Shown here: positions 1-64,000 of the stretch, one piece after another
Layout of the letters: every line of letters starts with the position of its first letter
How positions within the stretch are numbered: position 1 is the stretch's first letter
NCBI RefSeq assembly: GCF_013372285.1
Contig: NZ_CP054301.1
Span: forward strand, 2,032,001 to 2,096,000
DNA: 64,000 bases
From: Marinomonas primoryensis
GTDB taxonomy: Bacteria > Pseudomonadota > Gammaproteobacteria > Pseudomonadales > Marinomonadaceae
Direction: 5' to 3'
Notes under the pieces: model-generated
Databases searched by the model: none
What the model was told of the DNA's origin: nothing
Seen by the model: only the letters and a program-made list of their open reading frames with translations
Position numbers and translations under genes: made by a program

Positions 1-338
1 TGGTGTTTTTAACGGCAATTATGTTTTCACTAGGTGGTTTTATTAATGGCATTTACGCACGAAGTTTTGATGATGTCTCAATCGTTCCTACTTTTATCCT
101 AACGCCATTAACGTATTTGGGCGGTGTTTTTTACTCGATCGATTTACTCCCAACTTTTTGGCAATCGGTTTCGTTATTAAACCCTGTTTTATATATGGTT
201 AATGCGTTTCGCTACGGTGTTTTAGGGGTGTCTGATATTAATGTATATTGGGCGCTTGTTATTGTAAGTTCATTTATTGTTGTATTGTTTTGGTATAGTT
301 TGCGTTTGCTTAATCAAGGCAAAGGCATTAGAAACTGA
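1..338 (+). CDS. ABC-2 type transporter permease, C-terminal fragment
   Basis: This is the last ~111 residues of an inner-membrane ABC-2 (YadH/NodJ-like) permease; the start lies before the window. At least three hydrophobic segments are visible, with the family pattern LTYLGGVFYSIDLLP followed by NPVLYMVNAFRYG, which is typical of the C-terminal end of these permeases. The protein ends in a short basic tail (NQGKGIRN). The partner ATPase should lie upstream. The gene runs into queF after only 12 bp, so the two are probably co-transcribed. Substrate cannot be told from the sequence. Confidence 0.85.
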   Translation, partial: VFLTAIMFSLGGFINGIYARSFDDVSIVPTFILTPLTYLGGVFYSIDLLPTFWQSVSLLNPVLYMVNAFRYGVLGVSDINVYWALVIVSSFIVVLFWYSLRLLNQGKGIRN

Positions 339-350
339 GGAAAGTGTTAT

Positions 351-1166
351 ATGGGATTTTTACCCTTAGGTCAGCAAACAGACTATGTTTCTGAGTACGA
401 TTCAGGGTTGCTTTACCCCATTGCAAGAGTGGATAAATGGTCTGAAATGGGTATTGCGTCTGAACGGCTTCCCTTTTATGGTGAAGATGTTTGGAATGCT
501 TATGAGTTGTCGTGGTTAAATTTGAAAGGGAAGCCCGTTGTTGCTTTGGCTGAATTTCGTTTACCTTGTGACTCGCCAAATATCATTGAGTCTAAATCGT
601 TTAAATTGTATTTGAATTCTCTGAATCAAATGCGCTACGACTCGACTGAAGATGTACAGGCCATTCTTGAAAAAGATCTTTCAAAGGCTGCTGGTGCTGA
701 CGTCACTGTGATTATTCGTGATGTTGATTCAATGGCATCTCTTGTTGTTTTGACGCCAGATTACTGTATCGATGACCTAGACGTTGATATTACAGAATAT
801 CACCCTAATGCTGGATTGCTGACGCTTGATGCATTTTCTGGTGTTGTGGAAGAGCGCTTGGTGAGCCATCTTTTAAAATCGAATTGCCCCGTCACTAATC
901 AGCCAGATTGGGGTTCTGTTTTTATTGATTATAAAGGCTCACAAATACATCATGAAAGTCTGCTTAAATACATTGTTTCGTTCCGCGAACATACGGATTT
1001 CCATGAGCAGTGTGTCGAGCGAATATTTATCGATATTATGCGTGAATGTCAGCCAGAAAGCTTAACGATATATGCACGATATGTAAGACGAGGTGGTTTA
1101 GATATCAACCCTTATCGTTCATCAGCACCGTTGGTACTGGGTAATGATCGTTTAACACGTCAGTAA
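351..1166 (+). CDS. queF: NADPH-dependent 7-cyano-7-deazaguanine reductase QueF
   Basis: QueF reduces the nitrile preQ0 to the amine preQ1 using NADPH, in the pathway to the tRNA base queuosine. At 271 aa this is the long, two-T-fold (proteobacterial) form. The QueF motif ESKSFKLYLNS is at about residues 80-90, and the catalytic pair is visible as Cys179 and Asp186 in NCPVTNQPDW, with the spacing known for the E. coli enzyme. The start is ATG behind GAGGAAAG. It follows the permease gene by 12 bp and ends at a strong terminator. There is no room for a preQ1 riboswitch immediately upstream. Confidence 0.96.
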   Translation: MGFLPLGQQTDYVSEYDSGLLYPIARVDKWSEMGIASERLPFYGEDVWNAYELSWLNLKGKPVVALAEFRLPCDSPNIIESKSFKLYLNSLNQMRYDSTEDVQAILEKDLSKAAGADVTVIIRDVDSMASLVVLTPDYCIDDLDVDITEYHPNAGLLTLDAFSGVVEERLVSHLLKSNCPVTNQPDWGSVFIDYKGSQIHHESLLKYIVSFREHTDFHEQCVERIFIDIMRECQPESLTIYARYVRRGGLDINPYRSSAPLVLGNDRLTRQ

Positions 1167-1181
1167 TATTAATGTAAAAAT

Positions 1182-1211
1182 AAAAAACCGCATAAATATG
1201 CGGTTTTTTTA
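1182..1211. terminator. Bidirectional intrinsic terminator between queF and choX
   Basis: The arms AACCGCATA and TATGCGGTT enclose a 2-base loop, with an A-run on the left and a T-run on the right. It can therefore act for queF on the plus strand and for choX on the minus strand. Confidence 0.85.
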
Positions 1212-1241
1212 CTTTCAAATTCGAATAAACGAAAAATCGAG

Positions 1242-2186
1242 TTACATAGTACTAAGCTGCTTTTTAACCGCAGGCAGTGCTGGTTGACCTTGGTAGGTTG
1301 TAACACCCTGTAGCCACTTATCTAATACTTCTGGGTGGGCTTTAATCCAACTTGCTGCTGCTTGTTCAGGCTTTTCTTCAGAGCCTATTATTTCGTTTTC
1401 CATGGTTAAGCCAAACTCCAAATTACTGAGCAGTTTGCTGACATTTTTACACTCGTTCGCATAACCTTTGCGAGTTAGAGTGCGAATAGTTGCACCACCG
1501 AAATTTGGACCAAAATACTTGTCGCCACCACTTAGGTATTTTAGATCAAAATTGACGTTCATTGGATGTGGTTCCCAAGCAAGAAAGACAATAAAATTAT
1601 CGCGTTTTACTGTTCTTGTTACTTGTGACAGCATCGCTTGTTCACCGGACTCAACCACCTTCCAATCTTTTAGATCAAAATCATTCGTATCGATCATATT
1701 TTGTAGCTTTTGGTTTGCAGGTGCTCCAGCGCCAATACCATAGATTCGTTGACGGAACTCTTTACCAAATTTGGACAAATCCGAAAAATCTGTCACGCCA
1801 GCGTCAAATACATATTTAGGCACCGCTAAGGTGAATTTAACGCCTTCTAAGTTGGTGCGAACAACGTCGATATTGTTTTCATATTTGTCGATAAAAGCGG
1901 ATTGGGCAGGCATCCAGTTTCCCATGAAAGCGTCAATTTCACCATTCTTCAAGCTTTCAAAGCCAACGGGGACGCTAAGGAGGTACACCTGAGTATCGTA
2001 CCCCATTGCTTTCAATAGAGTGGTCGCTACACCATTTGTTGCTCCGATATCAGTCCAGCCAGGATCACTAAAAGTGACTTTTTTACATTGCTCAGGTTCA
2101 GCGGATAGGGCAAGGCTACTGCCGATAAGTAGGCTCGCCACACTTGCTATTTTTAATCCTGTTTTGCTTAAAGAAAGTGCTTTCAT
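1242..2186 (-). CDS. choX: Choline ABC transporter substrate-binding protein (ChoX-like)
   Basis: Periplasmic binding protein for choline, of the glycine betaine/OpuAC family. The 314-aa protein begins with a Sec signal peptide (residues 1 to about 29, ending ALSA). The aromatic-cage region characteristic of ChoX is present: PGWTDIGATNG (Trp44), FMGNWMP and FLAWEPHP. The start has a good ribosome-binding site (AGGAG). It lies 40 bp downstream of betC on the same strand, so choline-sulfatase and choline binding look co-expressed. No ChoW permease or ChoV ATPase follows: the next gene is convergent queF. The membrane partners must be elsewhere if it works in an ABC importer. Confidence 0.9.
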   Translation of the reverse strand: MKALSLSKTGLKIASVASLLIGSSLALSAEPEQCKKVTFSDPGWTDIGATNGVATTLLKAMGYDTQVYLLSVPVGFESLKNGEIDAFMGNWMPAQSAFIDKYENNIDVVRTNLEGVKFTLAVPKYVFDAGVTDFSDLSKFGKEFRQRIYGIGAGAPANQKLQNMIDTNDFDLKDWKVVESGEQAMLSQVTRTVKRDNFIVFLAWEPHPMNVNFDLKYLSGGDKYFGPNFGGATIRTLTRKGYANECKNVSKLLSNLEFGLTMENEIIGSEEKPEQAAASWIKAHPEVLDKWLQGVTTYQGQPALPAVKKQLSTM

Positions 2187-2226
2187 TCTCGTGCTCCTAT
2201 TTTTTAATGATGCTTTAAAATTGTGC

Positions 2227-3750
2227 TTACTCGACTTTAGGAAATCGAGATCGGCTTTCTAGGTCATCTAGATCAATGTGATTTCTCATGTACATTTCAC
2301 TGCTATCAAAAATGGGCTGGTGATCCCAAGTCACTCGTTTACCTTTGTTCATCGCTTTTACAATTAAACGACGACGGCGTTGGCTAATAAGTACATCTTG
2401 CGTCATGGCGCTCGAGTCCCAGCGCTCAAGAGCTTCTTTGTTAAAGGTGCCAAGTAAGTCCGCATAGTTTGGGTCAACAGCAAGGTTGTTGAGCTCGTCA
2501 GGATCGTTTTCTAGGTCAAACAGTTGCTCTGGGTCTATATGACAGTAAACGTATTTGTACTGCGCTCTGCGTATCATTAGAAGTGGAGCGATTGCACCTT
2601 CGCCGAAGTATTCACCGATCACTTCATCATGGCCATTTTTCCGGCCTTCAATATGTGGCATTAAGCTTTTGCCTTGGATTGGCATTGCGTAAGTATGCTG
2701 TTGGCTATTAGTTGCCATTTCAAGGAAAGTCGGTAGTAAATCCATGGTAGAAACCGATTCTTTAACCCGTTTTGCGGAAAAACGTTTTGGCGCATGGACT
2801 ATCATTGGTACTCGAGCAGAGCCTTCAAAAAATGACATTTTATACCAGAGATTTCTTTCCCCCAGCATGTCGCCATGGTCACCAGAGAATACAATGATGG
2901 TGTTGTCATCCAAACCTGTTTCTTTTAAGGCTTTTAATAGCAGACCGATTTTATCATCTACGTAACTGATGGCGCCGTAATAGGCCCTGCGTGCATTTTT
3001 AATTTCTTGCTCGCTAATGTCTTGATCGTGATAAGCGTAAACTTCTTGTAGACGAGCTGAATGAGGGTCTTGGTCTTCTTTTTTGATATTGATTTTAGGC
3101 AATTCAATATCGTCGTTACTGTATCTGTCCCAATATTCTTGCGGAATTGCGTAAGGATCATGGGGATGTGTCATGGATACTGTCAGGCAAAAAGGTCGAT
3201 CTTGATCGCGTCTTACATAGTCATACAAATAACGCTGAGCGTGGAACACAACTTCGTCGTCAAAATCTAATTGATTACTACGGATACAAGGACCAGCTTG
3301 AGTAACGGATGACATATTATGATACCAAGTAGGGCGCGTTTTAAGGTCATCCCAATTAGGGAACCAACCATAATCGGCAGGGTAGATATCAGTGGTAAGT
3401 CTTTCTTCAAACCCATGTAATTGGTCTGGTCCGCAAAAGTGCATTTTACCAGACAAGGCCGTTTTGTAATTCTGCTCGCGAAGATAATGGGCAAAGGTTG
3501 GAATATCGGCAGAAAGATCGGCGGCATTGTCATATGCACCAATTTTACTGGGTAACTGTCCTGTCATTAAAACATAGCGCGAAGGTGCGCAAAGTGGACT
3601 GTTACAGTAGGCCGAGTCAAAGACAACGCCTTCTTCTGCTAGCGAGCTTAAGTGCGGTGTTTTTACAACAGAATTGCCATAGATGGGAAGTGCAGACGTT
3701 GCCAATTGGTCAGCCATAATAAAAAGGATATTTGGTTGTTTTTCTGACAT
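2227..3750 (-). CDS. betC: Choline-sulfatase BetC
   Basis: Cytoplasmic sulfatase that hydrolyses choline-O-sulfate to choline and sulfate, giving a precursor of glycine betaine plus a sulfur source. The 507-aa protein has the type I sulfatase signature LCAPSR, in which Cys54 would be converted to formylglycine. It also has the N-terminal metal-binding IMADQ segment and the SGDHGDMLGERNLW motif. The C-terminal segment WDHQPIFDSSEMYMRNH is typical of the choline-sulfatase subfamily. There is no signal peptide. It is divergent from a LysR regulator and upstream of choX. Formylglycine-generating enzyme is not encoded in this window. Confidence 0.95.
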   Translation of the reverse strand: MSEKQPNILFIMADQLATSALPIYGNSVVKTPHLSSLAEEGVVFDSAYCNSPLCAPSRYVLMTGQLPSKIGAYDNAADLSADIPTFAHYLREQNYKTALSGKMHFCGPDQLHGFEERLTTDIYPADYGWFPNWDDLKTRPTWYHNMSSVTQAGPCIRSNQLDFDDEVVFHAQRYLYDYVRRDQDRPFCLTVSMTHPHDPYAIPQEYWDRYSNDDIELPKINIKKEDQDPHSARLQEVYAYHDQDISEQEIKNARRAYYGAISYVDDKIGLLLKALKETGLDDNTIIVFSGDHGDMLGERNLWYKMSFFEGSARVPMIVHAPKRFSAKRVKESVSTMDLLPTFLEMATNSQQHTYAMPIQGKSLMPHIEGRKNGHDEVIGEYFGEGAIAPLLMIRRAQYKYVYCHIDPEQLFDLENDPDELNNLAVDPNYADLLGTFNKEALERWDSSAMTQDVLISQRRRRLIVKAMNKGKRVTWDHQPIFDSSEMYMRNHIDLDDLESRSRFPKVE

Positions 3751-3880
3751 AATTTTCTCTAATGTAAAAAGGATGTAGATAAGGATGTATCGTCACTAAT
3801 CGCCTTGTTTTAGTAACATTGCGCTATGAAACCAATGCTGTAAACTGACCTAAATCTTATGTATGGGATAAGTTTTACTT

Positions 3881-4777
3881 ATGTTAACGGACACTGAACT
3901 TCCTCCTTTGCAATCCCTTGTCGTTTTTGAAACATCAGCAAGGTTGCTAAGTTTTACCGCAGCAGCACGCGAATTAGGTACCACGCAGCCAGCGGTAAGC
4001 CAGCAAATACGAATGTTAGAAGCATCTCTTGGCGTCGCTCTTTTTGAGCGAATTTATCGTGGTGTTGTGCTTACGGATGCAGGGCATGTTTTGTTAAAAA
4101 CGACACAGTCGAGCCTGCGAGATTTACGAGATGTGCTGCAAAAAATAAAACAGAAACCTAAATCACAACGCATTACTGTCGCAACGGATTTCGCTTTTGC
4201 CGCTTTTTGGCTAATGCCTAGGTTGCCAGAGTTTCGTCGATTGCATAAAGACATTGATATCCGCATCCAAACCTCTCAATCAGAAATGGATTTAGTGTCT
4301 ATTGAAGCGGATGTGGCGATTTTATTTGGTGAGGGGCAATATCAAGGGTATTTGACCGAAAAACTCTTGCCGGAAATAGTGTATCCCGTCTGTAGTCCAA
4401 AATTGTTTGATGAATTTGCTGGTTTTACAAACCTGACGGATTTAGTTAAATCGCCTTTATTAAGGCTAAATGCGGATATGGGACAAAAATGGATGGATTG
4501 GGAGTCGCTCTTTCAGCTGAATGGCTCACAATGGCAGCCATCAGAATCGGTTATGGAGTTTGATAATTATACATTATTAGTTCAGGCCGCCATTTCTGGG
4601 CAAGGTATTGGTCTAGGTTGGTCGCCGCTTTTGGATGATTATATTCAAAGTGGTGTATTGGTCCCACTATCGAATTTCACCGTCCAATCAAATAATGGTT
4701 ATTATATTGCACTCCCTAAGCAGCGAGCCCCAACCACTCCTGTTACGGTTTTCCTTGATTGGCTTAAACCTAAGTAG
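3881..4777 (+). CDS. LysR-family regulator of choline-sulfate use (BetR-like)
   Basis: A 298-aa LysR-type transcription factor with an N-terminal winged helix-turn-helix (about residues 15-70: FTAAARELGTTQPAVSQQIRMLE) and a C-terminal effector-binding domain. It reads divergently from betC with 130 bp between them. This arrangement, and the sequence, match the family annotated as choline-sulfate-utilisation transcription factors. The likely targets are betC and choX, with choline or choline sulfate as effector; the targets and effector are inferred from position. Its 3' end overlaps the convergent carrier gene by 8 bp. Confidence 0.85.
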   Translation: MLTDTELPPLQSLVVFETSARLLSFTAAARELGTTQPAVSQQIRMLEASLGVALFERIYRGVVLTDAGHVLLKTTQSSLRDLRDVLQKIKQKPKSQRITVATDFAFAAFWLMPRLPEFRRLHKDIDIRIQTSQSEMDLVSIEADVAILFGEGQYQGYLTEKLLPEIVYPVCSPKLFDEFAGFTNLTDLVKSPLLRLNADMGQKWMDWESLFQLNGSQWQPSESVMEFDNYTLLVQAAISGQGIGLGWSPLLDDYIQSGVLVPLSNFTVQSNNGYYIALPKQRAPTTPVTVFLDWLKPK

Positions 4778-5663
4778 TTTTAAGATAAAACCACCATAGA
4801 AAGCCCACAGTGAAAAGTGACGTAGGTAAAGAAATAAGAATCATCAGCGCAATTTCATCAACTGGCCCTTTAAACTTAATGGCCAGCATGTAACTGATAA
4901 CGGCAACTGGCATTGCGTTCAGTACAATTAATACGGAACTTTCTAAATGGCTGAGTGGGAAAAAGTACACAACAAGGCATGCGCTCGATGCACCTACGGC
5001 AGGACGGAATAGAGACAAGGCCGTCGCTCTATTGATCTTACTACTTTCCTTTATATTCAAGCTACTTAGGGACTTGCCAAGAAGCATCAGCATGATGGGT
5101 AATGTAATATGACTGAGCATGTTCAGTGTGTTCATTAGTGGCGCAGGTAAACTCACCTTAAAGCTTAATAACAGCGCACCAAGCAATAAAGCAATGACAG
5201 GGCCATTCTTAAGTAGTTGCTTTGGACGATAGGTGCCTGACATAAAGCCAACCCCTAAAGTGAAATGGCTGATTTGTACAACCGATGAAATGACAACCGC
5301 GATGGCCATGCCCTCATTGCCAAACAAGGCGTAAGCGATAGGTATACCAAGATTGCCTGTGTTTGGGTTGACCATAGACGGTAAATAGAAACGCGTTGGC
5401 AATTTGAGGATCTTTAGAAATGCGTATGACGCCAGTGCCACGATAGCTAACACAATGACAGTCGCAGCAATGATTTTTAGCATGCTGAAAACCTGCATTT
5501 GCATCGATAATACCGAGTAAAGCAACAAGGCAGGTAAGCCTAAATTTGAGACCAACGCGCCTAACGAGGGACTATCTAGATAGTCTGTTTTCTTGCCAAG
5601 AAAGAAACCTAAGCAAATAATGAGTAGAATGGGGGTGAGTGCGTTAGCCAATGCCACTAGCAT
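4770..5663 (-). CDS. AEC-family transporter (auxin efflux carrier / malonate carrier type)
   Basis: A 297-aa integral inner-membrane protein with about ten hydrophobic segments. The N-terminal LTPILLIICLGFFLGKK and the NPNTGNLGIPIAYALFGNEG motif are typical of the AEC (membrane transport protein PF03547) family. Some members carry malonate or other organic acids, but the substrate here cannot be predicted. The start is ATG with AAAGG 7 bases upstream. It lies 35 bp downstream of a LysR gene on the same strand, so that regulator is the probable controller. The 3' end overlaps the convergent BetR-like gene by 8 bp. Confidence 0.88.
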   Translation of the reverse strand: MLVALANALTPILLIICLGFFLGKKTDYLDSPSLGALVSNLGLPALLLYSVLSMQMQVFSMLKIIAATVIVLAIVALASYAFLKILKLPTRFYLPSMVNPNTGNLGIPIAYALFGNEGMAIAVVISSVVQISHFTLGVGFMSGTYRPKQLLKNGPVIALLLGALLLSFKVSLPAPLMNTLNMLSHITLPIMLMLLGKSLSSLNIKESSKINRATALSLFRPAVGASSACLVVYFFPLSHLESSVLIVLNAMPVAVISYMLAIKFKGPVDEIALMILISLPTSLFTVGFLWWFYLKTT

Positions 5664-5698
5664 AGAAAACCTTTGTTTGTATTGTGCGTTCTTTTGTT

Positions 5699-6595
5699 TT
5701 AATCGTTGCTTATCTTAAAGGCTTCAATGAGATAGTGCACCAGTGCTTTCACTCTAAGACTTATGTTTCTCGATTGCGGGTAAAGCAGCGTGACATCGGA
5801 AGGAGGTAATTGCCACTGTGGAAGTATTTCAATGAGCTTCCCTGACTCAATCTCTTGTTCTACATAATAAGCGGGCTGACGGGATATACCTGCACCACTT
5901 AGTGTTGCTAATTTTGCAACGTGCCCATTTGAACATTTTAATTTGCCTTGTACTGGAAGTTCATATTTTTCTTCATTTGAGGTGTTTGTAAAAGACCACC
6001 TTCTCACCGAGCCATTAATCAAAGCGTGATCCAGTAAGTCCTTTGGACTATTAAGTGCTGACATTGACTTTAGGTAGTTTGGGCTGGCGACAAGATGGTT
6101 TGTGTAGCTGGTGAGCTTTCTACCAATGAGGTTTGAATTAGGTAAAATCCCCATTCTCACCACCAAATCATACTGCGCTTCGATTAAGTCCTCCCGAGTG
6201 CTTGAAAAGCTTAAATCTATTTCTATTTCAGGGTTTTCCGCCATAAAGCGAACCAATATTGGTGCGAGTATTTCTTCACCGAATAAACCACCTACCGCAT
6301 TGATTCTGATCTGTCCGCTAATACTTGAGTGTGCATTCTGGGCCGATAGAACCGCATGCTCCAGCTGATCAATACCTTGTCGTGACAGTTGATAAAATGT
6401 GTCACCAGCAGGTGACAAAGAAAGAGATCGAGTCGACCGATAAAGTAACTGAACGCCCATGTCTTTTTCTAGACGACTAATAATCTGCGAGACTCGCGCT
6501 CGGGAAATATTAAGCTGCTCGGCGGCTTTGGAAAAGCTATGGGCTTCCACAACCGCTAAAAATGTTCGTATGCCTTCAGGAAGATGAATACTCAT
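5699..6595 (-). CDS. LysR-family transcriptional regulator
   Basis: A LysR-type regulator of 298 aa with the N-terminal helix-turn-helix FLAVVEAHSFSKAAEQLNIS followed by VSQIISRLE, and a substrate-binding domain of the CrgA/DmlR type. The start is placed at the internal ATG (MSIHLPEG) because the LysR fold begins there. The reading frame extends nine codons further to 6622, but those residues are not family-like. It is divergent from an aldo/keto reductase gene (106 bp between) and upstream of the AEC carrier, so it could control either. The effector is unknown. Confidence 0.88.
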   Translation of the reverse strand: MSIHLPEGIRTFLAVVEAHSFSKAAEQLNISRARVSQIISRLEKDMGVQLLYRSTRSLSLSPAGDTFYQLSRQGIDQLEHAVLSAQNAHSSISGQIRINAVGGLFGEEILAPILVRFMAENPEIEIDLSFSSTREDLIEAQYDLVVRMGILPNSNLIGRKLTSYTNHLVASPNYLKSMSALNSPKDLLDHALINGSVRRWSFTNTSNEEKYELPVQGKLKCSNGHVAKLATLSGAGISRQPAYYVEQEIESGKLIEILPQWQLPPSDVTLLYPQSRNISLRVKALVHYLIEAFKISND

Positions 6596-6701
6596 ATTGT
6601 TAAGTCTCAATAAACAATGCATTTAATGTATTGATAATTATAAACAGTTTAAAGGCTCGTATAGTAGTGCCATTGGTCAATAGTGAGCACGGAGAAGGTT
6701 T

Positions 6702-7682
6702 ATGAATACAAGAATATTAGGTAAAACAGGTTTCAAGGTCTCAGAAATTGGCTTGGGATGCTGGCAGCTGGGGAATGACTTTGGCCCCGTGGAGGATAAA
6801 GAGGCAAATGCTATTTTGCAAACGGCTGTAGATCACGGAATCAGTTTTTTTGATACAGCCGATGTGTACGGCGGCGGTTTAAGTGAGCAACGAATAGGGC
6901 AATGGCGCCGCGCTTTAACAACGCCGCCCATTATTGCTACAAAAGTTGGGCGTGATGCCGCTTTATACCCTGACGGTTACAGCAAAGCATCATTGAAGAA
7001 GAGCTTGCAAGCGTCAGCGAAAAGATTAGGGGTTGAAGCGATTGATTTGGCTCAATTGCATTGCGTGCCAAGAGAGGTGCTTTTTGCTGGTGATATTCTT
7101 ACTTGGATGGAAGACCTCAAACAAGAAGGTGTTATCAAGCATTTCGGCGCTAGCGTGGAAATGTTGGATGAAGCAAAATTCTGCTGTGAGCATCCTGAAA
7201 TAGCCAGTTTACAGATTTTATTCAATGTCTTTCGGCAAGACGCTGTTGAGTCGCTTTTTCCAATAGCAGAGAAAAACAATGTCGGCATCATTGTGCGCTT
7301 GCCACTGGCGAGTGGTTTGTTGTCTGGAAAGATGCGCTCGGATCATGTTTTCAATGAGCATGATCATCGCTCTTACAACAAAGATGGTGCCGCTTTCCAT
7401 GTAGGGGAAACGTTCAACGGCATTCCTTTTAAAAAGGGTGTTGCTCTGGTTGACTCGTTAAAAAACAAATTGCCGGATAATCAAACAGTACTAGATGTCT
7501 CCCTTCGGTGGATATTAGATCAACCACAGGTGTCTAGTATTATTGCGGGCGCAAGCCACTCTTCTCAAGTAATACGTAATGCAGGCGTGTCATCCTTGCC
7601 TCCTTTGAGCAAAGAAACTCATCAATTATTAGGTGATTTTTATCGTGAACAAGTAAGAATGGAAATTCGCGGTGGTATATAA
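6702..7682 (+). CDS. Aldo/keto reductase
   Basis: A 326-aa TIM-barrel NAD(P)H-dependent oxidoreductase. The catalytic tetrad is visible: Asp51 and Tyr56 in FDTADVYGGG, Lys81 in IIATKVGR and His120 in DLAQLHCV. The C-terminal segment SSIIAGASHSSQV fits the cofactor-binding loop of the family. The ATG start is preceded by GGAGAAGG. It is transcribed divergently from a LysR gene, which may regulate it, and ends at a strong terminator shared with bcp. The physiological substrate is not evident. Confidence 0.93.
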   Translation: MNTRILGKTGFKVSEIGLGCWQLGNDFGPVEDKEANAILQTAVDHGISFFDTADVYGGGLSEQRIGQWRRALTTPPIIATKVGRDAALYPDGYSKASLKKSLQASAKRLGVEAIDLAQLHCVPREVLFAGDILTWMEDLKQEGVIKHFGASVEMLDEAKFCCEHPEIASLQILFNVFRQDAVESLFPIAEKNNVGIIVRLPLASGLLSGKMRSDHVFNEHDHRSYNKDGAAFHVGETFNGIPFKKGVALVDSLKNKLPDNQTVLDVSLRWILDQPQVSSIIAGASHSSQVIRNAGVSSLPPLSKETHQLLGDFYREQVRMEIRGGI

Positions 7683-7690
7683 GTAAGAGA

Positions 7691-7723
7691 AAGAAGGTGC
7701 GATGCATTATCGCACCTTCTTTA
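7691..7723. terminator. Bidirectional terminator between the aldo/keto reductase gene and bcp
   Basis: A perfect 13-bp stem (AAGAAGGTGCGAT with its complement) encloses a 5-base loop, with T-rich flanks. It serves the two convergent genes. Confidence 0.85.
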
Positions 7724-7734
7724 TTAAGTTCTGT

Positions 7735-8184
7735 TTATTTCAGAATTTGTGCAGCATGTTCTTTGGTTTTTACTTTGCTAATAATGTCTGAGATCAGGCC
7801 ATTTTCATCGATAATAAACGTTGTTCTTACTGTTCCCATGGATTCTCGGCCCATAAATTTCTTTAGCTGCCAAGTTCCATATAACTCGTGTACGTCTTTT
7901 TCAGTATCAGCGATCAATGGAAAAGGTAGATTGTACTTAGCAATAAATTTTTGATGTTTTTTCTCTGTATCGGTACTGACCCCTAGAATAACAAAATCTT
8001 GCTCAAGTAACGTTTGATAATTGTCGCGTAGATCGCAAGCTTGAGCCGTACATCCAGGTGTAGAATCTCTTGGGTAGAAATACAAAGCAACTTTCTTACC
8101 TTTGAATTGACTAAGTGTGATTATCTCACCATTCTGATCTTTCGCACTAAAGTCCGGTGCAATTTGTCCAATTTCGATTGTCAT
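7735..8184 (-). CDS. bcp: Thiol peroxidase Bcp (atypical 2-Cys peroxiredoxin)
   Basis: A 149-aa cytoplasmic peroxiredoxin that reduces hydrogen peroxide and organic hydroperoxides using thioredoxin. The active-site segment YPRDSTPGCTAQAC holds the peroxidatic Cys45 and the resolving Cys50, five residues apart as in E. coli Bcp. The N-terminal APDFSAKDQNGE and GKKVALYFYP match the AhpC/TSA fold. It is monocistronic, convergent with the aldo/keto reductase gene and divergent from dapA with a 210-bp gap. In many gammaproteobacteria bcp lies near dapA, as here. Confidence 0.95.
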   Translation of the reverse strand: MTIEIGQIAPDFSAKDQNGEIITLSQFKGKKVALYFYPRDSTPGCTAQACDLRDNYQTLLEQDFVILGVSTDTEKKHQKFIAKYNLPFPLIADTEKDVHELYGTWQLKKFMGRESMGTVRTTFIIDENGLISDIISKVKTKEHAAQILK

Positions 8185-8394
8185 AATAGTTACTCTCTGT
8201 TCAACGAAATATTTAAAGAAAAATAGTTTGTCTATTTTTAGTGAAAAAAGTCTTAGCTTAACAACAGCTAAGCAAAAAATCCCGCCGAATGCGCTTTCTT
8301 GCTAATTTACCCCGGCTTTACGCCCCTCGATTATTGTTAAACCTGAATCTGAACGTTACTATAGGCGCGCTTATAATTTTATCGGAGGCTCGAA

Positions 8395-9276
8395 ATGATC
8401 ACAGGTAGTTTAGTTGCGCTTATCACACCGATGTCACCAGATGGCGCTGTAGATACTAAAAAATTAGATGATCTAATAGAGTTTCATATTAATGAAGGTA
8501 CCCACGGTATTGTTGCCGTAGGTACGACGGGCGAATCTTCCACTTTGACACCAGTAGAACACGCTAATGTGATTCGACAGGTAGTCAATACTGTGAATGG
8601 TCGAGTACCGGTTATTGCGGGTACTGGCGCAAACGCGACGCATGAAGCTATCGATCTGACTCGTCGTGCGAAAGAGGCAGGAGCAGATGCCTGCTTGCTG
8701 GTCACACCGTATTACAACAAACCAACACAAGAGGGTTTGTTTCAGCATTTCAAAGCCATTGCAGACGCCGTTGAAATCCCTCAAATTCTTTACAATGTGC
8801 CAGGTAGAACGGCATGTGATATGCAAAATGAAACCGTCGTTCGACTCTCTGTAATCAAAAATATAGTGGGAATTAAAGATGCCACAGGCAATTTAGAGCG
8901 AGGTGAAGCTCTTATTAAGTTATTGCCTGTAAGCTTCGCTGTTTATTCTGGCGATGACCCAACGGCGGTTTCACTTATGCTCCTTGGTGGCAAAGGCAAT
9001 ATTTCAGTTACCGCGAATGTGGCTCCAAAAGCTGTGGCGCAAGCAGCTGAATTTGCGTTAGCTGGCAACGCTGATCGTGCTCACTCAATTGACAGCGCTA
9101 TCTGTTCACTACACACAAATTTATTTCTAGAGTCCAATCCGATCCCTGTTAAATGGGCTTGTAGTCAATTAGGGCTATGCGAAGAAGGGATTCGACTACC
9201 ATTAACACCTCTTTCTGAACAGCATCATTCTGCCGTTCGACAAGCAATGATAGAAGCTGGAGTTTTATTAGTATGA
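8395..9276 (+). CDS. dapA: 4-hydroxy-tetrahydrodipicolinate synthase DapA
   Basis: Condenses pyruvate with aspartate semialdehyde, the first committed step to diaminopimelate and lysine. The 293-aa TIM barrel has the Schiff-base Lys161 (GIKDATGN), Tyr133 (LYNVPGRT) with Arg138, and Thr44/Thr45 (VGTTGESS), all at the same numbers as the E. coli enzyme. GGAGG lies 6 bases before the ATG. A TATAAT sits at 8372-8377, but it is so close to the ribosome site that I do not call a promoter. The stop overlaps the start of bamC. Confidence 0.97.
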
Positions 9277-10346
9277 ATAAGTTTACATTACAGTTAGTGG
9301 GAGCGGGTTCACTCACTCTAATGCTGTCAGGTTGCAGTGTTTTTTTTACCGATCATTCAGATGATTATCAAGATCAAAAACCGGTTGTCTCGACATTAGA
9401 AGTACCGCAGGGTTCAGCATCGTCAAAAGATGCTCTAGTCATTCCAAATGAAACAGAGATTGCGGATCTAGAGCCTTCGAAGCCATTTGTCACACCTAGA
9501 GCGCCGTTTGTTTTTTATCCTATGGTTGCGGTTGGGATTACAGAGCAAGACGATGCTATTGAGTTTTTAGTACCTGCAAGCAAAGAGAAATCAAAACGTA
9601 TCGTGGCTGATTTCCTTACCGCATTACATGGTGCAGGCACACCGATTTCAACGCAAACTGACGATCAAATAACAACGGTTCCGTTTGACTTTCATCCACA
9701 AGGTTGGTGGGCGTCATTGTGGAGTAGCGTTACACGAATACATCCAGCTAAAACCGCTTTCTCATTTCATTTCAATGAAATAGAAGGTAAAACCTTGATG
9801 CGTGTCCAGTTTCGTGATGAGCAGCAAGATGTCGAACCAAGTGGCTGGATAAGTCCAGATCAAAATGATGATGCCTACTCTGTTGCGATACGCTTATGGG
9901 GAACAATTGGACGTCAATTAAATCAATCTTCTGCTTATCTATCGAATCGCGATGATGCGGCTTCATTTCCGGTATGGGTTGACCATAAGGGCATTTATTC
10001 AATACGCCTAGGCAATAATGTTTCGCCATCTGAATTAGAAATGACATTGAGTGCGGCTGGAATCTACATTGTCCCAGGAGTAGACCCGTTACTTGCGCCA
10101 GTGCCTCCGGAAGATGTTGCTCGTATTGGTGATGTGGTCGATTTCAATATTCCAGTAGGCAAGGGCGAAAAGCAAAAATTGTTCAATGTATATCGTCGAA
10201 ACTTAGATGATGTCAGTTGGGAAGAGCGAGAATACCCGTATAAGATCACCCATCAAAAAGCGGGTGATTTTTTGGTCATCGATGTCTCTGCAACGGATTA
10301 TCCTGAAGTGACGTCGTTTCATTTAGTACAACGCTTTGTAAACTAA
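9273..10346 (+). CDS. bamC: Outer-membrane assembly lipoprotein BamC (NlpB)
   Basis: Lipoprotein subunit of the BAM complex, which folds beta-barrel proteins into the outer membrane. The 357-aa protein starts with a lipoprotein signal ending in LSGC, with Cys21 as the lipidated residue and a non-Asp residue after it. A flexible N-terminal region of about 80 residues follows, then two helix-grip type domains, as in BamC. Overlap of its ATG with the dapA stop (4 bp) and the dapA-bamC-purC order are the classical gammaproteobacterial arrangement and support the call, since BamC itself is weakly conserved. Confidence 0.88.
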
Positions 10347-10387
10347 TTAAGATTAACCCCTCAGAAAAGAAGACCGGAGACCCTCCA

Positions 10388-11104
10388 ATGGAAAAACGAC
10401 AAGAGCTGTATGCAGGTAAGGCAAAATCTGTATTTCGTACAGATGATCCTGACAAAATGGTTCTAGTGTTTCGTGATGATACCTCTGCATTTGATGGTAA
10501 AAGAATAGAGCAGCTTGACCGTAAAGGCATGGTGAATAATAAGTTCAATGCATTCATCATGACAAAGCTGCAAGAAGCCGGAATTCCTACGCATTTTGAA
10601 AAGCTTTTAAGTGATACGGAGTCACTGGTAAAGTGTCTTGATATGATGCCTATTGAGTGTGTTGTTCGAAATGTCGCGGCGGGGAGCTTATGTCGTCGCC
10701 TAGGTGTAGAAGAAGGTATTACGTTAACACCCCCAACGTTTGAGTTATTTTTAAAGAATGACGCGTTAGGTGATCCAATGATCAACGAATCACATGTTGA
10801 ATCATTTGGATGGGCAAAAGCAGACGATCTTGCGAAAGCAAAAGAGCTTACATTTAAGGTGAATGATGTATTAAAAGCGATTTTTGCTGAAGGCGGCATG
10901 ATTCTAGTGGACTCCAAACTAGAATTTGGCATATATAAAGGCGAGGTTGTATTGGGTGATGAATTTTCCCCAGACGGTTGTCGTTTATGGGATGCCAATA
11001 CCAGAGAAAAATTAGATAAAGACCGTTTCCGTCAAGGCTTAGGTGGCGTGATTGAAGCTTACGAGGATGTAGGTCGTCGTATAGGTATTGATTTCGACGC
11101 ATAA
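10388..11104 (+). CDS. purC: SAICAR synthase PurC
   Basis: Phosphoribosylaminoimidazole-succinocarboxamide synthase: joins aspartate to CAIR using ATP in purine synthesis. The length (238 aa) equals that of single-domain bacterial PurC. Family motifs include [10 protein letters not shown] at the start, [16 protein letters not shown] in the middle and DSKLEFG near residue 180, followed by [12 protein letters not shown]. It follows bamC by 41 bp and is preceded by GGAGA. A clear terminator follows. Function is secure. Confidence 0.97.
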
Positions 11105-11126
11105 GCGTATTGGCGATTTAGTCCAT

Positions 11127-11154
11127 AATGGAGGAAGTATGTTCCTCCATTTTT
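11127..11154 (+). terminator. Intrinsic terminator after purC
   Basis: The 10-bp arms AATGGAGGAA and TTCCTCCATT enclose a 5-base loop and run into TTTT. It covers the alternative upstream TTG at 11153, which argues that the following permease starts later. Confidence 0.8.
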
Positions 11155-11185
11155 GCCACGCAAGCTTGTCACACAAGGACATACA

Positions 11186-12430
11186 TTGATTAACTTCCTA
11201 CCTATTGCCATCGGCCTGCGTTATGCCCGAGCCAAACGTTCTAACCACTTTATTTCTTTTATCAGTTTCTCATCTATTGCTGGCCTGGCGCTTGGTGTAA
11301 TGGTTTTAATTACCGTTCTGTCTGTGATGAATGGCTTTGATCGAGAGTTGCGCCAACGAATCTTAGGCATGGTTCCTCATGCAACTTTATGGGGCGGGCC
11401 GGTTTTGGATGATTGGCGAAATACAGCAACTCTAGTTGAAAAAATGCCAAATGTGGTTGGCGTTGCCCCCCACATTCAAGCACAAGTGATGTTTCAATCT
11501 GGATCAAGTGTGCATGGCGCCATCTTAAATGGCATCAATCCAGAAATGGAAAAGAAAGTGTCCATCATTGATGAAAACATGGCGTCAGGCTCTCTGGATG
11601 CTCTTAATGACACTCGTTTTGGTATCGTATTGGGTGCTCAACTAGCCAAAATGTTACGTGTCGATATTGGTGATAAAGTCACGGCAATTCTGCCCAAGGC
11701 AAATGTTTCTATTGCTGGTGTCGCACCAGTGCTAAAGCGCTTTACTGTTGTGGGAACATTTGAAGTGGGCGCTGAATTAGACAGCAGCCTTGCGTATATT
11801 AATATTAAGGATGCGGCGAAGCTAAAGCGGTATCAAGAAGATTCGGTTGAAGCATTACGTATTTCATTTGATGATTTATTCTTAGCGCCTTCTCGCATTT
11901 GGGATATTGCTAGGGCTGTGCCTGGGCAGAATAGAGTAAGCGATTGGACTCGAACACACGGTAACCTTTTCCAAGCCATTAAAATGGAAAAAACCATGAT
12001 CGGTTTACTGCTTCTGCTAATTGTTGCTGTGGCCGCGTTTAATATTGTTTCCACTTTGGTAATGGTAGTAACGGATAAACGGAATGACATCGCCATACTT
12101 AGAACAATGGGCTTAACCTCTGGCCAGGTTATGTGGATTTTTGTGGTTCAGGGTATGTTTATTGGTATGTTGGGAACATTCATTGGTGTCGTGCTAGGTG
12201 TGACGTTAGCGCTCAATGTGAGCGAAATTATTGCCGGCGTGCAGACGCTGTTAAATGTTCAGTTTTTGAGTTCAGATGTTTATTTTATTAACTATTTGCC
12301 TTCTCAGCTTGAATGGTCTGATGTGAAATTGATTGTTATATCTGCTTTTGTAATGACGGTTACTGCCACTATTTACCCTGCTTGGCGAGCCTCAAAAGTA
12401 GAACCTGCAGAGGCATTACGCTATGAATAA
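11186..12430 (+). CDS. lolC: Lipoprotein-releasing system permease (LolC/LolE/LolF type)
   Basis: Inner-membrane subunit of the Lol ABC transporter, which extracts mature lipoproteins and hands them to LolA. The ~414-aa protein has the MacB/FtsX topology: one N-terminal membrane segment (about 25-50), a large periplasmic domain, then three C-terminal segments. IGLRYARAKRSNHFISFISFSS is the family N-terminus, broken here only by length. I chose the TTG at 11186 because AAGGA lies 6 bases before it and the family N-terminus begins there. An in-frame TTG at 11153 falls in the terminator. lolD overlaps its end by 8 bp. No second permease gene follows, so a LolF-type homodimer is possible. Confidence 0.92.
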   Translation: MINFLPIAIGLRYARAKRSNHFISFISFSSIAGLALGVMVLITVLSVMNGFDRELRQRILGMVPHATLWGGPVLDDWRNTATLVEKMPNVVGVAPHIQAQVMFQSGSSVHGAILNGINPEMEKKVSIIDENMASGSLDALNDTRFGIVLGAQLAKMLRVDIGDKVTAILPKANVSIAGVAPVLKRFTVVGTFEVGAELDSSLAYINIKDAAKLKRYQEDSVEALRISFDDLFLAPSRIWDIARAVPGQNRVSDWTRTHGNLFQAIKMEKTMIGLLLLLIVAVAAFNIVSTLVMVVTDKRNDIAILRTMGLTSGQVMWIFVVQGMFIGMLGTFIGVVLGVTLALNVSEIIAGVQTLLNVQFLSSDVYFINYLPSQLEWSDVKLIVISAFVMTVTATIYPAWRASKVEPAEALRYE

Positions 12431-13109
12431 TAATGTGGTATTGGAATGTCGTGCACTTTCTAAACAATATCAAGACGGCAAGCAAATTGTGGATGTGTTT
12501 CGTTCTATTGATTTGACCCTAAACAAAGGTCAGGCCTGCGCTATCGTCGGATCTTCAGGGTCGGGGAAAACCACGTTGCTTAACTTACTTGCCGGTTTAG
12601 ATTTGGCAACGACAGGCGAAGTAAAACTGGCGAATGTTTCTTGGTCTAGTATGAAAGACGCCAAGCGCTCCAAAATGCGTAACAAGGAAATGGGCTTTGT
12701 TTACCAATTTCATCATTTGCTTCCTGAGTTTTCTGCGTTGGAAAACGTATTGATGCCGATGTGGATTGCGGGCATGAATAAAAAAGAAGCAAATAAACGT
12801 GGAGAAGAATTATTAGGGCAGGTTGGTTTAAAAGATCGCTTGCACCATAAGCCTTCACAGCTATCGGGTGGTGAAAGGCAACGCGTGGCAATTGCACGTG
12901 CTTTGTCGAATCGTCCGGCGTGTGTGTTGATGGATGAGCCAACTGGTAACTTGGATGAAACTACGTCGTTAGAGATTCAAAACCTAATCAATGAACTTAA
13001 GGCTACTTATGATATGGCGTTTTTGGTGGTCACTCATGATGAGAAAATGTTGAGCTGGATGGATTCGGCTTATCGCTTGTCTCAAGGTGTTTTGCAACCA
13101 ATAAAATAA
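12423..13109 (+). CDS. lolD: Lipoprotein-releasing system ATPase LolD
   Basis: ABC ATPase that powers lipoprotein release. The 228-aa protein has Walker A GSSGSGKT (residues 43-50), the Q-loop YQFHHLLPEF that is typical of LolD, the signature LSGGERQR and Walker B VLMDEPTGNLD with a downstream H-loop VTHDE. It overlaps the permease gene by 8 bp, indicating translational coupling. The operon ends here. The downstream gene is convergent. Confidence 0.96.
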   Translation: MNNNVVLECRALSKQYQDGKQIVDVFRSIDLTLNKGQACAIVGSSGSGKTTLLNLLAGLDLATTGEVKLANVSWSSMKDAKRSKMRNKEMGFVYQFHHLLPEFSALENVLMPMWIAGMNKKEANKRGEELLGQVGLKDRLHHKPSQLSGGERQRVAIARALSNRPACVLMDEPTGNLDETTSLEIQNLINELKATYDMAFLVVTHDEKMLSWMDSAYRLSQGVLQPIK

Positions 13110-13140
13110 GCGGGCGTTTAATACTTAAATAAAGCGCTTT

Positions 13141-13179
13141 TACAATCGCCAAGATTGATTGTCAATTTTGGCGATTGTA
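13141..13179. terminator. Inverted repeat between lolD and the DUF2062 gene
   Basis: Perfect 12-bp arms (TACAATCGCCAA and its complement) are separated by 15 bases between two convergent genes. No long T-run follows on either strand, so termination is likely but not certain. Confidence 0.5.
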
Positions 13180-13183
13180 TTGA

Positions 13184-13708
13184 CTATTTCTCAGAGTTTT
13201 TATTCCGAAGTTTGCGTTCTTTCCAGCGTTTCACGACGTGCAATCGCCATAAAATAATGATGACAGCGTAACTGATAGCGCCAGCAATGAGTCCGGATAC
13301 AATGGAACCTACGTAAAGTGGCAGCCAAATGTGCTCCATTTTATCCCAGATCCACTCCACAGAAAGTTTGAAGTCTTTTTCGTGATGATATCCGAGAATT
13401 AATGAGCCCACTTTGTAATTGAAGTAAAAAACAAAGGGCATAGTAATGGGGTTTGTGATCCACACCAGAGCTATAGAAAGCGGGATATTTGCGCGTAATG
13501 GTATAGCAAGCAGAGCAGATGCCAACATCTGAAACGGCATGGGAATAAATGCCCAGAATAAACCATTAAAGAAAGCGCGCGCGACAGATTTTCGATTTAG
13601 GTGCCATAAATTAGCTTCATAAATCTGTGAGCCTAATAGGCCTAAAGCTTTGCTCTGCTTAAGTTTTTCTGGATTTGGTATGAATTTTTTTAGATAATTC
13701 TTCGGCAT
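13184..13708 (-). CDS. DUF2062 domain membrane protein
   Basis: A 174-aa protein of the DUF2062 family, function unknown. It has a basic N-terminus, a hydrophobic middle with the family pattern FWAFIPMPFQMLASALLA then ITNPITMPFVFYFNYKVG, and a last membrane segment around residues 135-158, ending in a highly basic tail. In many gammaproteobacteria this gene is a neighbour of lol and comEC genes, as seen here. It is divergent from comEC with 44 bp between. I cannot assign a role. Confidence 0.85.
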   Translation of the reverse strand: MPKNYLKKFIPNPEKLKQSKALGLLGSQIYEANLWHLNRKSVARAFFNGLFWAFIPMPFQMLASALLAIPLRANIPLSIALVWITNPITMPFVFYFNYKVGSLILGYHHEKDFKLSVEWIWDKMEHIWLPLYVGSIVSGLIAGAISYAVIIILWRLHVVKRWKERKLRNKNSEK

Positions 13709-13752
13709 AATCAGGTAAAAAATAATTTAGCAATTTAAGACAAGGAGGTCTT

Positions 13753-15687
13753 ATGTTACTAAGTAGTTTGTCCATATTGATGGGCGCCGTACTGGTGCCG
13801 AGCGATTATTTGTGGGTGTATTCTACTCACATCATTCTGGTGTGTCTCTACTTAATATGGTCAAAGCGTTTAATAGTATTGTTTTTGACACTTATCTCCT
13901 TTGTTTCTGTTCTTTCCAGCGAGTTCTCAACACCCCCTTATTTACCACTGACTACCGACAGCGAGTTGCTGGTAGATTTTGATAATAAAGAGCTCATTAG
14001 TAATCACTCTCAACTAGGAGGTCACGATGTTCGGTCCGATAATCAGTCAGTTCGACTTGTGTATTTCGAAAAAAACGGTGTTCGGCGTACTCAAGATGAT
14101 TTCTCCCTTACCTTTTCGCAATCAAAGTTTCATTCAGTGGAAACATCGCAGAAGGTATATCAGGGTGTCATTACTCGCGTTGTACTCCCAAACCAAGAAG
14201 GTTCTTGGTGGCAGCAAAACCTTTATATAAAAAGACAAGCGGCAGAACTGACTGTTCATTTTTCAGATGAAGGTTTGCAGCGTCTAGAGCAAAAGCCTTT
14301 TTCAGTAAGAGGCAGGCTCTTGGCTAAACTTGATCGCGCCTTTGAAAATTTTGACTATTGGCGCTTTTCTAAGGCTTTGTTATTAGGTCAGGATGACTTA
14401 TGGAGCGAGCGTGATACTTGGATGGTTCGTACGCTGGGCTTAGCGCATCTTTTTGTGGTTTCTGGATTACACACTGGCTTTATGTTTGCCATTGGTCGAA
14501 TGATAAGTCGAAGTGTTTGGCGGTTTTTTCCTAATAGGCTATTGCTTTACGGAGTGACTCGTTGGCATTGCGATGCCGTGATTGTGATTCCGTTACTATT
14601 TGCTTATGCCTATATAACAAACTGGGGTGAACCCGTTGTTAGGGCATCCATCATGCTTAGTGTGTATTTGTGTGCTCGAATGTTGGCGCTACAGCTTTCA
14701 CCATATAGCATTATCACCTTTGCTTTATGGCTGGTGTTACTTTTTGAACCTAGGGCGGTACTAAACCCTGGGTTATGGCTTTCATTTAGCATGGTGTATT
14801 TATTAATAGGGTTTTGCCAGACGTCGACAAAGCTATCGCGTTTATTCATGGTTCAGGTGATGCTAAGCACCGCGTCGATGGTGCTGATACTGGGTTGGCA
14901 AGTCGCTATTTCTAGCGCTTCTATTTTGGTTAATATTCTACTTATTCCATTAGCGGCTTTCTTATGGTTTCCGTGGGCACTGCTTTCTTGTATGGAAGCA
15001 TTGATAATCGGCTCAACTTACAGCTATGAACAACTAGAAATACTGCTTTATTATATTATAAGTTTTATTGAGATGATCGCTTTTGAATGGCCATTGCTGA
15101 TTTTCGAACAGCATGCCTCTGATGTACCTAGGCTACTTATGTTGCTTTTGGTCATCGTTTGGGTTTATCAAAGCCCTTTGAAAAGAGGAGTAATCAGTGC
15201 TATTGGGATTTGGGTTATTTTGTTTTCTTCTATGCTGTCGAATGCTTCTGAGGCTGGCTTATCCTTGGTCAATAAAAATAACAAACTGATTTTGACAGAA
15301 AAGAGCGATATCTTGTTAACCAACACTTGGGTTGGATCGGACATCGGTCGATTAAGACTCGATTCCTATTTAAATGCAGAGCAGCAAGGTGGTTATTTCT
15401 TAACGCCAAGTAATACTTCAGAAATCACGCCTCAGATACTTTTAGCTCATGGTGTGAAATGGCTGATATTAAAGCAGGATGGGGCAGAAAAAATAATAGC
15501 CATGTTGGACGGGATGAACGTCAAATGGTTGGTTATTCCTGCTGGAGGATCGCTGGATTTTCACTTTCAAAAAAATCGTATTTCGCTGCAGCATTCTTCC
15601 TGCATTTATTCGTTTTTTCTCTTAAAATCTGACACTTGCAAACGTGTAGAAAAGTTAGAGAGTGTGTTAAATTACAATCAAAATTAA
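13753..15687 (+). CDS. comEC: ComEC/Rec2-family DNA-uptake channel, short form without a clear metallo-hydrolase domain
   Basis: ComEC forms the inner-membrane channel for transforming DNA. The 644-aa protein has a hydrophobic N-terminus, a DUF4131-like soluble part (about 75-190) and the Competence domain, with the hallmark LGLAHLFVVSGLHTGFMF at about residue 225, then many membrane segments to about 490. The last ~150 residues sit where a metallo-beta-lactamase-like domain normally lies, but no HxHxDH motif is visible and the protein is roughly 100 residues short of the usual length. AAGGAGG lies before the ATG. It heads the exbB-exbD-lpxK operon, its usual place. Whether this form still takes up DNA is uncertain. 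Confidence 0.88.
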   Translation: MLLSSLSILMGAVLVPSDYLWVYSTHIILVCLYLIWSKRLIVLFLTLISFVSVLSSEFSTPPYLPLTTDSELLVDFDNKELISNHSQLGGHDVRSDNQSVRLVYFEKNGVRRTQDDFSLTFSQSKFHSVETSQKVYQGVITRVVLPNQEGSWWQQNLYIKRQAAELTVHFSDEGLQRLEQKPFSVRGRLLAKLDRAFENFDYWRFSKALLLGQDDLWSERDTWMVRTLGLAHLFVVSGLHTGFMFAIGRMISRSVWRFFPNRLLLYGVTRWHCDAVIVIPLLFAYAYITNWGEPVVRASIMLSVYLCARMLALQLSPYSIITFALWLVLLFEPRAVLNPGLWLSFSMVYLLIGFCQTSTKLSRLFMVQVMLSTASMVLILGWQVAISSASILVNILLIPLAAFLWFPWALLSCMEALIIGSTYSYEQLEILLYYIISFIEMIAFEWPLLIFEQHASDVPRLLMLLLVIVWVYQSPLKRGVISAIGIWVILFSSMLSNASEAGLSLVNKNNKLILTEKSDILLTNTWVGSDIGRLRLDSYLNAEQQGGYFLTPSNTSEITPQILLAHGVKWLILKQDGAEKIIAMLDGMNVKWLVIPAGGSLDFHFQKNRISLQHSSCIYSFFLLKSDTCKRVEKLESVLNYNQN

Positions 15688-15700
15688 ATTGGAGTGCGAA

Positions 15701-16327
15701 GTGTTAGCCTTTATTCAAACTGGTGGTTTTTTCATGTGGCCGTTAATGGCGTGTTCCATCCTTACGCTTGCCATTATTATTGAACGTTTTTGGACACTGC
15801 GAAAAGCAGGAGTGGCACCAAATGGTCTTTTGTCTGATGTAATGACTCGATTACGTGACGATAGAATGACCATTGAATACATTCGCTCCATGCAGACTCA
15901 AACGGGATTAGCGTCTATTTTTGCCGCGGGCCTTTTAAATTCAAAGCATGGTCGTGGCTCTATGAAGGAGAGCGTTCAAGAAGCAGCCAGTCATGTCATT
16001 CATGAATTAGAGCGTTTTATGAACACGTTAGGGACGATCGCCGCCATTTCTCCATTGCTTGGTTTGTTAGGTACGGTTGTTGGTATGATTAAAGTATTTT
16101 CTGTTTTGATGGAAAGTGGCGCTGGTAATACAGCATTACTTGCCGGTGGTATATCAGAAGCATTACTGACTACCGCAGCAGGACTTGGTGTTGCTATTCC
16201 TGCGTTAATATTCCACCGCTTTTTTAGCCGTAGAATCGACGTGCTTGTTGTTACCATGGAACAACAATCGACCAAACTAGTGGACGCATTACACGGTGAT
16301 CGAGATAAAACAGGAGTGGCGCAGTGA
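15701..16327 (+). CDS. exbB: MotA/TolQ/ExbB-family proton channel protein
   Basis: Inner-membrane proton-channel subunit that works with an ExbD-like partner to energise an outer-membrane or periplasmic process. The protein has three membrane segments: residues about 10-30, and a pair at about 110-135 and 150-175 with the conserved GLLGTVVGM and LLTTAAGLGVAIPA. I place the start at GTG 15701 because GGAG lies 6 bases upstream. A TTG at 15689 is in frame but overlaps that ribosome site. It is located between comEC and exbD, the common gammaproteobacterial order upstream of lpxK. No tonB is nearby. Confidence 0.9.
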   Translation: MLAFIQTGGFFMWPLMACSILTLAIIIERFWTLRKAGVAPNGLLSDVMTRLRDDRMTIEYIRSMQTQTGLASIFAAGLLNSKHGRGSMKESVQEAASHVIHELERFMNTLGTIAAISPLLGLLGTVVGMIKVFSVLMESGAGNTALLAGGISEALLTTAAGLGVAIPALIFHRFFSRRIDVLVVTMEQQSTKLVDALHGDRDKTGVAQ

Positions 16328-16746
16328 AGTTTCGTCGTCAAAAAATAGATGACGTACAAGTTAATTTAACGCCATTGATTGATGTCGTCTTTTTGTTACT
16401 GATTTTTTTCATGGTCAGCACTACTTTTAATCAATCCACTGAGTTGACGATTGACTTACCAACGGCAACGTCTAATGCACCCAGTTCAGATCGTTCCAAG
16501 AATGTTGAATTGGTCATTACAGCGGATGGTCAATATGTCATTAACGGACAAACACTTATTAATGAAAAAGTCAGTACGTTAATTCAAGGCTTAAAGGAAG
16601 TGACGCAAGGCGATAATACACGACCATTGATTATTACCGCTGACGCTAAATCCTCTTATGACATGGTGCTTAGAGTGTACGATGCTGCGGCAAATCTAGG
16701 CATTACAAAACTTGCTCATACTGCACAGAAAGAACCTGCCCAGTGA
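16324..16746 (+). CDS. exbD: ExbD/TolR-family biopolymer transport protein
   Basis: A 140-aa partner of the upstream ExbB-like channel. It has a short cytoplasmic N-terminus, a single membrane segment (about 17-40) with the proton-carrying Asp in VNLTPLIDVVFLLLIFFMV, and a periplasmic domain. It starts with GTG overlapping the exbB stop, and its own stop overlaps the GTG of lpxK, so all three are translationally coupled. In related bacteria this pair sits next to lpxK without a TonB gene. The process it energises is not known. Confidence 0.92.
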   Translation: MKFRRQKIDDVQVNLTPLIDVVFLLLIFFMVSTTFNQSTELTIDLPTATSNAPSSDRSKNVELVITADGQYVINGQTLINEKVSTLIQGLKEVTQGDNTRPLIITADAKSSYDMVLRVYDAAANLGITKLAHTAQKEPAQ

Positions 16747-17780
16747 GCGTTGAGTCTCTATTTACGCGTTCTTGGTATGGTCGCTGCGGTTGGACAAATG
16801 TTTTTCGGCCGATTCAACCTTTGGTTAGAAAAGTCGTACTCAAAAAAAGACAGACTTTCTTAGAGCACCCCGAAGCGTCTTATAAAGCGCCGGTTCCAGT
16901 GATCATTGTTGGCAACATCAGTGTGGGTGGCACCGGTAAGTCTCCGATGGTGGTGGCATTGTGCAAATTATTAAAGGCGAACGGCTATCGTCCTGGTATT
17001 GTATCTCGTGGACATGGGGCAAAAATTGAAATGCCAACATCTGTCTATACTGACAGTGTTGCAAAAGATGTCGGTGATGAGCCGGTAATGCTGGCTCGGC
17101 GAGCTGATTGCCCAATGGTGGTGTTCCCTAAAAGAGATGAGGCCGTAAAATACCTGCTTGCTACAACAGACGTGAATGTCATTATCAGTGATGATGGCAT
17201 GCAGCATTACCAATTAAACAGAGACATTGAAGTAGCAATGCTTGATGCGAAACGGGGCATCGGAAACGGTCAATTATTACCTGTTGGTCCATTACGAGAA
17301 CCTATAGAAAGGCTAAAGCACGTGGACTTTATCGTCAGTGTGTCAGATACAACGACCGACGCTCTTGATAAACTGGCTCTACCGATTACTTTAGCGCCTC
17401 TGATACCCACCAATTTAGTATCACTGGACGGAATAAAAAGTTTACATTGTCACCGTGCATTTGTAGATGAAAAAAAATGGCATATTATGGCGGGTATTGG
17501 TAATCCTGATCGTTTTGTGGAAACACTGAAGCAACTAGGGTTACAGCCAGAAAACAGCAGTTACCAATGGTTTTCGGACCATCATTCATTTGCAGTCGCT
17601 GATATTCCGTCTAATGGCGCGGTCATTATGACCGAAAAAGATGCGGTTAAATGCCAGTCCTTGATGCTGTTAAATTCAAATGTTTGGTATTTACCCGTTT
17701 CTTTAGACTTGCCAGAGTGCTTTGCGCAAGCCTTTTTAGAAAAATTAAACTTCATTAAAATGGATAACTCCCATGAATAA
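16743..17780 (+). CDS. lpxK: Tetraacyldisaccharide 4'-kinase LpxK
   Basis: Phosphorylates the 4' position of the lipid A disaccharide precursor at the inner membrane. The 345-aa protein has the N-terminal hydrophobic helix region, the Walker [12 protein letters not shown] (residues 58-68) and the downstream motifs [17 protein letters not shown] and ISDDGMQHY, which carry the catalytic Asp. The GTG start overlaps the exbD stop by 4 bp, and the 3' end overlaps the Trm112-like gene by 8 bp. All catalytic signatures are intact. Confidence 0.95.
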
Positions 17781-17970
17781 AAGCTTATTAGATATCCTTG
17801 TTTGTCCTGTCACGAAAGCGGCGTTAATCTTGAGTAAAGATGGTACGGAATTGATCAGTAAAGTGGGCGGTATGGCGTACCCTGTTCGCGATGGTATTCC
17901 TGTATTATTAGAAACAGAAGCTCGTACGTTGACCACAGAAGAGCGATTAGAGTCAGGCTCTGTAAAATGA
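17773..17970 (+). CDS. Trm112-family small protein (YcaR-like)
   Basis: A 65-aa protein of the Trm112/UPF0434 family, starting [18 protein letters not shown] and containing the [11 protein letters not shown] segment. In eukaryotes and archaea Trm112 activates methyltransferases; bacterial copies next to lpxK are of unclear role. Only one Cys (Cys11) is present, so a four-Cys zinc site is not formed. It overlaps lpxK by 8 bp and the following phosphatase by 4 bp. kdsB, which often comes next in this operon, is absent here. Confidence 0.9.
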
Positions 17971-18443
17971 GATCGCACAAAGTGCTAGCGGTGTGTTTAG
18001 GCAATATTTGTCGTTCACCGGCTGCACAAGGTATTTTAGAAAATGTAGCGTCAAACAATCGCTTGTTCTTGGAGCTTGATTCTGCAGGTACAGCAGCGTA
18101 TCACCTTGGCAACCCACCTGATTCAAGGTCCATTGCCGCGCTCAAAAATGTTGGCATCGACATCAGTCAACAAAAGGCCCGACAGGTCACAATAAGCGAT
18201 TTTAATGAGTATGATTGGATTCTAGCAATGGATCGAGAGAACTTGATTAATCTCAAAAAAATCCAGCCAGAACACAGTATAGCAACATTAGTCATGTTTG
18301 GTGAGTTCGATCAACACGTTGCTTTGGGTGAAGTGGTCGATCCATATTATGGTGGGGATGAAGGCTTTACCGTGATGAGAAAACACCTTACAGACATCGC
18401 ACAAGCCTTTGTAAATCACCTTAACTCTAGAAGAGAAGATTAA
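17967..18443 (+). CDS. Low-molecular-weight protein-tyrosine-phosphatase
   Basis: A 158-aa cytoplasmic phosphatase of the LMW-PTP fold. The P-loop CLGNICRS (Cys10 to Arg16) is the CX5R catalytic motif, and the general-acid Asp lies in VVDPYYGG near the C-terminus. It could act on tyrosine-phosphorylated proteins, but the target is unknown and no tyrosine kinase or exopolysaccharide locus is adjacent. The start overlaps the stop of the Trm112-like gene (ATGA), and murB follows after 8 bp. The same position in Pseudomonas-type operons also carries this gene. Confidence 0.93.
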
Positions 18444-18451
18444 GTCAATCC

Positions 18452-19546
18452 ATGAAGATGCGATTTAATACACAAGACGCCTTTATGCAGAGCATGGAAG
18501 AATCCATTCAAAAAAATGTATCTTTGGCCACCTATAACACCTTCCGTTTTACTTACCATGCCGAATACTTTGCCATAGCAGAAACATTAGACTCTTTAAA
18601 AAAACTGCTTGCTTGGGCCAATCATTTTAATCAAACCGTCACCATGATCGGCGGTGGTAGTAATTTACTCATCTCAGCCGATGTCACGGGACTGGTAATT
18701 ATTAATCGATTGTCTGGCATAAACGCAAGAGAGCACCGCGGGAATTTAGTCAGTTTAACGGTTGCTGCAGGTGAAAATTGGCACCAAGTGGTTGCATTCG
18801 CCGTACAAGAAGGCTGGTTTGGCATTGAAAATCTCGCGTTAATCCCAGGTACGATTGGCGCCGCACCGGTGCAAAACATTGGGGCTTATGGGGTTGAAAT
18901 AAAAGATGTTCTGGCACGCGTTCAGGTGATTGATAAAACATCTGGTGACGTTTATTGGATCAATGCAAGAGATTGTGGCTTTGCTTATAGAGACAGTTAT
19001 TTCAAAGGCAAATGGAAAGATAAGCTATTAATTACGTCGGTAGAGCTGTCATTGAAAAAACAGGCGGATTTATTACTGAGCTATGGCGGCTTGTCTGATC
19101 GTATTGAGGGTAAGCCTAGTCTGGCAAGCGTCTTTAAACTGGTGTGTGACGTCAGGAGTGAAAAATTACCTGATCCTACTGTGTTAGCAAACTCAGGCAG
19201 TTTTTTTAAGAATCCGATAATTAGCCAAGCCATACACTCAGATTTAAAGGTGCGTTTTCCAAATCTTGTATCATTTCCATTTGAGGATGGTTTTAAATTG
19301 GCGGCTGGGTGGTTGATAGATCAAGCAGGCTGGAAAGGCAAACAATATCAGGGCGTGGGTGTTTATGAAAAACAGGCATTGGTGCTGGTTAACTATTCAG
19401 AAGAAAATGCAGAACCCTTATTAGAATTAGAAGCTAAAATAAAGCAATCTATATTTGAATTATATGGCGTTGAATTAGAGCGTGAGCCCGTTCAATTGCC
19501 ACTGACTTCTCTTATCGAAACGGGTCATGTTGAGGCGACGAATTGA
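18452..19546 (+). CDS. murB: UDP-N-acetylenolpyruvoylglucosamine reductase MurB
   Basis: FAD enzyme that reduces UDP-GlcNAc-enolpyruvate to UDP-MurNAc in peptidoglycan synthesis. The FAD-binding signature [11 protein letters not shown] lies near residue 65, the [18 protein letters not shown] motif near 130, and the catalytic Ser is in NSGSFFKNP. At 364 aa it is the long type I form. Two further in-frame ATG codons within the first 15 codons make the exact start uncertain by a few residues. It overlaps murI by 4 bp. Confidence 0.95.
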
Positions 19547-20352
19547 AAATAGGAGTGATGGATTCTGGCGCTGGGGGGTTAACGATCCTCAATGCAATAC
19601 ATAAAAAACAACCTCATCTTGATTTAATTTATCTGGCAGACGATGCCTTCGCACCCTATGGAAATAAAAGTGTTGCTCAGCTTCAAGAGAGATTGATAAA
19701 AGTGGGTCGTTTTTTCGAGAAAGAAAACGTCTGCGCTATTGTTGTTGCTTGCAATACCGCCACCGTTACTGCTATTGATGCACTCAGAGCCAGCACATCC
19801 TTGCCTATTATTGGGGTTGAGCCTGCGGTAAAGCCCGCGTTTCGCCTTAGTAAGCAGCGTAAGGTAGCAGTATTGGCGACACCAGTTACTGCTGAAAGCG
19901 AGCGTTTGAATCAGCTGATTAACCTTTGGAAAGCTGACAGTCAGGTGTCGATTATGTCCAGCTCAACGTTGGCATTTGACATCGATGCTTGGCCAGAGAC
20001 GGAAGAAAAAATAAAACTCACGATCCAAGAACTAAGTCAGGAGATGCTCGCCAATAATATCGATACTTTAGTATTAGCCTGCACTCATTACCCCTTAGTA
20101 AAGCATTTTTTTGAACAAGTGCTAGGAAGTGAGTGTGAGATAATTGAACCAAGTGAAGGTGTTACAGCTCAATTGATTCGTCGCTTGGAAGAATCCTACC
20201 CTGAGAAAATGTGCGCACTGCGCGAGCCTAATTCTCAACAAGAAGGCAAGATTGAACTGTGCAGCTCTCTTGGTTTTAAAAACATGCAACGCCTTGTTTC
20301 TTGGGTTGTTGCATCGCAAGTCATCATCGATAAAAGACATGTCTATATTTAG
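19543..20352 (+). CDS. murI: Glutamate racemase MurI
   Basis: Interconverts L- and D-glutamate for peptidoglycan synthesis, without cofactor. The 269-aa protein has the two catalytic cysteines: Cys70 in VVACNTAT and Cys180 in LACTHYPL, with the N-terminal [11 protein letters not shown]. The TTG start overlaps the murB stop, and MKIGV is the expected family N-terminus. It closes the comEC-to-murI operon. Its 3' end overlaps that of the convergent patatin gene by 4 bp. Confidence 0.95.
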
Positions 20353-21494
20353 CCGTTATTTTCAAAGAAGGCGAGAATTCGGTCTTTTTCCCACATGGCA
20401 TCCTTATGGCCTAATTCAATCAGCGCTCGGCAGTATTGCGGCGTGAACAATAGATAACTCGCGGCTGAACTGGTTTTTTCAGACGTTGATCCACCGGCTG
20501 CTTTTAACAAGACCCGAATTTTTTTAGGCAGAGTGGCAAGATAGTGGTGTGCAATTTCATTTAGCTCTTCAGATGGTGAAATAATCAATGTCTCTGTCGG
20601 CAAGTTTTGATGATTGGCTCTTTTTTCTTTAGGAAGGTCACGAATAAGATTATTCATGATTTCTAATTGATAAATATCATCTTCAAGGTTGTCGATAAAG
20701 GCACTGTTTAATAATTGGCCGAGAATTTGCGCCATACTGGGGGCGCTGGACTCTACGTCTATATCAGGAGCAGACCACTTTTTAGGGCTTCTGTTTCCAC
20801 TTACGCCAATAATAAATAGTTTTTCAGCGCCCAGCTTCAATGCTGGATAAATTGCTGACTTTTGTCGTATAGCGCCGTCGCCATAATAATGGTTTTGTAT
20901 TTTATGAGCAGGAAAGATAGTGGGGATTGCGCTGGAAGCAAGTAGATGGTCAACCCCCAAATCCGCTATAACGCCTTTTCGCCTATTGCCTTTCCATGGT
21001 TGAAGATCCTGAGAGCCTTGAAAAAAGGTCGTGGATTCACCCGTACTGTAACTCATCGCGGTAATAGCGAGTGCTTTGAGCTGTTTGTTTTCAATGGCAG
21101 TATTGATCCTAGAAAAGTCCAAATGATTTGTTAAGAGCTCTTTTAATGGTGTGTTGTCCATCAGTGCGATAGAAGTATCACTGTTATGGAGATGGAAAAG
21201 GGATAATAAGGTTTTTGTAACAGAGCTTGCTACAGGCCAGCGACCTACACTGTAAATTTGATCTGGTGTTAAATGGCGCCATACGAATGCTAAAGTAGAG
21301 ACAGCCTTAGAAAAATTATTCGCATGAGAAGCAAGCATGGTTGCATTTAGCGCGCCTGCAGAGGTTCCGCATAATATTGAAAAAGGCAATGGCGTATTCT
21401 TTGGAAGCATTTTCCCCATGGCAGATAGAACCCCAACTTGGTAGGCTGCGCGAGCACCACCACCGGATAATATGAGAGCATTGTTATTTGGCAT
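20349..21494 (-). CDS. Patatin-like phospholipase family protein
   Basis: A 381-aa predicted serine lipid hydrolase. The N-terminal patatin domain has the oxyanion hole [11 protein letters not shown] (from residue 11), the nucleophile Ser45 in GTSAG and the dyad Asp206 in DGA. The C-terminal third has no recognisable motif. There is no signal peptide, so it should be cytoplasmic or membrane-associated from inside. It stands alone on the minus strand, convergent with murI. The substrate is not known. Confidence 0.9.
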
Positions 21495-21754
21495 AAGGAC
21501 TCGATTAGTCGGATTTTTTTCAAGTATTTATTTGTATCCCATAAAATACTGGTTTCTTCTATAAAAACAACCACTCAGTGGACAATAGTGTGTTGAAGTC
21601 TTACCCATAAGGCCATGTATTGATATAAGTATTTTGAATATTGATTGACCTTTGTTATTACAAAAAGTGGACTGTATCGACAATGTCGTTCACAATCTCA
21701 TCTATACTTTATATGAAAACTTTTTATTTATAATAATAAAAAAGGGTGTATTAA

Positions 21755-22879
21755 ATGAATTCTTCAGTCGTCATTAGTGGGGTCGGTTTATGGACTCCAG
21801 AACACAGCATTAGTAATGAAGAGCTAGTTACAAGCTACAACGCTTGGGCGGAACTTTTTAACCTAGAAAACGAAACAGCAATTAAAGCGGAAGAGATGGA
21901 GGCAAAACCTCTTTCTAGTGCGGCTTTTATTGAAAAGGCATCTGGTATCAAAAGCCGTTATATCTATTCAAAAAAGGGGGCTTTAGACATACACCGCATG
22001 CGCCCGATTCTTGACGTACGAGAGGATGATCAAGTCTCTCATCAAGCTGAAATGGCGATTGCTGCGGCACAAAAAGCCTTGAGTGCCGCGAATAAAACCG
22101 CCGCTGATATCGATATGGTCATTGTGTCTTGTGCTTATACTCAGCGTTCTTATCCTGCTATTGCCATTGAAGTGCAAGCGGCGTTAGGAATTGAAGGGTT
22201 CGGCTTTGATATGCTAGTGGCTTGTTCTGCTGCGACCTTTGGTCTGCAAAGAGCAGTTGATGCAGTGAAGGCGGGCACCTCAAAGGGCGTTCTCGTCATC
22301 AACCCAGAGCTTACTTCCCCTCAAGTCAACTATATGGACAGAGATTCACACTTCATCTTTGGTGATGTGGCGACGGCTGTAGTGGTAGAAAGTAGTGAAA
22401 CCTGTCAGTCAGCACACGCCTTTGATGTGCTTAGTACAAAATGTGTCACGTCTTATTCAAATAATATTCGATCTAACTTTGGATACTTAACGCGAACCAC
22501 CGACGAAGACCCTTATTCTGCAGATAAGTTGTTCTATCAAAATGGTCGAAAGGTTTTTAAAGAAGTTTGCCCTATGGCCGCTGATCATATTGAAAGCCAT
22601 TTGCTGAGCGAAGGCATTAATGTTTCCGCATTGAAACGTTGGTGGTTACATCAAGCCAATATCAACATGAACTTGCTGATCAGTAGACGACTGCTAGGGC
22701 GCGACGCGACGCTTGAAGAAGCACCAGTGGTTCTTGATGAGTACGCCAATACCGCCTCCGCGGGATCTATCATTGCGTTTGCCAAGTACCATGATGATTT
22801 AAGCGCCGGTGATCTTGGTGTGATCTGCTCTTTTGGAGCAGGTTACTCGATTGGCAGTTTAATCCTTCGGAAACGATAA
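21755..22879 (+). CDS. Beta-ketoacyl-ACP synthase III (FabH-like)
   Basis: A 374-aa thiolase-fold condensing enzyme. The Cys-His-Asn triad is visible as Cys157 (LVACSAAT), His299 (WLHQANINMN) and Asn332 (EYANTASAGS). It is longer than classical FabH (~320 aa), because of an insertion in the first 90 residues, and matches the long FabH2-like group of Pseudomonas and marine relatives. It stands outside a fab cluster, so it may prime fatty-acid synthesis from unusual acyl-CoAs or act in another acyl pathway; this is inference. A 260-bp gap precedes it. Confidence 0.88.
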   Translation: MNSSVVISGVGLWTPEHSISNEELVTSYNAWAELFNLENETAIKAEEMEAKPLSSAAFIEKASGIKSRYIYSKKGALDIHRMRPILDVREDDQVSHQAEMAIAAAQKALSAANKTAADIDMVIVSCAYTQRSYPAIAIEVQAALGIEGFGFDMLVACSAATFGLQRAVDAVKAGTSKGVLVINPELTSPQVNYMDRDSHFIFGDVATAVVVESSETCQSAHAFDVLSTKCVTSYSNNIRSNFGYLTRTTDEDPYSADKLFYQNGRKVFKEVCPMAADHIESHLLSEGINVSALKRWWLHQANINMNLLISRRLLGRDATLEEAPVVLDEYANTASAGSIIAFAKYHDDLSAGDLGVICSFGAGYSIGSLILRKR

Positions 22880-22895
22880 TCCCCGATTACACTCC

Positions 22896-22959
22896 GTTAA
22901 GTCATTGAAACTGTAATAGATATAAGAGAGACTGATTATATCCGTTTCAAAGACTTAAC
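22896..22959 (+). promoter_or_regulatory. Two-tier hairpin immediately before the pgm ribosome-binding site
   Basis: Outer arms GTTAAGTCATTGAAAC (22896-22911) and GTTTCAAAGACTTAAC (22944-22959) pair with one mismatch. Inner arms GATATAA (22919-22925) and TTATATC (22936-22942) pair perfectly around a 10-base loop. The right arm ends next to AGGG, 12 bases before the pgm ATG. There is no T-run, so a simple terminator is unlikely; it could be a leader structure or a protein operator. Confidence 0.55.
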
Positions 22960-22971
22960 AGGGCTTACAAT

Positions 22972-24618
22972 ATGGCAATTCATCCTCAAGCTGGACAGCT
23001 TGCTCCGCATACTTCTCTGGTAAATTTACCTGAACTCATGACGGCTTATTATTTAAAAAAGCCTCGAGTGATTACTCATCCAGATGAATGTGTGAGTTTT
23101 GGTACCTCAGGACACCGAGGCAGTGCTTTACTCGCCAGTTTTAATGAAGATCACATTCTTGCTATCACTCAAGCCATTGCTGAGTACCGTCAAGCTCAAC
23201 ATATTTCAGGACCACTTTACCTAGGCAAAGACACTCATGCTTTGTCTGAAGCCGCTTTTCAAACCGCGTTGAGTGTCTTTACCGCGAATGGCGTCCGAGT
23301 TCGTACTCAGCTCAATGGAGGCTTCACGCCCACGCCTGTTATTTCTCATGCTGTCTTGACGCACAATAATAAAACACAGACTGACCTTAGTGACGGCATT
23401 GTCATTACGCCTTCTCATAACCCACCAGAAGATGGTGGTATTAAATACAATTCTATAAAAGGTGGACCTGCAGACAAAGACATAACGGATTGGGTTGCAA
23501 AAAGAGCGAATGCTTTACTGAAAGGAAACTTACACGGTGTGAAGCGATTTTCTATAGAAGAGATAGAAGAGAGCGGGTTAGTTGAGCCTTTTGATTACAT
23601 TAATCATTATGTAAACGATCTTGAAAATGTCATCGATATGCAAGCCATTGCAAACGCCAAAATTCGAATTGGTGTTGATCCAATGGGGGGGGCAGGTATT
23701 CATTATTGGAAGCCTATTGCAAAAAAATATGGCTTAGACATTACCGTTGTAAACTCAGAAGTTGATCCAACGTTTCGTTTTGTTCCGTTGGATAAAGACG
23801 GTCGTATTCGCATGGATTGTTCTTCCCCATATTCCATGCAAGGTTTGCTCAAGTTAAAAAATGATTTTGATATTGCGGTGGGTAATGACCCTGACTATGA
23901 TCGTCATGGCATTGTCTGTGCTCAATCCGGCTTAATGAATCCTAATGCCTATCTTGCAGTGGCAATCGAATATTTAGCACAACACAGAGCACAATGGCCC
24001 CAAGACATTCAGTTTGGAAAAACCTTGGTGTCCAGTGGCATGATTGATCGTGTTGTAAATGGCCTTGGTCGCCGACTTTGCGAAGTGCCCGTCGGCTTTA
24101 AGTGGTATGTCGAAGGTATGTTTGAAGGTTCTATGGCATTTGGGGGCGAAGAGAGTGCAGGGGCTTCTTTTCTACGTAAAGACGGCACCGTTTGGACGAC
24201 CGATAAAGATGGATTCATTATGGCGTTACTTGCAGCGGAAATCTTAGCGGTAACAGGAAAGGATCCACAGACATTGTATGAGGCTCAAGTAGCTAAGTAT
24301 GGCCAGCCCTTTTATAAACGCATTGATGTTGCAGCAACCTCGGCGCAAAAATCATTATTAGGTGCGCTAGATGCAAACAATGTGACGCAAACCGAATTAG
24401 CGGGCGAAACGATTGTCTCTGTTCTAACTCATGCTCCGGGCAATGGAGCCGCCATTGGTGGTTTAAAAGTGTCTACCGAGAATGGTTGGTTTGCCGCCAG
24501 GCCATCCGGCACAGAAAATGTGTACAAAATCTATTTGGAAAGTTTTATTTCAGAAGAACATCTTGCCAAGCTGGAAGAGGAGGCGAAAGCCTTAGTGAAT
24601 AAAGTACTAGACAACTAA
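22972..24618 (+). CDS. pgm: Phosphoglucomutase (alpha-D-glucose phosphate-specific)
   Basis: Interconverts glucose-1-phosphate and glucose-6-phosphate, linking glycolysis with glycogen and surface-sugar synthesis. The 548-aa protein has the four phosphohexomutase signatures: GTSGHRG near residue 45, the phosphoserine loop [11 protein letters not shown] (Ser148), the metal loop [10 protein letters not shown] near 305 and the phosphate-binding [11 protein letters not shown] near 510. Length and motifs match E. coli Pgm. The ribosome site is a modest AGGG directly after a large hairpin, which may influence translation. A strong terminator follows. Confidence 0.96.
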
Positions 24619-24632
24619 ACTTTATGCTTATC

Positions 24633-24663
24633 AAAAATGCCGCTGATGAAGCGGCATTTTTTA
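24633..24663. terminator. Intrinsic terminator after pgm
   Basis: The 12-bp arms AAAAATGCCGCT and AGCGGCATTTTT enclose a 5-base loop and end in T-rich sequence. The left A-run would also let it act on minus-strand transcripts ending at 24707. Confidence 0.85.
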
Positions 24664-24706
24664 TTTTTCCTGATGAGCAGGCAGTACTTTTAGTAGAGTG
24701 AGAGAG

Positions 24707-25447
24707 TCAAACAGCCGACAAACGAGACAACCATTTAGTTAATTGAAAACCCATGTGATTGCTCAGGCTTAGAGCGTGTGCTTTGAGCTCTTTTGCATTG
24801 CCATGGTTCATTCTTTTACCCGCAATAATCACCCAGTTACCACCGCCTGTATCTAATGCACGAACATCAATGAAGTGTTTTTTAATGATGTCAGTGAGGT
24901 CTTGGTTATTTTTGTCATTCATCCAGCAATTTAGGACAAGCCAGCCGTCATCTTTGATATTTTTAGCACAGTTCTCAATAAAGCTCGCCTGTAAAACGCC
25001 CTGATCCATACCTTCAGTGTTGTAAAGGTCCGTCATGAGTAAGTCGACTTTCTTAGGTAGGCCTTCTGCCATGCAATCAATGGCGTTTGCCACGTTTAAT
25101 GTAATCCGCTTGCCTCTTGGAAGTTTGAAATACATTTCAGCAGCATCCATTACTTCTTGACGTAGTTCTACTGCAGTAATGTGTATAGCGGGTACTGCAT
25201 GGTGTAAAGCATGAAGTAATGCACCACCACCTAACCCTAAAATACACACTCTTTTAGGCTCGCAGAACAATAAAGGCAGCATCATGGCTTGGGTGTATTC
25301 GTGTTGCAAAATGTGCGGTGTAGAAAGGCGAATACGACTTTGCTCATCACCTTCTGCAAAGGACAAAACTCGATACTGACCATCATCAAAAATGCGAATA
25401 GGGCCTAGATCATCGGCGCTATCGTGTAATAAATTTTGGTGACTCAT
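24707..25447 (-). CDS. Spermidine-synthase-like methyltransferase-fold protein
   Basis: A 246-aa protein with the Rossmann fold of the spermidine/spermine synthase family. The nucleotide-binding loop is CILGLGGGALLHAL, followed by the acidic VELRQEV and LLMTDLYN. The N-terminal beta-strand domain of true SpeE is shortened, and the aspartate pair that binds the polyamine (usually DSSDP-like) is replaced by TDLYN, so real aminopropyl transfer is doubtful. It lies 71 bp downstream of ydiJ on the same strand. A role in polyamine metabolism is only suggested by the fold. Confidence 0.75.
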   Translation of the reverse strand: MSHQNLLHDSADDLGPIRIFDDGQYRVLSFAEGDEQSRIRLSTPHILQHEYTQAMMLPLLFCEPKRVCILGLGGGALLHALHHAVPAIHITAVELRQEVMDAAEMYFKLPRGKRITLNVANAIDCMAEGLPKKVDLLMTDLYNTEGMDQGVLQASFIENCAKNIKDDGWLVLNCWMNDKNNQDLTDIIKKHFIDVRALDTGGGNWVIIAGKRMNHGNAKELKAHALSLSNHMGFQLTKWLSRLSAV

Positions 25448-25518
25448 GGTATTCCTTAATAGGGGAAAAGAAGACTCGGAATTCCGAGTCTTGATGGTTG
25501 TGTGATATCTGCCAATAT

Positions 25519-28500
25519 TTAATCGACAGTGGCTTCTCTTAAATGTTTTAAGAGCACCTGTATCGGATGAGGGATGGCGACATCGTCAAAGCGTTTTACT
25601 TGGCTTCGACAAGAATAACCTGTTGCGACCAATTTTTCGATCAATACAGGGTTGTCTACTTTTTCTTTCCATGAAAGTTCATAAATGGTTTTTGATGTTT
25701 CTTGGTTGGCTGACTCGTGACCGTAAGTCCCCGCCATGCCGCAGCAGCCAACATTTTCAACTTTTAACTCAAGCCCGAGTATGCTGTAAATTTTTTGCCA
25801 GTCTTGAATCGAGGCAGCTGCATTGGTTTTTTCTGTGCAGTGTGTCATTAGGTGATAGGTTGAATTATCGCACATTAAAGGCTGCTTGATGAGGTGCTCG
25901 CTTTTTTGAGCTAACCATTCTTGCATGAGTTGGATTTTTGGCACTTGTCGGCTGTTACTAAACGCTTTTGTGTATTCCGCTCGATAAGTTAGCGTCATAG
26001 ATGGGTCAATACCAATAAAAGGTAGACCATAAAACGATAATCTTTGTAGCATATCGAGATTTTTACGGGCGGTATTATTAAACGCTTTTATAAAACCGTG
26101 AACGTGCAATGGTTTGCCGTTGGGCATGTAGGGTGCGAGGTAGGCTTGAAAGCCAAGGCGACTTAACGTTTCCATCGTATCTAATACCAGTTGAGTTTCA
26201 AAATAACTGGTAAAAGCATCTTGGACGACAATTACGGCGCGAGATCTGTCTTTTGGACTTAATGATTCAATGGCCAACGGCGTGGCTAAACGAATACCTC
26301 GACGTGACATTTCTTTTTTAAGGTTGAGTGTGCTCAGTGTTGGATTATCGGTTAGGCCAATATACTTGCTACTAACATGATTTACCCAACGCCGACGTAC
26401 TAACCAGTTATAGGGTTGAGGGAAAAGGGCCATCGTTGGCATCATAAACTCTAAAGAACCAACTAGGTAATCTTTGACTGGCCGTAAATATCGACTGTAA
26501 TAAAGTTCAAGAAAATTGGCTCTAAACTCTGGTACATCCACTTTAATAGGGCATTGTCCTACACAGGATTTACACGCTAAACACCCCATCATGGCGTCAT
26601 GAACTTCGTTAGAAAAATCATAATCCCCACGGCGTTTTGCCAGTGTATTTTTCAATCGAGGGAGAAAACTGATTAAAAAGTGACTGCTTTTGGCTTCTTT
26701 ACTTGCTTGCACTGTATCAACATCTTGCGCACTCATGCCGCGCAACCATTCACGCATCAAGGACGCTCGACCTTTTGGTGAATGCCTACGATCTCGTGTA
26801 CCTTTCCAAGAAGGACACATAGCATCATTAGGGTCGAAATTGTAACAAGCGCCGTTGCCATTACAGTACATTCCTTCTTTAAATTGATCTCTATTTTTAA
26901 GAGGAATCTGACGATCAAATTGGCCGCGTAGTGGGACGCTGTCTATTTTTAGCAAATCAGCACCCAACTCAAAAGGAGTGGCAATTTTACCAGGATTCAA
27001 TTGATTTCTTGGATCAAAAGCGCCTTTCACTTGCTGAATACTAGGATACAGTTTCCCGAAGAAGGCAGGCGCGTATTCGGAGCGTACGCCTTTGCCGTGT
27101 TCGCCCCACAATAAACCATTGTATTTTTGAGTAAGAGCAACCACTTTGTCAGTAATTTCTCGAATCATAGGCTCTTGAGATTCATTTTTGAGATCCAAGG
27201 CTGGGCGGACATGTAATACACCTGCGTCAACATGGCCAAACATGCCATATTGAACATGATAACTGTCAAGCACAGCACGAAACTCCATGATGAAATCCGC
27301 GAGATTCTCTGGTGGTACCGCCGTATCTTCTACAAAAGGAATGGGGCGTTTATCCCCTTTAGCATTGCCTAATAAGCCAACGGATTTTTTCCGCATAGCC
27401 CACAGTTTGTTGACGTTTTCATGCCCCATGGCGATGGTGTAACCTAGGGCGCTACTGCCACCTGATTTTGCTAGGATATCTAGAGCATCAGTAAGAATCT
27501 TAACTTTTTCGGTGACGTCTTGCTCGTCGTCGCCCGTATATTCCACTAGGTTAATGCCTTGGATGTTTTCTCCTGTGTGTTGAGGAAAAAACTCGGAGAC
27601 GGAATTCCAAATGCTGTCACCTTTTGCAAGGCCTAACACTTTAGAGTCGACGGTTTCGATGGACGTAGGTTTAGCTGCAAGTAATTTGCGCGCATGACGC
27701 AACGAGCCTTCAAAACTGTCATAGCGAATATTCACTAAAGCTGCATGCGTAGGAATAGTAAGAAGGTTTACTTTTGCTTCGACAATAAATCCCAATGTGC
27801 CTTCTGATCCGCACAACACAGAATTCATATTGAAACGTCCGTCTTCGGTACGTATATGCGCTAAATCATAGCCTGTTAAACAACGGTTCAACGCAGGAAA
27901 AGAGTCCTTTATTTCTTGAGCTTTACTTTTTTGGATTGAATCAACGATACGGTGAGCATGGGCAGAATAGTCGCTGCCGCTTTGAATTTTAGCCAGCGAA
28001 TCATCATTAATGGGGGAAGAGTCAAGCAGGTAACCATCCAATAATACCGTTTTAAGTGATAAAACATGGTCACGCGTTTTTCCGTACATTACGGAGCCTT
28101 GTCCGCTGGCATCGGTATTTATCATGCCGCCAATGGTAGCTCGGTTGCTGGTTGATAACTCGGGGGCAAAAAACAATCCATGAGGTTTGATGGCTTTGTT
28201 AAGCTGATCTTTTACCACCCCAGCTTCGACCCGAGCCCAACCCTCTTCTGTATTGATTTCCAATATATGATTCATGTGCTTGGATAAATCTACCACCAAA
28301 CCATCCGTCAGTGATTGACCATTGGTTCCTGTGCCGCCACCTCTAGGACTTAATACAATATCTTGAAATTCTTCTTGATTTGACAGGCTAACCAGTAATT
28401 GGATGTCTTGAATGTTTTTAGGGTAAATAACCCCTTGAGGCAAAATCTGGTAGATAGAGTTGTCGGTTGAATGAACCACGCGGTTAGCATAATCAGGGTT

Positions 28501-28593
28501 GGTATCCCCTAAAAATCCTGAGGCTTTCAGGCGTTCGATGAAAGAAAGGTATTTAGCCTGAATTGGCGAGACTTCAGAAAGCCTTGGAATCAT
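25519..28593 (-). CDS. ydiJ: FAD-linked dehydrogenase with iron-sulfur domain (YdiJ-type D-2-hydroxyglutarate dehydrogenase)
   Basis: A 1024-aa fusion protein. The N-terminal half has a PCMH-type FAD-binding domain (PRGGGTGTNGQS near residue 85) and FAD-oxidase C-terminal domain. Then come 4Fe-4S motifs (CLACKSCVGQCP near 670) and a C-terminal part with the CCG-type motif GCCGMAG. Length and order match E. coli YdiJ, reported to oxidise D-2-hydroxyglutarate; the substrate here is by family. It stands alone apart from a possible link to the spermidine-synthase-like gene 71 bp downstream. Confidence 0.9.
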   Translation of the reverse strand: MIPRLSEVSPIQAKYLSFIERLKASGFLGDTNPDYANRVVHSTDNSIYQILPQGVIYPKNIQDIQLLVSLSNQEEFQDIVLSPRGGGTGTNGQSLTDGLVVDLSKHMNHILEINTEEGWARVEAGVVKDQLNKAIKPHGLFFAPELSTSNRATIGGMINTDASGQGSVMYGKTRDHVLSLKTVLLDGYLLDSSPINDDSLAKIQSGSDYSAHAHRIVDSIQKSKAQEIKDSFPALNRCLTGYDLAHIRTEDGRFNMNSVLCGSEGTLGFIVEAKVNLLTIPTHAALVNIRYDSFEGSLRHARKLLAAKPTSIETVDSKVLGLAKGDSIWNSVSEFFPQHTGENIQGINLVEYTGDDEQDVTEKVKILTDALDILAKSGGSSALGYTIAMGHENVNKLWAMRKKSVGLLGNAKGDKRPIPFVEDTAVPPENLADFIMEFRAVLDSYHVQYGMFGHVDAGVLHVRPALDLKNESQEPMIREITDKVVALTQKYNGLLWGEHGKGVRSEYAPAFFGKLYPSIQQVKGAFDPRNQLNPGKIATPFELGADLLKIDSVPLRGQFDRQIPLKNRDQFKEGMYCNGNGACYNFDPNDAMCPSWKGTRDRRHSPKGRASLMREWLRGMSAQDVDTVQASKEAKSSHFLISFLPRLKNTLAKRRGDYDFSNEVHDAMMGCLACKSCVGQCPIKVDVPEFRANFLELYYSRYLRPVKDYLVGSLEFMMPTMALFPQPYNWLVRRRWVNHVSSKYIGLTDNPTLSTLNLKKEMSRRGIRLATPLAIESLSPKDRSRAVIVVQDAFTSYFETQLVLDTMETLSRLGFQAYLAPYMPNGKPLHVHGFIKAFNNTARKNLDMLQRLSFYGLPFIGIDPSMTLTYRAEYTKAFSNSRQVPKIQLMQEWLAQKSEHLIKQPLMCDNSTYHLMTHCTEKTNAAASIQDWQKIYSILGLELKVENVGCCGMAGTYGHESANQETSKTIYELSWKEKVDNPVLIEKLVATGYSCRSQVKRFDDVAIPHPIQVLLKHLREATVD

Positions 28594-28811
28594 GTTTCAT
28601 CTCCACAAATGATGAGTGCGCAGATTTTAACAAAGAAACGAGCAATAAAGTGATATTTATCAGACGAAAAAAACGATTAGCAATACGTAAAAATATCATG
28701 ATCTAGATAAGTCAAAAGAGAGCGTTGCTAACTCAGTCAATGAGAATGCTCATAGCAATTAATATGTTACTCTTACGCTATTAAAGGCTTCTCATACGAT
28801 TAGGTTTATTT

Positions 28812-29765
28812 GTGTCCTTCATCCAGCCGATCATTTTATCGTCATCATGCCAACATTCGCTTCATCATCGTTACGAACTGAGTATCTACCGTGGAGACTG
28901 TGAACATCCACATGCACCTGGTAACAAATGGCACAAGCTTCAACACCATCTTACTGAAGCAAAAAAACAGCAAGCGAGTGTTATTGCAACTTTTGGAGGG
29001 CCTTTTTCAAATCACCTCCATGCTTTTGGTTCGACACTAAAATCCATACCATTCAAAGCGGTAGCGGTCGTTCGAGGAGAACTACAGCCTAAGTTAACAC
29101 CGACATTAATAGATATGGTGAATAACGGTGTTGAGTTATGGCCTTCGTCTCGATCGGATTATCGACTAGGTGCGTCCTCTGACGTAACTCATACTATTAA
29201 TATGCTCTACGACAATGTTTACTGGATTCCGGAAGGCGGTGGTGGTCTGCTGGGCACATTAGGGTGTCGAGATTGGGCCGGAGACATTAGCAATATGGAT
29301 GATGAATATGACGCATGGGTAGTATCAGCAGGAACAGGAACAACAGCAGCAGGTTTATTGGCTCATCATCAAACACCTGATTTACACGTTTTTAGTGCAT
29401 TAAAAGGCGCACAAAATCAGAGGGATTTTATTGTTGATCAAGCGCAACAAATAAACGCCGCTGAGCTCTCTCAATCGATGGCTATTCAAAAGCCGCTTTC
29501 AGAAAAATTATTTTTCCATTCCCATTGTCATGAAGGTGGTTACGCAAAACAAAGTCCCGCGTTAAAAAAGTTCATATACGAATTTGCTAAAAATAACTCT
29601 GATAGTCCGTTGGATCCCGTTTATACCTGCAAAAGTATGTATGCCGTATTCACAGCGATGGAAGAAGGTACTTGGCCCTATCGACGTACATTATTTATCC
29701 ATACTGGAGGATTACAAGGCTGGCGAGGCTATCCATTAAGCAGTAATCCTTTTGTCCTGCCTTAA
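28812..29765 (+). CDS. PLP-dependent ACC deaminase / D-cysteine desulfhydrase family protein
   Basis: A 317-aa fold-type II pyridoxal-phosphate enzyme. The PLP site is PGNKWHKL, where Lys42 aligns with the Schiff-base lysine of the family, followed by ATFGGPFSNHLHA and the glycine-rich IPEGGGGLLG and SAGTGTTAAGL. Activity could be ACC deamination, D-cysteine desulfhydration or another; the specificity residues cannot be judged by eye. The start is GTG, with TAGG about 7 bases before. It stands between ydiJ (divergent) and nadK. Confidence 0.82.
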   Translation: MSFIQPIILSSSCQHSLHHRYELSIYRGDCEHPHAPGNKWHKLQHHLTEAKKQQASVIATFGGPFSNHLHAFGSTLKSIPFKAVAVVRGELQPKLTPTLIDMVNNGVELWPSSRSDYRLGASSDVTHTINMLYDNVYWIPEGGGGLLGTLGCRDWAGDISNMDDEYDAWVVSAGTGTTAAGLLAHHQTPDLHVFSALKGAQNQRDFIVDQAQQINAAELSQSMAIQKPLSEKLFFHSHCHEGGYAKQSPALKKFIYEFAKNNSDSPLDPVYTCKSMYAVFTAMEEGTWPYRRTLFIHTGGLQGWRGYPLSSNPFVLP

Positions 29766-29899
29766 CGAGATGGCGACAGCCAGCTTCTTCATGTTAAAGT
29801 TGGCTCAATTATGTAAAACTCACTTTAATAATAAAACCCGTTTTGAAAACACGTTAGTGGGTTGTTTTGTTACATCGACAGACGAGAAGAGAATGACGC

Positions 29900-30781
29900 A
29901 TGAGTCTTTTTAGACGTGTTGGTATTATTGCTCGATTAGATAAACCTCAGATCCTTGATACGGTCAAGAAGCTGATGGAATACCTCCAAGAAAAGGATGT
30001 TGCGCCAGTACTTGAGGACCAGTTAGCGGCAATGATGCCCGGTATCAAAGTCGACTCTGCGCCATTAAAAGAATTAGGTGATCATTGTGATATGGTCATG
30101 GTAGTAGGCGGCGATGGTAGTTTTCTTGGTGCTGCAAGAGCTATCTGTCATTACGACATCCCTGTTCTGGGTATCAATAGAGGCACATTGGGTTTTCTAA
30201 CGGATATCTCTCCGCACAATCTAAAAGAAGAATTGGACCCTATTTTTCGTGGTGAATACCAAGAAGAAAAGCGCTTCATGATCGAAGCAAAAATTAAGCG
30301 CCAGAACCGACCAAGCGGCGAGGGCATTGCGCTCAATGATTTAGTCCTGCACCCCGGAAAATCCGCTAGAATGATACGTTTTGATTTATTCATCGACGAT
30401 CAGTTTGTGATGAATCAAAAATCCGATGGTTTAATTGTGGCAACCCCCACGGGCTCAACCGCTTATGCATTATCCGCTGGTGGACCTATTCTATTGCCGA
30501 AATTAGATGCACTGGTTTTGGTTCCTATGCACCCGCATACATTGAGTAACCGACCAATAGTGATTGATGCTAACGCGCGAATTAGGATTGTAGTCTGTGA
30601 ATCCAACCTTACTTATCCCAGTGTTAGTTGTGATGGTCAGCTTAATATTACTGCCGCACCAGGTGATGAAATTTACATCACGAAAAAAACGGGTGGCATA
30701 CGTTTAATACACCCTAGAAACCATGATTTTTATAATGTGTGTCGTGATAAATTAGGTTGGCAATCCAGTTATCGCCCTTAA
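29900..30781 (+). CDS. nadK: NAD kinase
   Basis: Phosphorylates NAD to NADP in the cytoplasm. The 293-aa protein has the GGDGS motif (residues 70-74), the NDLVLH segment with the NE/D-type motif, and the glycine-rich SDGLIVATPTGSTAYALSAGGP broken here only by length. All are family hallmarks. The ATG is preceded by GAGAAGAGAA. It is followed after 58 bp by the rhomboid gene. Confidence 0.96.
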   Translation: MSLFRRVGIIARLDKPQILDTVKKLMEYLQEKDVAPVLEDQLAAMMPGIKVDSAPLKELGDHCDMVMVVGGDGSFLGAARAICHYDIPVLGINRGTLGFLTDISPHNLKEELDPIFRGEYQEEKRFMIEAKIKRQNRPSGEGIALNDLVLHPGKSARMIRFDLFIDDQFVMNQKSDGLIVATPTGSTAYALSAGGPILLPKLDALVLVPMHPHTLSNRPIVIDANARIRIVVCESNLTYPSVSCDGQLNITAAPGDEIYITKKTGGIRLIHPRNHDFYNVCRDKLGWQSSYRP

Positions 30782-30839
30782 TCCATATTTTGCGGTTAAG
30801 GTTTTTATCATCTTAAGAAGGTATCCTCTTTAGGGCTCC

Positions 30840-31709
30840 ATGTATTTTGTTTATCAATTCAAAGAAGCAGAAGACCCTAAGGGGTTAACCCAAGCCTTAT
30901 GGCACCATAAGGTGGCTCATCAAATTATTTCTGAACAAGGTCATAATGAGTTGTGGGTGTTGGACCCAAGCCAGCGTCCGACTGTTGATCAGCTTATGGC
31001 CATTTGGAAGGATGACCCATCTTTGTTAGAACAAACTCGTCCTGTGCTTACATCTAGCTCGGTTTCGAAAAGTCGCATCTTTACTCAACTTACGTTAGCG
31101 CCTGTTACAGCAGGGCTATTGATCGTCACTTTGCTTGTTGCTGTGGTCACCAAACTTGGCTCAGACCTCACTATGGTTGGCTACTTGTCTATTACGCCAT
31201 TCGATATAAAGAATGGTCATATTTATTTTTATACTCTGTCTGAAGTTTTTTCTAAAGGTGAATACTGGCGCCTTTTTACGCCCACGCTGCTGCACTTTAG
31301 TGTGCTTCATATTGTCTTTAACACCTTATGGATTTGGGACATTGGTAGAAGAATTGAGCGTCAACTAGGCTCTATTCTTTGGAGTGTTGGCGTCTTAATT
31401 ATTGCTATCATGAGCAACGCTTTACAGTACGAAATAAGTGGCTATCCTCTTTTTGGAGGCTTATCTGGCGTGGTCTATGGTGTGATTGGTTTTGCTTGGT
31501 TATTGCCACTTTTAAATAAACGTTGGCCTATTATTATTAGTAAGCAATTGATGATCTTTTTTATTGTTTGGTTGGCCGTAGGTTATACTCCTTTTCCCGA
31601 AATGTTAGGGCTAGGAAGTATCGCTAATACGGCTCATAGCATTGGATTATTAACCGGTTTAGCGCTGGGTGTTGTCTATTGGGTCGCAACCAAGCATCGT
31701 CAACGTTAA
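30840..31709 (+). CDS. glpG: Rhomboid intramembrane serine protease (GlpG-like)
   Basis: A 289-aa inner-membrane protease that cuts transmembrane substrates. It has a cytoplasmic N-terminal domain (about 1-75, with FVYQFKEAEDP like that of GlpG) and six membrane segments. The catalytic Ser209 lies in GGLSGVVYG, and His266 in NTAHSIGLL. The oxyanion residues His157 and Asn161 are in LHIVFNTLW. Catalytic residues are complete, so it should be active. It may be co-transcribed with nadK and with the DUF1315 and DUF2797 genes downstream. Confidence 0.93.
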   Translation: MYFVYQFKEAEDPKGLTQALWHHKVAHQIISEQGHNELWVLDPSQRPTVDQLMAIWKDDPSLLEQTRPVLTSSSVSKSRIFTQLTLAPVTAGLLIVTLLVAVVTKLGSDLTMVGYLSITPFDIKNGHIYFYTLSEVFSKGEYWRLFTPTLLHFSVLHIVFNTLWIWDIGRRIERQLGSILWSVGVLIIAIMSNALQYEISGYPLFGGLSGVVYGVIGFAWLLPLLNKRWPIIISKQLMIFFIVWLAVGYTPFPEMLGLGSIANTAHSIGLLTGLALGVVYWVATKHRQR

Positions 31710-31746
31710 TTGAACAGCTATCTGTTTGAATACAAAGAGAAATAAA

Positions 31747-32028
31747 ATGAATTTTAAAGAAATGATCGACAATATGTCGCCAGAAGTATACGTGAAATTA
31801 AAGCAGGCCGTTGAACTCGGGAAATGGCCTAATGGCGTGCGTTTAACACCAGATCAAACAGAGTTGTGTCTACAAGCCGTTATTACCTACGATTACAGCA
31901 ATAAAGAGGAAAAAGATCGAGTAGGCTACATCGAGACTAAAGGCCACAAAGGCAGAGATGCTAAAAAGCCAAACGACGAGCATGACACCATTAAGTGGAT
32001 AGGTGATGGTCCTGAGGGGCAGGCTTGA
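31747..32028 (+). CDS. DUF1315 family protein (YeaC-like)
   Basis: A 93-aa protein of unknown function. It begins MNFKEMIDNMSPEVYVKLKQAVELGKWPNG, shown here only to indicate the YeaC-like start, and carries the acidic, lysine-rich C-terminus with HDTIKW. I place the start at ATG 31747, with AAAGAGA in front; the frame also extends to a TTG at 31726. The stop overlaps the ATG of the DUF2797 gene (TGATG), so the two are coupled. Confidence 0.86.
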   Translation: MNFKEMIDNMSPEVYVKLKQAVELGKWPNGVRLTPDQTELCLQAVITYDYSNKEEKDRVGYIETKGHKGRDAKKPNDEHDTIKWIGDGPEGQA

Positions 32029-32852
32029 TGTTACAAGGTAACCTTAAAAAAATGTCGACGGAAGTACATGACGGTCAAGTTTACTATTATCTTGATTTGG
32101 GCCGCGATCGAGTCACAGTTAATGATCTTCTTTCCAAAAAAATATCGTTATATCTTGATGGCACCATCCATTGTACTCATTGTGGAAAAGTCACTAAAAA
32201 ATCATTCAGCCAAGGCTTTTGTTTTAACTGTTTTAGAAAGTTAGCGGCTTGTGATGTTTGTATCATGAGCCCAGAAAAATGCCATTTTCATTTAGGAACC
32301 TGTCGTGAACCTGAATGGGCAGAGCAGTATTGCATGCAAAGTCATTATGTTTATTTGGCCAATTCTTCAGCTTTAAAAGTCGGTATTACTCGCGGCGATC
32401 AATTGCCAACCAGATGGATAGATCAAGGAGCCACGCAAGCACGAGCCTTATTTCGAGTTCAAAACCGAAGAATGTCTGGTTTGGTTGAAACCTTATTCAA
32501 ATCGGAAGTGGCTGACAAAACAAATTGGCGCAATATGCTCAAGGGGATTTCTCTCGAGATGGATCTTGAGTTTGAACAGGAGCGCTTAATTGGTCAATTA
32601 TATGAAGGTCTTGATTCCCTTCAGCGTGAGTTCGGGCTGCAATCCATTACCGATTTATCGGACGAGAATGAAACCCACGAATTTATTTACCCCGTTTTAG
32701 AATACCCGACCAAAGTCACCAGCATTAATGCAGAAAAAACGCCATGTATTGAAGGTACTTTGATGGGAATAAAAGGCCAGTATTGGATACTCGATACCGG
32801 CGTGATAAATATTCGTAAGTACACAGGCTATCAAGCGACATTGACATTTTAG
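32028..32852 (+). CDS. DUF2797 family zinc-ribbon protein
   Basis: A 274-aa protein of unknown function. Residues about 48-90 hold a zinc-ribbon-like cluster (CTHCGK, CFNCF, CDVC and a later CHFH). It is followed by HYVYLANSSALKVGITR and RWIDQGA, a pattern that resembles the start of a GIY-YIG nuclease core; this similarity is my inference. GAGGGGCAGG upstream provides a ribosome site for the ATG, which overlaps the stop of the DUF1315 gene. It precedes pepN by 10 bp. Confidence 0.82.
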   Translation: MLQGNLKKMSTEVHDGQVYYYLDLGRDRVTVNDLLSKKISLYLDGTIHCTHCGKVTKKSFSQGFCFNCFRKLAACDVCIMSPEKCHFHLGTCREPEWAEQYCMQSHYVYLANSSALKVGITRGDQLPTRWIDQGATQARALFRVQNRRMSGLVETLFKSEVADKTNWRNMLKGISLEMDLEFEQERLIGQLYEGLDSLQREFGLQSITDLSDENETHEFIYPVLEYPTKVTSINAEKTPCIEGTLMGIKGQYWILDTGVINIRKYTGYQATLTF

Positions 32853-32862
32853 GAGAGAACAC

Positions 32863-35496
32863 ATGAAAGAGAGTCAACCTTCAGCGATTTTTTTAAAAGA
32901 CTATAAAGTTCCTCCTTTTCTAATTGATAAAACCGAACTGACATTTGATCTAGATGAAGCGACGACAATCGTGACGTCACGGTTGCACATGCGACGTAAT
33001 CCTGCGTTTGGAAAATCGACAGCGCCACTCGTTCTAGACGGTGGTGAAGATGTGAAGTTGATCGGTGTCGCCATGGATGATTATTCATTGCCACCTGAAG
33101 AATACAGAATCAGCGAAGGCAAACTGATTATTACGGCCACCGCAGATAAGTTTGTTTTTACCTGTGAAACCTTACTTGAACCACAAAATAATACCCGCCT
33201 TGAAGGACTATACCGCTCATCTTCTATGTTTTGTACTCAATGTGAAGCGGAAGGTTTTCGTCACATAACTTACTATTTAGATCGCCCAGATGTGATGTCT
33301 GTATTCACGACCACGATTATTGCAGACGAATCACGCTATCCTGTTTTGTTGTCTAACGGCAATGAAGTTGAGCGTAGTAAGACAGACGACGGAAAAACGC
33401 TTGTTGTATGGCATGACCCTTTCCCTAAACCCGCTTATCTTTTTGCTTTAGTCGCTGGTGATCTTGCAGTAAAAAACGATGTATTTACAACGCAAAGTAA
33501 ACGCGATGTAAAGCTACAGATTTTCACTGAGACCCATAATATCGACAAAGTGGGTTACGCTATGGAAGCGCTTAAGCGTTCTATGCGTTGGGATGAAGAG
33601 GCTTATGGTCGTGAGTACGATTTAGATATTTTTATGATCGTTGCGGTCGATGATTTCAATATGGGTGCGATGGAGAATAAAGGGTTAAACATATTTAACT
33701 CTTCTTGTTTGTTAGCGAGCCCAGAAACAACAACAGACGACAGTTACCTTCGTGTAGAAGCCATTGTCGCTCATGAATATTTCCATAACTGGTCTGGTAA
33801 TCGTGTTACTTGCCGAGATTGGTTTCAGTTAAGTTTGAAAGAAGGTTTTACCGTTTTCCGTGATCAAACTTTCTCAGCCGATATGCATTCAGAAACCGTC
33901 AAAAGGGTGGAAGATGTTTCCTTCCTTAAAACGGCGCAGTTTGCTGAAGATGCAGGTCCTATGGCGCACCCAGTACGTCCAGCGTCGTTTATTGAAATTT
34001 CAAATTTTTATACGCTAACAGTGTATGAGAAGGGCGCTGAAATAGTGCGTATGATCCATACTTTGTTGGGAAAAGAGGAATTCCGCGCTGGGTCTGATCT
34101 GTACTTTAACCGTCATGATGGGCAAGCCGTGACCTGTGATGACTTTGTTGCCGCGATGCAAGATGCTTCTGGTGTTGACCTTACTCAATTCAAGCGCTGG
34201 TATTCTCAAGCGGGTACACCGATTGTAACGGTGACGGATACGTTTGATGCAGAAACTGGCATTTATCGTTTGACAATGAAGCAAGATACGCCAGCAACGC
34301 CGGGCCAACCAACCAAGCTACCATTGCATATTCCTATACGTGTTGGTTTATTGGATGAGTTGGGGAACGCGTTATCAGCAACAGTCGACAATGTGAATTC
34401 AGAAGATCATGTTTTACATTTAATTTCTAATGAACAAGTATTCGAGTTTGCCGGACTGACAGCGCGTCCTGTACCGTCTTTATTACGAGGTTTTTCCGCT
34501 CCCGTCAAACTTCGATATGACTATGCCCCAGCAAACTTATTGCTATTGATGTCGGCTGATTCTGATGGTTTCAATCGTTGGAGTGCTGCGCAACAATTGG
34601 CCGTTAATGAGTTAAATACGTTGATCAAGCAATCGATTGACGGTGAAACTTTATCGGTGAATTCTCAGTTAGCACATGGCTTTAAAGCATTATTAAGTGA
34701 TGCAAGTTTAGATCCTGCGATGGTGGCGTTAGTGCTGGCTTTACCAAGCCAGGCGTACCTTTCAGAGTTGGCAAATCCTATTTACCCTGCGGCAATTAAA
34801 CAAGCACGCCAATATTTAAAAGCTCAGCTAGCAAATACGTTGGCCGAAGACTTTGAACGCGTTTATCGAGAGCACAGTATTTCAGGTGAGTACCAGGCGA
34901 CAGCTGAAGACATCGCACATCGGTCGCTGAAAAATATGGCCTTATCTTACTGGGTTGAAACAAAAGATGAGACTGCTCATCGAATTGTTTCAGAGCAATT
35001 CCAGTCGGCTAATAACATGACAGATCAGTTTTCCGCGCTGTCCATCGCCGTGAATTCACAACATGAAAAGGCGGCCGAGTTATTGGCTGCTTTTTATGAG
35101 CAATGGAAAGATGAGCCTTTAGTGGTCAATAAATGGTTAATGCTGACCGCGAGTCAAGAACACGATGCGGCATTGGCAACGGTGAAAGGGTTAATGGAAC
35201 ATCCTGCTTTTGATCTAAAAAATCCTAATAAAGTACGCTCTGTATTAGGTGGGTTTGGTCAAAGTATGTCTGGCTTCCATAAAGAGGATGGGAGTGGTTA
35301 TCGCTTTTTGGCCGATCAGATTATCTTATTAAATAAGAGAAATCCGCAAATTGCTTCCAGACTTTGCACACCTCTAACACGATGGAAGAAACTACAGCCG
35401 GAATTAAGTGTAAAAATGAAAGCGGAACTGGAACGTATTCTGTCGGAAGAGTTATCTAAAGATGTTTATGAGGTTGTCTCTAAAAGTCTTGCTTAA
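32863..35496 (+). CDS. pepN: Aminopeptidase N
   Basis: An 877-aa M1-family zinc aminopeptidase, the main broad-range aminopeptidase of gammaproteobacterial cytoplasm. The substrate motif GAMEN is at residues 268-272 and the zinc motif HEYFH at 304-308, with the third ligand Glu in KEGFTVFRD further on. Length equals that of E. coli PepN (870 aa). AGGAGA precedes the ATG. The gene lies 10 bp after the DUF2797 gene, suggesting one transcript, and ends at a clear terminator. Confidence 0.97.
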   Translation: MKESQPSAIFLKDYKVPPFLIDKTELTFDLDEATTIVTSRLHMRRNPAFGKSTAPLVLDGGEDVKLIGVAMDDYSLPPEEYRISEGKLIITATADKFVFTCETLLEPQNNTRLEGLYRSSSMFCTQCEAEGFRHITYYLDRPDVMSVFTTTIIADESRYPVLLSNGNEVERSKTDDGKTLVVWHDPFPKPAYLFALVAGDLAVKNDVFTTQSKRDVKLQIFTETHNIDKVGYAMEALKRSMRWDEEAYGREYDLDIFMIVAVDDFNMGAMENKGLNIFNSSCLLASPETTTDDSYLRVEAIVAHEYFHNWSGNRVTCRDWFQLSLKEGFTVFRDQTFSADMHSETVKRVEDVSFLKTAQFAEDAGPMAHPVRPASFIEISNFYTLTVYEKGAEIVRMIHTLLGKEEFRAGSDLYFNRHDGQAVTCDDFVAAMQDASGVDLTQFKRWYSQAGTPIVTVTDTFDAETGIYRLTMKQDTPATPGQPTKLPLHIPIRVGLLDELGNALSATVDNVNSEDHVLHLISNEQVFEFAGLTARPVPSLLRGFSAPVKLRYDYAPANLLLLMSADSDGFNRWSAAQQLAVNELNTLIKQSIDGETLSVNSQLAHGFKALLSDASLDPAMVALVLALPSQAYLSELANPIYPAAIKQARQYLKAQLANTLAEDFERVYREHSISGEYQATAEDIAHRSLKNMALSYWVETKDETAHRIVSEQFQSANNMTDQFSALSIAVNSQHEKAAELLAAFYEQWKDEPLVVNKWLMLTASQEHDAALATVKGLMEHPAFDLKNPNKVRSVLGGFGQSMSGFHKEDGSGYRFLADQIILLNKRNPQIASRLCTPLTRWKKLQPELSVKMKAELERILSEELSKDVYEVVSKSLA

Positions 35497-35518
35497 ATAA
35501 TCCCGTACTTAATACACC

Positions 35519-35556
35519 TAAGGCCCTCTAAGAACTTTTCCTAGAGGGCCTTTTTG
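35519..35556 (+). terminator. Intrinsic terminator after pepN
   Basis: The 11-bp arms AAGGCCCTCTA and TAGAGGGCCTT surround an 11-base loop and run into a T-run. Confidence 0.85.
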
Positions 35557-35672
35557 TGACCTTATAATAATCACTCATGAGAAGATCTTTACTGGTTCTT
35601 TGCATTCCATACTCAAATCTGGCATAAGAGAGGTAACCTATTGTCGACCTTGAGTTTATTAAGGAGCGAAAA

Positions 35673-37238
35673 ATGAAAGTCCGTTCAAAGATTTTAATTC
35701 CTGTTACTTTGGGCCTAATGATGTCTGCTTGCAGTACATCCTCCAGCCAACAGACATCGTCTGTGATTGTGCCAGAAGTTAGTAATACCGATACATCGCC
35801 TCAAAGCCCTATTGTTAGTGCAAGTAATAGCGAGTTAGATAAGGGAATAGCCTCAAAACAAGTGCTTATAGAATCTCTCCAGCGACAACTTGCTGACAAT
35901 GAAAGACAGCTGTCGTTTCTTAACCTGTCTCTTAATGAGAAGGACAGGGCTATAGCGGATTTACAAAAATCTTCGTCCAACGCAGAATCGTTAGCCGCAT
36001 TAGAAGAGCAGAAAAAATCGCGAGAAACGCTAGAATCACGTTATGCTGCATTAAAGCTGGATAACGATTTACTGACTCGTCGTATCAATCAACTAGAAAA
36101 TGAAAATACCTCATTAAAGCAGCAGGTTTCTAGTTTAGAATCTATGCCTACATCACAAGATGGCTTTAAGCAAAGTTACCTTACTCTATTGAGTGAGAAT
36201 ACCGAGTTACAAAATAAATACGCCAATTTAGAAGCTGACAATAAAGCGAATCAAAAACAACTTTCTATGTTGAAAAAAGAAAACTTGATACTGGGTGGTG
36301 CATTGTCTGATGCAAGAGCTCAGCACCAAGTCTTGTGGGATGAAATTCGCTCCTTACGAGATGATTCAGATCAAATGAATACATCAATTCAACCTTTGGA
36401 TTCAAGCTCACTATCGGAAACCAACCCCGTTTTTGATTACGCTCGTGAAAATACGCAAATTCGAATGGACTTAGCAAATCTACAGAAGCAGGTTGCAGAG
36501 CAGAAACTGATCATTGAAGAATATCAAAGTGATGTTTTAAAACTAGAGTCGGCGCTTGATGAAGGTGCTGACTATGAAGCGCGCTGGAAAGAGCTTGACG
36601 ATAAACTGGCTCAAGCTCAGCAAGACAATGTGGCATTGTCGTCTCAACTTAATGCCGCTGGTGCAGAGCTCGCTGCAAGCCAAACTGAACTGAGTGCACT
36701 GTCTGCTCGACTTGGCACTACTAAACAGATGTTAGAGTCGAAAGAAAACAATGACATTTCGTTAGCGGCTGCGATAGAGTCTTTCCAATTGCAGTTGAGC
36801 TCGACTCTGCAGAATGTGACGTGGCAGCTTCCTAATGAAATAGCGTTGCATAACAACTTTGAAATTTTAGTGTCGGCTGACGTTCAGCCTTCCCTTTCTG
36901 GCCAAACTTATCAAGCTGAGCTGGTAACAGACAGTGAAATCAATATGATTAGTGATCGACTAGCAACGGCAGTGGTTCAAGGTGGTCGTTTGCAGTGGCG
37001 TTGGCGGGTATCGGGTTTAAATGAAAAGCCGGTAGCGCAACTCAACTTATTTGTCAGTCAGCAAATTAATTTCGAAGACCAATCTATCCAAAGACAGGTT
37101 TATCGTGGAAATGAAACTTTATCCTTGATCAATACCAACTTGTTTGAAAAGTATGGCTATTGGGTAGGCGCGATTTTATTGGGCTTGTTGGGTGGTTTTC
37201 TTATCGGTCGTCTTAACAAATCGAAAAACACGCTGTAA
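35673..37238 (+). CDS. Putative coiled-coil lipoprotein with C-terminal membrane segment
   Basis: I do not recognise a named family. The 521-aa protein begins with a lipoprotein signal ending MSAC (Cys20). A Ser/Thr-rich linker follows, then a very long heptad-rich coiled coil (about 50-360, with many LxxxNxxLxxQ patterns) and a beta-rich part (about 365-485). It ends with a hydrophobic segment (YWVGAILLGLLGGFLIG, about 495-512) and a short basic tail. A lipid at one end and a membrane segment at the other could let it bridge two membranes or loop back to one. AAGGAG lies before the ATG. A 9-bp tandem repeat starts immediately after its stop codon. Confidence 0.75.
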   Translation: MKVRSKILIPVTLGLMMSACSTSSSQQTSSVIVPEVSNTDTSPQSPIVSASNSELDKGIASKQVLIESLQRQLADNERQLSFLNLSLNEKDRAIADLQKSSSNAESLAALEEQKKSRETLESRYAALKLDNDLLTRRINQLENENTSLKQQVSSLESMPTSQDGFKQSYLTLLSENTELQNKYANLEADNKANQKQLSMLKKENLILGGALSDARAQHQVLWDEIRSLRDDSDQMNTSIQPLDSSSLSETNPVFDYARENTQIRMDLANLQKQVAEQKLIIEEYQSDVLKLESALDEGADYEARWKELDDKLAQAQQDNVALSSQLNAAGAELAASQTELSALSARLGTTKQMLESKENNDISLAAAIESFQLQLSSTLQNVTWQLPNEIALHNNFEILVSADVQPSLSGQTYQAELVTDSEINMISDRLATAVVQGGRLQWRWRVSGLNEKPVAQLNLFVSQQINFEDQSIQRQVYRGNETLSLINTNLFEKYGYWVGAILLGLLGGFLIGRLNKSKNTL

Positions 37239-37301
37239 TACTAGAAATACTAGAAATACTAGAAATACTAGAAATACTAGAAATACTAGAAATACTAGAA
37301 A
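37239..37301. repeat. Perfect tandem repeat, 7 copies of TACTAGAAA
   Basis: Seven exact head-to-tail copies of a 9-bp unit (63 bp) begin at the base after the stop codon of the lipoprotein gene. There are no spacers, so it is not CRISPR. The unit contains CTAG, a tetranucleotide that is scarce in many proteobacteria. The array should be prone to copy-number change by slippage. Confidence 0.97.
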
Positions 37302-37328
37302 TGCTTAAATTCTACTAATAAGTGAATA

Positions 37329-37353
37329 AGTGCGGAACCGTTGGTTCCGCACT
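37329..37353 (+). terminator. Hairpin downstream of the repeat array, possible terminator
   Basis: The 11-bp arms AGTGCGGAACC and GGTTCCGCACT enclose a 3-base loop. Only GTCTTCC follows, without a real T-run, so termination is plausible but unproven. Confidence 0.5.
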
Positions 37354-37456
37354 GTCTTCCCGTCGAATCATTCAACTCCTCATTACTATTTTTCAACGTC
37401 AAAACAATCGCTTTTCGGTATAGTACCTCTGCATATTCTTTTTTGAGGTGGTGAGA

Positions 37457-40400
37457 GTGGTAAAGTCCGATTCGTATTCTATTATTGAGAAACGACTAGC
37501 TGAAAATGTATTAATCCTTGATGGTGCCATGGGCACCATGATCCAAGCGTATAAATTAGAAGAGCAGGATTACCGTGGCGATCGTTTTGAAGATTGGAAC
37601 AGTGACGTAAAAGGCAATAATGACCTATTGTCCCTGACTCAACCTAAAATCATTAAAGACATTTATTCAGCTTATCTTGCCGCTGGCGCGGACATTATTG
37701 AAACCAACACCTTTAACGCCAACTATATTTCCATGCTGGATTACGGCATGGAATCGCTTAGCTACGAGCTTAATTTTGAATCGGCTCGTTTGGCACGTGA
37801 AGCCGCAGATGCGTTCACTAGCAAGAATCCAAACAAACCTCGTTTTGTGGCAGGTGCTGTTGGGCCAACCAGCCGTACGTGTACCATTTCACCGGATGTA
37901 AATGATCCAGGCTTTCGTAATGTACATTTCGATGAGCTAGTTGAGGCATATACAACAGCGGTCGATGGATTGGTCAAGGGTGGTGTTGATCTTATTCTGA
38001 TTGAAACCATATTTGATACCTTGAACGCCAAAGCTGCGATTTATGCCGTATTGGACTATTTCGAAAAAACCGGTGTGCGTTATCCCATCATGATTTCTGG
38101 CACCATTACCGATGCCTCAGGCCGAACGCTTTCTGGGCAAACGACTGAAGCGTTTTGGAATTCTATTTCGCATGCAAAACCTATTTCCGTCGGATTAAAC
38201 TGTGCGTTAGGGCCAAAAGAGTTACGCCAATATATAGAAGAGCTATCTCGTATTGCTGACACCCATGTGTCAGCTCACCCCAATGCTGGCTTGCCAAATG
38301 CTTTTGGTGAATACGACGAATCACCTGATGAGATGCTTGAAGAAATTCAAGGTTGGGTAGACGCCGGTTTCTTAAACATTATTGGCGGTTGTTGTGGTAC
38401 GGCGCCAAGTCATATCGAAACGTTTGCAACCGCTTTTGCAGACGCCATACCGCGTGTTATTCCCACTATTGAAAAAGCCTGTCGACTGTCTGGTTTAGAA
38501 CCTTTTAACATCGATGGCAGTAATTTGTTTGTAAACGTTGGTGAACGAACCAATGTGACTGGTTCTGCCATGTTTAAACGTCTTATTAAAGAGGGCGATT
38601 TTGACACGGCATTGAGCGTAGCTCGTCAGCAAGTTGAAAACGGCGCACAGATTATCGACATCAACATGGATGAAGGCATGTTGGACTCTCAGGCGGCCAT
38701 GGAGCGCTTCCTAAAGCTGATCGCGTCGGAGCCTGATATCTCTCGCGTACCAATTATGTTGGACTCATCAAAGTGGGAAATTCTGGAAGCGGGATTGAAG
38801 TGGGTTCAGGGTAAAGGCGTTGTGAACTCCATCAGCATGAAGGAAGGCGAAGAAAACTTTAAAGAACAAGCTCGTAAGCTAATGAAATACGGTGCAGCAG
38901 TTATCGTCATGGCGTTTGATAGTGACGGTCAGGCAGATACTCGTGCGCGTAAAATAGAAATTTGTCGTCGCTCATACCATATTCTGGTAGACGAAGTTGG
39001 TTTTCCACCAGAAGACATTATTTTCGACCCAAATATTTTTGCGATTGCCACAGGCATTGAAGAGCACAATCGCTATGCATTAGATTTTATCGAGGCTACC
39101 GGCGACATTACTCGGGAATTGCCTTACGCCAAAGTGTCTGGTGGCGTGTCGAATGTGTCTTTTTCATTCCGTGGAAACAATCCTGTACGTGAAGCCATTC
39201 ACACCGTGTTTCTCTATCATGCCATCCAGCAAGGCATGACAATGGGGATTGTGAATGCAGGGCAATTGGCCTTGTATGAAGACATTCCAATTAAACTTAG
39301 AAATGCCGTTGAAGATGCCGTGCTTAACCGCACGCCAGATGCAACGGACAACTTGCTTGCTATGGCGGGTGAGTTCGCAGGAACAGGTGAAGTAGCCGAA
39401 AAAGAAACACAAGAATGGCGTAGCTTGCCGGTCTCAGAGCGCTTAAGTCATGCACTTGTTAAAGGTATTACCGACTTTATTGATGAAGATACAGAAGAGG
39501 CCCGTTTAGCCTTTGATCGACCATTGGAGGTTATCGAAGGGCCTTTAATGGATGGTATGAGTATTGTTGGTGATTTGTTTGGCGCAGGTAAAATGTTCTT
39601 ACCTCAAGTCGTAAAATCTGCTCGGGTAATGAAAAAAGCAGTGGCGTTTTTGATGCCGTATATCGAAGAAGAAAAAGCACGCAACATGGACACAGGATCA
39701 TCAAGCAATGGCAAAATAGTCATGGCAACGGTGAAAGGCGATGTTCACGACATTGGTAAAAATATTGTTGGGGTTGTGTTGCAGTGTAACAACTTTGAAG
39801 TCATCGATTTGGGCGTTATGGTGCCAGCTGAGAAAATTTTGCGTACAGCAAAAGAAGTAGGCGCTGACATGATCGGGTTGTCTGGTCTGATTACGCCGTC
39901 TCTTGATGAGATGGTTCATGTAGCCAAAGAAATGGAGCGTCAAGGTTTTGAATTACCCGTTATGATAGGCGGTGCAACCACGTCGAAAGCACATACCGCT
40001 GTCAAAATTGAACAAAATTACAAACGTAATCAAGTCGTTCATGTGACCAATGCATCGCGTAGTGTTGGTGTAGCAAGTGCGTTACTAAGCAAAGACAAGG
40101 AGCGTCGTCAAAAATTCGTAGACGAGATAAAAGCAGATTATGAAAAAACGCGTATCCGTTATAAAGATCGAGTCAAGGCTGGCCGTCGCGTTTCTTTAAG
40201 TAAGGCGCGTTTAAACAAAGCACCCATCGAGTTTTCTGGGGCTATTGTGACACCGAAAAAAGTGGGCTTGACTGTGCTCACTGAAAAAGATATCGATTTC
40301 GAGGTTGTCAAAAAATACATTGATTGGACGCCGTTTTTCCAAACATGGGAATTGGCCGGAGCTTATCCTCGCATTCTTACGGACGCAGTTGTTGGGGTTG

Positions 40401-41191
40401 AAGCGACCCGTGTTTTTGCCGATGCCCTGGAAATGCTTGATGAAGTGATTGCAACGAAATGTTTGCAAGCTCGAGCGGTTGTGGGTGTGTTTCCTGCAAA
40501 CCAAGTGAACGACGATGACATCGAACTTTATGCGGATGAATCTCGCACCGAAGTTATTGAAAAATTATCATTTCTACGCATCCAAAATGAACTTACGGCG
40601 CCAGGAAAATACAATCATAGCTTGTCTGACTTCGTTGCGCCAAAAGACAGTGGTGTTGCGGATTATATGGGTGCATTTGCGTGTGCTGCTGGCTTTGGCA
40701 TTGATCCCCTTGTGGCTAAATATGAAGCGGATTATGACGATTATAACTCCATCATGATTAAAGCTGTGGCAGATCGTTTGGCTGAAGCAACTGCAGAATA
40801 TTTACATGAGAAAGTTCGTAAAGAAATTTGGGGTTACGCTGCGGCAGAAGACCTGACTAATGAGCAGTTAATTAAAGAAAAATACCAAGGGATTCGTCCA
40901 GCTCCTGGCTATCCTGCTTGTCCGGATCACACTGAAAAAGCAAAACTGTGGACACTTTTAGATGTTAAAAACAACATCGATATGGACATTACTGAAAGCT
41001 TTGCCATGTTACCCACCGCAGCCGTTAGTGGCTGGTACTTTGCTCATCCTGATGCAACGTATTTTGGTGTCGGCAAAATTGGTCCTGATCAAGTAGACAG
41101 TTATGCTGAGCGTAAAGGAATGAGTAAAGACGATGCAGAGCGCTGGTTGGCACCAAATCTTGGTTACGATCCAGAAGACGACCGAGTCTGA
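37457..41191 (+). CDS. metH: Cobalamin-dependent methionine synthase MetH
   Basis: Transfers methyl from methyltetrahydrofolate to homocysteine through methylcobalamin. About 1244 aa, with all four modules: homocysteine-binding (GGCCGT zinc ligands near 315), pterin-binding ([11 protein letters not shown] near 355), B12-binding with DVHDIGKN (the cobalt-ligand His near 760), and the AdoMet reactivation domain ([12 protein letters not shown] near 1150). Three GTG codons compete as start; GTG 37457 has GAGG 8 bases before and is chosen, the others being 37448 and 37451. No cobalamin riboswitch was recognised upstream. A corrinoid adenosyltransferase gene follows. Confidence 0.97.
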
Positions 41192-41197
41192 TTTTTC

Positions 41198-41231
41198 ACC
41201 CAGTCCGTACGTATCATTATACGGATTGGGT
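41198..41231 (+). other. Hairpin in the metH-cobO gap
   Basis: Arms ACCCAGTCCGTA and TACGGATTGGGT pair over 12 bp (one G-U) around a 10-base loop, seven bases after the metH stop. No T-run follows. It could be a weak terminator or an RNA-processing or stability element. Confidence 0.5.
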
Positions 41232-41277
41232 ACTCTTACCTCGATTGGGACTCGTACTATTTATTAAGGAAATTCTC

Positions 41278-41886
41278 ATGGCAAAAACCATTAAAGACCC
41301 AGATCAGCATAAACAACGTATGCAAGCTATCAAGTCGCATGTCGATAAACGCATTGCAAAAGCACAAGAAGATAAAGGTACATTTGTGCTTCTGACGGGA
41401 AATGGCAAAGGGAAATCGAGTTCCGCATTGGGTATGGTGGCACGAGCTTTGGGTCATGGTATGAAGGTCGGCGTAGTGCAATTCTTAAAAGGTGAATGGA
41501 ATACGGGGGAGATCGATTTTTTCAAACAACAAGAAAATGTCCAGTGGGAAATTATGCCGGCTGGTTTTACTTGGGAAACACAGAATCGTGAATCAGATAT
41601 TATTTCTTCAATGCAGGCATGGAAAAAAGCAGAGATTATGCTGGCAGACCCAAGCATTGATCTAGTTGTTCTTGATGAATTAACCTATTTGCTACATTAC
41701 GAGTATTTGAATGAAGATGATGTGCTTAAGGCTTTAATGCAACGTCCTGATTATCAACATCTTGTTGTGACGGGTCGAGGGGCATCTGATCCACTGATTG
41801 AATTGGCAGATACAGTGAGTGAAATCAAAGAAATTAAGCATGCTTTTAAACGCGGTATTAAGGCTCAGAAAGGGTTAGAGTTCTAA
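41278..41886 (+). CDS. cobO: Cob(I)yrinic acid a,c-diamide adenosyltransferase (CobO/BtuR)
   Basis: Adds the 5'-deoxyadenosyl group to reduced corrinoids, in B12 synthesis or salvage. The 202-aa P-loop protein has the Walker A GNGKGKSS (residues 41-48), the VQFLKGEWNTGE segment and the VLDELTYLL motif typical of the family. I chose ATG 41278 because AAGGA lies 7 bases before it; a frame-open ATG at 41245 has no ribosome site. It is next to metH, the main B12 enzyme, which points to a shared cofactor theme. No other B12 genes are in the window. Confidence 0.94.
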   Translation: MAKTIKDPDQHKQRMQAIKSHVDKRIAKAQEDKGTFVLLTGNGKGKSSSALGMVARALGHGMKVGVVQFLKGEWNTGEIDFFKQQENVQWEIMPAGFTWETQNRESDIISSMQAWKKAEIMLADPSIDLVVLDELTYLLHYEYLNEDDVLKALMQRPDYQHLVVTGRGASDPLIELADTVSEIKEIKHAFKRGIKAQKGLEF

Positions 41887-41977
41887 TTCTTTGGCGTTAT
41901 ATCATTTATGTTGTTGGTTTTTATAAATAAATACTATATAAAACATTGTTCTTATTTTTAATCAAATAGAGGTTTTT

Positions 41978-42331
41978 ATGGCTACCATTGAACGCATGGA
42001 AGTAGGGCAGCGTATGAGTCGTATCGTTAAACATAACGAAACGATTTACCTTTGTGGTCAAGTTGGTGCAGATGCCAATGCTGGCATTGTAGAACAAACT
42101 CAAACAATGCTGGATAAAGTAGACTCTTTGTTAGATCAAGCAGCATCAGATAAAGCCAATATTCTATCTGCAACTATCTACATTCGTGACATGAAAGATT
42201 TTGCGGCTATGAATGCTGTTTGGGATGCTTGGATCCCTGAAGGTTGTGCACCAGCTCGAGCTTGTATTGAAGCGAAAATGGCAAGACCAGAGTTATTAGT
42301 CGAAATTTCGGTTGTTGCAGCGCCGAAGTAA
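41978..42331 (+). CDS. RidA/YjgF family protein
   Basis: A 117-aa protein of the RidA (YjgF/YER057c/UK114) family; founding members hydrolyse reactive enamine/imine intermediates from PLP enzymes. The family segments [30 protein letters not shown] (given as the strand-helix region around 50-72) and [18 protein letters not shown] are present. Arg93, in the position of the catalytic arginine, lies in ARACIEA. AGAGG precedes the ATG. It stands alone and its exact subfamily is unclear. Confidence 0.9.
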
Positions 42332-42341
42332 TACACTGCGA

Positions 42342-42371
42342 AGTAAGTTGGCACTTTCTTGTCAACTTACT
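42342..42371. terminator. Hairpin between the convergent RidA and cyclic-nucleotide-fold genes
   Basis: Arms AGTAAGTTGGC and GTCAACTTACT pair over 11 bp, with one G-U, around an 8-base loop. The following tract is only weakly T-rich, so it is a modest terminator candidate. Confidence 0.5.
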
Positions 42372-42385
42372 CTTCTCGCACCATA

Positions 42386-42880
42386 CTAGTCTTCTTTAAC
42401 CACTACATCATTTTCAACCAGTGAATTACTCAATACCCGAATCGTTCTGGCCATATCTCGCGATAAATTCATCAGTAATATGCCAAAATCAAAAGGGTAT
42501 TTGTCATGAAGGTCACTAAATAATTGGCTTGAAATTTCAAGTAACAAACAGTCTTCTAAGGCGTATAGGTTACCAACGCGTTCATGCAGGGCTATCATGG
42601 AGACAAAGCCAATAGCTTCTCCGAATTGAATGGTGCGGGTTCGTGTCTTTTTTTCGTCGTGTTGTTTATAAAAGTCCAGAGTTCCATAAAGTACAGTATG
42701 GAAACTAGTACCTTTACTGCCGTAAGTAAATATTTCATCCCCTTTACTGGCTTGATGTAACACGCCATTTTCCAATAAAAACATGATGGAAGAATCTGAC
42801 AAGGCGCCAAATATTGAGCCTTCTTTCAAATGTGAAGAAGATATGTCGTACTGTGTGTTTTTTGCTAAGACGGTTTTCAT
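42386..42880 (-). CDS. Cyclic nucleotide-binding domain protein without a DNA-binding domain
   Basis: A 164-aa protein consisting almost only of a CRP/cNMP-type jelly-roll (about 25-135: LLENGVLHQASKGDEIFTYGSKG marks the first strands, then GEAIGFVSMIALHERVGNLYALED). A C-terminal helix follows. It lacks the helix-turn-helix of CRP/FNR proteins. The typical phosphate-binding GE..R..A motif is only partly matched, so it may bind a nucleotide poorly or bind something else. GGAGACG lies before the ATG. Role unknown; a signal-sensing adaptor is possible. Confidence 0.75.
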   Translation of the reverse strand: MKTVLAKNTQYDISSSHLKEGSIFGALSDSSIMFLLENGVLHQASKGDEIFTYGSKGTSFHTVLYGTLDFYKQHDEKKTRTRTIQFGEAIGFVSMIALHERVGNLYALEDCLLLEISSQLFSDLHDKYPFDFGILLMNLSRDMARTIRVLSNSLVENDVVVKED

Positions 42881-43186
42881 TTTCGTCTCCGTCGCTGTGG
42901 GTCTCTTAATATATCATCGGCTATAAAACACATTTCTAAATAGCCAAGCTTATTATTTTAGTTTTAGGCCCATTTTAATAAGAGTAGTAGTGGCGTTTTG
43001 TATTCTCTAGTAACACTTATGAGCCTCTATGTAACAGTAAGTTCACGTTTTTTTATGTAATTATTACTTTCTCCCTTAAAGAGTCCACGCAATCTGTGCG
43101 ATAATGCGCCACATCATCTTTGCTCTGAGGGTTTAACCCACTAGTAAGAGCATAACAACTTACCTCATGATAAACGGAAGAATACT
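42881..43186. other. 306-bp gap upstream of the ABC-F gene
   Basis: The gap separates a minus-strand gene from the plus-strand ABC-F gene, so it must hold both promoters. GATAAT at about 43099-43104 is a possible -10 for the ABC-F gene, but no convincing -35 matches it. At 43121-43152 TGCTCT pairs with AGAGCA, around an inner GGGTT/AACCC pair, giving a small leader hairpin. No open reading frame, tRNA or repeat was seen. Confidence 0.5.
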
Positions 43187-44773
43187 TTGTTAACGACGGC
43201 CAACATCACCATGCAATTTGGTGCAAAACCTCTTTTTGAAAATGTCTCTGTTAAGTTTGGAGAAGGCAAGCGCTATGGTCTTATTGGCGCAAATGGGTGT
43301 GGTAAATCTACCTTTATGAAAATCCTCGGTGGCGACTTAGAGCCAAGCTCAGGGAATGTTTCTAAAGATCCAAACGAGCGCCTAGGTAAATTGAAACAGG
43401 ACCAATTCGCTTACGAAGAGTATTCCGTTATTGATACAGTAATCATGGGGCATACTGAACTTTGGGCGATTAGAGCTGAAAAAGATGCAATTTATGCCAA
43501 TCCAGAAATGACCGAAGCTGACGGTCTGCGCGCTGGTGATCTGGAAGCAGAGTTTGCAGAAATGGATGGCTACACAGCTGACGCTCGTGCAGGCGAACTT
43601 CTGCTCGGTGTCGGAATTGCAACAGAACAACATTACGGATTAATGAGCGAAGTAGCTCCAGGTTTGAAATTACGAGTATTGCTTGCACAGGCGCTGTTTT
43701 CAGACCCAGAAATATTACTTCTCGATGAGCCTACCAACAACTTGGATATCAATACCATTCGTTGGTTAGAAGGCGTATTAGTCGACCGTAATTGCACTAT
43801 GATCATCATTTCCCATGACCGTCACTTTCTAAATTCGGTGTGTACTAACATGGCGGATTTGGATTACGGTGAATTACGTTTATTCTCTGGTAATTATGAT
43901 GAGTACATGACCGCGTCAACTCAAGCTCGTGAGCGCTTATTGTCTGATAACGCTAAGAAAAAAGCACAAATTAATGAACTTAAATCGTTTGTAAGCCGAT
44001 TTTCTGCTAACGCATCAAAATCTAAACAAGCCACATCTCGTGCCAAGCAAATTGATAAAATCCAGCTTGAAGATGTAAAACCGTCTAGCCGTCAAAATCC
44101 ATTCATTCGCTTCGAGCAAGAGAAAAAATTGCACCGCATGGCGGTTCAAATTGAGAATGTTGCAAAATCCTATGATGAGCAGTTATTTAGCGGCTTAAAT
44201 ATGATGGTGGAAGTAGGCGAGCGTATTGCGGTTATCGGTCCAAACGGTATTGGTAAAACCACACTGCTTAAATGTTTAGTAGGGGATACTGAGTTAACCA
44301 AAGGTACTGTTAAGTGGTCTGAAAATGCCAACATAGGCTACTATGCCCAAGACCATCACCTTGATTTTGAAAACGATGTTGATCTGATCGAATGGATGGC
44401 ACAATGGGGTCAAGAGGGCGACGACGAACAAATTATTCGTGGCACCTTGGGTCGTTTACTGTTCTCTCAAAATGATATCAAAAAATCGGTTAAAGTACTG
44501 TCTGGTGGTGAGCAAGGTCGTATGTTGTTTGGCAAGATGATGCTTCAAAAACCAAACGTTTTGGTGATGGATGAGCCAACAAACCACATGGACATGGAAT
44601 CGATTGAGTCTTTGAATTTAGCGCTTGATAACTATCCGGGTACATTGATTTTCGTCAGCCATGACCGTGAGTTTGTTTCTTCTTTGGCGACTCGTATTGT
44701 TGAAGTAACAAGTGAAGGCATTGTTGATTTCCACGGAACATACGACGAATATCTGGCTAAGCAAGAATCTTAA
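43187..44773 (+). CDS. ybiT: ABC-F family ATPase (YbiT-like)
   Basis: A 528-aa soluble protein with two ABC ATPase domains and no membrane part; ABC-F proteins act on the ribosome. Walker A motifs are GANGCGKS (about 34-41) and GPNGIGKT (about 350), with [11 protein letters not shown] and [11 protein letters not shown] as Walker B. The linker between the domains is lysine-rich ([16 protein letters not shown]). The N-terminal [19 protein letters not shown] resembles YbiT rather than EttA or Uup. TTG is the start, with GGAAG 8 bases before. Function of the YbiT branch is not firmly known. Confidence 0.93.
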
Positions 44774-44795
44774 GCTAACGCCTTTGTTCTGTTAT

Positions 44796-44828
44796 AAAAA
44801 AGGAAGACTTATTGGTCTTCCTTTTTTT
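44796..44828. terminator. Bidirectional terminator between the ABC-F and MOSC genes
   Basis: The 12-bp arms AAAAAGGAAGAC and GTCTTCCTTTTT enclose a 6-base loop, with A- and T-runs on either side, between convergent genes. Confidence 0.87.
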
Positions 44829-44843
44829 GTTCGTAAACAATAA

Positions 44844-45686
44844 TTATTTTTTGCGTCTATCGATATAGCCATCAGGTTCTTGGTATTCAAGTACCTCAAC
44901 CTTGTCATCAAGGTGTATTCTTCCGGTATTCAACGCAACCATATTAATGCCAAAAGTAATGCCTTTATTGTCTAGAAGGCGAAATTTACCTAAGGTTTTT
45001 AATGGTTCACCTTTTGGAAGGCGCTCAGCTGTCGTTGGGTTTAATGTCGTAAAGATGCAGCGAATACAAGGCTTTACGCTCTCGAATTCTACCTCACCAA
45101 TTTTGATCCGTTTCCAACTGTCTTCTTCGAATGGCTTATTTCCATTAATAACAAGGTTAGGGCGAAACTGTGCCATTTCAATATACTCAGGGCAGGTTCG
45201 ATTTAGCTCGAGTAAAGACGCTTGTGTGGTTAGCAAGAATGGGTAGCCATCAGCAAAGGCAACAGGCACCTCTGGTCTACGGTTAGTATAGCGTTCTGAC
45301 TTATCACCAAAATAGATTAATTTAACGGTTTCTCCCACTATTTTACTAAACCAAGTATCCGCCTCTTCCAAAACACGCTGTCCGTTTACCGTATTTTCCC
45401 AAACAACAACGTCTTCATATTTGTCTGAGAATGTAGCAGGATCCAAAGTAAGGTTACTTGACATACCTGAGTGAGAGAGTTGCCATACACCACTTTCAGC
45501 GGCTTCAGCCACAACCAGTATTAATATAGGGTGTGTTCGAGCCGTCATACATTCACCGTCAGAGTTTACTAACATATACCGGCGATCACCCCATAGACCT
45601 GCTTTGTCAACTTGGCTAGTCTCTAATGAAATACCTTTAATAGATTTTATAGGGTATATCACGAGTTCACTAAGGGAGTACGACAT
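44844..45686 (-). CDS. MOSC domain-containing protein
   Basis: A 280-aa protein with an N-terminal MOSC_N beta-barrel (about 1-110, starting LSELVIYPIKSIKGIS) and a C-terminal MOSC domain. The conserved Cys that could hold a molybdenum cofactor is in KPCIRCIFTTLNP. It resembles YcbX but lacks the C-terminal ferredoxin domain of E. coli YcbX. A role in reducing N-hydroxylated compounds is known for YcbX and only inferred here. AGAGGAA precedes the ATG. Confidence 0.88.
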   Translation of the reverse strand: MSYSLSELVIYPIKSIKGISLETSQVDKAGLWGDRRYMLVNSDGECMTARTHPILILVVAEAAESGVWQLSHSGMSSNLTLDPATFSDKYEDVVVWENTVNGQRVLEEADTWFSKIVGETVKLIYFGDKSERYTNRRPEVPVAFADGYPFLLTTQASLLELNRTCPEYIEMAQFRPNLVINGNKPFEEDSWKRIKIGEVEFESVKPCIRCIFTTLNPTTAERLPKGEPLKTLGKFRLLDNKGITFGINMVALNTGRIHLDDKVEVLEYQEPDGYIDRRKK

Positions 45687-45742
45687 GAAAGTTCCTCTTT
45701 AATATGAAGTTTCATTATTGCTCAGTAAGACATTCATTCCAA

Positions 45743-45778
45743 TAAAAAAGCCTCAGAATATTATATCCGAGGCTTTCT
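45743..45778 (-). terminator. Intrinsic terminator of the decarboxylase gene
   Basis: Read on the minus strand, AAAGCCTC pairs with GAGGCTTT around a loop of about 14 bases and runs into a six-base T-run. It lies 26 bp after the decarboxylase stop. Confidence 0.75.
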
Positions 45779-45803
45779 AATTGTTATTTATAACGCTAAT
45801 AAA

Positions 45804-46970
45804 TTACAAGTAATAGGAGGCCAAAGGCGGGAAGCCATTAAACTCTACCGCGCTGTATGTTGTCGTGTAAGCGCCAGTAGATAACCAGTACATACGATCA
45901 CCAATTGCCAAGTTTAGTGGCAAGCCATATTTATAGTTTTCATACATAATGTCGGCACTATCGCACGTTGGTCCAGCAATAATTACTTCTTCTAACTCGC
46001 CGCCTTTGTCTACATGGATCGGGTATTTGATTGACTCGTCTAATGTTTCAATTAGGCCAGAGAATTTACCAACATCCGTGTAAACCCAACGGTTCAATGC
46101 GGTATGAGATTTACGTGAAATCAACACTACTTCACTGACCAAAACGCCGGCATTAGAAATCAAAGAACGACCTGGCTCAAGAATGACGCGAGGTAAGTCT
46201 GTACCAAAATCTTCTTCTAAAAAGCGTGTGATTTCTTCAGCGTAAGTAGAAAGTTCATTCGTACGTGTAATATAGTTAGCAGGGAAACCACCGCCCATAT
46301 TGATCATTTGAAGCTCAATATTGTCTTCTTCTTTAAGGCGTTCAAAAATCACTTTGACACTAGCGATTGCCGCGTCCCATGCACCAATATCGCGTTGCTG
46401 TGAACCCACGTGAAACGAAATGCCATAAGGAATTAGGTCAAGTTCTTTTGCTAATACAAGCAAATCCATAGCCATGTCAGGACGGCAACCGAATTTACGA
46501 GAAAGAGGCCAATCTGCTGTAACAGTCCCTTCCGTTAAAATGCGTACATAAACCCGTGACCCTGGTGCTGCTTTCGCAATGTTGCGTAAATCTGCTTCAG
46601 AATCAGAAGCGAACATACGGACGCCTTTTTCGTAGAAATAACGAACATCTTTTGCTTTTTTGATCGTGTTGCCATAACTCACACGATCAGGAGAAACACC
46701 GCCAATGGCAAGCAATTTATCCAACTCGTAACGTGACGCCACATCAAAATTTGAACCACGATCACGAAGGAGCGTTAGTATTTCTGGTGCTGGGTTGGCT
46801 TTGATTGCATAAAAGATATCAGCAACAGGAAAGCCTTTTGTTAGCTCAGTATAGGCTTCGTCGATGATATCGGTATCGATAACAACAAAAGGGGTTTCTT
46901 TGTCTTCTGCAAAGGCTTTGAAGCGAGCGAAACGCTCTGGTGTGTAGAAAGAATTAACGTCAATAGACAT
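45804..46970 (-). CDS. Ornithine/lysine-type PLP decarboxylase (fold type III)
   Basis: A 388-aa decarboxylase of the eukaryotic-like (alanine-racemase fold) ODC group, which makes putrescine (or cadaverine) from ornithine (or lysine). The PLP lysine is Lys57 (FYAIKANP). HVGSQ, EPGRSL and the catalytic Cys336 in GPTCDSAD are all present. The ribosome site AAGGAG lies 10 bases before the ATG. Substrate choice between ornithine and lysine cannot be settled by eye. It has its own promoter and a leader of roughly 160 nt. Confidence 0.92.
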   Translation of the reverse strand: MSIDVNSFYTPERFARFKAFAEDKETPFVVIDTDIIDEAYTELTKGFPVADIFYAIKANPAPEILTLLRDRGSNFDVASRYELDKLLAIGGVSPDRVSYGNTIKKAKDVRYFYEKGVRMFASDSEADLRNIAKAAPGSRVYVRILTEGTVTADWPLSRKFGCRPDMAMDLLVLAKELDLIPYGISFHVGSQQRDIGAWDAAIASVKVIFERLKEEDNIELQMINMGGGFPANYITRTNELSTYAEEITRFLEEDFGTDLPRVILEPGRSLISNAGVLVSEVVLISRKSHTALNRWVYTDVGKFSGLIETLDESIKYPIHVDKGGELEEVIIAGPTCDSADIMYENYKYGLPLNLAIGDRMYWLSTGAYTTTYSAVEFNGFPPLASYYL

Positions 46971-47127
46971 AAGTTAAGAGCTCCTTAAAGGTACAAACAT
47001 AAACCGATTATAAGTAAACGCCTTTACCTTCTCCCGTCCTACTTGTGGCTGTTACTTATCCGGCCTTAAGGCCTTAAGCGACTAGCGCAGCAGTTGAAGC
47101 GGTGCGGATTATGTTCAGCAATGACGC

Positions 47128-47162
47128 GGGCGCAATTTAAAACCAAGAGGGCTTTGCGTCAA
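47128..47162 (-). promoter_or_regulatory. Sigma-70-like promoter of the decarboxylase gene
   Basis: On the minus strand, TTGACG (47157-47162) and TTAAAT (47135-47140) are 16 bases apart. The -35 matches 5 of 6 and the -10 4 of 6 consensus bases. It would give a leader of about 160 nt holding the GC-rich overlapping palindrome GGCCTTAAGGCC at about 47072. Confidence 0.5.
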
Positions 47163-47183
47163 GTGTTTTTTAACGTTTAATGC

Positions 47184-47217
47184 AAAAAAAAGAGACTGTT
47201 TACAGTCTCTTTTTTTC
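47184..47217 (-). terminator. Intrinsic terminator of the YeeE/YedE pair
   Basis: AGAGACTG and CAGTCTCT enclose a 4-base loop, flanked by A7 and T7 runs. On the minus strand it follows the second YeeE/YedE gene by about 20 bp. Confidence 0.85.
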
Positions 47218-47232
47218 AGTCCTTTTTTTACA

Positions 47233-47652
47233 TTATTTATTGGCTATTCGTGTCTGAATATAATGCAACCCACTGCCTAATATTAGGGCTGACACAAAAT
47301 AAAAGCCTTCGCCTGGATTGTTAATCAACGCGGTAAGGCCAGGGCCAGGGCAGTAACCACTTAATCCCCAACCTATCCCAAATAACGAGGAACCTACAAC
47401 CAATTTTGAATCGATATGACGCAAGTTCGGAACTTGCCACGTTCCGCCCAACAGTGGTTTTAAGCTTTTGTTTTTTATTGCATAGCCAATCATGCCGACG
47501 GCAATAGCGCTTGCCATTACAATAAGAAGGGAAGGATTCCAATCACCAAAAACATCTAAAAAACCGATAACAACGGCGGGGTTTGTCATTTCGGAAAATG
47601 CTAAACCTAACCCAAATAATAAGCCAGAAACGAGCGTGATAAATGCATACAT
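47233..47652 (-). CDS. YeeE/YedE-family membrane protein, second half (DUF6691 type)
   Basis: A 139-aa inner-membrane protein with about four hydrophobic segments. The family signature GYCPGPG is near residue 105, and GLAFSEMTNPAVVIGFLD near the start is typical of the second member of split YeeE/YedE pairs. Full-length relatives import thiosulfate; small split pairs are linked to sulfide or polysulfide stress. I start at the ATG 8 bases after AGGAG; an earlier ATG at 47658 is too close to that site. It follows the first half-gene by about 10 bp. Confidence 0.88.
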   Translation of the reverse strand: MYAFITLVSGLLFGLGLAFSEMTNPAVVIGFLDVFGDWNPSLLIVMASAIAVGMIGYAIKNKSLKPLLGGTWQVPNLRHIDSKLVVGSSLFGIGWGLSGYCPGPGLTALINNPGEGFYFVSALILGSGLHYIQTRIANK

Positions 47653-47662
47653 AATCATTCTC

Positions 47663-48061
47663 CTAATGTAAGACAGAAACAGTAATGATGGCAGTCAGCA
47701 TGAAGACGAGAGTTGCCGTAATAGAACGCGGCGATAATCGAGAAATACCACAGACACCATGCCCACTAGTACACCCACCTCCAAGCCTTGTGCCGTAACC
47801 AACTAGCAAGCCAGAAATAATCAACAGTAGTGGGCTTCTGCTTTCAGGAAAAGCGACAGTTTGTTCTGTCAATATGCCATAGGCGCTGCCGCCAATAATT
47901 AGACCGGTAATAAATAGAAAAGGTAGGAATCGCTCTTTATTGAAGAGAAGTTGTGACAGAATGCCACTGATGCCAATCACTTTTCCTAGGCTAAGAAGGT
48001 AGAATGTTGCCGTTGCACCTATTAATAGGCCACCGACTAGGGGGTTAAAGATAGTGTCCAT
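47663..48061 (-). CDS. YeeE/YedE-family membrane protein, first half
   Basis: A 132-aa inner-membrane protein with four hydrophobic segments. It carries the signature GTRLGGGCTSGHGVCGISR, whose cysteine is essential in related thiosulfate carriers. The RSITATLVFM end also fits the family. Together with the next gene it makes one complete YeeE/YedE-like unit. In many bacteria such pairs are controlled by the sulfide sensor BigR/SqrR (ArsR family); no such regulator gene is in this window, but an operator-like palindrome lies in its promoter. Confidence 0.9.
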   Translation of the reverse strand: MDTIFNPLVGGLLIGATATFYLLSLGKVIGISGILSQLLFNKERFLPFLFITGLIIGGSAYGILTEQTVAFPESRSPLLLIISGLLVGYGTRLGGGCTSGHGVCGISRLSPRSITATLVFMLTAIITVSVLH

Positions 48062-48082
48062 GATTGAGTTCCTCTAATTAAT

Positions 48083-48122
48083 ATTAGATTATTCTAATGT
48101 AAATTCATAAGGATTGTCTAAT
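48083..48122 (-). promoter_or_regulatory. Promoter with overlapping palindromic operator for the YeeE/YedE pair
   Basis: On the minus strand, TAGACA (48115-48120) and TAGAAT (48091-48096) are 18 bases apart, each matching 5 of 6 consensus bases. The -10 lies inside the palindrome ATTAGA-TTAT-TCTAAT (48083-48098). A second TCTAAT copy at 48117-48122 overlaps the -35. This is the layout expected of an ArsR-type (BigR-like) repressor; the regulator's identity is inferred. Confidence 0.6.
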
Positions 48123-48289
48123 ATAATTTTCAAAAACACATTGCTGGCGTTATCAATTCATCAGTGTAGAGAGAATTAATGAAGTGTAATGACATTAATG
48201 TTACGACTACTTGCATAGTCTTTACCGAATGAGTGGCTGATAACCCATCGTTCACAAGGTATTCTGACTACTGCACAATGGAGATTTAA

Positions 48290-48769
48290 ATGATTAATCT
48301 ATGGCTAGGCGCCTCAGCCAGTGATGCTCAATATGTTTTCCTCCTACCAAATAAACCTATTTTACCTGATGATGTTGATGAGGTTTTTTTGGCCAAGCCA
48401 GACAGTCCAGTGCTGATTGAACTCAATGGTAATCACTGGCGTAAGATATTGACTATAATTGCAAAGCTCATTGTGCAAAATTATCCGGCTTGGCGAGAGT
48501 GTCGCGATGTGAATGTATTCAATCAGGTTGGAATTGCATTCTCAGTAGATCAACTGAATGACTACAAAGGCATTTTGTTTGTGGTTGGAAATACGTTTCG
48601 AGATCAGCTTCCTGTATCAAAATCAGCAGAGGAAGCTGGTGTAAAACATCGTGCTTATGTGTCGTATCCGTATATATGGTGTCCGTATTTAGATTACCGT
48701 CAATTCCCTAATATTTTAATAGAAACTCTTCGTGAGTATATTTTGGAGAAAAAATGCTTAACGCTTTAA
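48290..48769 (+). CDS. Hypothetical protein (possibly DUF6942 family)
   Basis: A 159-aa soluble-looking protein that I do not firmly recognise; it resembles small proteins of Marinomonas and Vibrio relatives. It has no signal peptide or membrane segment. Features are aromatic residues near the end (YVSYPYIWCPYLDYRQFPN) and an N-terminal MINLWLGAS. The stop lies 16 bp inside the terB-like gene, whose ribosome site is in its last codons, so the two are translationally coupled. No function is proposed. Confidence 0.7.
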   Translation: MINLWLGASASDAQYVFLLPNKPILPDDVDEVFLAKPDSPVLIELNGNHWRKILTIIAKLIVQNYPAWRECRDVNVFNQVGIAFSVDQLNDYKGILFVVGNTFRDQLPVSKSAEEAGVKHRAYVSYPYIWCPYLDYRQFPNILIETLREYILEKKCLTL

Positions 48770-49197
48770 AAAGCCTATTCACTATCCCAGTAGAGCAGGG
48801 TGAAGAAATATCCTACCAAAAAGCGGTTGCTGCGCTGCTTATGGAAGTTATGTTGGCTGACCATGAAGTAGATGAAAAAGAAGAAGAGGAAATTAAGCTC
48901 TTCCTTCGAGAGATCAGCGATTTAGGTGACGATATAGACGTTCTTTACGCCGAAGCACGATCCGGAGTGGACCAAGCGAATGACCTATATCAATTCACTA
49001 AAGTCATTAATGATATTGCCACCTTAGAGCAGAAAGCATTGCTGTTAAGAGGCTTATGGCGTGTGGCATTAGCCGACGGTGATATTGATGCGCATGAAGA
49101 CCATCGTATAAGAAGAATCAGTGAGTTATTACTTATGCCTCATTCCGAATTTATCCAAGCAAAACTCTTCGTGCAGAATGAGCTAAACACTCAATAG
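48754..49197 (+). CDS. TerB-family tellurite-resistance-type protein
   Basis: A 147-aa all-helical protein of the TerB/DjlA N-terminal family. Two acidic repeat motifs are visible: MLADHEVDEKEEEEI (about 28-42) and LADGDIDAHEDHRI (about 107-120), each typical of the family metal-binding loops. The actual role of stand-alone TerB proteins is not known; tellurite resistance is an indirect name. It overlaps the upstream hypothetical gene by 16 bp and ends at a shared bidirectional terminator. Confidence 0.87.
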   Translation: MLNALKSLFTIPVEQGEEISYQKAVAALLMEVMLADHEVDEKEEEEIKLFLREISDLGDDIDVLYAEARSGVDQANDLYQFTKVINDIATLEQKALLLRGLWRVALADGDIDAHEDHRIRRISELLLMPHSEFIQAKLFVQNELNTQ

Positions 49198-49220
49198 TGA
49201 ATTAAAGTTACTTTTAAATA

Positions 49221-49249
49221 AAAAAACGCGGCAAAAGCCGCGTTTTTTA
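49221..49249. terminator. Bidirectional terminator between terB-like gene and sodB
   Basis: The perfect arms AAAAAACGCGGC and GCCGCGTTTTTT (12 bp) enclose a 4-base loop between convergent genes. Confidence 0.92.
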
Positions 49250-49291
49250 TGACTGGTCTGACTCTATTTTCTAATTTGATAGAAAATAGAC

Positions 49292-49876
49292 TTAGCCTGC
49301 GAAGTTTGCTGCCGCAAATTCCCAGTTAGCTAGTGCCCAGAAACCTTTAAGGTAATCAGGACGAACATTACGGTAATCAATGTAGTAAGCGTGTTCCCAA
49401 AGATCCACTGTAATAACGGCAGTTTGGCCACTTGTCATTGGCGTCCCTGCATTACTTGTGTTTACGATCTCTACTGAACCGTCTGTGTTCTTAACTAACC
49501 AAGTCCAGCTAGAACCGAAGTTGTTAACCGCTTTGTCATTGAATGCGGTTTGGAATTCTGCGAAAGAGCCCCATTTTGCATTAATGGCATCTGCTAGCGC
49601 GCCAGTTGGTTCGCCGCCGCCATTAGGGCTTAAGCTATTCCAAAAGAACGTATGGTTCCAGATTTGAGCTGCGTTATTGAAAACAGGGCCAGCAGGAGCA
49701 GATGTAATGATCTCTTCAAGCGTTTTATTTTCGTATTCAGATCCAGGAACCAAGCCATTTAATTTAACAACATACGTGTTGTGATGCTTGCCATAATGAT
49801 ATTCAAGCGTTTCAACAGACATGTGAGGCTCTAGTGCGTCTTTAGCATAAGGAAGAGCGGGTAATTCAAAAGACAT
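49292..49876 (-). CDS. sodB: Iron superoxide dismutase SodB
   Basis: Cytoplasmic enzyme that dismutates superoxide. The 194-aa protein has the four metal ligands His27, His75, Asp158 and His162 (DLWEHAYYIDY). Gln71 in AAQIWNHTFFWNSL is the position that distinguishes Fe-SOD from Mn-SOD, so the iron form is favoured. AAGGAG lies before the ATG. It is divergent from a hypothetical coiled-coil gene with 157 bp between. Iron-linked regulation would be expected but no clear Fur box was found here. Confidence 0.97.
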   Translation of the reverse strand: MSFELPALPYAKDALEPHMSVETLEYHYGKHHNTYVVKLNGLVPGSEYENKTLEEIITSAPAGPVFNNAAQIWNHTFFWNSLSPNGGGEPTGALADAINAKWGSFAEFQTAFNDKAVNNFGSSWTWLVKNTDGSVEIVNTSNAGTPMTSGQTAVITVDLWEHAYYIDYRNVRPDYLKGFWALANWEFAAANFAG

Positions 49877-50033
49877 TTCAATTCTCCTTGCTTTTAATTA
49901 ACGAAAAATGCTTGTTATCAAGCAGTTAATGGTGGTTATATAGTAGCACTGAACAACGTAAGATAATATTCTTTAGGATTGTTCTAGAACGATTTTCCAT
50001 AACTTTTGTTAATAGCGACTATATAAGATTTCC

Positions 50034-50954
50034 ATGCGAAGAGACGATGATGTTGAGATCCCAAGCCTGACTCTGGATCAAGATGAAGTCAGCGATAGAA
50101 GACCTAATGCAGCAATACCAAAAGGTCGACCACACCCTTCACCAGCAAGACCTGCTCATGCTCCGAGCGTTGTCCATAAAAGAACAAGTTTGGCTGGTAT
50201 CTATGTTTTGCTTTTATTAATACTGTCGGCATCCGCTGGCGCTGGCTATTGGTTATGGCAACAAAACATGCAGCTTCGTAATGAACTTTACGGAGCAAAA
50301 AGTGAGATTCAAAATTTAGACCATCAATTACTTGCTGCTGATGTGTCTGCCAATGAACAAGGTGTGACTTTAGAAGAAACACTTAAAAATCACGAAAGCG
50401 AAATCCGCAAACTGTGGGGCGTTGCTTACGATACAAACAGAAAATCCATTACCAGCAACAACACTTCTATAGATGAGTTGGAAAAAAAGCTTTCTTCAAT
50501 GCGTAATACCATGTCAACTCAATCTAAACGCATAGCCATTCAAGCTGAAACCTTTAATGAGATTGAGGCGGGTTATAATAAGCTTGTTCCTGCGGTTGCA
50601 TTGATCGATGAAACGGTAAAGGTGATTAGTACTAAGCAAGAAAGCAATACAAAGCAACTGCAATCGTTTGAGAAGTTGCTAGCGGTTCAAAAAGGCCAAA
50701 ATGAAGCACAGACCTTGAGCCTAGAGCAGGTTTCACAGGATTTATCGGCACTTCAGAAAAAGATAAAGACGCTTGAAAAGCAAACTCTAGACACAAATTC
50801 TTCTGATGTATCTACTATTCAACAAACATTGGTAAAACATCAAGACGCTATTAATTCTAGTGATGAATTTAGAATGCAAGTAAACGGTGAAATCATTCGC
50901 CTACGTAAGCAAATAAACCAACTAATGTTAGAGCAGCAATTTAACTCGCAATAA
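50034..50954 (+). CDS. Hypothetical membrane-anchored coiled-coil protein
   Basis: Not recognised as a named family. The 306-aa protein has an acidic then proline-rich cytoplasmic N-terminus (about 1-48) and one membrane segment (about 53-73, YVLLLLILSASAGAGYWLW). A long coiled coil follows to the C-terminus (about 80-300), rich in Gln, Lys and Glu. The topology suggests an inner-membrane protein with a periplasmic coiled coil. The ribosome site before the ATG is weak. It is monocistronic and followed by a strong terminator. Confidence 0.75.
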   Translation: MRRDDDVEIPSLTLDQDEVSDRRPNAAIPKGRPHPSPARPAHAPSVVHKRTSLAGIYVLLLLILSASAGAGYWLWQQNMQLRNELYGAKSEIQNLDHQLLAADVSANEQGVTLEETLKNHESEIRKLWGVAYDTNRKSITSNNTSIDELEKKLSSMRNTMSTQSKRIAIQAETFNEIEAGYNKLVPAVALIDETVKVISTKQESNTKQLQSFEKLLAVQKGQNEAQTLSLEQVSQDLSALQKKIKTLEKQTLDTNSSDVSTIQQTLVKHQDAINSSDEFRMQVNGEIIRLRKQINQLMLEQQFNSQ

Positions 50955-50967
50955 CGAGGTTGAAACT

Positions 50968-50998
50968 AAAAAAAGGCCGATTGATTCGGCCTTTTTTT
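50968..50998 (+). terminator. Intrinsic terminator after the coiled-coil membrane protein gene
   Basis: GGCCGA pairs with TCGGCC around a 5-base loop, extended by A- and T-runs on each side. Confidence 0.88.
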
Positions 50999-51172
50999 GT
51001 ATCTAATAAAAAAGAGCGTTTATCCTATCTTTTGCTTTTCTATACAGACTCTAGCTATGTAGGTTTTTAAATATGCATATGCCACTAAAATCTAAAGAGC
51101 GTAGTTCTTATAACTTAAAGGCATGCTATAGTTTATGAAAATGCTGAAGCCTTACAACAGAGATGGGAAATT

Positions 51173-52078
51173 ATGACAGAGGCAAGATTAACTCACTTAA
51201 AACAGTTAGAAGCGGAAAGTATTCACATCATTCGTGAAGTCGCTGCCGAATTTGACAATCCAGTAATGCTTTATTCTATTGGTAAAGACTCAGCGGTTAT
51301 GCTGCATCTTGCCATGAAAGCCTTCTATCCTGGGAAGCCGCCTTTTCCGCTTATGCATGTGGATACTGGCTGGAAGTTTAAAGAGATGATTAGCTTTCGT
51401 GACGAGTTAGTTGCCAAGCTGGGTTTAGAACTTATTGTCCATCAAAACCAAGAAGGGATTGATCAAGGCATTGGTCCATTTACTCATGGCAGTTCAAAAC
51501 ATACTGATGTAATGAAAACCCAGGGCTTAAAGCAGGCATTAGATAAGTATGGTTTTGATGCTGCATTTGGTGGTGCTCGTCGTGACGAAGAGAAATCTCG
51601 TGCCAAAGAACGTGTATATTCTTTCCGTGATAAGCAACACCGTTGGGACCCTAAAAATCAGCGCCCTGAGCTATGGAATATCTACAATGGTAAAGTAAAT
51701 AAAGGCGAAAGCATTCGTGTTTTCCCATTATCAAACTGGACTGAGTTAGATATTTGGCAATATATTTACTTAGAAAGCATCCCAATTGTTCCTCTTTACT
51801 TCTCTGCAAAGCGTCCTGTTGTTGAGCGTGATGGTACGTTAATCATGGTTGATGATGAGCGCATGCCACTAAACGGCGAAGTCCCTGAAATGAAGTCGGT
51901 TCGCTTCCGTACTCTTGGTTGTTACCCGCTAACGGGAGCAGTCGAGTCTGAAGCTGCGTCCTTGCCTGAAATCATTCAGGAAATGCTGCTCACAACAAGC
52001 TCGGAGCGCCAAGGGCGAATGATTGACCATGATTCTTCGGGATCAATGGAAGAGAAAAAGAAACAAGGCTATTTCTAA
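51173..52078 (+). CDS. cysD: Sulfate adenylyltransferase subunit 2 CysD
   Basis: Catalytic subunit of ATP sulfurylase, which makes APS from sulfate and ATP in assimilation. The 301-aa PP-loop protein has the [13 protein letters not shown] motif near residue 38, the HVDTGWKF segment, the [15 protein letters not shown] stretch and the C-terminal [23 protein letters not shown] tail of the family (written here as landmarks only). Length equals E. coli CysD. cysN follows after 14 bp. A 218-bp gap upstream should contain the promoter, but no clear box was identified. Confidence 0.97.
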
Positions 52079-52092
52079 GTTTGGAGTAAATA

Positions 52093-53706
52093 ATGTCTCA
52101 TCAATCAGAATTGATCAGCCAAGATATCCTCGGCTATCTGAAGCAACATGAAGAAAAAGATCTACTGCGTCTCCTAACTTGTGGCAACGTAGATGATGGT
52201 AAAAGCACACTAATTGGTCGTTTGCTACATGACTCAAAGTTGATCTATGAAGATCACTTAGATGCCGTTAAGCGTGACAGTAAAAAATCTGGTACACAAG
52301 GCGAAGAAATTGATTTGGCTCTGCTTGTAGATGGCCTTCAAGCTGAGCGAGAGCAGGGCATTACTATTGATGTGGCCTACCGTTATTTCTCCACTGAAAA
52401 ACGTAAGTTCATCATTGCCGATACCCCTGGGCATGAACAATACACACGTAACATGGCAACCGGCGCCTCTACCTGTGACCTTGCGATTATTTTGATTGAT
52501 GCCCGTTACGGCGTGCAAACACAAACGCGTCGTCATTCCTACATAGCGGCGTTACTTGGCATCAAGCATGTGGTGGTGGCAATAAATAAAATGGATTTGG
52601 TTGATTTTTCTGAGCAAAAATACAATGAAATTCAAACCGACTATCTAGCTTTTGCAGATCAGCTTGGTGATCGTAAACCACAAGATATTCAGTTTGTTCC
52701 TTTGTCTGCTTTGCGCGGCGATAACGTCGTTAACGTTTCTGAAAGTATGCCTTGGTACACAGGCTTACCTTTGATGGCGATCCTGGAAACCGTTCAGATT
52801 AATCGTGACGTGAAACGAGATTCATTCAGACTTCCTGTTCAGTACGTTAACCGTCCGAACCTAGATTTCCGTGGTTTCTCTGGCACCATTGTAGCGGGTG
52901 CTGTTAAGCCAGGTGATGAAATCATCGCCTTGCCTTCTGGTAAAAAATCAAAAGTTGCTAAAATAGTGACTTATGATGGCAACCTTGAATCTGCTAAAGC
53001 TGGTCAAGCGGTTACCATTACACTAGAAGATGAAATCGATATCAGTCGTGGTGATATGCTTTCACACCCTGATCAAGAGCCGCTGATTGCCTCAACACTT
53101 CGAGCTTCCGTTGTTTGGATGGCAGACCAACCATTGGTTCCGGGCAAGTTGTATGATTTCAAGCTTGGTACTCAAACGGTTCCAGGTAAAGTACATCATT
53201 TTAATCATCGCATTGATGTAAATACCCTTGAGCAGAGTGATATCGATTCCCTTGAATTAAACGGTATTGGTGATTGCGTTATTCAATTTGATGCACCTGT
53301 CGCGTTTGATGAATATCAAAACAGCCGTTTAACTGGTGCACTAGTCATTATTGATCGATTGACCAATGTCACCGTTGGTGCAGGCATGGTAGAAGAAGCA
53401 GTTGCTGAACTAGACAGTGACTCAATAGTCAGTGCAGAAGATCGTGCAGCACGCCTCGGCCAAAAGCCGGCCGTCATTGCATTATCTTCTGATGTTTTAG
53501 CGAAAGCCGATGCACTAGAAAGAATGTTATTGCGTCAAGGTATTGTGGTGTTGGTGAAAGCGGATGCAACAGATCAAGAAGCCAAATTACTTCGTCAAAC
53601 AGGTGTTACATTTTTAGTGTCCGATGCGTCTATTGCTGACTCTGAAATTGTTGAAACAGTGCTTGATGATGTGGTTGATCTGATTATCGAAAGCGTTCGC
53701 TTATAA
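52093..53706 (+). CDS. cysN: Sulfate adenylyltransferase subunit 1 CysN with degenerate C-terminal extension
   Basis: GTPase subunit of ATP sulfurylase. The G-domain has GNVDDGKST (about 32), DTPGHEQY and NKMDLVD, followed by two beta-barrel domains. At 537 aa it is longer than E. coli CysN (475) and shorter than CysNC fusions (~630). From Ser447, [16 protein letters not shown] resembles the linker and first strand of an APS kinase (CysC) domain, but the P-loop (GLSGxGKST in CysC) is replaced by SSDVLAKAD and only ~90 residues remain. APS kinase activity is therefore unlikely here. It is co-transcribed with cysD. Confidence 0.93.
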
Positions 53707-53722
53707 TATAGGTTCAATGTTC

Positions 53723-53768
53723 TATAGCATAAAAAAACCAGCTCGTGAGGCTGGTTTTTTTTATGCTA
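53723..53768. terminator. Bidirectional terminator between cysN and the SIP gene
   Basis: A very long stem: AACCAGC with GCTGGTT, extended through A/T runs to TATAGCATAA and its complement, with a loop of about 7 bases, between convergent genes. Confidence 0.9.
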
Positions 53769-53789
53769 TAAATTCTATCGGTTTACTGT

Positions 53790-54524
53790 TTATTCTTCAG
53801 CATCGTTACGCTTTTCAATTTTATGCTCATCTTCGTTAATGCCAAGCTTCCAGTAACTGGAAATATAGAGGTTCTCTTTGCTGATGTTTTTTTCTTTTTT
53901 AAAGAAATCACGTAACGCTTTCATGCTATTGAACTCACAGGCAGTCCAAACAGAAGTGCTCCCATTAAGCCAGTTAAGAGACTTTACTTCGTTTAACAGG
54001 GCATTCGAATCTACTCCTGGACGAGGATTTATGACCCATTTTATTTCTATATTTTCAGGGTGCTTTAATTCTTGTATATCTTCTTCAGAAACCACTTCTA
54101 TCACGGCATAGCCTTTAGCGGTATCTGGTAGCTCACCTAAATTAACGCTGATGGCAGGCAATGCAGTCATGTCGCCAACTAAAAGTTGCCAATCGGCTGA
54201 TAGGTTAATTAGTTTTTTAGGGCCTGGGCCACCTATTACAATGGTGTCACCAGCCTGTGTGCCTTTCGCCCATGTTGAAGCAGGGCCGCCATCTTCATGA
54301 AGCATGAAATCAATGTCGATTTCATCGACTCGGTGGTGACGAATTGTGTACGTTCGCATTAATGGTCTTTCAGTGCCATTAGGAAAAATCAATTTTACAT
54401 AACTGCTTTCTTGATCTTCTGGTAATGCCTTTACATTTTCTCCACCCAGCGTTAGACGAAGCATATGCGGTGTTACGAGCTCTTTTTTGATAACAATAAA
54501 TTCTTTAGGTTGTGGTCTGCTCAT
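53790..54524 (-). CDS. Siderophore-interacting protein (ViuB/YqjH type)
   Basis: A 244-aa flavoprotein that would release iron from ferric siderophores by reduction in the cytoplasm. It has an FAD-binding barrel (about 10-115, with RTYTIRHHR as the flavin site), then the SIP domain (VGDMTALPAISVNL and WTACEFNSMKALR). AAGGA lies before the ATG. It follows a MarR regulator by 28 bp on the same strand, and the shared promoter overlaps a Fur-box-like sequence, which fits iron control. No siderophore receptor or synthesis gene is in the window. Confidence 0.92.
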   Translation of the reverse strand: MSRPQPKEFIVIKKELVTPHMLRLTLGGENVKALPEDQESSYVKLIFPNGTERPLMRTYTIRHHRVDEIDIDFMLHEDGGPASTWAKGTQAGDTIVIGGPGPKKLINLSADWQLLVGDMTALPAISVNLGELPDTAKGYAVIEVVSEEDIQELKHPENIEIKWVINPRPGVDSNALLNEVKSLNWLNGSTSVWTACEFNSMKALRDFFKKEKNISKENLYISSYWKLGINEDEHKIEKRNDAEE

Positions 54525-54552
54525 TGTTTGTCCTTAATTCTTTTTAAAAAAA

Positions 54553-54975
54553 TTAATCACTTAGATTATTGATCATAATGTCGGCAATAACGGTAAAGCC
54601 TTGCACTTGCTCATCAGTAAGGCCTAATGACATTTTGCTTTTCATCTCTTGGTCGATTTCATGAATGGCATTCATTATTTCCTCGCCCAGTTGCGTAAGT
54701 AGAAGTGTCTGGCTACGGTGATTGCTTGGATGTGGTTTTTTATCTATGTAGCCTTCACTAAACAATTCTTTGATAATTCTAGTAACTTGAGATTTATCCA
54801 AACGTAAACGATGCGATATGTCCGTCGCGCTACAATCTGGTATTTTCTTAATGCACTTCAGTGACCGAATGTGCGTAACTGGCAAATCAATTCCAGACTG
54901 ATTTACAGCCTGCTTGATTGAGCTTCTGTATGTCGAAATAAGCGTATGGAGCACCTCGCTAATGTTGTCACTCAT
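54553..54975 (-). CDS. MarR-family transcriptional regulator
   Basis: A 140-aa winged-helix regulator. The DNA-binding part is CSATDISHRLRLDKSQVTRIIKEL (about 47-71), then the wing YIDKKPHPSNHRSQTLLLTQLG with the family's Asp/Arg-type turn. It is the first gene of an operon with a siderophore-interacting protein and probably controls that gene or its own promoter. The ligand is unknown. AAGGTG precedes the ATG. Confidence 0.9.
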   Translation of the reverse strand: MSDNISEVLHTLISTYRSSIKQAVNQSGIDLPVTHIRSLKCIKKIPDCSATDISHRLRLDKSQVTRIIKELFSEGYIDKKPHPSNHRSQTLLLTQLGEEIMNAIHEIDQEMKSKMSLGLTDEQVQGFTVIADIMINNLSD

Positions 54976-54987
54976 GAAGTCACACCT

Positions 54988-55033
54988 TATTGAGAATGAG
55001 TATCACTATATTTATCTCTATTGACATTGTCAA
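54988..55033 (-). promoter_or_regulatory. Promoter with Fur-box-like element for the MarR-SIP operon
   Basis: On the minus strand, TTGACA (55028-55033) and TATAGT (55005-55010) are exactly 17 bases apart. The sequence TGATACTCATTCTCA (about 54990-55007) covers the -10 and start region and closely resembles the Fur 7-1-7 half-site pattern. Iron repression is inferred. Confidence 0.65.
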
Positions 55034-55153
55034 CTCAGAAAATTTATGTAATTTTAAAGTCTACTTTTTTGCTTATTTTGACTGACTTCTATTTCTATTA
55101 GCCTGTAGGCAGTTAAAATGGTTGCCGTTTAAATCCAACCAGATCGGCACAGT

Positions 55154-55645
55154 ATGAATAAAAAAGAAATTCATGATGCAATAACCAAAGCGCTTTTAAA
55201 TCGATTTAAAACAGCGGAGCTTGCTGCAAAACAAGCTCATCAAGCAGCGACTGGGGACGAAAGTGTTGCTGAGAATAAATATGATACATTTGGCTTGGAA
55301 GCCTCTTATTTGGCTCATGGTCAATCTCAACGCGTCATTGAATGCGAGCAGGATTGGCTTTTATTTAGTAAGAAAGCTCTTCATTTACACCGCATTGATC
55401 ACCCTGTTACTTTATGGACGCTTGTTGAGCTAGAAGCTTTGAACTCGACACTTTCTGAAAAAAAATATTTTTTTATTTCGCCTTGTGCAGGAGGGCTTAG
55501 TGTTGAGGTGAGTGAAAAATCCATTTTTTCAGTGACCGCCTCCAGTCCAGTAGGGAAGGCGTTGATAGGGAAAATGGTGGACGACGAAGTATGTCTAACT
55601 AAAAACGGTCATCAAGTGGCTTATGAAATAACCTCTATACAATAA
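55154..55645 (+). CDS. GreA/GreB-family transcription elongation factor-like protein
   Basis: A 163-aa protein of the GreA/B family. The C-terminal SPVGKALIGKMVDDEV is the hallmark FKBP-like segment that binds RNA polymerase. In the N-terminal helical hairpin, GDESVAENKYD (about 34-44) recalls the GreA tip motif GDxSENxEY, whose acidic residues promote transcript cleavage (here Asp35 and Glu40). It is shorter in the N-terminal arm than canonical Gre proteins, so it may compete for the secondary channel instead of stimulating cleavage. It lies upstream of aspS with a 193-bp gap. Confidence 0.85.
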   Translation: MNKKEIHDAITKALLNRFKTAELAAKQAHQAATGDESVAENKYDTFGLEASYLAHGQSQRVIECEQDWLLFSKKALHLHRIDHPVTLWTLVELEALNSTLSEKKYFFISPCAGGLSVEVSEKSIFSVTASSPVGKALIGKMVDDEVCLTKNGHQVAYEITSIQ

Positions 55646-55838
55646 ACCCTAGCTTGTAGCGGACAAATTTGGCTCAGACCCTAGAGAGTCCGTCTTTGTT
55701 CGCATATAATGCTTTGCCTTAAAATATTCGGTTATTCTGTCTGGTGTTCAACTTCCAGTAATATTTTATATGCTGACCGACAGAAAATACTCCAAGAACA
55801 CACAGCTCTCTTACCGAGACAGTAATAGGAAAGAAATT

Positions 55839-57611
55839 ATGCGCAGCCATTATTGCGGCGAGTTAAATGCTTCAAACATTTCACAAGAAATTACCTTATG
55901 CGGTTGGGTTCATCGTCGTCGTGACCACGGTGGCGTAATTTTCCTAGACATCCGAGATCGTGAAGGTATCACTCAGGTTGTATTTGATCCAGATCGTGCT
56001 GAAAGCTTTGCTATTGCAGACAGTGTGCGTAACGAATTTGTCGTTAAAATGAAAGGCCTTGTTCGCGCTCGCCCTGAAGGCACAACCAATGCAAACATGC
56101 GCACTGGTGAGATTGAAGTGCTTGGTACTGACCTTGAGATTTTGAATGCCGCACAAACACCACCTTTTCAACTTGATGAACACCAGTCAGTTGGAGAAGA
56201 TGTTCGTTTAAAGCATCGTTTTATCGATTTACGCCGTCCAGAAGTCCAAGCTAAAATGCGCTTCCGTTCAAAGGTAACGTCTGTATTACGTCGTTACCTA
56301 GATGATAATGGCTTTTTAGATATCGAAACGCCTATTTTGACGCGTGCAACGCCAGAAGGCGCTCGTGATTATTTGGTACCGAGCCGTACTCAACAAGGCA
56401 GTTTCTTTGCCTTACCTCAATCACCTCAGTTGTTCAAACAGTTGTTGATGGTTTCCGGGTTTGATCGTTACTATCAAATTGCTAAATGTTTCCGTGATGA
56501 AGATTTGCGTGCAGATCGTCAACCAGAATTCACGCAAGTGGATATCGAAACGTCTTTCATGTCTGAAGAACAAATCATGGGTATGACAGAAGACATGATT
56601 GTTGGTTTGTTTAAGGAGTTGATGGATGTTAATTTGGGTACTTTCCCTCGCATGCCTTATTCTGAAGCAATGGAGACCTACGGCAGCGATAAGCCTGATT
56701 TGCGTATTCCATTGACAATTGTGACTGTGTCCGACTTGATGGCCGATGTAGACTTTAAAGTTTTTTCTGGCCCAGCCACAGACCCTAAGGGTCGTGTAGC
56801 GGCGCTTAAAGTACCCGGTGGTAATGCATTAACTCGCAAACAAATTGATGAATACACTAAGTTTGTCGGCATCTACGGTGCTAAAGGCTTGGCTTATATC
56901 AAAGTAAACGACAAGTCCAACCTAGAAGAGGGTTTGCAATCACCGATTGTGAAATTTTTGCCGGTTGCAGTTCGTGAAGAATTGCTTACTCGCCTTGATG
57001 CTCAAGACGGCGATTTGATTTTCTTCGGCTCCGATTCTGAAAAAGTGGTTAATGAAGCTCTTGGTGCGCTACGTTGCAAACTTGGTGAAGATATGAATCT
57101 TTACACATGTAAATGGGCACCTCTTTGGGTTGTCGATTTCCCTATGTTTGAAGAAACATCTGACGGCGGCATTACAGCCATTCACCACCCATTTACCGCG
57201 CCTTCTTGTTCATCAGAAGACCTTAAAGCAAATCCTTTGAGTGCTCTTTCTCAGGCATATGACATGGTGTTGAATGGTACTGAGTTAGGTGGCGGTTCGA
57301 TCCGTATTCACCAGTCGTCAATGCAAGAAACCGTATTTGAATTATTGAATATCAGCAAAGAAGAGCAGCAAGAAAAATTTGGTTTCTTATTGGATGCATT
57401 GAAGTTTGGTGCGCCACCACATGGCGGTTTAGCATTCGGCCTTGATCGTCTGGTTATGTTGATGACAGGCTCTAGCTCTATCCGTGACGTAATTGCTTTT
57501 CCGAAAACGCAAAGCGCAACGTGCTTGTTAACTCAAGCGCCAGGTGAGGTGAGCGAAAAACAACTTAAAGAATTAAACATTCGTGTTAGAAAACCAGTAG
57601 TTGAATCATAA
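55839..57611 (+). CDS. aspS: Aspartate-tRNA ligase AspRS
   Basis: Class II aminoacyl-tRNA synthetase. The protein from ATG 55839 is 590 aa, identical in length to E. coli AspRS, and has AGGAAAG before the start; the open frame extends to 55770, but those 23 codons are not family-like. The N-terminal OB-fold anticodon-binding domain contains [12 protein letters not shown], motif 2 is [21 protein letters not shown], a bacterial GAD insertion lies around 280-420, and motif 3 is [20 protein letters not shown] at 55705-55710 is a possible -10, without a clear -35. Confidence 0.97.
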
Positions 57612-57673
57612 GAAGCAGTGTTTAAACTTATTTTAAAACAGTAAGTTATGTTACAAAATTGAAAGAAAATCGT

Positions 57674-57703
57674 AAAAGGCCGCTTATTAGCGGCCTTTTT
57701 TAT
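57674..57703 (+). terminator. Intrinsic terminator after aspS
   Basis: AAAAGGCCGCT pairs with AGCGGCCTTTTT around a 4-base loop with a following T-run. Confidence 0.88.
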
Positions 57704-57772
57704 AGATTACCATTGCATACTTGTTAAAGGGCTGTTGAAATATACAGTAATTATAAAGGGCACAGAAGAATC

Positions 57773-58330
57773 ATGGTTACGACCAGAATTTTAGCGATTG
57801 ACCCAGGCTCTCGAATTACGGGTTTTGGGATTATTGATGTATCAAATGGCAAGTCCATTTATGTCAACAGTGGCTGCATTCGATTACCAGATGAGGCGCT
57901 GTCCGTCAGGCTTAAACATATCTTCAATAACGTTTCCGCTTTACTTAATGAATATGAGCCAAATGAGTTTGCTATCGAGGAAGTATTTTTAGCCAAAAAT
58001 GCGAATTCTGCTTTAAAGCTTGGTCAAGCAAGAGGCGCGGCTATTGTAGCGGCTTCTCTTCAAGAACTTTTTGTCCATGAATACGCGGCCAGACGAGTCA
58101 AACAATCTGTTGTTGGGAATGGTAACGCAGATAAAACACAAGTTCAGACAATGGTACAATTGTTATTAAATTTATCCGCTAAACCTCAAGCAGATGCGGC
58201 AGATGCTTTAGCGATTGCTTTGTGTCATGCTAATACTCGAACCTCCGGCGGGCTAGAATATGGTGTCGGTAAGCGAGCAGGGCGCTCATCTAAGCGCTGG
58301 ACAGAACAAGATGTAAGGAAAGCGTTGTGA
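57773..58330 (+). CDS. ruvC: Crossover junction endodeoxyribonuclease RuvC
   Basis: Resolves Holliday junctions. The 185-aa RNase H-fold protein shows its acidic residues: Asp10 in [10 protein letters not shown], Glu69 in FAIEEVF, and the Asp pair in [14 protein letters not shown]. It heads ruvC-ruvA-ruvB, with the ruvC stop overlapping the GTG of ruvA by 4 bp. yebC, often found between aspS and ruvC, is absent; a 161-bp gap with a terminator is found there. Confidence 0.97.
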
Positions 58331-58929
58331 TCGGACGAATTGTCGGCACCTTGGTAGAAAAAACACCACCTGAACTATTGGTTGATGTGGCTGGTATAGG
58401 GTATGAAATTAGCGCATCGATGACGACTATTTATGATTTGCCTCAAGTTGGCGGTCAGGTAACACTTTTTACCCATTTTTTAGTAAAAGAAGATTCCCAT
58501 ACTCTTTATGGTTTCATTGATAAAAATGAACGCGCTTTATTTCGTGTTTTAATTAAGGTGAACGGTATTGGACCTAAAATGGCATTGGCTATTTTATCCA
58601 GTATGTCTTCCGAAGAACTTATTACTAATGTCCAAGAATCAGACGTAGACGCGCTTACACGGATTCCAGGGGTCGGTAAGAAGACTGCTGAGCGTCTTAT
58701 TATTGAATTGCGAGATAAGCTTGGGCAAGCTGCAAAAAATGATTTGTTTTCTACGCCAACTGTATTGCGTCAAATACAAGCAGACCCTAGGCAAGAGGCT
58801 GAAGCCGCCCTCATATCTCTTGGTTACAAACCGCAAGAAGCCGCCAAGGCGATTGCTGGCATACCAATGGATTCAGCCAATAGTGAAGACATCATTAAGG
58901 CCGCTTTGAAAGGAATGCTAAGGAAATAA
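58327..58929 (+). CDS. ruvA: Holliday junction branch-migration protein RuvA
   Basis: Tetrameric protein that grips the four-way junction for RuvB. At 200 aa it shows domain I starting [23 protein letters not shown] (beta-barrel), the helix-hairpin-helix pair [16 protein letters not shown] and [16 protein letters not shown], and a C-terminal RuvB-contacting domain ([16 protein letters not shown]). The GTG start overlaps the ruvC stop, and ruvB follows after 3 bp. Confidence 0.97.
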
Positions 58930-58932
58930 AGC

Positions 58933-59946
58933 ATGATTGAACAGGATCGTATTATTTCTGCTGAACTTAAAGGTAATGATCGGCAAGTGGATCGAGCAAT
59001 ACGGCCACAGGCACTGGCTGAATACATAGGCCAACCCGTTGTTAGAGAGCAGATGGAAATTTTCATTGAGGCGGCTAGACAGCGAAATGAGCCATTGGAT
59101 CATACTTTAATCTTCGGCCCTCCAGGATTGGGTAAGACAACACTTGCTCATATCATAGGCAACGAAATGGGTGCGGATGTGAAAACAACCTCAGGCCCTG
59201 TATTGGAAAGGGCTGGCGACCTTGCGGCTCTACTAACAAATCTAAATGAAGGCGATATCCTTTTTATCGATGAGATACACAGATTAAGCCCAGCTATTGA
59301 AGAGGTGCTTTATCCCGCAATGGAAGATTACCAACTCGACATTATGATTGGTGAAGGCCCGGCAGCGAGATCGATAAAAATTGAACTACCGCCATTTACA
59401 CTTGTCGGAGCAACCACGCGAGCGGGATTATTAACCTCGCCACTGCGTGATCGTTTTGGCATTGTTCAGCGATTAGAATTCTATGACGTTGCATCATTGA
59501 CTACTATTGTGGCTCGCTCTGCAGGGAAAATGGGCATGGTACTTGATAACCCAGGTTGTTTTGAAGTCGCAAGAAGATCGCGAGGAACACCCAGAATAGC
59601 GAATAGGTTGCTTCGACGCGTGAGAGACGTAGCTCAAGTACGAGGTGAGGCGCTTGTAGGACAAGCCGTTGCTCGAAGTGCATTGGATATGTTAAGTGTA
59701 GATAGTCAAGGATTTGATCATTTAGATAGACGTATGTTATTGACTATGATAGAAAAGTTCGACGGAAGACCGGTTGGACTGGATAGCGTTTCTGCTGCGC
59801 TAGGTGAAGACAAAGATACGATCGAAGATGTCATTGAGCCATTTTTGATTCAGCAGGGTTTTATAATCAGGACACCAAGAGGTCGTCAGGTTACAAAACG
59901 TGCATATGAACATTTTAATTATCAACTACCTTCAGATTTTAAATAG
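58933..59946 (+). CDS. ruvB: Holliday junction DNA helicase RuvB
   Basis: AAA+ motor that drives branch migration. The 337-aa protein has the N-terminal [13 protein letters not shown], Walker [14 protein letters not shown] (about 55-68), Walker [11 protein letters not shown], sensor 1 GATTRAGLL and the arginine-finger region [12 protein letters not shown]. The winged-helix C-terminus ends [20 protein letters not shown] precedes the ATG. tolQ follows after 9 bp, without the ybgC gene that usually lies between. Confidence 0.97.
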
Positions 59947-59955
59947 AGGTTACTA

Positions 59956-60636
59956 ATGTCAATTTGGGGTCTTATCGCCAGTGCTAGTTTTGTTGTTCAA
60001 CTTGTTATGTTGATATTACTAGCTGCTTCCATTTTTTCATGGATTGCAATATTTCAGAGAATTCGAGTTTTAAAAGAAGCGAAAAAAGTTCGTGCTGCAT
60101 TTGAGGAGAGCTTTTGGTCCGGTATCGATCTTAGTCAGCTGTATCGTAAGCTGACGCAAGAAGGTCGAAAAGTTGAAGGTATGGAGAATATTTTCACCTC
60201 GGGAATCAAAGAGTTCACTCGATTGAGACAGAGTCAAAATGTCGATCCTGATGCCATTATGGATGGAGTACAGAGAGCAATGCGAGTAGCACTGTACCGA
60301 GAAGAGGAAAAACTGGACCAACATCTTCCGTTCTTAGCGACTGTCGGTTCAACGAGCCCTTATATAGGTTTGTTTGGTACCGTTTGGGGAATCATGCATT
60401 CATTTATTGGGCTAGCCGAAGTGCAGCAAGCAACACTAGCTGCCGTTGCACCTGGTATTGCCGAAGCGCTTATAGCGACAGCGATAGGGCTAGCAGCCGC
60501 CATTCCCGCGGTTATAGCGTACAACCGTTTTTCTTCGACCGCTGAATCTCTGGGTTCAAGCTATGAAAACTTCGCTGATGAATTCACTAGTATCTTACAC
60601 CGCAAGGTACATGTCAGAGAGGGAGGCGCTGTATAG
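59956..60636 (+). CDS. tolQ: Tol-Pal system proton channel subunit TolQ
   Basis: Inner-membrane subunit that, with TolR, forms the proton-driven motor of the Tol-Pal system needed for outer-membrane constriction. The 226-aa protein has three membrane segments (about 15-35, 130-155, 165-190) with GLFGTVWGIMHSF and the polar IATAIGLAAAIPAVIAYNRF. AGAGG lies before the ATG. Its final base is shared with the GTG of tolR, so the two are coupled. It is distinct from the ExbB-like gene at 15.7 kb. Confidence 0.96.
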   Translation: MSIWGLIASASFVVQLVMLILLAASIFSWIAIFQRIRVLKEAKKVRAAFEESFWSGIDLSQLYRKLTQEGRKVEGMENIFTSGIKEFTRLRQSQNVDPDAIMDGVQRAMRVALYREEEKLDQHLPFLATVGSTSPYIGLFGTVWGIMHSFIGLAEVQQATLAAVAPGIAEALIATAIGLAAAIPAVIAYNRFSSTAESLGSSYENFADEFTSILHRKVHVREGGAV

Positions 60637-61064
60637 TGGCTCGCCCGAGAAGAAGAAATAAACGTCGCCCGATGGCTGAAATAAATGTCGTCCCTTACAT
60701 TGACGTAATGCTGGTGTTGCTGGTTATTTTTATGATAACTGCCCCTATGCTTACTCAAGGTGTTGACGTGGAGCTCCCTAATGCCAGCGCGTCTCCAATA
60801 CAAGACAGTGAAAACGACGTAATGATTGCCTCGGTAGATTCAAGAGGTAAGTTCTATTTGGATGTCGGCGGCAAGCAGGAATCAATAGCATTAGCGCAAC
60901 TACAAGATAGAGTCAGAAAGGTATTGAGCCAAAATCCGAAGACGTCTGTATTGGTCAGAGGTGATAGAAATGTGCCTTATGGCGATGTCATTGGATTGAT
61001 GGTTGCTTTACAAGGCGCAGGGGTTCCTAACGTAGGGCTAGTGACAGAACCGGATAAAAATTAA
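60636..61064 (+). CDS. tolR: Tol-Pal system protein TolR
   Basis: A 142-aa partner of TolQ with one membrane segment (about 20-40). The proton-binding Asp lies in EINVVPYIDVMLVLLVIF, and a periplasmic domain follows. It starts with GTG at the last base of tolQ, and its last base is the first of tolA. This tight packing is typical of the operon. Confidence 0.96.
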   Translation: MARPRRRNKRRPMAEINVVPYIDVMLVLLVIFMITAPMLTQGVDVELPNASASPIQDSENDVMIASVDSRGKFYLDVGGKQESIALAQLQDRVRKVLSQNPKTSVLVRGDRNVPYGDVIGLMVALQGAGVPNVGLVTEPDKN

Positions 61065-62005
61065 TGAAGTGGTTGCGCAGTGAAAATTACAGCATTCCAA
61101 TCTTGCTAGCAGTGGGTTTGCACCTTAGTATCATTGTCGCTGGCGTGGTTGTTATTGATTTTAGTGATAATGCCCCTCAGCAACCTAAAAGGCCACACAT
61201 TGTCAATGCAACGGTTATTGATATCTCTCAAACAATAATTGGTAAGCAAGAATCTGAAGAAAAGGCTGCTAAACAACAACAGGCGGCTTTATCTGAAAAA
61301 AATAGAAAAGAAGCTGAACAAAATCAAAAGAAAGAAACAGAACGCAAAGCCTTAGAAGACAAGCAAAAAAAAGTCGCTCAAGCTAAGCAGATAAAAGAAA
61401 AAGCAGCCGAAGCACTGCAGAAATCCAACGAAAAAAAACGTGATGCGGAGCAAAAGCGCATTACACAAGAAACTGAGAAAAAACGATTGGAGCAAGTGGC
61501 AGACAAAAAGCGTTTAGCAAAAGAGGCCGAGGTAAAAGAGCAACTGAGTAAAGAGCTGATCCGTAAAGCGGAAGCTGAGCGTGTCGCGATAGAAGAACGC
61601 AAACGTCAGGAAGAAGCAGCAAGATTAGCGGAACAGAAAAAAGCGGAAGAAGAGGCTGCACAAGCGGCGGCTGAAGAAGCGAAAAAACGTGCTGCCGAAG
61701 AAGCTCAAATGGTGCAGTCTATTAGTAGTTTGATTAATAATAGAGTGACATCAGCATGGATTCGTCCACCCAATGCACGCAATAATATGATCGCACAGTT
61801 ACGTATTTATTTCTTACCGAACGGTGAGGTTATGAATGCTCAAGTTACTAAAAGTAGTGGTGATGCTTTGTTTGATCAAAGGGCTGTTGATGCAGTCTAT
61901 AAGGTAAGACGAATTGAAGAGTTGGCAACAGTTGACTCTTATATATTTGAAAGAAATTTTCGTCAGATAGATTTAATTTTTAACCCGCAAGATTTGAGAA
62001 ATTAA
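61064..62005 (+). CDS. tolA: Cell envelope integrity protein TolA
   Basis: Links the TolQR motor to Pal and TolB across the periplasm. The 313-aa protein has an N-terminal membrane anchor (about 12-32), a long charged helical stalk rich in Lys, Glu, Ala and Gln (about 60-220), and a globular C-terminal domain with the TonB-like signature of a proline, glycine-poor sheet ([19 protein letters not shown] then [17 protein letters not shown]). The C-terminal domain is the part that binds TolB and Pal. Confidence 0.95.
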
Positions 62006-63303
62006 TGATGTTTAAAAAATGGTTGAGTGTTATTTTCACTTGCTTGATATTTTTAAGTTCAGCTAAAGCTCAATTAGTCATTGAAATAACGAGTGGCGCT
62101 GACCAGTTGCTTCCTATTGCCGTGGTACCTTTTGGGTATGAGGGCTTTGAAGCGCTACCTGAAGATATAGCACAAATTGTAGAAAGTGATTTGGCGAGAA
62201 GTGGCTTGTTTCAGCCGGTACCGCGGTCTAATATGTTAAGCATGCCATCAAAAGAAGCGGATGTTTTTTATAGAGATTGGCGCCTTTTAAAAAGCGATTA
62301 TGTTGTCATCGGCAGTGTTAAAAAGTTGCCCAATAATCAATATCGCATTGGCTTTGAGTTGTTAAATGTTTTAAGTCAAAAACCCGTTCAAAAACACAGC
62401 TCTATTGATGTTAGTTCAAGAAATTTTAGGGATGCCGCTCACTACATTAGCGACAAAGTTTACGAGCTGTTGACAGGAACAAGAGGAGCATTCAGCACAA
62501 GAATATTATATGTTACTGCTGAAGGCGATAAAAAAGCCCCTTTGTTTAAATTGCAAGTTGCTGATGCTGACGGACATAGACCTCAGGTCGTGGTGGAATC
62601 TAAAGAGCCTATTTTATCTCCATCATGGAGTGGAGACGGACGAAATATCGCGTACGTAATGTTTAGAAACCGTCGCCCGAATATTTTCATTCAAGAACTA
62701 GCAACCGGCAAGCGTCAGCAGATTGCGCAATTCAGAGGGTTGAATGGTGCACCAGCATGGTCGCCAGATGGTACAAAATTAGCATTGGTGTTGTCTAAAG
62801 ATAATAACCCAGAAATTTATACTTTAAACATTGCGACTCAAAAACTTGAGCGCATGACAAATCATTATGCTATTGATACCGAACCAAGCTGGGAGCCAGA
62901 TGGTAAGGGAATTGTATTCACATCTGATCGTGGCGGAAATCCGCAAATATATCGGTTGGATGTAAGCAGTAAGCGTGTTGAGAGGGTTACTTTTGAAGGT
63001 GATCTAAATACCAGAGCAAGAATGACGCCTGATGGCCGATATCTTGTGACGGTTCAAAAGAACGATGGCAATTATCATGTTGCGTTACAGGATATGAAAA
63101 CAGGCAGAGTTCAAGTTCTCACAGAGACTTACTTAGACGAATCGCCAAGCATTGCGCCAAATGGTAGCATGGTGATGTATGCCACAACCTATCAAGGAAA
63201 GGGTATCTTAGCGGTAGTATCCGTTGATGGGCTTGTAAAATATAGGTTACCATCGGCAGAGGGTGATGTACGTGAACCATCTTGGTCCCCGTATTTCAAA
63301 TAA
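62005..63303 (+). CDS. tolB: Tol-Pal system periplasmic protein TolB
   Basis: Periplasmic beta-propeller protein that binds Pal and TolA. The 432-aa protein has a Sec signal peptide (about 1-22, ending AKA), an N-terminal alpha/beta domain (about 25-165) and six propeller blades recognisable from repeats such as [26 protein letters not shown] and [18 protein letters not shown]. The first base is the last base of tolA; a second ATG follows directly and could be the start. Confidence 0.96.
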
Positions 63304-63323
63304 AAGACATTGAGGAGTGAATA

Positions 63324-63893
63324 ATGAGTGTAAATAAACTAGGTAAGATTGCTGTAATTGGATTGTCTGCAGCTTGGATTGTAGGTTGTAGTACAACAGC
63401 GACGGATACTGATTCTTCAACTGTTGCTGAAGATGCTAATTCAACAGAGCAAGCAACTGAAGATTCTGATCAAGCATTTGGTGCTGGTGAAGAAGGTGCT
63501 TTAACAAGCGTTATTGTAGATGACGCAGCAGCAACTGAAAAAGCTAGCATGGACTCTTTAGCAGGCGTGCAAACTGTATTTTACTTTGATTTTGATAAAT
63601 CAATTGTACGTCCAGAGTCTCGTGAAGCTCTAGCGAAACATGCTGAGCATCTTGTATCGAATCCTGATGCGCGTATCGTATTAGAAGGTCATGCTGATGA
63701 ACGTGGTACTCGTGAATACAACATGGCTCTTGGTGAGCGTCGAGCTAAGGCAATCAGCCGTTATTTGACTATCCAAGGCGTAGCCGCATCTCAAATTGAA
63801 ACAGTAAGCTTTGGTGAAGAAGTTCCTGTAGCCTTTGGTCATGATAGCAACGCTTGGCAGTTAAACCGTCGAGTAGAAGTTCGTTACGAATAA
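63324..63893 (+). CDS. pal: Peptidoglycan-associated lipoprotein Pal
   Basis: Outer-membrane lipoprotein that anchors to peptidoglycan through its OmpA-like domain. The 189-aa protein has a lipoprotein signal ending VGCS (Cys22), an acidic, Ser/Thr-rich linker (about 25-75) and the OmpA domain with YFDFDKSIVRPES and the peptidoglycan-binding EGHADERGTREYN then LGERRAKA. GAGGAG precedes the ATG. Its stop overlaps the cpoB start by one base. Confidence 0.97.
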   Translation: MSVNKLGKIAVIGLSAAWIVGCSTTATDTDSSTVAEDANSTEQATEDSDQAFGAGEEGALTSVIVDDAAATEKASMDSLAGVQTVFYFDFDKSIVRPESREALAKHAEHLVSNPDARIVLEGHADERGTREYNMALGERRAKAISRYLTIQGVAASQIETVSFGEEVPVAFGHDSNAWQLNRRVEVRYE

Positions 63894-64000
63894 TGATCTA
63901 TAAAGACGTGAAAATTCGCTCTTTTGCAATGGCGCTGTGTTTTACAGCGCCATTTGCATTAGCCGAGATTCAGCAAGTAAGCAGCGGCCTTTCACCAAAT
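63893..64000 (+). CDS. cpoB: CpoB (YbgF) N-terminus, cut by window end
   Basis: The first 36 codons of the gene that follows pal in the Tol-Pal operon. The frame opens with ATG sharing a base with the pal stop and encodes MIYKDVKIRSFAMALCFTA then PFALA, a clear Sec signal peptide. It continues EIQQVSSG to the window end. CpoB coordinates peptidoglycan synthesis and outer-membrane constriction; the identity rests on position and signal peptide only. The frame stays open to the window end and no frameshift is seen. Confidence 0.78.
   Translation, partial: MIYKDVKIRSFAMALCFTAPFALAEIQQVSSGLSPN
63928..63954 (+). promoter_or_regulatory. Perfect hairpin inside the cpoB signal-peptide codons
   Basis: AATGGCGCTGT (63928-63938) pairs exactly with ACAGCGCCATT (63944-63954) around GTTTT. 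It lies about 35 bases after the cpoB start, after the pal stop, and could limit read-through from pal or tune cpoB translation. Confidence 0.6.

Follow-up and report, generated by a model that had tools for sequence, protein, structure and literature searches.

Bacterial minisatellites and VNTR loci serve MLVA typing. The tandem array described here, from a 64,000-nucleotide stretch of the Marinomonas primoryensis genome that was analysed as a whole (the window), resembles them in its short unit, its identical copies placed head to tail, its intergenic location and a copy number that differs between relatives (1 versus 7). It differs from them in that the variation is seen between species, with one genome each. 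Phase-variable regulatory tandem repeats provide a second comparison, as these repeats are also found beside the gene of an outer-layer protein. However, the array stands behind its gene, after the stop codon and before a hairpin, and lies neither in a promoter nor in a coding frame; additionally, its 9-bp unit is unable to shift a reading frame. We read the array as a private 9-bp minisatellite and candidate VNTR that arose by recent slippage and is probably neutral, and we place the probability of this reading at about 0.87.

Structure and position of the array

The array consists of seven identical, contiguous copies of TACTAGAAA and begins at the base directly 3' of the TAA stop codon (37236-37238) of a predicted lipoprotein gene (Table 1). 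Tandem Repeats Finder (TRF) reported 7.3 copies with a period of 9 and 100% matches. Together with the exact-copy count and the position of the open reading frame, this confirmed the first-pass annotation, which had described seven exact 9-bp copies immediately after a lipoprotein stop. We have no explanation other than chance for an array start exactly at the stop codon.

Outside the array, the TACTAGAAA 9-mer is absent from both strands of the window (100 shuffles gave a mean of 0.61 copies and a maximum of 3), and the array is the sole perfect one in the window with a period of 4-60 and at least 2.6 copies. The first-pass annotation had also drawn on a supposed scarcity of CTAG, an argument that is wrong for the window, where 135 CTAG sites lie outside the array versus 128.5 expected (ratio 1.05). 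The lipoprotein frame reads TAG within the unit and nothing backs the two remaining frames, which are open, so the array was rejected as a coding tail. A CRISPR array was rejected on the basis of units that are contiguous without spacers.

Table 1. Coordinates of the array, its neighbouring features in the window and four arrays within genes of Bacteroidales genomes
Feature	Position	Strand	Basis or remark
Array, 7 x TACTAGAAA	37239..37301; maximal perfect period-9 run 37237-37302	+	TRF and exact-copy count
Predicted lipoprotein gene, 521 aa	35673..37238	+	ORF; homologue in 48/48 genus genomes
Hairpin behind the array	37329..37353	+	Perfect stem, -18.4 kcal/mol for 37329-37353
Conserved metH-side block: probable promoter and leader 37363-37447 and first metH codons	37363..37482	+	119/120 identical to nearest species
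metH, B12-dependent methionine synthase	37448..41191	+	Five Pfam domains including Met_synt_B12
TruB-like gene array	L127:14871-14928		Junction of TruB domains
RNase R-like gene array	L134:8025-8100		Inside RNB domain
Fucose pyrophosphorylase gene array	L137:9835-9883
Nucleotidyltransferase gene array	L135:8476-8533

Comparison across the genus

The region after the stop codon of the lipoprotein homologue was scored in 48 genomes of the genus (30 + 18 loci), with one genome per species. metH was recognised close downstream of the homologue in 42 of the 48, and where it was not recognised the 200 nt after the stop were examined for arrays. In one genome only, the window's own, is the stop followed by a perfect array of 2.5 copies or more. 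In G031, the nearest species at 95% protein identity, the array site holds one unit length that matches TACTAGAAA at six of nine bases. The distance from the stop codon to a metH motif is 281 nt in the window and 227 nt in G031, a difference of 54 bp or 6 x 9, and the two relatives therefore differ in length at the homologous site by a whole number of units. When the array was first collapsed to one unit, the intergenes of the two species aligned without gaps, with identities of 20/26 in the spacer, 31/35 in the hairpin stretch and 119/120 in the metH-side block. Since the sister state is one unit length, the array is most simply explained by six units gained in the window's genome. The recent expansion proposed from the first reading is thus supported by a nearest species with one diverged unit length and an intergene exactly 54 bp shorter.

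The seven units show no differences among themselves. Between the window and G031, 89 of the 521 third codon positions of the lipoprotein gene differ, as do 6 of the 26 spacer bases. By our own arithmetic, an old array drifting like third positions should have gathered about five changes across its 63 bp on the window's own branch. As none is seen, either the array is young or ongoing slippage keeps it uniform.

Slipped-strand mispairing at replication probably duplicated the 9-mer beside the stop codon and then multiplied the copies, an expansion that the presumably weak constraint between stop codon and hairpin would have allowed. It adds 54 bp to the untranslated stretch and probably has no other effect. 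The lengthening of this stretch, as had been suggested, follows from the position of the array between the stop codon and the hairpin.

Tandem arrays can mislead assembly, and the copy number might on that account be an artefact of assembly or sequencing. We consider this very improbable, as 63 bp is less than an ordinary read length, the genome assembles into a single contig of 4,068,722 bases and the flanks are co-linear between the window's genome and the sister. The unit also looks like a scar that cloning leaves next to a ribosome-binding part; given the same co-linear natural flanks, this origin was rejected and the resemblance judged a coincidence.

At most, the locus may be of use for telling strains of Marinomonas primoryensis apart by PCR length. 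It also provides a clean case of unit-by-unit expansion at a stop codon in which the one-unit state is still visible in the nearest species. The array tells nothing new on metH or the lipoprotein.

The hairpin and the metH side

The product of the upstream gene matched no Pfam family above the cut-off and is predicted to be a lipoprotein, as judged from its N-terminus. The hairpin behind the array is a possible transcription end. A T run behind it is absent in the window's genome and in the nearest species, and a terminator scan found no terminator at the locus. A hairpin of -15 kcal/mol or lower follows the homologue's stop in 36 of 48 genus genomes versus 5 of 240 shuffles, and at -8 kcal/mol or lower the counts are 44/48 and 88/240, respectively. 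Half of the genomes (24/48) show a T-rich tail behind the hairpin, the window's genome and its sister not among them. Across the genus, the hairpin stays at the same place after the lipoprotein gene and varies widely in sequence.

The array sits between the stop codon and this hairpin, and a hairpin lacking a T run could let transcription continue towards metH. Copy number might therefore tune the lipoprotein mRNA through 3' end formation, stability or readthrough to metH, and so act as a slow expression switch. We regard such a switch as improbable, given that the array is present in 1 of 48 genus genomes and that the hairpin folds alone, independently of the array, in both species (-19.5 kcal/mol in the window versus -17.8 kcal/mol in G031). 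Moreover, the predicted fold of the array by itself gives merely weak 4-bp pairings.

Beyond the hairpin lies the metH-side block, which is recognisable by eye in most of the relatives inspected. Its segment 37363-37447 is the probable promoter and leader of metH, of which we infer the promoter. The first-pass annotation had suggested an array of protein-binding sites ahead of metH. The seven palindromic CTAG sites at a constant 9-bp step would suit a binding array that acts on metH or on local DNA, and CTAG at a 9-bp step with varying spacers recurs in some Bacteroidales genomes, as described below. However, several observations make this a very remote prospect. The proposed search for other TACTAGAAA arrays was run over the whole genome and returned the two-copy pattern at this locus only. 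Four consecutive CTAGN5 units occur nowhere else in the whole genome, and among the 56 genomes searched they were found in the window's genome alone, at this single locus. In a 400-kb sample of the same genome, CTAG is not phased at 9 bp, with three pairs at that distance and no chains. Conservation across relatives, as for a protein-binding array, is not seen either (1/48), and the metH-side block is all but unchanged in the array-less sister (119 of 120 bases). Regulation of metH by a bound protein would need relevance in a single species and action from beyond the hairpin, and the suggestion is unsupported.

A known structured RNA was considered and rejected, as the two Rfam matches within 36800-37700 scored well under their gathering thresholds (IS128 with 21 bits versus 80 and Atu_C9 with 12.3 bits versus 40). 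The array was likewise rejected as the source of a new promoter. The interval 37000-37600 holds two promoter-like sites, one of which overlaps the array start, versus 1.7 expected.

Other short arrays in the genome and the genus

The 400-kb sample of the window's genome comprised 20 stretches. Besides the window array, two perfect arrays reached three copies or more in it, with 3.8 copies each. One repeats a 10-mer and lies at the 5' edge of an open frame, probably ahead of the start, and the other repeats a 9-mer within an open frame. The window array, with 7.3 copies, exceeds both, which is a counterpoint to the minisatellite reading. It is the longest seen in comparison with this sample, yet not the sole example of its kind. 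Longer tandem arrays with periods of 78 and 45 were reported by TRF at L155:14955-15136 and L155:15560-15699 of the same genome, and both have a GGAGAGAACAAAAA stretch in common.

A backwards control pattern, GATC every 9 bp, was found in 16 of the 56 genomes, including 12 of the 34 other genus genomes. When one match per genome was inspected in these 12, 10 lay within open frames 296 codons or more in length. Repeated Asp-His-His or Asp-Gln-Gln tripeptides, with up to 10.6 perfect copies, are encoded in several of them, and the His/Asp repeats look like metal-binding stretches. L077, L082 and L087 (G003, G015 and G012, respectively) each have a perfect 9-bp array of some 10 copies within an open frame, encoding Asp-Gln-Gln or Asp-His-His. 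An intergenic perfect 9-bp array of 5.9 copies and unrelated sequence is found in G006 (L081:1497-1549), flanked by two minus-strand genes. The occurrence of 9-bp arrays of other sequence in relatives indicates that perfect 9-bp arrays arise repeatedly in the genus.

Matches to the unit in other genomes

A scan of genome_contigs for three exact TACTAGAAA copies identified eight stretches in seven genomes besides the window's own. Six of the eight are from five MAGs titled Bacteroidetes, Bacteroidales, Bacteroidaceae or Prevotella; the remaining two are from a Pirellula MAG and from a Planktothrix MAG, the latter within a 771-codon open frame. With about 14,500 classes of 9-mers, by our own estimate, chance sharing is expected, and no kinship with the window is read from these matches. 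The same three-copy search of viral_contigs gave 0 matches, and a viral source of the array was rejected. The sole two-copy match in another genome (G039, L002) lies inside what appears by eye to be a chemotaxis-receptor gene and was set aside as unrelated.

Phased CTAG arrays in Bacteroidales genomes

Some Bacteroidales MAGs carry CTAG every 9 bp, with differing bases in the five positions between and many arrays per genome. When the four-unit CTAGN5 pattern was counted per strand with overlapping matches, which are not numbers of arrays, G094 had 251, G099 108, G095 53, G100 30 and G097 24, whereas the Pirellula MAG (G096) had 2 and the Planktothrix MAG (G098) none. Within the family of G095, 32 of 151 genomes contain the pattern (backwards control 2/151), as do 5 of 119 genomes of its order (backwards control 2/119). 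The arrays were located at L119-L138 and L190-L198 (genomes G094, G099, G347, G095 and G303).

In 300 kb of G094, CTAG was found 238 times versus 566 expected (0.42), and it is depleted outside the arrays. The CTAG pairs of this genome that lie within 40 bp are spaced at 9 (80 pairs), 18 (72), 27 (63) and 36 bp (56), and six other distances have a single pair each. Distinct spacers number 36 of 48 in G099 and 32 of 75 in G094. Spacing is looser in G347, with some CTAG pairs at 7, 8, 10, 16, 17 and 19 bp. Because the arrays had been found by CTAG, a near-constant CTAG at each position is partly built in, and all 256 4-mers were therefore tried. CTAG formed the most step-9 chains in G099, G347, G095 and G303, and in G094 it ties for first with the overlapping TCTA. 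The stretches had been picked for holding matches in the case of 6 of the 15 of G094 and all of those of G099, G347, G095 and G303, but not those of G234 and G282. In the nine stretches of G094 that were not so picked (180 kb), CTAG formed one chain and GGCT two. No array was present in 120 kb of G234, although the whole genome has 104 matches.

These arrays resemble the window array in the CTAG at every 9 bp, and TACTAGAAA itself occurs among them. They differ in occupying many loci per genome, in their varying spacers and in being found also in frame within genes, whereas the window array has identical units at one locus. It lacks both defining features, variable spacers and many loci, and is therefore not filed with the Bacteroidales pattern. 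That it could be the young founder of a process of the Bacteroidales type, which would recognise, keep and spread 9-bp-phased CTAG and would here have made its first uniform array, is in our judgement extremely doubtful.

A literature search on titles and opening lines of abstracts gave no account of phased CTAG arrays. Should the pattern be confirmed in isolates, it would indicate a process, as yet undescribed, that recognises DNA or spreads repeats, and we attach a larger value to this side observation than to the window array.

Some of the Bacteroidales arrays fill short intergenic gaps, such as L133:3097-3136 in a gap of 48 bp. Others lie in frame within conserved genes, where they encode Ser/Thr-rich tripeptides (Table 1). 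By a crude ORF call, an ORF of at least 90 aa is overlapped by 16 of 20 arrays, which is not a count of coding arrays, as several of the ORFs look spurious. When the TruB of G094 was compared with 41 genomes of the family, 35 matched in two pieces, ending at residues 161-165 and resuming at 203-204, which indicates that the residues between are an insertion in G094. Among 20 TruB loci examined, the anchor motif was found in 11 and a CTAG array in that of G094 alone. The TruB at L160 (G368) has a long insertion without CTAG at the same place as that of G094, and the site seems prone to insertions.
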